Numbered from the stretch's first letter, positions 1-33,709 are shown. The stretch: 33,709 nucleotides of DNA from Acidimicrobiaceae bacterium (GCA_002694825.1 NZNH01000079.1:2833-36541); one strand, 5' to 3'. Numbers and translations: made by a program. The notes: a model not told the origin generated them from the letters alone.

Positions 1-2250
1 GACCAGATGGCGGTCCATCTGCCGCTGTCCGCCGAGGCGCAGGCCGAGGCACGGGTGCTCATGCTCAGCGCCAACAACGTGCTCAGCCCGGCCAACGGCC
101 GCCCGCTGGTCACGCCCACGCAGGACATGATCATCGGTGCGTACTACCTCACCGATCTCGTGGAGGACGCCAAGGGTGCCGGCCGGGTGTTCCGTGATAT
201 CGACGAACTGATGGCGGCGTACGAACTCGGCGACGTCGACATCCACGCCCCGATCCAGTACCGCGTGCCCGAGCTCATGCGGGCCCCCGCCAACGGCGAG
301 GCCGCCCAGTACGAGACCACCACGGTCGGTCGTGCCTTCTTCAACGAGGCGCTCCCTGCGGAGTACCCGTTCGTCAACGAGAAGGTCGGCAAGAAGAAGA
401 TGGGCGAGCTGGTCGACACGCTTGCCCGTGGCTACGACAAGAACGTCGTGGCGGTCGCGCTCGACGCCATCAAGGACATGTGCTTCCAGTACGCCATGAA
501 GTCGGGCCTCACGGTCTCGATCGACGACGTGGCGACCCCGGCGGAGAAGGGCGAGATCCTCGACCGTCACGAAAAGCAGGCCGACAAGATCGAGCAGCAG
601 TTCCGTCGCGGCATCATCACCGATGGTGAGCGCCAACAGATGGAAGTCGAGGTCTGGTCCAAAGCCACCGAAGAGGTGACCAACCGGATGAAGGAAGGCC
701 TCGAGAGCCAGCAGTTCAACCCAGTCAACATGATGGTCGACTCGGGTGCTCGAGGAAACATGATGCAGGTCCGCCAGATTGCGGGCATGCGAGGCCTCGT
801 CGCCAACCCTCGTGGTGACATGATTCCCCGCCCCATCAAGAGCAACTTCCGCGAAGGCCTGAAGATGCTCGAGTACTTCATCGCCACGCCGGGCGCCCGC
901 AAGGGACTCGTCGACACGGCGCTGCGTACGGCGGACTCCGGCTACCTGACCCGTCGCCTCGTCGACGTGGCGCAGGAGCTCATCATCAACGAGGAAGATC
1001 CATTCGATCGCACCGGCCCCGTGCCCGGCATCTGGATCGACGACGTCATGCCCGACACCGCCAACAAGCGCACGCATCTGGAATCGCGCCTGTTCGGCCG
1101 TGTCCTCGCCGACGACGTCACCCTTGCTGACGGGACCGTCTACGAGCGTGGCCTGATGATCGGCGACGACGAACTCGACGCGCTCCGCGACGACGAAGCG
1201 GTCAACCGGGTTCGCGTGCTGTCGCCGCTGACCGACGACTCCGCGTTCGGCATCGCCTCGGCGAGCTACGGCATGTCGCTCGCCACCGGCGGCAACATCG
1301 AGCTCGGTGAAGCGGTCGGCGTCATCGCTGCCCAGTCGATCGGTGAGCCGGGTACCCAGCTCACGATGCGGACCTTCCACACCGGTGGTGTGGCCGGTGC
1401 GCAGGACATCGCCGGCGGTCTGCCCCGCGTGGTCGAGCTCTTCGAGGCTCGCACCCCGAAGGGCAAGGCCACCTTGGCCCGCACGTCCGGTGTGGTCCGG
1501 GTCGGCGAGGACGACGGCCGTGGCCGCGAGATCCTCATCATCGCCGACGACGGCGACGAGGATGCCTACACGATCCCGTCGGGCGCCCGTCTCGAGGTCA
1601 CCGATGGGCAGGAGATCCGGGCCGGCGACGCGATCGTCGAGGGGGCCCGGGATCCCAAGGAACTGCTCGAGATCAAGGGCGTGCGGCCCACCCAGGAGTA
1701 CCTCGTGAACGAGGTGCAGAAGGTGTACCGCGACCAGGGCGTGTCGATCCACGACAAGCACATCGAGCTGATCGTGCGGCAGATGACCAAGCGCATCCTG
1801 ATCTCGGAGCCGGGTGACACCGACTTCTTGCCGGGGTACCAGGTCGACCGCAAGCTGTTCACCGACACCAACCGTCGTGTGGTCGAGGAAGGCGGGAAGC
1901 CCGCCGAGGGCCGCCCGATGCTCATGGGCATCACCAAGGCCAGCCTCGCCACCGAGTCCTGGTTGTCGGCGGCCTCCTTCCAGGAGACCACCCGGGTGCT
2001 CACCGAAGCCGCCATCGAGTCCAAGAGCGACTCGCTGCACGGCCTCAAGGAGAACATCATCATCGGCAAGCTGATCCCGGCCGGTACCGGTATGAACGAG
2101 TACCGCAACATCCGCACCGAGGCCCCTGACTTCGAGCCGATGGAGTACTACTCGTCGAGCGACGAAGACGATCAGGACCTCTCCGAGTGGCTCGCTGGCC
2201 GCTCGGAAGCGGGTGCCGATGTGATCACCATGCCAAGCAGCGACGCCTAG
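1..2250 (+). CDS. rpoC: RNA polymerase beta-prime subunit, 3' part
   Basis: This is the C-terminal 749 residues of the largest RNA polymerase subunit; the 5' end lies outside the window. The open frame runs from base 1, where the first codons read [10 protein letters not shown], the sequence that follows the metal-binding NADFDGD motif of the active centre, so the last catalytic Asp is probably codon 1. The bridge-helix segment is visible near bases 739-820 ([17 protein letters not shown]) and the trigger-loop region near 1315-1410 ([20 protein letters not shown], then FHTGGVAG). The C-terminal part ([41 protein letters not shown]) matches the family. The protein ends in a short acidic tail. 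It acts in the cytoplasm as the catalytic half of RNA polymerase with beta and alpha (rpoA at 23805). A strong hairpin follows the stop. Confidence 0.98.
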
Positions 2251-2270
2251 CTCGTCACTGAGTTCGGAAG

Positions 2271-2294
2271 CGGCGGGACCCACGGGTCCCGCCG
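2271..2294 (+). terminator. Terminator-like hairpin after rpoC
   Basis: A perfect 10-bp inverted repeat (CGGCGGGACC / GGTCCCGCCG) with a 4-base loop lies 20 bases after the rpoC stop. The following stretch (TTCCGCGTTTTCG) is only weakly T-rich, as is usual for high-GC actinobacterial terminators. It separates rpoBC from the rpsL promoter. Confidence 0.7.
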
Positions 2295-2320
2295 TTCCGC
2301 GTTTTCGCGCGACGCGCGGG

Positions 2321-2349
2321 TTGAGGTTCCCTCGTTCCGCTCCTAGCCT
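2321..2349 (+). promoter_or_regulatory. Promoter for rpsL-rpsG-fusA-tuf
   Basis: TTGAGG (2321-2326) and TAGCCT (2344-2349) are separated by exactly 17 bases, fitting a housekeeping sigma-70/SigA promoter. It lies between the rpoC hairpin and rpsL and predicts a leader of roughly 90 bases. The same TTG-N17-TAGNNT pattern recurs before rplC, infA and rplM in this window. Confidence 0.6.
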
Positions 2350-2445
2350 TTACCGCTGGTCTTGACGCGCGTGCCGCGGGCACCGCTGTGTCGGCCGTCT
2401 TCGCAACTTTCGTTCATCCTGTTCTCTCATCGAGGAAGCATTTCC

Positions 2446-2817
2446 GTGCCCACCATTCAGCAGTTGGTCCGCAAGGGCCGCGAGACCAAGCGCCGCAAGG
2501 AAGCCACGCCGGCACTCAAGGGCGCCCCGCAGCGTCGTGGCGTTTGCACCCGCGTCTACACCGCCACCCCGAAGAAGCCGAACTCGGCGCTTCGCAAGGT
2601 CGCCCGTGTGCGTCTCACGTCCGGCACCGAAGTCACCGCCTACATCCCCGGTGAGGGCCACAACCTGCAGGAGCACTCAATCGTGCTCGTACGTGGCGGC
2701 CGTGTGAAGGATCTTCCCGGTGTCCGTTACAAGATCGTCCGTGGCACGCTCGACACCTCCGGCGTGCGCGACCGTAAGCAGGCCCGCAGCCGTTACGGCG
2801 TGAAGAAGGAAGGCTGA
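2446..2817 (+). CDS. rpsL: Ribosomal protein S12
   Basis: Small-subunit protein at the decoding centre, 123 residues, the normal bacterial length. The GTG start at 2446 is chosen because CGAGGAAG lies 8 bases upstream and because [11 protein letters not shown] is the usual S12 N-terminus; the in-frame extension back to 2362 overlaps the leader and is not homologous. The conserved [11 protein letters not shown] segment (41-51) and [13 protein letters not shown] (84-96) are intact. The lysines whose substitution gives streptomycin resistance in other bacteria (Lys43 and Lys88 here) are wild type, so the allele looks streptomycin sensitive by inference. It is the first gene of the str group, two bases before rpsG. 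Confidence 0.98.
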
Positions 2818-2819
2818 TC

Positions 2820-3290
2820 ATGCCGCGCAAGGGCCCCGCAACCCGTCGGGAAATCGTCGGCGATCCGATCTACAAGTCGGTTCTCGTCACCCAGTTCGTC
2901 AACAAGATCCTGCAGCGCGGCAAACGCAGCACCGCCGAGCGCATCATGTACGACGCCCTTGACCTCGTGCAGGAGAAGACGGGCGATGATCCCGTCTCCG
3001 TCCTGAAGCGTGCGGTCGACAACGTCCGCCCTCAGCTTGAGGTTCGCAGCCGCCGTGTCGGTGGCGCGACCTACCAGGTGCCCGTTGAGGTCCGCCCCCG
3101 CCGCGCCACCACGCTCGCGATCCGTTGGATGGTCGGCTTCTCTCGTGATCGTCGTGAGCGCACGATGGCCGAGCGCATGGCCAACGAAATTCTCGACGCC
3201 AGCAACGGCATCGGCGCGTCGTGCAAGCGTCGTGAAGATCTCCAGAAGATGGCGGAAGCCAACAAGGCCTTCGCCCACTACCGCTGGTAG
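2820..3290 (+). CDS. rpsG: Ribosomal protein S7
   Basis: Primary assembly protein of the 30S head that contacts the 3' major domain of 16S rRNA and the E site; in Escherichia coli it is also the autoregulator of the str operon. The 156-residue length and the N-terminus ([11 protein letters not shown]) are standard. The family segments [20 protein letters not shown] and [11 protein letters not shown] are present. The start at 2820 follows the rpsL stop by two bases, and the GAAGGAAGGCTGATC preceding it supplies the ribosome-binding site inside rpsL, so the two genes are probably translationally coupled. A 129-base gap with a long stem-loop separates it from fusA. Confidence 0.98.
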
Positions 3291-3331
3291 CGCTCCGACG
3301 GAAGTCTCTGCACGAGCACTACCCTTTTCCT

Positions 3332-3371
3332 ACGACCGGGCAATGAGCTTCAGCTGAAGCGGCCCGGTCGT
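3332..3371 (+). other. Nested stem-loop in the rpsG-fusA gap
   Basis: ACGACCGGGC (3332-3341) pairs perfectly with GCCCGGTCGT (3362-3371). Between the arms sits a second, perfectly palindromic element GCTTCAGCTGAAGC (3347-3360). No T-run follows, so this is not a typical intrinsic terminator. It may be an RNA processing site, a protein-binding site or a partial attenuator that sets EF-G output relative to S12/S7. Function is inferred; only the pairing is seen. Confidence 0.5.
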
Positions 3372-3419
3372 GGTGTGTCCCCGCACCGAACCATTTCCAC
3401 CTGAGGAAGACCCAGATCC

Positions 3420-5510
3420 ATGGCTGAGAAACGAACCCCCCTCGCCAAGACCCGCAACATCGGGATCATGGCGCACATTGACGCCGGTAAGACCACCACC
3501 ACCGAGCGCATCCTCTACTACACCGGTCGTTCCTACAAGATCGGTGAGGTCCACGACGGCGCCGCCACGATGGACTGGATGGAGCAGGAGCAGGAGCGTG
3601 GCATCACGATCACCTCTGCCGCCACGCACTGCATCTGGGACGACCACCGCATCAACATCATCGACACCCCGGGCCACGTCGACTTCACCGTCGAGGTGGA
3701 GCGTTCGCTTCGTGTGCTCGACGGCGCCGTCGCCGTGTTCGACGGTGTGGCCGGTGTGGAGCCTCAGACCGAGACGGTCTGGCGTCAGGCCGATCGCTAC
3801 AACGTGCCCCGCATGTGCTTCGTCAACAAGATGGACCGCACCGGCGCCGACTTCTACTTCGTGCTCGGCACGATCAAGGAGCGCCTCACCGAGAACGTCG
3901 CCGTGCTCCAGCTGCCGATTGGGGCGGAGAGCGAGTACGCCGGCCTCGTCGACCTCGTGAAGATGAAGGCGCTCGTGTGGCAGGGCGAAGACCTCGGCGC
4001 CAGCTGGGATGAAATCGACATCCCGGCCGAACTCGTTGACGATGCCGAGATGTATCGCTCGGAGCTGCTCGACACGCTCGCCGACTTCGACGAGGACCTC
4101 ATGATGAAGGTGCTCGAGGACGAAGAGATCACCGAGGACGAGATCAAGGCGGCCGTGCGCAACGGCACGCTGAACCATGGCCTCGTCCCGATCCTCAACG
4201 GCACGGCGTTCAAGAACAAGGGCGTTCAGCCCCTGCTCGATGCCGTCGTCGACTTCCTGCCGTCGCCGCTTGACGTGCCGCCGATCCAGGGTGAGAACCC
4301 TCGCACCGGTGAGACCGACGAGCGCAAGGCCGACGCCTCCGAGCCGTTCGCCTCGCTGGCATTCAAGATCATGACCGACCCCCACGTTGGCCGCCTCACC
4401 TACTTCCGGGTGTACTCAGGCAAGCTCGACAAGGGCGATCAGGTGCTCAACACCCGTACCTCCAACAAGGAGCGGGTGGGCCGCATCCTCGAGATGCACG
4501 CCAACGATCGCGTCGACAAGGACGCCGTCTTCACCGGCGATATTGCCGCCGGCATCGGCATCAAGAACACTCGCACCGGCGACACCCTGTGTGATCCCGG
4601 CAAGCCGATCACCCTGGAGAATCTCGACTTCCCCGAGCCCGTGATCCATGTGGCCGTGGAGCCCAAGTCCAAGGCCGACCAGGAGAAGATGGGCAAGGCC
4701 CTGCAGGCGCTCGCCGAAGAGGACCCGACCTTCCAGGTCCGCACCGACGAAGAGACCGCGCAGACCATCATCGCCGGGATGGGCGAGCTCCACCTTGAGG
4801 TGCTCGTCGACCGCATGATGCGCGAGTTCAAGGTCGAGGCGACCGTCGGCAAGCCGCAGGTGGCGTACCGCGAGACGATCACCCAGGCGACCGTCGACCA
4901 CCAGTACACCCACAAGAAGCAGACCGGTGGTACCGGTCAGTTCGCCGTGATTCAGGCGACTCTCGAGCCCTACTCCGATGGGGAAGAGGAGTACGCCTTC
5001 GAGTCACAGATCTCCGGTGGTGCCATTCCGAAGGAATACATCAAGCCGGTCGATGACGGTGTCCGTGAGGCCATGAGCAACGGTGTGCTCGCCGGCTTCC
5101 CGACCGTGAACATCAAGGTCACGCTCACCGACGGCAAGACGCACGACGTCGACTCGTCGGAGATGGCCTTCAAGATCGCAGGCAACGCGTGGTTCCGCGA
5201 GGTCGCCCCTCGCTGCAAGCCCACGCTTCTTGAGCCGATGATGGCCGTTGAGGTCGTCACCCCCGACGACTACCTCGGTGATGTCGTCGGCGATATGAAC
5301 TCTCGTCGCGGGCAGGTGCAGGGCACCGAGCAGCGCGGCCAGAACCAGGTCGTGAACGCACTCGTGCCGCTCTCCGAGATGTTCGGATACAGTACGGACC
5401 TGCGTTCACGCACGCAGGGGCGGGCTACGTACACGATGCAATTCGATTCGTACCAGCCCACGCCTGCAAACGTCCAGGAAGAGATCGTCGCCCGCGTCCG
5501 CGGCGAGTGA
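3420..5510 (+). CDS. fusA: Translation elongation factor G
   Basis: GTPase that drives tRNA-mRNA translocation and, with ribosome recycling factor, subunit splitting. At 696 residues it is standard length. G-domain motifs are visible in order: AHIDAGKTT (18-26, P-loop), [10 protein letters not shown] (switch I end, about 60-69), DTPG (82-85) and NKMD (136-139). The domain IV region contains [12 protein letters not shown] and the C-terminal part ends ARVRGE. The ATG at 3420 is preceded by CCACCTGAGGAAGACC, giving a good Shine-Dalgarno. It is followed 47 bases later by tuf, the classic str arrangement. No second EF-G paralogue is in the window. Confidence 0.98.
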
Positions 5511-5557
5511 TCGTCTCCTAACCCCAATTCACGAAGACAAAGACAAGGAAATACGTC

Positions 5558-6745
5558 ATGGCCAAGGAGACGTTCGAGCGGACCAAGCCCCACGTCAACG
5601 TGGGGACGATGGGCCACATCGACCACGGCAAGACCACGCTCACCGCTGCGATCACCAAGGTGCTCGCCGACAATGTTGAGGGTTCGTCGTTCACAGAGTT
5701 CGAGAACATCGACAACGCGCCCGAAGAGCGCGAACGCGGCATCACCATCAACGTGTCGCACGTGGAGTACGAGACGGACAACCGTCACTACGCCCACGTC
5801 GACATGCCCGGTCACGCCGACTACATCAAGAACATGATCACCGGTGCGGCCCAGGTCGACGGCGCCATCCTCGTGGTGTCCGCTGCTGACGGCCCGATGC
5901 CCCAGACCCGTGAGCACGTGCTGCTCGCCCGTCAGGTCGGCGTGCCGAAGATCGTTGTTGCGCTCAACAAGGTCGACATGGTCGACGACGAGGAGCTCCT
6001 CGAGCTCGTCGAGATGGAGGTGCGCGAGCTCCTCAACGAGTACGACTTCCCGGGTGACGACACCCCGGTCGTGCACGTCTCGGCGCTGAAGGCCCTTGAG
6101 GGCGACGCTGACTTCGCCGGCAAGATCATGGAGCTCATGGCGGAGGTCGACGAGTACGTCCCGACCCCCGAGCGCGACCTCGACAAGCCCTTCCTCATGC
6201 CGATCGAGGACGTCTTCTCGATCACCGGCCGTGGCACCGTGGTGACCGGCAAGGTCGAGCAGGGCGCCATCCACACCGGCGACGAGATCGAGATCGTCGG
6301 CATCAAGGACACCTCGAAGACCACCTGCACCGGTGTTGAGATGTTCCGCAAGCTCCTCGACGAGGGTCAGGCCGGCGACAACATCGGCGCCCTTCTTCGT
6401 GGTGTCGACAAGGACGAGGTCCAGCGTGGCCAGGTGCTCGCCGCTCCCGGCAGCATCACCCCGCACACCGAGTTCGAGGCCCAGGTGTATGTCCTCTCCA
6501 AGGAAGAGGGTGGCCGCCATAAGCCGTTCTTCACGAACTACCGCCCGCAGTTCTACTTCCGCACCACGGACATCACCGGCACCATCACCCTCCCCGAGGG
6601 CACCGAGATGTGCATGCCCGGCGACAACACCGAGATGCACGTCGAGCTGATCAACCCGATCGCCATGGACGAGGGTCTGCGTTTCGCCATCCGTGAGGGT
6701 GGCCGCACCGTGGGCGCCGGTTCGGTGACCAAGATCCTCAAGTGA
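5558..6745 (+). CDS. tuf: Translation elongation factor Tu
   Basis: GTPase that delivers aminoacyl-tRNA to the ribosome. The 395-residue length is typical. Motifs: GHIDHGKT (19-26), ERERGITIN (57-65), a DxPG box reading DMPG (82-85), NKVD (137-140), and the C-terminal [16 protein letters not shown]. The DxPG box carries Met83 where most bacterial EF-Tu has Cys (DCPG); Met also occurs in some lineages, so this is variation and not damage. The 47-base leader is A-rich (GAAGACAAAGACAAGGAAA), consistent with very strong translation. rpsJ starts only 7 bases after the stop, so tuf and rpsJ are probably cotranscribed. Confidence 0.98.
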
Positions 6746-6752
6746 GCATCTG

Positions 6753-7073
6753 ATGGCTGCAGGACAGAAGATCCGCATTCGGCTGAAGGCCTATGACCAC
6801 GAGGTCATCGACCAGTCGACGAAGAAGATCGTCGAGACGGTGAAACGCACACAGGCCGAACTGTCGGGTCCGATCCCGCTGCCGACCGAGAAGCATCGCT
6901 TCACGGTCATCAAGGGTCCGTTCAAGGACAAGGATTCTCGGGAGCATTTCGAGATGCGTATCCACAAGCGTCTCCTCGACATCCTGGATCCTTCGCCCAA
7001 GACGGTGGACTCGCTGCAGCGGCTCGATCTGCCTGCCGGCGTCGATATCGAGATCAAGATCCAGCAGGCCTAG
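6753..7073 (+). CDS. rpsJ: Ribosomal protein S10
   Basis: 30S head protein and, in many bacteria, partner of NusB in antitermination. At 106 residues it is normal, with the recognisable [15 protein letters not shown]-terminal strand, [15 protein letters not shown] loop and [11 protein letters not shown] helix. Normally rpsJ is the first gene of the S10 operon and directly precedes rplC; here it trails tuf by 7 bases and is followed by a strong terminator, while rplC lies 3.6 kb downstream under its own promoter. S10 is therefore expressed as the last gene of the str group. Confidence 0.98.
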
Positions 7074-7097
7074 TCGCCTGCCGCGATCGGAACGAGA

Positions 7098-7140
7098 AGA
7101 GCCTCGGGCCTCGGCCCGGGGCTCTAGTTCGTTTTCGATG
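7098..7140 (+). terminator. Intrinsic-type terminator after rpsJ
   Basis: A 12-bp stem (left arm 7098-7109, right arm 7114-7125, one G-U pair, loop CTCG) is followed by AGTTCGTTTTCG. It begins 24 bases after the rpsJ stop and marks the end of the str-rpsJ transcription unit. Confidence 0.75.
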
Positions 7141-7207
7141 AATTGTCGAGGAGGCGTCCGCCGAGCTCTGCGAGGCCGCTCTCCCGATTTGTGTCAGGAT
7201 CTCCTGA

Positions 7208-7236
7208 TCGACCTGCGCGCTGGCCTTTCGTACACT
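7208..7236 (+). promoter_or_regulatory. Possible promoter of the fabH-like gene
   Basis: TCGACC (7208-7213), 17-base spacer, TACACT (7231-7236). Each box matches the sigma-70 consensus at four of six positions. It lies after the rpsJ terminator and 32 bases before the ATG, with GGGGGAGAG as ribosome-binding site in between. Weak evidence beyond position and spacing. Confidence 0.4.
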
Positions 7237-7268
7237 CCCAGCGAACGGTCTCTTGGGGGAGAGCAGCG

Positions 7269-8372
7269 ATGACGAAGACCCGCGCCACAATCACCGGCTG
7301 GGGCAAGTGCGTGCCGCCGGTGAAGCTGACCAACGCCGATCTCGAGCAGATGGTTGACACAAGCGATCAGTGGATCGTCGAACGCACCGGGATGCACGAG
7401 CGCCGCATCAGCCATGTCGAGGTCACCGATCTTGCCGAAGTTGCTGCGAAGCGGGCGCTGGCAGCGGCCGGCGTTGAGCCGACCGATATCGATCTTCTCG
7501 TGCTCGCCACGGTCACGCCGGAAATCACGCTTCCGAGCAACGCCTGCTTCCTGCAGGAGCGACTCGGTGCAGTCAACGCTGCCGCATTCGATCTGAATGC
7601 AGCGTGCAGCGGCTTCGTGTACTCGACGGCGGTCGCCTCGTCGATGATCGAAGCGGGTATCGCCCAGCGTGCCCTCGTGATCGGGGCCGAAAAGTTGCAC
7701 TTCTTGATGGACTACCACGACCGCAACCACTGCATTCTGTTCGGCGACGGCGCCGGTGCGGCGATTTACGAGGCCCGCGCCGACGGTTCCGGTGTGCTTG
7801 CCAACGATCTCGGTGCCGACGGCAAGGCTGGCCAGGCGATGGTGTCGCCTGCGCTTGGCACCCGTGGCCAACTCGACCGACCCCGTGATCCCGCTATCGA
7901 CAGGCTCCATTTCGAAGGCCAGACGGTCTTCAAGCACGCCGTGCGAGGCATGGAGGGATCGGTGCGCCGAACCCTCGACGAGGCAGGCCTCAATGTCGAC
8001 GATGTCGACCTGGTCGTGCCTCACCAGGCCAACTTCCGCATTATCGAAGCGACCTGTAATCGGCTCGGTGTGCCGATGGAGAAGGTTGTGCTGAACATCG
8101 CCGACCACGGCAACACTTCGGCTGCGTCGATTCCTATGGCGTTGAACGACGCCCTTGCCGACGGCCGAATCCAGCCCGGGGCGACCGTGTTGTTCACCGC
8201 GTTCGGTGGCGGTCTCACTTGGGGCTCCAACGTCATGGTGTGGGGCGATCGAATCGAGCCGGTGGCAACGAGCGACGCCGACCTGCCACCGACCGACAAG
8301 ACGGTGTTCGACCTGCTCGAGACGAACCGGGCGTTCTTTGCGCCTTTCCACCAGGCCAGCTCCGGTTCCTGA
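7269..8372 (+). CDS. fabH: Beta-ketoacyl-ACP synthase III (KAS III, FabH family)
   Basis: Thiolase-fold enzyme that condenses an acyl-CoA primer with malonyl-ACP to start fatty-acid (or related acyl) synthesis in the cytosol. The catalytic triad is visible: Cys113 in NAACSGF, His252 in PHQAN and Asn282 in DHGNTSAASIP; also DTSDQWIVERTG (30-41) and GDGAGAA (159-165). The ATG at 7269 follows GGGGGAGAG and gives 367 residues; a longer open frame to 7143 has no ribosome-binding site. The family core ends near GGGLTWGSNVMVWG (about 326), so about 40 extra C-terminal residues are present. It sits inside a broken S10 operon without other fatty-acid genes; acpS lies 24 kb away. Whether it is the primary FabH or a paralogue cannot be told, and the gene symbol is by family. 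Confidence 0.9.
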   Translation: MTKTRATITGWGKCVPPVKLTNADLEQMVDTSDQWIVERTGMHERRISHVEVTDLAEVAAKRALAAAGVEPTDIDLLVLATVTPEITLPSNACFLQERLGAVNAAAFDLNAACSGFVYSTAVASSMIEAGIAQRALVIGAEKLHFLMDYHDRNHCILFGDGAGAAIYEARADGSGVLANDLGADGKAGQAMVSPALGTRGQLDRPRDPAIDRLHFEGQTVFKHAVRGMEGSVRRTLDEAGLNVDDVDLVVPHQANFRIIEATCNRLGVPMEKVVLNIADHGNTSAASIPMALNDALADGRIQPGATVLFTAFGGGLTWGSNVMVWGDRIEPVATSDADLPPTDKTVFDLLETNRAFFAPFHQASSGS

Positions 8373-8380
8373 GCCCGCAA

Positions 8381-8421
8381 CCGGGACCAGAGCCATCTCT
8401 TTTGTGTGGCCCTCGTCCCGG
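8381..8421 (+). terminator. Weak hairpin after the fabH-like gene
   Basis: CCGGGAC (8381-8387) pairs with GTCCCGG (8415-8421), and the stem can extend inward with two mismatches (AG/CT, GCC/GGC) around a T-rich loop. It begins 8 bases after the stop. No T-run follows, so termination here would be partial. Confidence 0.35.
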
Positions 8422-8527
8422 AATGGTGTGACCTTCGGCAGTTCCTTCTCAAGGGGTGGGTCGAGCGTCCCGTTGCGGTCCTGAGGTGTTGCGGAGTTGA
8501 CCTCCGTGCAGGAAAGGACCTTTCAGG

Positions 8528-9217
8528 ATGACCATTCGGGTGTTTCTTCTCGACAGCCACGAATCCGTTCGCAAAGGATTGCGAGCCGTGCTCGACCGTG
8601 AGGACGACATGGAGATCGCCGGTGAGGCTGACACGGTTACCGCCGGCCTCGCTCGAATCGAGGCCACCCGGCCAGACGTCGTGCTCGCCGATCTCATGCT
8701 TTCCGACGGCGGCGGCCTCGGTGTTTGCCGTCTCATCAAGGCCCGCAGGCCCGGGGTGGCCTGCCTCGTTCTCGGTGCCCACGGCAGCGACGGCGCACCG
8801 TCAGTGGCCGACCGCGCCGATGCCCCAGGCTTTTTGCTCACCCGCACCACCAGCCGGGCCTTGTTGCGGTTGATTCGGTATGTCGCCACCGGCGGCTCAT
8901 CGGTCGATCCGGTCTGTTCTGGTGGACTCGATGAGCGTTTCCGTACCAGTGAGTTCGATGACGACGATGTGCCGACTCTCCGCGGCTTGAGCCCGCAGGA
9001 ACGTCGACTGCTCGACCATCTGGCTGAGGGACTCACCAATCCTCAGATCGCGGAGCGCATGAATCTCGCCGAGAAGACGGTGAAGAACTATGTGTCGAAT
9101 CTGCTGCGGAAGCTCAATGCAGGGAGCCGAACGGAAGCCGCGGTGTTCGTCACCAACCTGTGGGTCGATGGGCAACGTCGTCACGGACTCGCCGGTGGTG
9201 TCACCAATCCCGTGTAG
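8528..9217 (+). CDS. NarL/DevR-type response regulator with atypical receiver
   Basis: Predicted two-domain transcription factor of 229 residues: receiver about 1-120, linker, and LuxR-type helix-turn-helix about 153-208 (GLSPQERRLLDHLAEGLTN, AEKTVKNYVSNLLRKL). The layout resembles mycobacterial DevR/DosR. The phospho-acceptor Asp55 is present, but by alignment with DevR one of the paired acidic residues is Ser10, the switch Thr/Ser is Gly83, and the conserved Lys is Thr105. Canonical Mg-dependent phosphorylation signalling is therefore doubtful. GGAAAGGA lies upstream of the ATG. No histidine kinase is nearby. It is 155 bases after the fabH-like gene and convergent with the AI-2E-family gene. 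Target genes are unknown; regulation of the neighbouring fabH-like gene is possible but unproven. Confidence 0.88.
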   Translation: MTIRVFLLDSHESVRKGLRAVLDREDDMEIAGEADTVTAGLARIEATRPDVVLADLMLSDGGGLGVCRLIKARRPGVACLVLGAHGSDGAPSVADRADAPGFLLTRTTSRALLRLIRYVATGGSSVDPVCSGGLDERFRTSEFDDDDVPTLRGLSPQERRLLDHLAEGLTNPQIAERMNLAEKTVKNYVSNLLRKLNAGSRTEAAVFVTNLWVDGQRRHGLAGGVTNPV

Positions 9218-9232
9218 GCCGCCATCGCCCCG

Positions 9233-10405
9233 TCAGGTGATGCGCCGCCCGCGCCGGGTGGCGCTTTCTGTGAGGGCGTCCTCTTCCACCTCGAAATGCT
9301 GCCGGTAGCCGGAGATGAACGCCTGCATCGTGGCGGCGAACGGCAGGGCCAGAAGCGCACCGACGACACCGAGCAGCGCTGAGCCGACCAGCACGGAGCC
9401 GTAGGCCACGGCGACGTGGATTTCCATCGTCTGGGCGGTGACCTTCGGGGCGAAGAGATAGTTCTCGATTTGTTGGTAGGCGAGAACCACGAGGAGGACG
9501 AAGAGGCCGGTCCGGGGTGTGTCAATCAGGGTGATCAGGATCGGCAGGGCGCCGGCGATGTACGTGCCCACCACGGGGATGAACTGGCTCATGATGCCGA
9601 CCCAGAGGGCCAGCGGTACCGAGAACGGCACGTTCAGCATTTCGAAGGCGATCCAGTGGGCGATCGCCGAGAGCACCGCCAACACGCCCCTGGAGAAGAT
9701 GTAGCCACCAGTTTTCTCGATTGCGAGATCCCACACACTCAGCACGGTGCGCTGGCGGGCTGGAGGAAGAAACGAACAGACGGTCCGGCGGAGTTTCGGG
9801 CCTTCGGCCACGATGTAGAAGGCGAACAGCAGAACCGTGAACGTCTGGAACAAGACGTTGACGACGGTTGTGCCGAGATTCACGACATCGTCAGCGAAGC
9901 GGTTGGCGAGATCTGCGGCGCCGCCACCGTCGACGAACTCTTCGGTGACGCGTGAGAGGTCGATGTCTTCGTCGACGTTGTCGCGCAGCCATGACTCGGC
10001 GTCTTCCACATAGCGGGGTGCCTCGTCGATGAAGTTGTTGATCTGGGTCGCCAACGTGGTGCCGATCGCAGCCGAGAACCCGACGATGCCGACGAAGATC
10101 AGGAGGTACATGATCCAGACGCCAAGGCCGCGGCGGACGCCCCACCGCTCGAGCTTGTTGACCGCCGGTTCGATCGCGAAGCCGAGGAACAGGCTGATCA
10201 ACACAATGATCAAGAAGCCGCGGAGGTTTCGCAGCATGCCGGTCCCGACATAGGTGACTGCCCAGCCAACCCAAAACAGGGTGATCGCCTTGATCACCCA
10301 GCGAGGCACCTTGGTGTTGCTTCCCCCGTCGGCGTTGTTACTTCCCTCGTCCGTGATGGCCCCCTCGGGCTCGTCCGTCGGGTTGAGGTCACCATGGTCG
10401 GCCAT
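9233..10405 (-). CDS. AI-2E family transporter (PerM/YdiK-like membrane protein)
   Basis: Polytopic inner-membrane protein of 390 residues of the AI-2E exporter/UPF0118 family, whose members are linked to autoinducer-2 export or Na+/H+ exchange; substrate here unknown. About eight hydrophobic segments: 36-57, 62-80, 95-117, 178-200, 239-256, 262-294 (possibly two), 300-318 and 331-362. The family signatures QFIPVVGTYIAGALP (274-288) and YQQIENYLFAPKV (310-322) are clear. The N-terminus is a short polar acidic tail and the C-terminus is Arg-rich. I prefer the ATG at 10405 because AAGGTG lies 8 bases upstream; a start at 10426 has no ribosome-binding site. It is divergent from rplC and convergent with the response regulator, ending 15 bases from it. 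It sits in the insertion that splits the S10 operon. Confidence 0.9.
   Translation of the reverse strand: MADHGDLNPTDEPEGAITDEGSNNADGGSNTKVPRWVIKAITLFWVGWAVTYVGTGMLRNLRGFLIIVLISLFLGFAIEPAVNKLERWGVRRGLGVWIMYLLIFVGIVGFSAAIGTTLATQINNFIDEAPRYVEDAESWLRDNVDEDIDLSRVTEEFVDGGGAADLANRFADDVVNLGTTVVNVLFQTFTVLLFAFYIVAEGPKLRRTVCSFLPPARQRTVLSVWDLAIEKTGGYIFSRGVLAVLSAIAHWIAFEMLNVPFSVPLALWVGIMSQFIPVVGTYIAGALPILITLIDTPRTGLFVLLVVLAYQQIENYLFAPKVTAQTMEIHVAVAYGSVLVGSALLGVVGALLALPFAATMQAFISGYRQHFEVEEDALTESATRRGRRIT
9242..9271 (+). terminator. Terminator for the response regulator
   Basis: GCGCCGCCC (9242-9250) pairs with GGGTGGCGC (9256-9264) through a 9-bp stem with one wobble, followed by TTTCTGT. It lies 24 bases beyond the response-regulator stop, inside the last codons of the convergent minus-strand gene. 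Confidence 0.5.
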
Positions 10406-10449
10406 GGACCTGCACCTTACTCGCATCGCAATTTCGCGCTGAGCGCCCG

Positions 10450-10478
10450 TTGGTTTGCGGTGGTTCTGCCGTTAGCCT
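10450..10478 (+). promoter_or_regulatory. Promoter for the rplC (S10-spc) operon
   Basis: TTGGTT (10450-10455), 17-base spacer, TAGCCT (10473-10478). The -10 box is identical to that of rpsL. It lies in the 265-base divergent gap between the AI-2E-family gene and rplC and predicts a leader of about 185 bases. Confidence 0.5.
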
Positions 10479-10563
10479 TCAATCCTCGTGCGTCCGGACG
10501 TGTCCGGATGCCCGCAATCGACGTCTGTGCAGGCCTCCGGGAACCACACGGCACAACCGATCC

Positions 10564-10596
10564 AACGCTCCGCCGGGCCTGCCCGTGCGGAGCGTT
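10564..10596 (+). other. Strong hairpin in the rplC leader
   Basis: AACGCTCCGC (10564-10573) pairs perfectly with GCGGAGCGTT (10587-10596); an inner CGGG/CCCG stem with a CCTG loop stacks on it, giving a near-continuous 14-bp stem with one bulged T. It lies in the predicted leader, about 75 bases before rplC, with no T-run after it. This is the position where ribosomal-protein autoregulation acts on S10 operons in other bacteria (L4 in Escherichia coli). An autoregulatory role is inference. Confidence 0.5.
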
Positions 10597-10670
10597 CGCG
10601 TGAATCCTTCTGGGGTCCACTTTTCGATGCAGCGAGGGTCCGCTCTCGCTCCGAACTACAGGAAGCAACC

Positions 10671-11309
10671 ATGGCCACAAAGGCGATCGTCGGCGAGAAA
10701 GTCGGCATGACGCAGGTCTGGGACGAAGACAACCGTGTCGTCCCGGTCACCGTGCTGCGTGTCACGCCGTGCCGTGTCGTTCAGGTCAAGACACCTGAGA
10801 CCGACGGCTACAGCGCCATCCAGGTCACGCTCGGCGTGAAGGATGCGAACAAGCTCACCCAGCCCGAAGCTGGGCACTTCGCAAAGGCGGGCGTCGACGC
10901 AGGCCGCAAGCTTGTCGAGCTGCGGCTCGACGACGTCAGCGAGTACACCGTCGGCCAAGAGATCTCCGCCGACATCCTCGGGCAGGGCGAGAAGGTCGAT
11001 GTCACGGCGGTCAGCCGGGGCAAGGGCTTCGCCGGTGCGATGAAGCGCCACGGATTCGGTGGCGCGCCGGCCTCCCACGGTGCCCACCGCGTTCACCGCA
11101 AGCCCGGTTCCGTTGGCCAGTGCGCGACCCCCAGCCGGGTTTTCAAGGGCAAGAAGCTGCCCGGACGCATGGGCAACGACAAGGTCACCACCCTCAACCT
11201 TGAGATCGTCAAGAGCGATTCCGAGGCGGAGATCCTTCTGGTGAAGGGCTCCGTGCCCGGCGCCCGCGGCGCCACCGTGATCGTCCGCAACGCGGTGAAG
11301 GGAGCCTGA
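10671..11309 (+). CDS. rplC: Ribosomal protein L3
   Basis: Early-assembly 50S protein near the peptidyl-transferase centre, 212 residues. The ATG at 10671 (MATKAIVGEKVGMTQVWDED) is preceded by CAGGAAGC; the open frame extends 61 codons further upstream into the hairpin leader, which is not coding. The conserved SRGKGFAGAMKRHGFGG stretch, the central-loop GSVGQCATPSRVFKGKKLPG (including the Gln methylated in some bacteria) and GRMGNDKVTTLN are present. It starts the downstream piece of the split S10 operon; rplD follows after two bases. Confidence 0.98.
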   Translation: MATKAIVGEKVGMTQVWDEDNRVVPVTVLRVTPCRVVQVKTPETDGYSAIQVTLGVKDANKLTQPEAGHFAKAGVDAGRKLVELRLDDVSEYTVGQEISADILGQGEKVDVTAVSRGKGFAGAMKRHGFGGAPASHGAHRVHRKPGSVGQCATPSRVFKGKKLPGRMGNDKVTTLNLEIVKSDSEAEILLVKGSVPGARGATVIVRNAVKGA

Positions 11310-11311
11310 TC

Positions 11312-11959
11312 ATGGCGAGCGTCACCATCCAAACCCAGGCCGGCAAGAGCACCGGCGAAGCCGAACTCGTCGAGACCATGTTCGGTGTCGAGCCGAACAT
11401 GGCTGTCATGCACCAGGTCGTCACCGCCCAGCTCGCCGCCAGGCGGGCCGGCACCCACTCCACCAAGACTCGTTCCGAGGTCAGCGGTGGTGGTGCCAAG
11501 CCGTGGCGTCAGAAGGGCACCGGCCGTTCCCGTGCCGGCACCACTCGTGCTCCCGGTTGGGTCGGCGGCGGTATCGCCCACGGCCCGAAGCCGCGTGATT
11601 ACAGCCAGAAGACCCCCAAGAAGATGATCAAGCTGGCGTTGGCCTCGGCCCTTTCGGACCGCGCTGCTGACGGCAACGTGATCGTCGTCGACAAGTGGGA
11701 CTTCGAGACCCCCAAGACTGCCGACGCCAAGGCCGCCCTCAGCGCCATTGGCGCTGAAGGCAAGGTGCTGATCGTCTTCGGCGACGACGACACCAACGCC
11801 TGGAAGAGCTTCCGCAACCTCACCAACGTGCACTGCCTGCACCAGGGCGAGCTCAACACCTACGACGTCCTCAACAACGACGTCGTGGTGTTCACCGAGG
11901 AGACCCTGCCCACCGGCGTCAGCAACGCTGCCGCTGCGAGCACGGAGGAAGAAGAGTGA
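11312..11959 (+). CDS. rplD: Ribosomal protein L4
   Basis: 50S protein whose extended loop lines the exit tunnel; in Escherichia coli it also represses the S10 operon. It has 215 residues with the conserved tunnel loop about 52-81 ([20 protein letters not shown], then SRAGTTRAP). The C-terminus carries an Ala-rich then Glu-rich tail ending STEEEE. The codons of that tail (GAGGAAGAAGAG) lie 1-12 bases before the GTG of rplW and act as its Shine-Dalgarno; the genes overlap by four bases (GTGA). Confidence 0.98.
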
Positions 11960-12246
11960 AGGACTACCGCGACGTCCTGATTCGCCCGGTCGTCTCCGAG
12001 AAGAGCTACGGCCTTCTTGAGGAGAACGTCTACACCTTCGTCGTTGCCCCCGGCGCGTCGAAGCCCGAGATCCGCGACGCCGTCGAAGCGCTCTTCGACG
12101 TGTCGGTCGTGAAGGTCAACACCCTCAACCGTCAGGGCAAGCGCAAGCGCAACCGTCGCACCGGCGGCTGGGGCCAGCGTCCCTCGCAGAAGCGTGCCCT
12201 CGTCACCCTCGCCGAGGGTGACTCGATCGATCTCTTCGAGGCCTGA
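11956..12246 (+). CDS. rplW: Ribosomal protein L23
   Basis: 50S protein at the tunnel exit, docking site for trigger factor and SRP. It has 96 residues, with the usual [20 protein letters not shown] start and the [18 protein letters not shown] loop. The GTG start at 11956 overlaps the rplD stop by four bases, indicating translational coupling. rplB begins two bases after the stop. Confidence 0.97.
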
Positions 12247-12248
12247 TC

Positions 12249-13085
12249 ATGGCGATTCGTAAGCGCAAGCCCACCAGCCCCGGTCGTCGATTCCAGACGA
12301 GCTCGGACTTCTCCGAGATCACCACGTCGACCCCCGAGAAGAGCCTGCTGGCTCCCAAGTCCAAGACCGGTGGTCGTAACAACCACGGTCGCAAGACCAG
12401 CCGTCATCGCGGCGGCGGGCACAAGCAGCAGTACCGCATCATCGACTTCAAGCGGAGCAAGGACGGCGTGCCGGCCACGGTTGCGACCATCGAGTACGAC
12501 CCGAACCGCACCTGCAACATCGCCCTCCTGCACTACCACGACGGCGAGAAGCGCTACATCCTCGCTCCCCGCGACCTTGAGGTCGGCGACAAGCTGATGT
12601 CGGGTCAGGGCGCCGAGATCCGTCCGGGCAACGCACTCCCGCTGCGCTACATCCCGGTCGGTACCACCATCCACAATGTCGAGCTCAAGGCCGGCGCCGG
12701 CGCCAAGATGGGCCGCTCCGCTGGCACCAGCATCCAGCTGGTCGCCAAGGAAGGCGGTTTCGCCACCCTGCGTCTGCCCAGCACGGAGATGCGTCGTGTG
12801 CCGATCGACTGCCGTGCCACGGTCGGCGAGGTCGGCAACGCCCAGCATGAGCTCATCAAGATCGGCAAGGCCGGCCGCAACCGTTGGAAGGGTGTCAAGC
12901 CCCAGTCCCGCGGTGTGGTCATGAACCCGGTCGACCACCCGCACGGCGGTGGTGAAGGCAAGACCTCGGGTGGTCGCCACCCGGTGTCGCCGTGGGGCAA
13001 GCCCGAGGGCCGCACCCGCCGTGCCAACCAGGAATCCGACAAGCTGATCGTGCGCCGTCGCCGGACGCGCGGTTCGCGGAGGTAA
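12249..13085 (+). CDS. rplB: Ribosomal protein L2
   Basis: Universal 50S protein needed for subunit joining and peptidyl-transferase-centre assembly. It has 278 residues. The N-terminal [16 protein letters not shown], the [20 protein letters not shown] segment and the [20 protein letters not shown] loop (about 230-249, holding the conserved His) are intact. The Arg-rich C-terminus ends RRTRGSRR. The gap to rpsS is six bases, containing GGAGGTAATC at the end of the gene as a ribosome-binding site. Confidence 0.98.
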
Positions 13086-13091
13086 TCAGTC

Positions 13092-13370
13092 ATGCCGCGT
13101 AGCCTCAAAAAGGGACCGTTCGTCGACGATCATCTGCTGAAGAAGATCGATGCGCTGAACGAGACCGGTGAGAAGAAGGTCATCAAGACCTGGAGCCGCC
13201 GCTCCACCATCATCCCCGACATGATCGGCCACACCCTGGCGGTTCACGACGGTCGCAAGCATGTTCCGGTCTACGTCACGGAGGCGATGATCGGTCACAA
13301 GCTGGGCGAGTTCGCCCCCACCCGCACGTTCAAGTTCCATGCGGGTCAGGAACGAGGAGCCCGTCGCTGA
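13092..13370 (+). CDS. rpsS: Ribosomal protein S19
   Basis: 30S head protein contacting S13 and the A-site finger of 23S rRNA. It has 92 residues with the standard [19 protein letters not shown]-terminus, [17 protein letters not shown] and [15 protein letters not shown]. Its stop shares one base with the rplV start (TGATG), and AGGAACGAGGAG in its last codons provides the rplV ribosome-binding site. Confidence 0.98.
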
Positions 13371-14002
13371 TGGCCGGTACCAAGACCAACGAGCGACCGG
13401 GCACCCGCGCCAAGGCGTCGTACGTCCGCAGCTCGGCCTACAAGGCCCGTGAGGTTCTCGATCTCATCCGGGGCAAGTCGTACGCCGAGGCCGCCGAGAT
13501 CCTCCAGTTCTCCGAGCGAGGTATCTCTGAGGACATTCTCAAGGTGCTCGACTCGGCAGTCGCCAACGCCGAGCACAACGACAACCAGGTCGCCGAGGAG
13601 CTCTACGTATCGGCCTGCTACGCCGACGAGGGGCCGACCCTCAAGCGTTGGCGCCCTCGTGCTCGTGGCCGTGCGACTCGTATCCGCAAGCGCACCTGCC
13701 ACATCACGGTCATCGTGAGCCGCTACGACGACGAGGCGCTCGAAGCCCTGCGCAACCGCGAAGCCGCTGCCGGCCGCTCGGGGAGCAGTCAGGCTGCCGA
13801 GGCTCGCCGCGCTCGTGTTGCCCAGTCCAAGGCCCGACAGCAGGAAGCTGAGGAAGACGTCGACGACACCGAGACCACGGTCGAGGACGTCGCCGACGAG
13901 ATCGTCGCCGCAACCGCCGCCGAGATGGAGGCCGCCGCCGAGGACGACAACGCCGAGGACAACGTCGCCGAGGCCGATACGTCGACCGAGGAAGAGGAGT
14001 AA
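13370..14002 (+). CDS. rplV: Ribosomal protein L22 with long acidic tail
   Basis: 50S exit-tunnel protein. The conserved core is about residues 1-118 ([20 protein letters not shown], and [20 protein letters not shown], the tunnel hairpin). The protein is 210 residues, so roughly 90 extra C-terminal residues follow: first Arg/Ala-rich, then strongly acidic (many Glu, Asp, Ala) ending STEEEE. Mycobacterial L22 is also long, so extended tails are known in actinomycetes, but this tail is distinctly acidic. The last codons GAGGAAGAGGAG also form the rpsC Shine-Dalgarno. The start overlaps the rpsS stop by one base. Confidence 0.96.
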
Positions 14003-14006
14003 GTCC

Positions 14007-14918
14007 ATGGGACAGAAGGTCAACCCGTACGGCTTCCGCCTCGGGATCACCACCGACTGGAAGAGCCGTTGGTTCGCCGATCGTCAGGAGTACGCCGACA
14101 ACGTCGTCGAGGATTGGAAGATCCGCGACTACCTGCTCAACGAGTTGCCACACGCCGCGATCAGCCGTGTCGAGGTCGAGCGCACTCGTGAGCGTCTGCG
14201 TGTCGACGTGCACACCGCCCGTCCGGGCATCGTGATCGGCCGCCGTGGTGCCGAGGCCGACCGCCTCCGTGCCGGCCTCACGAAGATCTCGGGCAACCCG
14301 AAGGTCCAGCTCAACATCCAGGAGATCAAGCAGCCCGAGCTCGACGCTGCGCTGATCGCCCAGGGCATTGCCGACCAGCTCGCCGGCCGTGTGGCGTTCC
14401 GACGCGCGATGAAGCGTGCGGTGCAGAACGCTCAGAAGGCCGGCGCGCTCGGTATTCGAGTCCAATCGTCGGGCCGCCTCGGCGGTTCGGAGATGGCCCG
14501 CACCGAGTGGTACCGCGAGGGCCGTGTGCCGCTGCACACCCTGCGTGCCGATGTCGACTACGGCTTCCGCGAGGCCCGGACCACCTACGGCCGTATCGGC
14601 GTGAAGGTGTGGCTCTACAAGGGCGACATCCTTCCCTACAAGACCCAGACCGAGGACAAGGCCACCCTCGAGGCGGCGATGGCTGCCGGCGAGACGTCGG
14701 GCCAGAGCACCAAGCCCCGCAAGGTCGTGTCCAGCGCCGCCCGCAAGCGCGTCGCCACCCCCGAGACCGAGGGTGCGGACAACGAGGTCGACGAAGAGCC
14801 GGCTCCGCTCATCAAGGAAGCCGATCCCGAATTCGAACGACTGCTCGATGAGGAGGACGCCATCGAGGCCTCCACCCGTGAGCAGTCCGAGACCCCGAAC
14901 TTCCGGGCCAACGACTGA
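14007..14918 (+). CDS. rpsC: Ribosomal protein S3 with long acidic tail
   Basis: 30S protein at the mRNA entry tunnel with helicase-associated function. The ATG at 14007 gives 303 residues ([14 protein letters not shown]); the open frame reaches 64 codons upstream within rplV and is a shadow there. The KH domain lies about 39-107 with the signature [15 protein letters not shown]. The conserved C-terminal domain ends near GDILPYK (about 212). About 90 further residues form a low-complexity Ala/Glu/Asp-rich tail. S3 of Mycobacterium also has a tail, but shorter. The neighbouring L22 has a similar tail. Confidence 0.96.
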
Positions 14919-14928
14919 GGTTTCGATC

Positions 14929-15345
14929 ATGTTGATGCCCAAGAAGGTCAAGCACCGCAAGCACCACCGTGGACGCATGAAGGGCGGCGCCAAGGGCGCC
15001 ACCGAGGTCAGCTACGGCGACTACGGCATCCAGGCCCTCGAGCCCGGGTGGATCACTGCCCGCCAGATCGAGGCTGCCCGTATCGCCATGACCCGTCACA
15101 TCAAGCGTGGCGGCAAGGTGTGGATCAATGTCTTCCCCGACAAGCCGGTCACCCAGAAGCCGGCCGAAACCCGCATGGGTTCGGGCAAGGGCAACCCCGA
15201 GAAGTGGGTCGCCGTCGTCCGCCCCGGCCGTGTGATGTTCGAGCTGTCGTACCACGACGAAGAGATCGCCCGCGCGGCGATCAACCGTGCCATCCAGAAG
15301 CTGCCCGTGAAGGCCCGCTTCGTGAAGCGTGAGGAGGGGTTCTGA
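14929..15345 (+). CDS. rplP: Ribosomal protein L16
   Basis: 50S protein at the A-site/central protuberance side, important for late assembly. It has 138 residues. The start at 14929 gives [19 protein letters not shown], the usual N-terminus, with TGAGG at the end of rpsC as ribosome-binding site; the second Met at 14935 is less likely. [20 protein letters not shown] and [15 protein letters not shown] are conserved. The last codons contain GAGGAGGGG, the ribosome-binding site for rpmC, whose ATG overlaps the stop by one base. Confidence 0.97.
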
Positions 15346-15569
15346 TGGCGAAGTCCAAGACCCTCGCCGATCTCGGCGACACCGATCTGCTCGAGACCCT
15401 TGCGGACCGCAAGGAAGAGCTGTTCAACCTGCGCTTCCAGTTCGCGACTGGACAGCTCGAGAACTCGGCCCGCATGAAGCAGGTCAAGAAGGAAATCGCC
15501 CGGGTTCACACCGAACTCCGGGCCCGTGAGATCGCCGCGGCCGACGCGGCGGCGGAGGAGGCCGGCTGA
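15345..15569 (+). CDS. rpmC: Ribosomal protein L29
   Basis: Small 50S protein near the tunnel exit, 74 residues. The two-helix hairpin is seen in [20 protein letters not shown] and [20 protein letters not shown]. The ATG overlaps the rplP stop by one base. The C-terminal Ala/Glu stretch AAAEEAG includes GGAGGAGG, which is the ribosome-binding site of rpsQ; that gene again overlaps by one base. Confidence 0.96.
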
Positions 15570-15838
15570 TGGCTGAGACCGAAACCCGCGAGAACGCCCG
15601 CAAGGTCCGAGAGGGCATCGTCGTCTCGGACAAGATGGACAAGACCGCCGTGGTCGAGACCATCGACCGTGTGCGTCACCGCCGCTACGCCAAGACCGTG
15701 CAGCGCAACAAGAAGCTCCACGTCCACGACGAGGAGAACACGCTGAACATCGGCGACCGCGTGCGTGTCCAGGAGACTCGCCCGCTGTCGAAGAACAAGC
15801 GCTGGCGGCTCGTCGAGATCCTGGAGCGTGCGAAGTGA
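15569..15838 (+). CDS. rpsQ: Ribosomal protein S17
   Basis: 30S primary binding protein with an OB fold, 89 residues. Family hallmarks include [40 protein letters not shown] and [16 protein letters not shown]. The N-terminus has a short extra polar stretch ([11 protein letters not shown]), common in actinomycetes. It overlaps rpmC by one base and rplN by four (GTGA). Confidence 0.97.
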
Positions 15839-16203
15839 TCCAGCAGGAATCACGCCTGCGCGTCGCCGACAACTCGGGCGCCAAGGAGGTCTTGTGTATC
15901 AAGGTCCTCGGTGGCTCGAAGCGTCGTTACGCCTCGATTGGTGACGTCTTCGTCGCCACGGTCAAGGACGCGATCCCGGGCGCTCAGGTCAAGAAGGGCG
16001 ATGTCGTCAAGTGCGTCGTCGTTCGTGTCAAGAAAGAAAAGCGTCGCCCGGATGGCAGCTACATCCGTTTCGACGAGAACGCTGCGGTGCTGATCAACGA
16101 TCAGAAGCAGCCGCGCGGCACCCGCATCTTCGGTCCGGTGGGCCGAGAGCTTCGTGAGAAGCAGTTCATGCGGATCGTGTCGCTGGCCCCGGAGGTTCTG
16201 TGA
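15835..16203 (+). CDS. rplN: Ribosomal protein L14
   Basis: 50S protein forming an intersubunit bridge. It has 122 residues, the canonical length, starting at GTG ([20 protein letters not shown]) inside the rpsQ stop. The [20 protein letters not shown] segment and the C-terminal [20 protein letters not shown] are conserved. The last codons CCGGAGGTTCTG provide the rplX ribosome-binding site. Confidence 0.98.
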
Positions 16204-16514
16204 TGAAGATCATCAAGGGCGACCGCGTGGTCGTGCTCGCCGGCAAGGACAAGGGCGCTGAGGGCGTCGTCCAGAAGGCCATGCCCGAGACGGGCAAGGT
16301 CGTCGTCGAGGGCGTCAACGTCGCCAAGAAGCACCAGGCCCCGACCCGGGCCGATCAGCAGGGCGGCATCATCGACAAAGCGATGCCCATCGACGCCTCC
16401 AACGTCGCCGTGATCAGCCCGAAGGACGGCAAGGCCACCCGTGTCGGGTACAAGGTCCTCGACGACGGGTCGAAGATCCGTGTCTGCAAGCGCACCGGTG
16501 AGGAGATCAAGTGA
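16203..16514 (+). CDS. rplX: Ribosomal protein L24
   Basis: 50S assembly-initiator protein with a KOW motif ([19 protein letters not shown] near the N-terminus), 103 residues. A GTG directly before the ATG could add one Met, but GGAGG is better spaced for the ATG at 16203 (7 bases), which also overlaps the rplN stop by one base. The [12 protein letters not shown] segment is typical. The C-terminal GGTGAGGAG codons serve as ribosome-binding site for rplE, which overlaps by four bases. Confidence 0.96.
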
Positions 16515-17074
16515 CCACCACGATCACCCCGCGACTGCGGACCAGGTACAACGACGAGATCCGGGCCCAGCTCAAGGACACTCTGGAACTCGACAACATC
16601 ATGTTGGTGCCCAAGATCGAGAAGATCGTGCTCAACATGGGCGTCGGTGACGCCGTCGGCCAGGCCAAGCTCCTTGAGGGCGCCCTGTCCGACATGGAGA
16701 CCATTGCCGGCCAAAAGCCGGTGATCACCCGGGCCAAGAAGAGCCTTGCCAGCTTCAAGCTGCGTGAGGGTCAGGCCATCGGCTGCAAGGTCACCCTCCG
16801 AGGTGACCGGATGTACGAATTCCTCGATCGCCTCATCTCGCTGGCGATCCCGCGAATCCGTGACTTCCGCGGCCTCCCGCCGAAGTCGTTCGACGGCAAC
16901 GGCAACTACACGTTCGGCGTGACCGAACAGCTCATGTTCCCCGAGATCGACTACGACAGGGTCGACACCACCCGGGGTATGGACATCACGATCGTCACCA
17001 CGGCGAAGACGAACGAGGAGGGCAAAGCCCTTCTTGATGCGTTCAACTTCCCGTTCCGACGCGAGGGGCAGTGA
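16511..17074 (+). CDS. rplE: Ribosomal protein L5
   Basis: 50S central-protuberance protein that binds 5S rRNA and contacts P-site tRNA. It has 187 residues, starting at GTG 16511 within the rplX stop. Conserved segments: [54 protein letters not shown] and [13 protein letters not shown]. rpsZ follows after three bases. Confidence 0.98.
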
Positions 17075-17077
17075 CCC

Positions 17078-17263
17078 ATGGCGAAAAAAGCACTCATCCA
17101 GAAGCAGCAGAAGACGCCCAAGTTCAAGGTGCGTCAGTACACGCGTTGCCGCCGGTGCGGTCGTCCGCACTCGGTGTACCGCAAGTTCGGCCTCTGCCGG
17201 ATCTGCCTGCGTGAGATGGCGCATGCCGGCGAGCTGCCGGGCGTCAAGAAGGCCAGTTGGTGA
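17078..17263 (+). CDS. rpsZ: Ribosomal protein S14, zinc-ribbon type
   Basis: 30S head protein, the short 61-residue form (also called rpsN type Z). A zinc ribbon is visible with Cys24, Cys27, Cys40 and Cys43 ([11 protein letters not shown] ... GLCRICL). Many actinomycetes also carry a longer zinc-independent S14 elsewhere that is switched on under zinc shortage; none is in this window. The stop is followed by GGGGAGGAGC, the ribosome-binding site of rpsH. Confidence 0.97.
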
Positions 17264-17279
17264 GGGGAGGAGCAGAACA

Positions 17280-17684
17280 ATGACGATGACCGATCCGATT
17301 TCCGACATGCTCACCCGCATCCGCAACGCCAACGTGGCGATGCACGACGAGGTCTCCATGCCGTCGTCGAAGCAGAAGGTGGCCCTCGCCGAGGTCCTCA
17401 AGAGCGAGGGCTACATCACCTCGTTCGCCGAGGCCGACAACGGTGACAAGCCGGGCAAGACCCTGACCATTGAGATGAAGTACAGCCCCGAGCGGGCTCG
17501 CGTCATCTCCGGTCTGAAGCGGGTCTCCAAGCCGGGCCTGCGCATCTACCGTCAGCGCAATGAGATCCCCCGCGTGCAGGGTGGTCTCGGCGTGGCGGTT
17601 GTCTCGACCAACAAGGGACTCATGTCCGACCGCGAAGCACGGAAGAACCGCATGGGCGGCGAAATTCTGTGCTTCGTGTGGTGA
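17280..17684 (+). CDS. rpsH: Ribosomal protein S8
   Basis: 30S central-domain primary binder; in Escherichia coli it represses the spc operon. The ATG at 17280 ([20 protein letters not shown]) with GGGGAGGAGC upstream gives 134 residues; the longer open frame upstream overlaps rplE and is rejected. The C-terminal [20 protein letters not shown] and GGEILCFVW are the family signature. rplF follows after ten bases. Confidence 0.98.
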
Positions 17685-17694
17685 GGAGGTCGCC

Positions 17695-18234
17695 ATGTCC
17701 CGAGTCGGCAACGCACCCATCACCGTCCCCAGCGGCGTCGAGATCGCCATCGATGGATCCAACATCACCGTCAAGGGCTCCAAGGGCGAACTGTCCCGTG
17801 AGCTCCCCGGCGGCGTGACCGCGAACCTCGACGAGGAGACGCTCACCGTCGTTCGTCCCGACGACTCCAAGGAGTCCCGGGCGTTCCACGGCCTGAGCCG
17901 TTCACTCGTCCAGAACATGATCGTCGGCGTGAGCGAGGGCTTCGTGAAGGAGCTCCAGATCCAGGGCGTTGGTTACCGCGCCACGGCCAAGGGCTCCAAC
18001 GCCCTCGAGCTGGCCCTCGGTTTCAGCCACCCGGTGAAAATCGAGGCCCCGGAGGGCGTCGAGTTTGAGGTTCCTGCCCAGACCGAGATCTTGGTGAAGG
18101 GCATCGACAAGCAGCTCGTCGGCCAGGTGGCCGCCGATATCCGCAAGTGGCGCAAGCCTGAGCCGTACAAGGGCAAGGGCATCCGCTACAAGGACGAGCG
18201 CGTGATCCGCAAGGCCGGAAAGGCGGCCAAGTAG
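17695..18234 (+). CDS. rplF: Ribosomal protein L6
   Basis: 50S protein close to the sarcin-ricin loop, 179 residues. The start at 17695 ([17 protein letters not shown]) is preceded by GAGGAGGTCGCC right after the rpsH stop. The duplicated L6 fold ends with the signature [21 protein letters not shown]-like tail. Spacing to rplR is two bases. Confidence 0.98.
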
Positions 18235-18236
18235 CC

Positions 18237-18602
18237 ATGGCAGTTTCCGCAAAGAAGCGTCGCGACGATCGCATTCGCCGTCACAACCGGGTCCGCAAGA
18301 CCCTGCGTGGCACGGCTCAGCGACCGCGTATCGCCGTGTTCCGTTCCAACAAGCACATCTCCGCCCAGGTCATCGACGACATCGCCGGTGTCACTCTGGC
18401 GTCGGCGTCGACCACCGAGTCGGCCCTGCGAGGCGATGTGAACAGCAACATCGAAGCGGCCGCCAAGGCCGGGGCTCTGCTCGCCGAGCGGGCCAAGGCG
18501 GCTGGCGTCGAAGAGGTCGTGTTCGACCGCGGTGGCTTCCGCTACCACGGCCGGGTCGCGGCACTCGCCGACGCCGCCCGCGAGGGAGGACTGAAGTTCT
18601 GA
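18237..18602 (+). CDS. rplR: Ribosomal protein L18
   Basis: 50S protein that binds 5S rRNA with L5. It has 121 residues; the basic N-terminus ([20 protein letters not shown]) and the [18 protein letters not shown] strand are clear. The end [20 protein letters not shown] is standard. Its last codons contain GAGGGAGGA for rpsE, whose ATG overlaps the stop by one base. Confidence 0.97.
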
Positions 18603-19198
18603 TGGCTTTCGACGGACGTAACGAACGCGACAACCCGCGCGATGGGGGCGAAGGCCTCCGCGAGTCCCGCGTCATCAACATCAACCGAGTGGCCAAGGTC
18701 GTCAAGGGCGGTCGTCGTTTCTCGTTCACCGCGCTCGTGGTGATCGGTGACGGTGCCGGCCAGGTCGGTCTCGGCTACGGCAAGGCCAAGGAAGTGCCAC
18801 TGGCCATCCAGAAGGGCACCGAAGAGGCCCGGCGCAACCTGTTCACCGTTCCGATGGCGGGCACGACGATCGTCCACGAGACGATCGGTGAGCTCGGCGC
18901 CGGCCGGGTCATGCTGAAGCCCGCTGCTCCGGGTACCGGCGTGATCGCCGGTGGTGCCGCCCGCGCCATCCTCGAAGAGGCCGGCGTCGCCGACGTGCTG
19001 TGCAAGTCGCTCGGTTCGCCCAATCACATCAACGTGGCCCGCGCGACCATCGAAGGTCTCAAGGGTCAGCGTCGTCCCGACGAGGTTGCCCGTCTGCGTG
19101 GCCTCGACCCCGAGGAGTTCCTCCCGGGTGCGCTGTGGACGGCCTACCAGGAGAGCGAGCGCGGCGAGCACAAGCCGAAGCTCGACGAGGAGGACTGA
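18602..19198 (+). CDS. rpsE: Ribosomal protein S5
   Basis: 30S protein at the mRNA entry channel with a role in accuracy. It has 198 residues with a short polar N-terminal extension before the [20 protein letters not shown] core. [20 protein letters not shown] and [17 protein letters not shown] are conserved. The acidic C-terminus (KLDEED) is encoded by GACGAGGAGGAC, which positions a ribosome-binding site for rpmD, overlapping by one base. Confidence 0.97.
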
Positions 19199-19380
19199 TG
19201 GCGCTCAAGGTCACCCAGCTCAAGAGCAATATCGGCTGCAAGCCCAAGCAGCGAGGCACGCTTCGTGCCCTCGGTCTGCGTGGCATCGGCCGTACCAACA
19301 CCCTGCCGGACCGTCCCGAGATTCGTGGCATGATCGCCCGGGTCCCGCACCTCGTGTCGGTCGAGGAGGTCGAAGACTGA
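19198..19380 (+). CDS. rpmD: Ribosomal protein L30
   Basis: Small 50S protein of 60 residues ([20 protein letters not shown]). The start at 19198 is set by homology, by GAGGAGG just upstream, and by the one-base overlap with the rpsE stop; the longer frame from 19000 lies within rpsE. The end VSVEEVED carries GAGGAGG for rplO, again one base overlapped. Confidence 0.95.
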   Translation: MALKVTQLKSNIGCKPKQRGTLRALGLRGIGRTNTLPDRPEIRGMIARVPHLVSVEEVED

Positions 19381-19874
19381 TGGGTATTCGCATTCACGAT
19401 CTGGAGCCGGCCGACGGCTCCAACAAGCGTGGCAAGCGCAAGGCGCGCGGTATCGGCGGCAAGGGCGGCAAGACCGCCGGCCGCGGCACCAAGGGTCAGC
19501 GCGCTCGCAACACGGTTCCGGTGGGTTTCGAGGGCGGTCAGATGCCCTTGATCCAGCGGGTGCCGAAGCTGCGCGGCTTCACCAACCCGTTCCGTGTCGA
19601 GTACCAGGCGATCAACCTGGACACGATCGCCGAGTCGGGCCTCTCCGAGGTCACCCCGGAAAGCCTGCTTGCTCGTGGTCTTGTGTCCAAGGGCGCGCTC
19701 GTCAAGGTCCTCGGCCGTGGTGAGCTCGGTTCGGCCGTCACCGTGAAGGCCCACGCCTTCTCGAAGTCGGCGGAGGAAGCGATCACCGGCGCCGGCGGCA
19801 CGGTTGAAGTCCTGCCGAAGCCGTTCGGGGTTCGCCCGTCGCACGGCAGCTACAACCAGCACACCAACCGATGA
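19380..19874 (+). CDS. rplO: Ribosomal protein L15
   Basis: 50S assembly protein of 164 residues from the ATG at 19380 (MGIRIHDLEPADGSNKRGKR). The Gly/Lys-rich N-terminal extension (KARGIGGKGGKTAGRGTKGQ) followed by VGFEGGQMPLIQRVPKLRGF is the family signature. The C-terminal half contains the L18e-like fold ending GAGGTVEVLPKPFGVRPS. Two hairpins lie in the 68-base gap to secY. Confidence 0.97.
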   Translation: MGIRIHDLEPADGSNKRGKRKARGIGGKGGKTAGRGTKGQRARNTVPVGFEGGQMPLIQRVPKLRGFTNPFRVEYQAINLDTIAESGLSEVTPESLLARGLVSKGALVKVLGRGELGSAVTVKAHAFSKSAEEAITGAGGTVEVLPKPFGVRPSHGSYNQHTNR

Positions 19875-19881
19875 TCCTCGG

Positions 19882-19926
19882 CGGGTACCACGTGGTGCCC
19901 GTTCCGGTCTGCTCCGGCTGACCGGA
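19882..19926 (+). other. Two tandem hairpins between rplO and secY
   Basis: First hairpin: CGGGTACC (19882-19889) with GGTGCCCG (19894-19901), 8 bp with one wobble and an ACGT loop. Second: TCCGGT (19903-19908) with ACCGGA (19921-19926). No T-run. They could reduce readthrough or stabilise mRNA ends so that SecY and Adk are made less than ribosomal proteins. Inference from pairing only. Confidence 0.4.
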
Positions 19927-19942
19927 CGCTCAGGAGAGCCCC

Positions 19943-21268
19943 ATGCTGCAACGAGTTCTGAACATGTTCCGGGTCGCCGATCTGCGCGGCAAGATCCTGT
20001 TCTCGCTGATGATCATTGCGATCTATCGACTTGGCGCGTTCGTCCCTGCCCCTGGGGTCGATGTCGAAGCGGTCCAGCTGCTTCGCGACCAGGCCAACCA
20101 GGGCGGCATCCTGGGCTTCGTTCAGCTCTTCTCGGGCGGTGCGCTCACCCAGTTCTCGGTGTTCGCACTCGGCATCATGCCGTACATCACGGCATCGATC
20201 ATCATGCAGATCCTTGGCGTGGTGATTCCCAAGATCGAGCAGTGGCAGCAGCAGGGAGCGATCGGTCAGCGCAAGATCACCCAATGGACCCGCTACCTGA
20301 CGATCTCGATCGCCGTGGTGCAGTCGACCTCGTTTGCGTTCTTGTTCCACAGCGGTGGCCTGGTCGGCACGATCGACCTCCTGCCGGAGTTCAACGCCTG
20401 GACCGTCTTCGTCGTGGTCCTCACCCTCACCACCGGCACCGCCTTGTTGATGTGGATGGGTGAGCTCATCACCCAACGCGGCATCGGCAACGGCATGTCG
20501 CTGCTGATCTTCACCTCGGTCGTCTCGACCCTTCCCGCCCAGGGTTCGCTGGTGCAGGCCGAGAACGGCAACGTTGCGCTGATCATCCTGATTCTCGTGG
20601 CCGTCGCCCTTCTCGTCGGCATCGTGTTCGTCGAGCAGGGGCAGCGTCGTATTCCCGTCCAATTCGCCAAGCGGGTGGTCGGCAAGCGCATGTACGGAGG
20701 CCAGAGCACGTACATCCCGCTCAAGGTCAACCAGTCCGGCGTGATCCCGATCATTTTCGCCAGCTCGGTGCTGTACCTCCCGACCCTCGTCGCCACGGCG
20801 CTGCCATCGACCGGGTTCTGGGGCTCGATCCAGGAATGGGTCGACGGCAACCTGGTCGACCCGACCTCGCCGGTGTACCTCGCCTTCTTCGGCTTGATGA
20901 TCGTCGGCTTCGCCTACTTCTACACGGCGATCTCGTTCGACCCGGCCAAGCAGGCCGACACCATCCGCAAGCAGGGTGGCTTCATCCCCGGTATCCGCCC
21001 CGGCCCTCAGACCGAGCGCTACCTGGCCCGCATCCTGTCCCGCATCACCTTCCCGGGCGCGATGTTCATCGCCGCCGTGGCCCTCGTGCCGTCGATCTTG
21101 ATCGCGGTCACGATCGGCACCGACTCCTCGTCGGGTGCGGGTGCTGGCGCTGGTGGCTTTGCGTTCGGCGGCATCTCGTTGCTGATCGCCACGGGTGTCG
21201 CGCTCGAGACGATGAAGCAGATCGACAGCCAACTGATGATGCGCAATTACGAAGGCTTCTTGAAGTGA
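19943..21268 (+). CDS. secY: Preprotein translocase channel subunit SecY
   Basis: Central pore subunit of the SecYEG channel in the cytoplasmic membrane, 441 residues, ten predicted membrane helices. Visible landmarks: KILFSLMIIAIYRLGAFVPA (first helix), a plug region FVQLFSGGALTQFSVFALGI, MPYITASIIMQIL, GIGNGMSLLIF, the cytoplasmic RRIPVQFAKRVVG loop and PLKVNQSGVIPIIFASS. The last large cytosolic loop holds the ribosome/SecA-contacting RKQGGFIPGIRPG. CAGGAGAG lies upstream of the ATG. adk starts inside the stop codon (GTGA), as in most actinomycete spc operons. Confidence 0.98.
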   Translation: MLQRVLNMFRVADLRGKILFSLMIIAIYRLGAFVPAPGVDVEAVQLLRDQANQGGILGFVQLFSGGALTQFSVFALGIMPYITASIIMQILGVVIPKIEQWQQQGAIGQRKITQWTRYLTISIAVVQSTSFAFLFHSGGLVGTIDLLPEFNAWTVFVVVLTLTTGTALLMWMGELITQRGIGNGMSLLIFTSVVSTLPAQGSLVQAENGNVALIILILVAVALLVGIVFVEQGQRRIPVQFAKRVVGKRMYGGQSTYIPLKVNQSGVIPIIFASSVLYLPTLVATALPSTGFWGSIQEWVDGNLVDPTSPVYLAFFGLMIVGFAYFYTAISFDPAKQADTIRKQGGFIPGIRPGPQTERYLARILSRITFPGAMFIAAVALVPSILIAVTIGTDSSSGAGAGAGGFAFGGISLLIATGVALETMKQIDSQLMMRNYEGFLK

Positions 21269-21837
21269 GCGCGCTTCGCATGGTCATCCTGGGCCGTCAG
21301 GGCTCGGGGAAGGGCACGCAGTCGCTTCGCCTCGCCGCGCAGTACGGCTGTGTGCATCTCTCCACCGGCGACGTGCTTCGTGCCGCCGTCGAGGAGGGCA
21401 CCGAGCTGGGTCGGCAGGCGGCCGGCATCATGAACGCTGGCGGGCTCGTCGGCGACGACGTCATGATCCCGCTCGTCGCCGAGCGTGTCGCCAAGCCCGA
21501 CATCATGTCGGGTGGCGTGTTGCTCGACGGCTTTCCCCGGACGGCCGACCAGGCCAACGGGCTCGAAGCGATGCTGGCCGACCTCGGTCAGGAACTCACG
21601 ATCGCGATCAACCTCGACGTTCCCGTCGAGGAGGTCACCGAACGAATGATGGCTCGGGGTCGTGAAGACGACACCGAAGAGGCCATCGCTCGCCGTCTGT
21701 CCCTCTACGAGGAGCAGACGGCACCCCTGCTCGACTGGTTCGCCGACCGTGGCCTTTTGGCCACGGTCGACGGTCTGGGCGAGGAGGACCAGGTGTTCTC
21801 CCGTCTCACGGAGGCCATCGACGGCCGAATGGCCTAG
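21265..21837 (+). CDS. adk: Adenylate kinase, short-LID form
   Basis: Interconverts 2 ADP with ATP and AMP in the cytosol. It has 190 residues from the GTG at 21265, which overlaps the secY stop by four bases; an internal ATG at 21280 would remove five residues. P-loop GRQGSGKGT (10-18), AMP-binding HLSTGDVLRA (31-40) and DGFPRT (88-93) are present. The LID is the short type (RMMARGREDDTEEAIARRL), without zinc-binding Cys. The usual next gene in actinomycetes, map, is absent; infA follows after 130 bases with a new promoter. Confidence 0.95.
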   Translation: MSALRMVILGRQGSGKGTQSLRLAAQYGCVHLSTGDVLRAAVEEGTELGRQAAGIMNAGGLVGDDVMIPLVAERVAKPDIMSGGVLLDGFPRTADQANGLEAMLADLGQELTIAINLDVPVEEVTERMMARGREDDTEEAIARRLSLYEEQTAPLLDWFADRGLLATVDGLGEEDQVFSRLTEAIDGRMA

Positions 21838-21868
21838 GTGCACGCCTAGCTCATGAGGCCACAGCGGG

Positions 21869-21897
21869 TTGGTCGACTCCGGTACGTCCGGTAGCGT
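21869..21897 (+). promoter_or_regulatory. Promoter for infA-rpmJ-rpsM-rpsK-rpsD-rpoA-rplQ
   Basis: TTGGTC (21869-21874), 17-base spacer, TAGCGT (21892-21897). It lies between adk and infA and predicts a leader of about 65 bases. An apparent TTG start codon at 21869 coincides with this -35 box and is not a start. Confidence 0.55.
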
Positions 21898-21917
21898 TGT
21901 CGACTGGCCTGCACCAA

Positions 21918-21954
21918 GGTCACCACGGGGATCCCGCTGGATCACCGTGTTTTC
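21918..21954 (+). other. Hairpin followed by GTGTTTTC in the infA leader
   Basis: An imperfect 11-bp stem: GGT/ACC (21918-21920 with 21944-21946), A/T, CCA/TGG, and CGGG/CCCG (21926-21929 with 21933-21936), with small bulges and a 3-base loop. GTGTTTTC follows, then the AGGAGG of infA. This resembles a weak attenuator or a structure that affects ribosome access. Confidence 0.4.
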
Positions 21955-21967
21955 AGGAGGTTCAACT

Positions 21968-22192
21968 CTGCCGAAGCCCAAAGAAGATGCCATCGTCCTT
22001 GAAGGGACCGTTACCGAATCGCTTCCGAACGCCATGTTCCGGGTCGAGCTCGAGAACGGTCACGAAGTGCTTGCGCACATCAGCGGGAAGATGCGAATGC
22101 ATTACATCCGCATCCTTCCTGGCGATCGCGTCCAGGTGGAGCTGACCCCGTACGACCTCCAGCGTGGTCGTATCACCTATCGCTACAAGTGA
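21968..22192 (+). CDS. infA: Translation initiation factor IF-1, probable CTG start
   Basis: OB-fold factor that occupies the 30S A site during initiation. The family sequence is clear ([49 protein letters not shown]) and, from the CTG at 21968, the protein is 74 residues ([13 protein letters not shown]), the normal size. A perfect AGGAGG (21955-21960) sits 7 bases before that CTG. The alternatives are a GTG at 21947 (81 residues, without a ribosome-binding site, with the AGGAGG inside its coding region) and a TTG at 21869 that is part of the promoter. There is no ATG in frame upstream. A CTG start is rare; it would make IF-1 synthesis weak and possibly sensitive to IF-3. A base-call error is the other explanation. 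Confidence 0.93.
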
Positions 22193-22286
22193 GTCCCGGC
22201 CGATCGGCCCGGAATCACCCGACACATTCGACAACCCGGCCGGGTTCCGGCCACCAGATTCGGTCGCTCCGGCGGCCGGGAGCAAC

Positions 22287-22400
22287 ATGAAGGTTCGACC
22301 CAGCGTCAAGAAGATCTGTGACAAGTGCCGTGTCATCCGCCGACACGGCCGCGTCATGGTCATCTGCGAAAACCCGCGTCACAAGCAGAGGCAGGGCTGA
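22287..22400 (+). CDS. rpmJ: Ribosomal protein L36, zinc-binding form
   Basis: The smallest 50S protein, 37 residues ([14 protein letters not shown]...). It is the C+ type with zinc ligands Cys11, Cys14, Cys27 and His32. GGGAGC lies upstream of the ATG. It is 94 bases downstream of infA; that gap is rich in GC palindromes such as GGCCGATCGGCC (22198-22209) but has no further gene. rpsM starts three bases after the stop. Confidence 0.96.
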
Positions 22401-22403
22401 GAC

Positions 22404-22772
22404 ATGGCACGCATTAGCGGCGTAGACATTCCCCGAGACAAGCAGGTGGGCATCAGCCTCACCTACATCTATGGCATCGGCCGGACGATTGCGATCGACA
22501 TCTGCAACGCCACCGGTATCGACGCCACCACGCGTGTGCGTGACCTCACCGACGACGAGATCGCGAAGATCCGCGGCGTCATCGATGCTGACTTGCGGGT
22601 CGAGGGCGACCTCCGTCGTGAGGTCAGCCAGGACATCAAGCGCAAGATGGAGATCGGCTGCTACCAGGGCCTCCGTCATCGTCGTGGCCTTCCGGTCCGC
22701 GGTCAGCGCACCCACACCAACGCCCGTACGCGCAAGGGTCCCAAGAAGACCATTGCGGGCAAGAAGAAGTAG
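22404..22772 (+). CDS. rpsM: Ribosomal protein S13
   Basis: 30S head protein forming bridges B1a/B1b, 122 residues. Start [20 protein letters not shown] and [19 protein letters not shown] are conserved, with the basic C-terminal tail [19 protein letters not shown]. It is the first of the classic alpha-operon genes; rpsK follows after five bases. Confidence 0.98.
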
Positions 22773-22777
22773 GAACC

Positions 22778-23176
22778 ATGGCGAACCCTTCCGCCGGTGG
22801 CCGTCGGCCCCGCAAGCGTCAGAGCAAGAACGTCACGCACGGCGTGGCGCACATCAAGAGCTCGTTCAACAACACGATCATCTCGATCACCGATCAGCGC
22901 GGTGACGTGATCGCCTGGGCGTCCGCCGGCAACGTCGGCTTCAAGGGCTCCCGCAAGTCGACTCCCTTCGCGGCCCAGATGGCCGCCGAGAAGGCCGCCC
23001 GTTCCGCCATGGAGCACGGCGTTCGCAAGGTCGACGTTCAGGTCAAGGGCCCGGGTTCGGGCCGCGAGACCGCCATTCGTTCGATCCAGCAGGCCGGCAT
23101 CGAGGTGACCGGCATCAAGGACTGCACGCCGATTCCGCACAACGGCTGCCGTCTCAACAAGCGTCGGAGGGCCTGA
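22778..23176 (+). CDS. rpsK: Ribosomal protein S11
   Basis: 30S platform protein near the Shine-Dalgarno helix, 132 residues. [39 protein letters not shown] and [14 protein letters not shown] are typical. TAGGAACC before the ATG serves as ribosome-binding site. rpsD follows after two bases. Confidence 0.98.
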
Positions 23177-23178
23177 CC

Positions 23179-23793
23179 ATGTCGCGCTACACCGGACCTC
23201 GCGCTCGCGTCTCGCGGCGCCTGGGAACCAACATCTGGGGCACGAAGGGCGAGACCATCGCGCTCGACAAGCGCCCGTACCCGCCGGGCGAGCATGGCCG
23301 TTCGCGTCGGCGCGGCTCGGTCTCCGAATACCTCCTGCAGCTGCAGGAGAAGCAGAAGGCCCGCTTCAGCTACGGCCTCACCGAACGGCAGTTCCGTAAC
23401 ATCTTTGCCGAGGCCTCGCGTCGGCAGGGCGTGACCGGCGAGAACATGCTGCGCTTCCTTGAGCTTCGGCTCGACAACGTCATCTACCGCACCGGTTGGG
23501 CCGCCACCCGCCCGCAGGCTCGCCAGTTCGTGGGTCACGGTCACGTCAACGTGAACGGCCGCCGCGTCGACATCCCGAGCTACCGCCTTCGCAAGGGAGA
23601 CGTCGTCGAATTGCGTCCTGCTGCGCAGGACTTCACCGTCGTACAGTGGAACCTTGACGTCTTGGATCGCACGCCCCCGGCGTGGCTCGATCGCAACGAG
23701 CAGTTCCAGGTCACTGTGCGCGAGCTGCCCATCCGTGAGCAGATCGACATCCCCGTCCGTGAACAGCTCATCGTCGAGCTCTACTCGAAGTAG
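23179..23793 (+). CDS. rpsD: Ribosomal protein S4, zinc-free form
   Basis: 30S assembly initiator; in Escherichia coli it represses the alpha operon. It has 204 residues with an S4 RNA-binding domain (FLELRLDNVIYRTGWAATRP, ARQFVGHGHVNVNGRRVDIP). The N-terminal zinc-ligand Cys residues of some S4 proteins are absent (RYTGPRARVSRRLGTNIWG), so this is the C- form. rpoA follows after 11 bases, with CAGAGG as its ribosome-binding site. Confidence 0.98.
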   Translation: MSRYTGPRARVSRRLGTNIWGTKGETIALDKRPYPPGEHGRSRRRGSVSEYLLQLQEKQKARFSYGLTERQFRNIFAEASRRQGVTGENMLRFLELRLDNVIYRTGWAATRPQARQFVGHGHVNVNGRRVDIPSYRLRKGDVVELRPAAQDFTVVQWNLDVLDRTPPAWLDRNEQFQVTVRELPIREQIDIPVREQLIVELYSK

Positions 23794-23804
23794 CAGAGGT
23801 ACCG

Positions 23805-24743
23805 ATGCTCGTCATCCAGCGACCCACTGTCGAAGCCATCGACGAGGCGGAGGGAAACCTCCAGCGCTTCGCCGTCGGGCCACTCGAGCCTGGTTTCGGC
23901 CACACCATCGGCAATTCGTTGCGCCGCACACTGCTGTCGTCCATCCCGGGCGCAGCCGTGACGCAGGTGCGCTTCGACGACGCCCTTCACGAGTTCGACA
24001 CCATCGAGGGTGTTGCTCAGGACGTCACCGACATCATCCTCAACCTCAAGGACCTCGTCCTCGTGGTGCACAGCGATGAGCCGGTGACCCTGCGTCTCGA
24101 CGCTCGTGGCGCCGCCGAGGTCACGGCCGCCGACATTCAGCCCCACCCCGACGTCGAGGTGCTCAACGGTGCTCTCGAGATCGCCAGCCTCAACGGCAAG
24201 GGCCGGCTCGCCGTCGACCTGACCGTCCAGAACGGTCGCGGCTATGTCTCGGCCGACAAGAACAAGACCAGCACCACCATCGGTGTGATCCCGGTCGACT
24301 CGATCTACTCGCCGGTTCGGCGTGTGTCGTTCGAGGTCGAGCCGACTCGCGTCGAGCAGTCGACCGACTACGACCGCCTCGTGCTCGAGATCGAGACCGA
24401 CGGTTCGATCAGCCCTCGCGAAGCACTTGCGTCGGCCGGCGGCACCCTGCGTGCCCTGGTGCAGCTCGTCGAGGAGATGAGCGACGAACCGCAGGGCCTC
24501 GAGCTCGGCGAAGCCGTTCAGGTCGCCTCGGGCGGCCCGGACATGGAACTCCCCATCGAAGACCTCGAACTCTCCGAGCGTCCCCGCAACTGCCTCAAGC
24601 GCGCCCAGGTCAACACCGTCGGCGAGCTGCTTCAGAAGAGCGAGGACGATCTTCTGGCCATCACCAACTTCGGCCAAAAGAGCCTCGATGAGGTCATCGA
24701 GAAGCTTGACGAGCGAGGTCTCTCGCTCCGGAATCGAGACTGA
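23805..24743 (+). CDS. rpoA: RNA polymerase alpha subunit
   Basis: Assembly scaffold and activator contact of RNA polymerase, 312 residues. The N-terminal domain contains FAVGPLEPGFGHTIGNSLRR (22-41) and the dimer region through about 230. The C-terminal domain (about 245-312: DLELSERPRNCLKRAQVNTV, GELLQKSEDDLLAITNFGQK, SLDEVIEKL) keeps the helix-hairpin-helix that binds UP elements and activators. The ATG at 23805 follows GCAGAGGTACCG. rplQ follows after two bases. Confidence 0.98.
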   Translation: MLVIQRPTVEAIDEAEGNLQRFAVGPLEPGFGHTIGNSLRRTLLSSIPGAAVTQVRFDDALHEFDTIEGVAQDVTDIILNLKDLVLVVHSDEPVTLRLDARGAAEVTAADIQPHPDVEVLNGALEIASLNGKGRLAVDLTVQNGRGYVSADKNKTSTTIGVIPVDSIYSPVRRVSFEVEPTRVEQSTDYDRLVLEIETDGSISPREALASAGGTLRALVQLVEEMSDEPQGLELGEAVQVASGGPDMELPIEDLELSERPRNCLKRAQVNTVGELLQKSEDDLLAITNFGQKSLDEVIEKLDERGLSLRNRD

Positions 24744-24745
24744 TC

Positions 24746-25099
24746 ATGCCCGCACGTCCTCGCAAGGGCGCCCGTTTCGGCGGGAGCGCTGCTCACCAGA
24801 AGGCCATGATGGCCAACCTTGTCGCCAGCCTCATCGCAGCCGAGGCGATCACCACCACGGAAGCCAAGGCCAAGGCCATGCGTCCTGTGGCGGAGAAGAT
24901 GATCACCAAGGCCAAGAAGGGTGGCGTCCACAACCACCGCAATGTTGTGAAGTTCCTGCGCGATCGTGAGATGGCCAGCAAGCTGTTCGACGAGATCGGT
25001 CCGCGCTACGAGGACCGTCCCGGTGGCTACATCCGGATCATCAAGCTCGATCCTCGTTCGGGGGACAACGCGCCGATGGCGCGTGTCGAGCTGGTCTGA
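24746..25099 (+). CDS. rplQ: Ribosomal protein L17
   Basis: 50S protein near the tunnel exit, 117 residues (PARPRKGARFGGSAAHQKAM). The conserved segments ANLVASLIAAEAITTTEAKA and GGYIRIIKLDPRSGDNAPMA are present. It ends the alpha operon; a strong terminator lies 34 bases beyond the stop. Confidence 0.98.
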   Translation: MPARPRKGARFGGSAAHQKAMMANLVASLIAAEAITTTEAKAKAMRPVAEKMITKAKKGGVHNHRNVVKFLRDREMASKLFDEIGPRYEDRPGGYIRIIKLDPRSGDNAPMARVELV

Positions 25100-25133
25100 T
25101 CTTGTCCGGCTCCAGCCGGTTCAGAACGTTGAT

Positions 25134-25170
25134 CGAAGCGTCCCTCTTCGGAGGGGCGCTTCGCCGTTTT
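25134..25170 (+). terminator. UUCG-loop terminator after rplQ
   Basis: CGAAGCGTCCCTC (25134-25146) and GAGGGGCGCTTCG (25151-25163) form a 13-bp stem with one wobble, closed by the very stable C(TTCG)G tetraloop and followed by CCGTTTT. This is the clearest intrinsic terminator in the window and ends the long ribosomal transcription unit. Confidence 0.85.
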
Positions 25171-25207
25171 CGCCGCATGCCCGGCGACGACGTCCGGGCC
25201 GTCGCCC

Positions 25208-25213
25208 TAGCCT
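25208..25213 (+). promoter_or_regulatory. -10 box for truA, probable leaderless start
   Basis: TAGCCT ends exactly 6 bases before the truA ATG (25220), the spacing expected if transcription starts at the start codon. No good -35 box and no Shine-Dalgarno are seen. Confidence 0.45.
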
Positions 25214-25219
25214 GACGAC

Positions 25220-26011
25220 ATGGCCCCCCGGACCGTCGCCCCGCCGCCCGATGGGCAGGTGCGCGTCCGCATGACGGTCGCCTACGACGGTGCTCCGTTC
25301 CACGGGTTCGCCACCAACCCCGATGTACGCACGGTGCAAGACGATCTCCACGAGGCGCTGTCGAAGGTCCTGCGAGCGCCGATCACGGTGACGTGTGCGG
25401 GGCGCACCGATCGGGGTGTGCACGCTCGTGGTCAGGTCGTGTCGTTCGACGCCGACGCCGATCACTTCGACGCTGTCGCCTTGACACGAGCGCTCAATCG
25501 GATGCTCGCCCCGGAGATCTCGGTGCGTGATGTCGCTCTGGCGGCCCCGGACTTCGATGCCCGGATCTCGTGCGTGGCTCGCAGCTACCGCTATCGCGTC
25601 CTGAACTCGGTCTGGCCCGACCCGCTCGTGCGTGACCTGGTCTGGCACGTGCGCGAGCCCCTCGAGATCGGGGCCATGCAGTTGGCGGCCGATCAGATTC
25701 TTGGCGAGCACGACTTCACGTCGTTTTCGAAGAAGAACAAGTCGAAGGTCAACGAGACCTTCGTCCGGACCGTGGATCGGGCGCAGTGGCGTCGTGTCGG
25801 CGACACGGTGCAGTTGGAGATCACCGCCAACGCCTTCACCCACCAGATGGTTCGGAGCCTCGTCGGCATGTTCGTCGAGATCGGGCGTGGACGACGCCGA
25901 CCGGACGAGATGGGCGAGGCGCTCCGGGCGATGAGTCGGAGGGCCGTGTCGTCGCCGGCACCGCCACAGGGGCTTGAGCTCACCCGGGCCCACTACCGCG
26001 GCGATGTCTGA
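25220..26011 (+). CDS. truA: tRNA pseudouridine(38-40) synthase
   Basis: Converts uridines 38-40 of the tRNA anticodon stem to pseudouridine. It has 263 residues. The catalytic Asp64 lies in CAGRTDRGVHARGQVVSF; the N-terminal VRMTVAYDGAPFHGFATNP and the C-terminal ANAFTHQMVRSLVGMFVEIG are family signatures, as is HDFTSFSKKNKS. The ATG at 25220 has no ribosome-binding site and sits 6 bases after a -10 box, so a leaderless mRNA is likely. truA between rplQ and rplM is a common bacterial order. Confidence 0.95.
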   Translation: MAPRTVAPPPDGQVRVRMTVAYDGAPFHGFATNPDVRTVQDDLHEALSKVLRAPITVTCAGRTDRGVHARGQVVSFDADADHFDAVALTRALNRMLAPEISVRDVALAAPDFDARISCVARSYRYRVLNSVWPDPLVRDLVWHVREPLEIGAMQLAADQILGEHDFTSFSKKNKSKVNETFVRTVDRAQWRRVGDTVQLEITANAFTHQMVRSLVGMFVEIGRGRRRPDEMGEALRAMSRRAVSSPAPPQGLELTRAHYRGDV

Positions 26012-26039
26012 CGGCTGCGGATTTCGCGCGGTGCAACGA

Positions 26040-26068
26040 TTGCTGTTGCCTGATTGCGCCCGTAGGCT
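26040..26068 (+). promoter_or_regulatory. Promoter for rplM-rpsI
   Basis: TTGCTG (26040-26045), 17-base spacer, TAGGCT (26063-26068), in the 132-base gap after truA. The predicted leader is about 70 bases and contains a small GCGCC/GGCGC hairpin near 26085-26101. Confidence 0.55.
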
Positions 26069-26143
26069 TGTCTGTCGGTCCTGAGCGCCCGTCTTCGGCG
26101 CCGGACGATTTGTTCTCATCCTTTCGTTCCGCGGAGGAACACC

Positions 26144-26599
26144 GTGTCCACCTACACCCCGAAGGCCGGCGACGTCGAACGCGCTTGGCACGTCGTTGAC
26201 GCCGAAGGCCTTGTGCTCGGTCGCCTGTCGACCGAAGTCGCCAACATCCTGCGTGGCAAGCACAAGCCGACCTACACCCCGAACATGGACATGGGCGACC
26301 ATGTCATCATCGTGAACGCTGACAAGGTCGTGCTCACCTCGGGAAAGGCCGAGAAGAAGCTCGTGCACCGTCACAGCGGCTACCCCGGCGGTCTCCGGAG
26401 CGAGACCTACGCCGAGAAGATGGCCCGCAGGCCTGAGCAGGCCGTGATGGACACCATCCGGGGCATGATCCCCAAGACCCGCCTCGGTCGTGCGCAGATC
26501 TCCAAGCTGAAGGTCTACGCCGGTCCGACGCACCCCCATGCGGCGCAGAACCCCCAGCCGCTTGAGATCGCGCACGCCACCTACGAAGCCCGCGCCTGA
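26144..26599 (+). CDS. rplM: Ribosomal protein L13
   Basis: Early 50S assembly protein, 151 residues, starting at GTG 26144 with GCGGAGGAACACC upstream. Family segments: [71 protein letters not shown] and LPK-type helix [20 protein letters not shown]. rpsI follows 20 bases later. Confidence 0.98.
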
Positions 26600-26619
26600 T
26601 TCGCCACGAGGATCCTGAG

Positions 26620-27012
26620 ATGACCACTCCGCTCGCCCAGACCACCGGCCGTCGCAAGCGTGCCGTCGCCCGCGTGCGTTTCCGCAACGGCTCCGGCACC
26701 GTCACCGTCAATGGCCGTCCGGTCGACGAGTTCTTCCCGTCGAAGGTGCAGGTCGAGGCGCTGCTCGAGCCGCTCGCCGTCACCGAGACCAGCGAGTCCT
26801 ACGACATCGACGCCACCATTCATGGCGGTGGCACCACCGGCCAGGCTGGTGCGCTGCGCCTCGGGATCGCTCGTGGCCTTGTCGAACTCGACGCCGAGCA
26901 CCGTGGCGCCCTCAAGTCGGCCGGCTTCCTCACCCGCGATCCTCGCAAGAAGGAAAGCAAGAAGTACGGCCTCAAGAAGGCTCGCAAGGCGCCGCAGTAC
27001 AGCAAGCGCTGA
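26620..27012 (+). CDS. rpsI: Ribosomal protein S9
   Basis: 30S head protein whose C-terminal tail reaches the P-site tRNA. It has 130 residues with [20 protein letters not shown] near the N-terminus and the invariant end [12 protein letters not shown] (final Lys-Arg). ACGAGGATCCTGAG precedes the ATG. glmM begins 66 bases after the stop. Confidence 0.98.
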
Positions 27013-27044
27013 TCGCCCCGCTGGTCGCGCTTCGCGCCGGTCCC

Positions 27045-27072
27045 TTGCCTTCGGTCGTCTTCGGCCGATGAT
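27045..27072 (+). promoter_or_regulatory. Possible promoter for glmM
   Basis: TTGCCT (27045-27050), 16-base spacer, GATGAT (27067-27072). The -10 end lies 6 bases before the GTG of glmM, again suggesting a leaderless transcript. The -10 match is poor. Confidence 0.3.
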
Positions 27073-27078
27073 GATGCC

Positions 27079-28398
27079 GTGACGTTGACCTTCGGAACCG
27101 ACGGCATGCGGGGTGATGCCCGCACCGAACTGACTCCTGTGCCTGTCCGCGCCCTTGCGCGAGCCGGAGCGGAGATCCTTGGTCACCGTGGCTTCGCCGT
27201 CGGTCGAGATACTCGCGCCTCGGGTCCGGAGCTCGCCGACGCCGTGCATGCAGGTGTCGCCGCTGCTGGCGGTGATTCAGCCGATCTCGGCGTTGTGCCG
27301 ACGCCGGCCGTCGCCCGATGGTGTGCCGATCATCAGGTCGCCGGAGCGATGATCTCGGCGTCGCACAATCCCTGGTACGACAACGGCATCAAATTCTTCG
27401 CCCCCGGTGGGTCGAAGCTCGGTGATCGGGTGCAGGACGAGATCCAGGCCCGTTTCGACGCGCTGCGGGGAACCGAGATCGAGGCGATTCCGACGGTCGT
27501 GGACGCCCATGACATCGCAGCCGAGTCTCACGTCGACAGCGTTGTCGCCAGCCTCGATGGGCGCAGCCTCGCCGGACTCGTCGTCGTTGCCGATGCGGCG
27601 AACGGTGCGGCGTACGACGTCGCCCACCGGGCGCTGATTCGCCTCGGTGCCGACGTGACGATGCTCCATGCCGCTCCCGACGGCACCAACATCAACGACG
27701 GGTGTGGGTCGACCCATCCAGAATCGCTGCAGGCCGCTGTCGTCGAGCGCGGCGCCGACCTCGGCGTCGCATTCGACGGTGACGCGGACCGGCTCCTCGC
27801 GGTCGACGCCGATGGTCGTCTGATCGACGGCGATCAGATCATCGCCATGTGCGCACTCGACGCCAAGGCTCGAGGCGGTCTCGCCGGCGATGCGGTCGTC
27901 GTCACCGTCATGACCAACCTTGGTTTCCGGCGGGCGATGGACGACGCCGGCATCCACATTGTCGATACCAAGGTCGGCGATCGCCACGTGCTGGAGGCGC
28001 TCGACGCAGGTGGGTATTCGCTTGGCGGCGAACAGTCCGGCCACGTGATCTTCCGCGAACTCGCTTCGACCGGTGATGGCCTCCTCACGGCGGTGCAACT
28101 GCTCGACATCGTGGCGCGCCGAGGACGCCCACTCGGCGTGCTGGCCGATGCGGCGATGACCCGCTTGCCGCAGGTGCTGCAGAACGTTCGGGTCGCCCAG
28201 CGGCCGGCCGACGTCGATGGGCCACTCGCCCCGTTTATCGACGCGTCACTTGCCCGCATGGCTGGCCGGGGTCGTGTGCTGATCCGGCCCTCGGGTACCG
28301 AACCGCTCATCCGGGTCATGGTCGAAGCCGAAACCGATGCCGAGGCCCGAATGGAGGCCGATGGCCTCGTCGCTGCGGTCGAGTCGCTTTTCGGCTGA
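27079..28398 (+). CDS. glmM: Phosphoglucosamine mutase
   Basis: Converts glucosamine-6-phosphate to glucosamine-1-phosphate for UDP-GlcNAc and peptidoglycan. It has 439 residues from the GTG at 27079 (MTLTFGTDGMRGDA). The phosphoserine loop ISASHNPWYDNGIKFF holds catalytic Ser95; the metal site DGDADR supplies Asp233, Asp235 and Asp237; the sugar loop GGEQSGHVIF is near residue 315; the C-terminal phosphate loop RPSGTEPLIRVMVEA ends the protein. The assignment to glucosamine (GlmM) over other hexose mutases rests on motif style and on the GlmS-like gene 87 bases downstream, as near rplM-rpsI in mycobacteria. Confidence 0.95.
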   Translation: MTLTFGTDGMRGDARTELTPVPVRALARAGAEILGHRGFAVGRDTRASGPELADAVHAGVAAAGGDSADLGVVPTPAVARWCADHQVAGAMISASHNPWYDNGIKFFAPGGSKLGDRVQDEIQARFDALRGTEIEAIPTVVDAHDIAAESHVDSVVASLDGRSLAGLVVVADAANGAAYDVAHRALIRLGADVTMLHAAPDGTNINDGCGSTHPESLQAAVVERGADLGVAFDGDADRLLAVDADGRLIDGDQIIAMCALDAKARGGLAGDAVVVTVMTNLGFRRAMDDAGIHIVDTKVGDRHVLEALDAGGYSLGGEQSGHVIFRELASTGDGLLTAVQLLDIVARRGRPLGVLADAAMTRLPQVLQNVRVAQRPADVDGPLAPFIDASLARMAGRGRVLIRPSGTEPLIRVMVEAETDAEARMEADGLVAAVESLFG

Positions 28399-28422
28399 AC
28401 CGTGACGGCCGGGTGACGGTCC

Positions 28423-28428
28423 TAGACT
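28423..28428 (+). promoter_or_regulatory. -10 box upstream of the GlmS-like gene
   Basis: TAGACT in the 87-base gap after glmM, with a poor -35 (GTGACG at 28402-28407, 15-base spacing). The leader would be about 55 bases and contains the palindrome GACTGCAGTC (28452-28461). It could allow expression separate from glmM. Confidence 0.35.
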
Positions 28429-28485
28429 CCTCCCTGCGGATATCCGGCTCAGACTGCAGTCCGGCTTCGCAGGAGAGACACACCG

Positions 28486-31400
28486 ATGTGCGGGATCATC
28501 GCCGTAGTCCGGCGCCCTTCGACACGAGCAGCGCCGACGAGCCAGTCGGTCCTTGATCTCGTCGCGGGTCAGGCCACCCTGCTCGGCTCCGGCCCCGATG
28601 CCACCGATGCCATTGCTGCGGTCGGTACTCGCCTTGCCGAGGCCGACGCCCTCCTGCGCGGTGTTCCCGGCCTCCGTCTCCTGTTGGCCGAGTCCAGCCT
28701 GGGTCCGGCTCTGGTGCACCACTGCGGTGAGCTCCTCGCTGCGGTCGAGCAGGAGGAACAGCGACTCGAGCAGGATGGCAGCCTTTCGACGAAGCAGCTT
28801 GAAGCCCGCAACCAGGCCTTGATCGCTGTTCGCGATGGGGTGTGGGCGATCACCCGCGACCGGCTCCGGGCCGCAGAGGTCGTCAGCCACCTCAGCGGCG
28901 GTGCGATGCATACCGGGTCGCTCGAGGCCTTCCTGTCGATCCACCAGGCCCTGTCGGCGATCGATCGGCTTGAGGTCCGCGGCCGCGATAGCGCTGGCCT
29001 GCACGTCCTCGTTCACGACCATGCGCTCGACCTTGACGATCCGGTGATCGCCGCCGAGATCGACCGTCGTTCGGGCGATCCCAACTTTGGCACCGGCTCG
29101 GTTCGCGTCGTCGACGGGGTCCTGAGCATCGTGCACAAGACCGCCGCCGAGATCGGTGAGCTCGGCGACAACACGGCAGTGATCCGCCAAGCGTTCGCCG
29201 ACGACGCGTTGCTGCACGCTGCGCTCGCCAACGAAACCGCTCGCACACTGGTGCTCGGCCACACCCGTTGGGCGTCGATCGGCATCATCTCCGAGCCGAA
29301 CGCTCACCCACTCAACAGCGAGCTGGTCGACGCTGCCGGCCCCTATGTCGTCGGCGCGCTCAACGGCGATGTCGACAACTTCGCGGATCTGATCGCCGAC
29401 GAGGGCGTGACGATCACGCCGTCCATCACCACCGATGCCAAGGTCATCCCGTCGCTTACGAGCCGCCGCCTCGGTGAGGGGCTCGAGTCGGCTGAGGCGT
29501 TCCGGCGCACGGTTGCAACGTTCGAAGGTTCCGTCGCCATCGGTGCGTGCACGGCGGCCGCACCGGACAAGCTTCAGCTGGCCCTGCGTGGCTCGGGTCA
29601 GGCGCTCTACATCGGTCTCGCCGAGGATGCCTACATCGTCGCTTCCGAGCCCTACGGCGTGGTTGAAGAGACGGCTCACTATGTCCGCATGGACGGTGAG
29701 ACACCCGGCAACCCCGAGAATCCCAACGCCAGTCGCGGTCAGATCATCGAGCTTGATGGTGATCTCGCCGGAACGGTAGAGGGGATGCTGCGCAAGGCGT
29801 ACGACGGCACCGATCTGGCCGTTGCAGCCAACGACGTCGCTGTTGCCCAGATCACCACTCGCGATATCGATCGGGGTGATCACCCGCACTATCTGATGAA
29901 GGAGATCGGCGAGTCACCGACCTCGTTCCGTAAAACGCTCCGCGGCAAGATCGTCGAGACCGACGCCGGCTTGCGGGTCTCGCTCGGGCCTTCGGTGATC
30001 CCCGACGAAATCCGCGAACTGGTTCGCAACGGCACCATCACGCGGGTGCTCGCGATCGGGCAGGGCACGGCAGCCGTCGCCGGACAGGCGCTTGCCGCCG
30101 GCCTCGATGCTCTCACCCCCAACGGTGAGATCGAGGTGGAAGCCGTTCTCGCCACCGAGCTCTCCGGCTTCCGGCTGCGGCCCGACATGAGCGACACCCT
30201 GGTCGTCGCCGTCAGCCAGTCCGGTACCACCACCGACACCAACCGCACGGTCGACATCGTTCGCAACCGAGGCGCCAAGGTCATTGCGATCGTCAACCGG
30301 CGGGGGAGCGACCTCACCGATCGCGCCGACGGTGTGCTGTACACCTCCGACGGACGCGATGTGGAGATGTCGGTCGCCTCAACGAAGGCGTTCTACTCGC
30401 AGATCGCAGCGGGGCTCTTGCTGTCGATTGCCATCACTGACGAGCTGCTCGGTGACGAGATGGCCGACGACCGCGCCGGCCTGCTGAAGGGCATCACTGA
30501 ACTGCCAGCCGCAATGGAGACTGTGCTCGGCCGTCGCGACATCATCGGCGAGGCCGCCCGCCAGTTCGCGCCAAGCCGGCGCTACTGGGCGATGGTCGGC
30601 AACGGGCCCAACCGGATTGCAGCGCAGGAGGTCCGGGTCAAGCTGAGCGAGCTCTGTTACAAGTCGATCGCCGCCGATAGCACCGAGGACAAGAAACACA
30701 TCGACCTGTCGTCTGAGCCGCTGATTTTCGTGTGTGCCGCCGGCCTGTCCGGCTCGACCGCCGACGACGTCGCCAAGGAAGTGGCGATTTTTCGGGCGCA
30801 CAAGGCAGCGCCGATCGTCGTGGCCGACGAGGACCAGTCGCGGTTCTCGAGCGCGCTCGCCGTGCTCCCGGTGCCGGCCGTCGACCCTCGTCTGGGCTTC
30901 ATCCTCTCGACGATGGCCGGCCATCTCTTCGGGTACGAGGCTGCGCTGGCCATCGATGCGCAGGCTCGTCCGATGCGCGAGGCCCGCAGCGCAATTGAGC
31001 AGGCCGCCGCACACCCCCAGATGAGTGGTGAAGAGGCGCTCGTGTCGGTCGAGTCCACGCTCGAACGAACAGCGGCTTCGTTCTTCGACCTGCTCCGCAC
31101 CGGTGAGCTCAACGGCCATATGGAGGCGTCGACGGCGAGCAGGGTCGCATCGCTTCTGCGGTTTGCGCTCGGTTCCTCGCCGCTCGAGGCCTACCAGATC
31201 GAATACGGCAAGGTGGGCACGCCTGCCGTCGTGCTCGATGATCTCGCCGCCGCCCTCACCCTCGGCATCGAAGAACTCACCCGCCCGATCGACGCCATCA
31301 AGCACCAGGCCAAGACCGTGACGGTCGGCATCTCCCGCTCCGACGAGACACTCCTCGACGTTGCGCTCAGTCGGGCTGTGGTCGATGCGGGGGCTCCCCG

Positions 31401-31920
31401 CGATCGCCTGTCCTACGCCTCGCTGCGCACCCTCGCTGACCTCGACCCGGCGATCGACGACGTGCTCGGTCACACCCGCTATCGCATCGAGGGCATGGAC
31501 GCTGACGGCAACGGCGAGGCCACGGCTGTGGTCGTCGACCGAGGCGGCATCAGCCGTAACATCGCCTCTCGTACCGACCGCAGCCCGACCCTGAAGGGCA
31601 CGAAGCATCAGGTGGCGCTCGAGCGACGGGTGTTCGTCGCCCGAGGCCGTTCTGATGACCGAACCGTCGTGATCGTCCCCGAAGTGAAGGACAACGTCAC
31701 CACCGGACTCACACTGCTCCAGGTGAAACTCGCCGACGAGCTGTCGCCCGGCGCCGCTCGCGGCGTGCTGCAGGGCTACCGCAACCGCTACTCGGCGGTG
31801 CGTGACGCCGTGATGGAGACCGAGCCGATCTTTCGCGAAGACCTTCTCGGCCAGCAGCCGGTCGCCGATCTGCTCACCTTGCCGATTAACGATCTCGCCG
31901 ACCGTTGGCGGGTGAGCTGA
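28486..31920 (+). CDS. glmS: Giant GlmS-like glutamine--fructose-6-phosphate aminotransferase
   Basis: Predicted to make glucosamine-6-phosphate, the substrate of GlmM. At 1144 residues it is almost twice normal GlmS (about 600-625). Glutaminase half: nucleophile Cys2 (MCGIIAV), RGRDSAG (165-171), GHTRW (258-262), NAHP (272-275), LNGD with Asn293-Gly294, TTDAKVI with Asp317. Isomerase half: HPHYLMKEI (466-474), first SIS domain about 518-650 with SQSGTTTDT (577-585) and ASTKAF (631-636), second SIS about 698-826 with Lys719, Glu722 and His738 spaced as Lys485, Glu488 and His504 of the Escherichia coli enzyme. The catalytic-Lys tail appears as QAKTVTVG (Lys943), displaced by about 100 residues. 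Extra parts: helical insertion about 12-158, about 45 residues before GHTRW, insertion about 827-930, and an unrecognised 951-1144. AGGAGA precedes the ATG. The frame is unbroken throughout. A different sugar substrate cannot be excluded. Confidence 0.85.
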   Translation: MCGIIAVVRRPSTRAAPTSQSVLDLVAGQATLLGSGPDATDAIAAVGTRLAEADALLRGVPGLRLLLAESSLGPALVHHCGELLAAVEQEEQRLEQDGSLSTKQLEARNQALIAVRDGVWAITRDRLRAAEVVSHLSGGAMHTGSLEAFLSIHQALSAIDRLEVRGRDSAGLHVLVHDHALDLDDPVIAAEIDRRSGDPNFGTGSVRVVDGVLSIVHKTAAEIGELGDNTAVIRQAFADDALLHAALANETARTLVLGHTRWASIGIISEPNAHPLNSELVDAAGPYVVGALNGDVDNFADLIADEGVTITPSITTDAKVIPSLTSRRLGEGLESAEAFRRTVATFEGSVAIGACTAAAPDKLQLALRGSGQALYIGLAEDAYIVASEPYGVVEETAHYVRMDGETPGNPENPNASRGQIIELDGDLAGTVEGMLRKAYDGTDLAVAANDVAVAQITTRDIDRGDHPHYLMKEIGESPTSFRKTLRGKIVETDAGLRVSLGPSVIPDEIRELVRNGTITRVLAIGQGTAAVAGQALAAGLDALTPNGEIEVEAVLATELSGFRLRPDMSDTLVVAVSQSGTTTDTNRTVDIVRNRGAKVIAIVNRRGSDLTDRADGVLYTSDGRDVEMSVASTKAFYSQIAAGLLLSIAITDELLGDEMADDRAGLLKGITELPAAMETVLGRRDIIGEAARQFAPSRRYWAMVGNGPNRIAAQEVRVKLSELCYKSIAADSTEDKKHIDLSSEPLIFVCAAGLSGSTADDVAKEVAIFRAHKAAPIVVADEDQSRFSSALAVLPVPAVDPRLGFILSTMAGHLFGYEAALAIDAQARPMREARSAIEQAAAHPQMSGEEALVSVESTLERTAASFFDLLRTGELNGHMEASTASRVASLLRFALGSSPLEAYQIEYGKVGTPAVVLDDLAAALTLGIEELTRPIDAIKHQAKTVTVGISRSDETLLDVALSRAVVDAGAPRDRLSYASLRTLADLDPAIDDVLGHTRYRIEGMDADGNGEATAVVVDRGGISRNIASRTDRSPTLKGTKHQVALERRVFVARGRSDDRTVVIVPEVKDNVTTGLTLLQVKLADELSPGAARGVLQGYRNRYSAVRDAVMETEPIFREDLLGQQPVADLLTLPINDLADRWRVS

Positions 31921-31954
31921 CGCTCGGCCCGCCGGTCGGCTGTCGACGGCCCTG

Positions 31955-31960
31955 TAGGGT
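31955..31960 (+). promoter_or_regulatory. -10 box for acpS, probable leaderless start
   Basis: TAGGGT ends 6 bases before the acpS ATG. No clear -35 and no ribosome-binding site at proper spacing are seen. Confidence 0.35.
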
Positions 31961-31966
31961 CGCAGG

Positions 31967-32338
31967 ATGATCGGGATCGGAACCGACCTCGTTGACATCG
32001 ACCGTTTCCGCGAGGTGCTCACCCGCACTCCGGGAATTCGGACGCGACTGTTTTGCGACGCAGAACTCGCCTACGCCGACACGAGTGGCGATCCCGCCCG
32101 CCCCCTTGCCGCCCGGTTCGCAGCGAAGGAGGCGTTTCTCAAGTCGCTGAAGTCGGGCCTCGGCGCCGTTCGCTTCAGTGAGGTTGAAGTCGTTCGCCAT
32201 GACGACGGTCATCCCGAACTCGTGCTGCACGGCGAGGCGGCTGTGTTCGCCCGGAGCAAGGGCGCCGGACGGTTCGAGATCAGTCTCACCCATACCGACA
32301 CGCTTGCGCAGGCGGTCGTGGCGGCGCTGCCCGAGTGA
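31967..32338 (+). CDS. acpS: Holo-[acyl-carrier-protein] synthase
   Basis: Transfers 4'-phosphopantetheine from CoA to acyl carrier protein. It has 123 residues, the usual trimeric AcpS size. Metal/substrate residues are seen in MIGIGTDLVDI (Asp7) and RFAAKEAFLKSL (Glu55), and the end has the ISLTHTDTLAQAVV strand. It lies 46 bases after the GlmS-like gene and overlaps nnr by four bases (GTGA). AcpS next to nnr is a common bacterial pairing. Confidence 0.95.
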   Translation: MIGIGTDLVDIDRFREVLTRTPGIRTRLFCDAELAYADTSGDPARPLAARFAAKEAFLKSLKSGLGAVRFSEVEVVRHDDGHPELVLHGEAAVFARSKGAGRFEISLTHTDTLAQAVVAALPE

Positions 32339-33654
32339 TCCCGATCGTCACCCCCGCCGAGATGGCGGCGATCGACGCTGCCGCGCCCGTGCCGGTCGCT
32401 GCGCTCGTCGAACGTGCTGGCGCAGCGGTGGCTCGCGCCGCCGTCGACCTTCTGGGCGGGACGTATGGACGGCGGGTGGCGGTCGTCGCAGGCAAGGGCA
32501 ACAACGGGGCCGACGGCCGCGCCGCCGCCACCCGGCTCCAACGTCGTGGCGTGCGATGCGTGGTGCTCGATCCCGACATCGCCGCGCTGCCGGTCGAGGT
32601 CGATCTCGTCATCGATGCTGCCTACGGCACGGGCCTCAGTCGGCCCTACGACTTCCCGGCCGTTCCCGAGGGTGTCCCCGTCCTCGCCGTCGACATCCCG
32701 TCCGGGGTCGACGGTCTCACCGGAGCGCGCCTCGGTTCGCCGCCCGCTGCCGATCGCACGGTCACTTTTGCGGCGCTGAAGCCCGGTCTTCTTCTCGAAC
32801 CAGGGCGGGAACTGTCCGGCGAGGTGGTGGTCGCCGACATCGGCCTCGACACGGGCGACGCCACGATTGACCTCGTCGAAGGGTCCGACGTGGCTGATTG
32901 GCTGCCCGTACCGGCCGCCACGGTCCACAAGTGGCACCACGCCATCCGCATCATCGGCGGGTCGTCCACGATGACCGGCGCTCCTCGTCTCGCTGCCCGC
33001 TCGGCCCAGCGCCTGGGGGCGGGCTACGTGCAGATGGCGATCCCTGGCCGCGACGGCGTCGACGATCCGGTCGAGGCGGTTGGGTATTCGCTCCCGGCCT
33101 CGGCGTGGGGTGCCGCAGCGGTCGCCGACCTTGATCGTGTGGCTGCCGTACTCGTGGGTCCCGGACTCGGCCCCGGCCATGACGTCGATGTGGCCACGGT
33201 GCTCGGCGTCGACCGTCCGCTCGTTCTCGACGGCGACGCACTGCAGCCCGAGTTCCTTGATGTGATTCGCGATCGCGCTGCGCCAACTGTGTTGACCCCG
33301 CACGGCGGTGAGTTCGCCCGGCTCGCCGGCCACACCACCACCGACCCCATCGCCGCCACCCGAGAACTCGCAGCCTCGATCGGCGCTGTCGTCGTCCACA
33401 AGGGACCGACGACGATCGTGGCCGACCCCGACGGGCCGGTCCTGGTTGTGGCCAACGGCGGCCCGGCACTCGCCACGGCCGGTACCGGTGACGTGCTTGC
33501 CGGAGCGATCACCGCCTTGCTCGCCCAGGGGGTCGATCCCGTTCGCGCAGCGGCGTCCGCAGTCTGGCTCCATGCCGAGGCCGGGCGTGAACAGGTGGGC
33601 CTCGTCGCCTCTGATCTGCCCGACCGGCTCGCCCTGCTGCTCAGCGACGGCTGA
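32335..33654 (+). CDS. nnr: Bifunctional NAD(P)H-hydrate epimerase / ADP-dependent dehydratase
   Basis: Repairs hydrated NAD(P)H: the N-terminal YjeF_N domain epimerises the R form and the C-terminal ribokinase-like domain dehydrates the S form using ADP. It has 439 residues from the GTG at 32335. Epimerase motifs: KGNNGADG (54-61), IDAAYGTG (93-100) and VDIPSGVDG (119-127). Dehydratase motifs: HKWHHAIRIIGGSSTMTGAP (198-217), TPHGGEF (321-327), NGGPALATAGTGDVLAG (374-390) with the catalytic Asp in GTGD. Both halves look complete. The next gene overlaps the stop by one base. Confidence 0.95.
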   Translation: MIPIVTPAEMAAIDAAAPVPVAALVERAGAAVARAAVDLLGGTYGRRVAVVAGKGNNGADGRAAATRLQRRGVRCVVLDPDIAALPVEVDLVIDAAYGTGLSRPYDFPAVPEGVPVLAVDIPSGVDGLTGARLGSPPAADRTVTFAALKPGLLLEPGRELSGEVVVADIGLDTGDATIDLVEGSDVADWLPVPAATVHKWHHAIRIIGGSSTMTGAPRLAARSAQRLGAGYVQMAIPGRDGVDDPVEAVGYSLPASAWGAAAVADLDRVAAVLVGPGLGPGHDVDVATVLGVDRPLVLDGDALQPEFLDVIRDRAAPTVLTPHGGEFARLAGHTTTDPIAATRELAASIGAVVVHKGPTTIVADPDGPVLVVANGGPALATAGTGDVLAGAITALLAQGVDPVRAAASAVWLHAEAGREQVGLVASDLPDRLALLLSDG

Positions 33655-33709
33655 TGGCGAGGATTCTGCTGGTCGAGCCGTTTCTCGGCGGGTCCCACCG
33701 TGCGTGGGC
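33654..33709 (+). CDS. DUF3524/QTMAN-like glycosyltransferase, first 18 codons
   Basis: The ATG at 33654 overlaps the nnr stop by one base and opens a frame that runs off the window: MARILLVEPFLGGSHRAW. The LLVEPFLGGSH pattern is the N-terminus of the DUF3524 glycosyltransferase family, whose animal members mannosylate queuosine in tRNA-Asp (QTMAN, formerly GTDC1). Only the first strand and the Gly-Gly loop are visible, so the family call is tentative and the substrate in this bacterium is unknown. Confidence 0.55.
   Translation, partial: MARILLVEPFLGGSHRAW

Follow-up and report, generated by a model that had tools for sequence, protein, structure and literature searches.

The synthesis of peptidoglycan and of other amino-sugar polymers starts with GlmS. 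The canonical bacterial enzyme (TIGR01135), as characterized in E. coli (PDB 2j6h and 1jxa), is a protein of about 609 residues that is composed of an Ntn glutaminase domain and a double SIS domain. In known GlmS proteins the C-tail and the tryptophan of the Q-loop (Trp74) form the ammonia channel (PMC7948480). The eukaryotic GFAT-1 and GFAT-2 have the same core and additionally contain extra loops in the glutaminase domain that are thought to be regulatory (PMC7948480). According to the literature, feedback inhibition by UDP-GlcNAc is restricted to eukaryotic GFAT, where it uses Arg343, Gly355, Thr447, Gly461 and His463 (PMC7000685). Enlargement of a central-metabolism enzyme is also seen in the mycobacterial L-GDH180 (PDB 7jsr), the helical and PAS-type modules of which have been proposed to be metabolic sensors (PMC8175468). 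Our searches of the open-access literature turned up no account of a long GlmS or of any GlmS from the Acidimicrobiia.

Here we analyze a stretch of 33,709 nucleotides from an Acidimicrobiaceae bacterium (GCA_002694825.1, NZNH01000079.1:2833-36541; termed the window, with positions counted from its first letter) that encodes a GlmS-like protein of 1144 residues, P0001. This long form shares with canonical GlmS the glutaminase and double SIS domains, the catalytic residues and the C-tail lysine, and in the Acidimicrobiia both types have the same genomic neighborhood and occur once per genome. It differs by the addition of an insert at residues 13-158 (the N-insert), a second insert at residues 178-246, a group of helices at residues 823-930 and an entire domain after the C-tail, which is internal in the long form (HQAKTVTVG, versus NLAKSVTVE in canonical GlmS). 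The extra parts of GFAT-1 and GFAT-2 are located elsewhere and are unrelated, and neither protein has a domain after the C-tail. L-GDH180 has an unrelated catalytic core, and its likeness to the tail of P0001 is at the level of the fold and is not significant (best Foldseek match, E = 0.013). We interpret P0001 as the only GlcN6P synthase of the cell, a deeply divergent, double-length GlmS in the canonical locus that carries regulatory or structural add-ons, and give this reading a probability of roughly 0.55.

Gene, locus and domain architecture

The reading frame of P0001 (28486-31920, plus strand) runs without interruption from an ATG start, begins with MCGII and is preceded by a purine stretch, GGAGAG, about 8 bases 5' of the ATG. 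An Rfam search of the upstream region returned neither a glmS ribozyme nor any other RNA at E values up to 1. The product of the adjoining glmM gene carries out the next pathway step after GlmS (Table 1). The gene order rplM-rpsI-glmM-GlmS-acpS-nnrD is common to long-form and canonical GlmS genomes of the Acidimicrobiia, and the source genome has only one gene of the P0001 type.

Table 1. Features of the long-form GlmS gene and its neighbors, in window coordinates
Feature	Position	Strand	Remarks
glmM (phosphoglucosamine mutase)	27079..28398	+	PGM_PMM domains I-IV; directly upstream of P0001
Long-form GlmS (P0001)	28486..31917	+	Open frame of 1144 residues; 81 of the 198 genomes of the class encode relatives
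Residues 1-12, N-terminal strand with Cys2 nucleophile	28486..28521	+	MCGI invariant in 82 long forms; model strand 3-9
Residues 13-158, N-insert, helical bundle	28522..28959	+	Family-specific; not present in GlmS of E. coli or in canonical GlmS of the class
Residues 159-404, rest of glutaminase domain	28960..29697	+	RGRDSAG, HTRWAS, NG and TD motifs; Pfam GATase_6 253-388
Residues 178-246, second glutaminase insertion	29017..29223	+	About 50 residues longer than E. coli; KxxxEIGELGDN motif
Residues 456-822, isomerase (double SIS) domain	29851..30951	+	Pfam SIS 520-647; TM (target) 0.83-0.91 with isomerase-domain structures
Residues 823-930, extra helices between SIS2 and C-tail	30952..31275	+	No counterpart in canonical GlmS
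Residues 931-950, C-tail equivalent	31276..31335	+	IDAIKHQAKTVTVG for PRNLAKSVTVE; K943 = E. coli K603; internal
Residues 951-1144, C-terminal domain	31336..31917	+	PAS-like strand/helix order at about 988-1083 (31447-31734)
acpS	31967-32338	+	Kept downstream neighbor; Pfam ACPS, Carb_kinase and YjeF_N found across acpS and nnrD
nnrD	32335-33654	+	Kept downstream neighbor; Pfam as for acpS

P0001 was aligned with E. coli GlmS (MG1655), 12 canonical GlmS proteins of the same class and 15 long forms. The blocks that do not align with E. coli GlmS are residues 13-150, 178-202, 210-217, 231-246, 278-284, 405-417, 823-930 and 949-1144, where 150 is the alignment edge of the N-insert and 158 is its end as defined by structure. 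The initial annotation had described an open frame adjoining glmM, with a large insertion after the Cys2 strand and a second one before HTRW. The frame is indeed intact, glmM is immediately upstream, and both insertions (about 146 and about 50 residues, respectively) are real and correctly placed because they match blocks that are unaligned to the E. coli protein. Its account of the added residues was correct for these two glutaminase insertions but missed the larger C-terminal additions at 823-930 (about 110 residues) and 949-1144 (about 195 residues), which together amount to about 300 residues. Searches of Pfam and the PDB found no meaningful sequence relative of the N-insert. In P0001 as a whole Pfam recognizes only the one GATase_6 stretch and the one SIS domain that are listed in Table 1.

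An AlphaFold2 model of full-length P0001, built with 82 family members (pLDDT 89.9, pTM 0.84), places the N-insert after the Cys2 strand and ahead of the first helix of the glutaminase domain, with helices at residues 39-57, 59-68, 72-96, 102-137 and 143-162. The N-insert evolves fast, as mean pairwise identity among the 82 members is 35% and only 3 of 146 columns are invariant. Within the second insertion K218, E222, G224 and L226-N229 are invariant across the 82 sequences. Around the 823-930 block the model has helices at 804-841, 848-871, 881-895 and 913-932. The C-tail that follows is the most conserved segment of P0001 (96% mean pairwise identity), and its middle is the least certain part of the model (pLDDT 52-56). 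Its motif is partly kept at residues 936-948 and does not form a free end, with 196 residues coming after it.

Active sites and probable identity as GlmS

Cys2 of P0001 corresponds to Cys1 of mature E. coli GlmS, and the other glutaminase residues Arg73, Trp74, Asn98, Gly99 and Asp123 correspond to R261, W262, N293, G294 and D317, which together with R165 and H259 are conserved. In the isomerase domain Ser347-Gln348-Ser349 and Thr352 are represented by S577-Q578-S579 and T582, while Lys485, Glu488, His504 and Lys603 are represented by K719, E722, H738 and K943. These catalytic residues are identical in all 15 long forms compared and are also kept in the 82-sequence alignment, in agreement with the earlier observation that the glutaminase and SIS motifs are retained. 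A Foldseek search with the P0001 model matched human GFAT-1 and E. coli GlmS 2j6h, the latter with a TM (target) score of 0.77 over 680 columns, in accordance with an overall fold of glutaminase plus double SIS. Substitutions relative to E. coli do occur in the sugar-phosphate and glutamine sites, where C300 is replaced by Q526, S303 by A529, E351 by T581, T76 by S264 and H77 by I265.

The curated glmS models TIGR01135 and NF001484 score P0001 at 218 and 231 bits, which is below their cut-offs of 418 and 381 and places P0001 outside TIGR01135 equivalog membership by score. The TIGR01135 match covers residues 246-822, and other long forms score 207-249 bits on the curated models, likewise below cut-off. 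As this is about half of the NCBI glmS cut-off, automated annotation probably misses the long form. The low score, the substrate-site substitutions and the deep split from canonical GlmS described below would also fit a different glutamine-dependent sugar-phosphate aminotransferase in a cell that makes GlcN6P some other way. We consider this improbable given that neither the source genome nor any of the 81 long-form genomes of the class has a second GlmS, that the gene occupies the same locus adjoining glmM, and that the equivalents of K485, E488, H504 and K603 are all conserved. Judged by its single-copy status, its locus and its residues, the long form very probably has GlmS activity.

Distribution and history of the long form

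Relatives of P0001 with 47-75% identity, mostly full-length, are present in 81 of 198 Acidimicrobiia genomes. A canonical GlmS over the TIGR01135 cut-off is present in 104 of these genomes, both types in none and neither type in 13, and no family of the class has both types. The same curated model scored above cut-off in 14 of 14 control genomes. In the source genome no canonical GlmS exceeds the cut-off, which answers an earlier query about a normal GlmS elsewhere in that genome; besides P0001 there is a weak 226-residue N-terminal match that is probably PurF. Among the 13 genomes with neither type, 8 are reduced genomes of one genus (f21) and are mostly incomplete. Three genomes of the class that are 95-98% complete (G181, G054 and G148) have neither a canonical nor a long GlmS over threshold, and may represent MAG gaps or salvage-dependent organisms.

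The 116 full-length relatives are 1110-1173 residues long and at least 44% identical to P0001. All 82 non-redundant long forms carry the N-insert (131-160 residues), the extra helices (99-115 residues) and the tail (185-197 residues). A protein of this kind, encoded in a draft genome of 107 contigs, could conceivably stem from an assembly error, a frameshift or a gene fusion. Because the architecture is shared by 116 independently sequenced full-length relatives, including those in one-contig assemblies (G110, G190 and G002), and is also found in a complete Aquihabitans chromosome, we regard the likelihood of an artifact or of chance as negligible. In one two-contig assembly (G149) the long GlmS is encoded by a pair of overlapping frames, of 784 and about 431 residues (L052, 4735-8269), as the result of a frameshift that is either real or a sequencing error.

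Outside of the class, a survey of 296 genomes of the phylum located the long form in families f52, f59, f79 and f82. Named genome contigs contained 549 relatives, the best 80 of which were examined and are mostly labeled Acidimicrobiia, Acidimicrobiales, Ilumatobacter, Microthrix, Aquihabitans or unclassified Actinomycetota/Actinomycetes. A few Planctomycetia, Acidobacteria, Bifidobacterium and Thermoanaerobacterales labels among these best 80 of 549 are taken to be misnamed MAGs. No plasmid-borne long form was found, and the GlmS proteins encoded on plasmids are all canonical. In the class that includes G350, family f82 holds both types, yet each of the 24 genomes has one or the other, and the same either/or pattern holds for 3 of 3 genomes in the class of G231. 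The genus of G350 carries the long form without the rplM-rpsI-glmM and acpS-nnrD neighbors. The patchy pattern around G350 suggests horizontal transfer of the long form.

We constructed a core tree (599 columns) from the long forms together with GlmS from E. coli, alphaproteobacteria, Priestia, haloarchaea and Methanohalobium and with 12 canonical forms from the Acidimicrobiia. In this tree a very long branch, supported at 100/100, divides the long from the canonical forms, and core identity is 24-33% between the two groups versus 36-79% among canonical forms. Recent extension of the canonical GlmS of its own class does not account for the long form. The initial annotation had suspected a distinct GlmS lineage, an assignment that is well supported by this split, by the failure of the two types to co-occur in the genomes checked and by their one shared locus.

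The C-terminal domain and possible control of the enzyme

When residues 826-1144 were modeled alone the pLDDT was 93.6. The region after the C-tail is predicted to form a long helix, two strands, three short helices, three further strands and C-terminal helices. The strands are at 990-1002, 1013-1021 and, after the short helices, at 1050-1053, 1060-1068 and 1071-1082, which gives the b-b-a-a-a-b-b-b order of a PAS domain as judged by the order of the elements. Foldseek matches of the tail are mostly PAS, GAF and CACHE sensor domains with low TM scores, the first being the large GDH of M. smegmatis, and no match has an E value below 0.001. Pfam PAS, GAF and CACHE models matched the tail in 0 of 41 members, and the tail has no meaningful sequence relatives in Pfam and the PDB. 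The PAS reading is a lead and not a demonstration, since the Foldseek matches are not significant and there is no PAS/GAF match in Pfam; we moderately favor a PAS/GAF-type fold. Mean identity across the tail is 55% with 16 invariant columns, among them R1029, K1040, D1057 and R1059, which would, speculatively, suit an anionic ligand.

It may be asked whether the extra parts sense anything at all, as they could be purely structural and set dimer or hexamer assembly or stability. The N-insert is helical and fast-evolving and the 823-930 helices resemble packing elements, both of which fit such a role, but the C-terminal domain is conserved like a functional domain and its fold class is usually sensory, so that a purely structural role appears rather unlikely. 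Built-in control of the long form is plausible, with the C-terminal PAS-like domain being a better candidate for the sensor than the N-insert, which could equally be an oligomerization or packing element.

The order of the window organism has a shortened GlmU, the ORF of which (372-406 residues) matches E. coli GlmU to about residue 344-347 and lacks the rest of the acetyltransferase domain toward the C-terminus (for example, L158 in G110, L159 in G047 and L160 in G035). The shortened GlmU co-occurs with canonical or long GlmS, and in other orders of the class GlmU is full-length. No recognizable GlmU was found in the source genome (G000, best match 51 bits) or in G075, a 98% complete genome of the same family (best match E = 5.5e-17), and the class survey likewise found none in G039, G169 and G187. 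Where GlmU ends this early, as in many genomes of the order, the acetylation step may be missing, and the C-terminal domain of the long form could then add a pathway step such as this acetylation. We think such a bifunctional enzyme very improbable, as shortened GlmU is also found alongside canonical GlmS (G047, family f5) and full-length GlmU alongside long GlmS (families f27 and f28), and as the predicted tail is not recognized as an acetyltransferase (one chance-level GNAT match in 41). Because each trait occurs without the other, GlmU shortening and long GlmS are independent; GlmU truncation tracks order and not GlmS type, and the tail as a substitute for the lost part of GlmU is rejected. 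An anti-correlation with the UDP-GlcNAc sensor GlmR/YvcK (TIGR01826) was also rejected, since YvcK is present in many long-form families (f7, f8, f9, f27 and f28). YvcK is absent from the long-form families f1, f2 and f4 (source genome included), and most other free-living families in the class carry it.

With P0001 read as the GlcN6P synthase of the cell, glutamine would be hydrolyzed at Cys2, and the ammonia would reach the SIS domain through the usual channel, GlcN6P being made there from fructose-6-P. The extra parts, with less assurance, may serve in control or in assembly. Packing of the N-insert on the glutaminase domain, where it would offer a surface for oligomerization or for a partner, is probable. 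The C-tail is tethered at both ends, by the 823-930 helices and by the PAS-like C-terminal domain, and these elements may act on the C-tail and hence on the coupling of the two active sites. With the C-tail clamped in this manner, a bound ligand or partner could alter it and tune channeling. The P0001 segment DGVLYTSDG, when matched by eye to the human sequence, presumably puts Leu618 at the position of His463, and for this reason the long form may not use the feedback site of the eukaryotic enzyme. Allosteric control through the tail is suggested by the PAS-like topology and its direct attachment to the catalytic C-tail, a proposal that we hold tentatively, at somewhat under even odds. The fold class and the analogy to the large GDH (PMC8175468) also hint at a sensor role. 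More speculative still is the full picture, in which an internal PAS-like sensor is coupled to the catalytic C-tail, letting a metabolite directly gate ammonia channeling and hence UDP-GlcNAc supply, and in which this class of enzyme replaced canonical GlmS in much of the Acidimicrobiia, and in other Actinomycetota sporadically, as a self-regulated counterpart, by unrelated means, of the feedback-controlled eukaryotic GFAT.

It looks as though many Acidimicrobiia use a double-length, deeply divergent GlmS in place of the canonical enzyme. The curated glmS model misses this form, and such genomes would therefore be scored as lacking the GlmS step. The strict either/or distribution of the two types at one locus provides a replacement series of natural origin. 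Should the tail prove to be a sensor, the long form would be a case of allostery built into a GlmS of bacteria.
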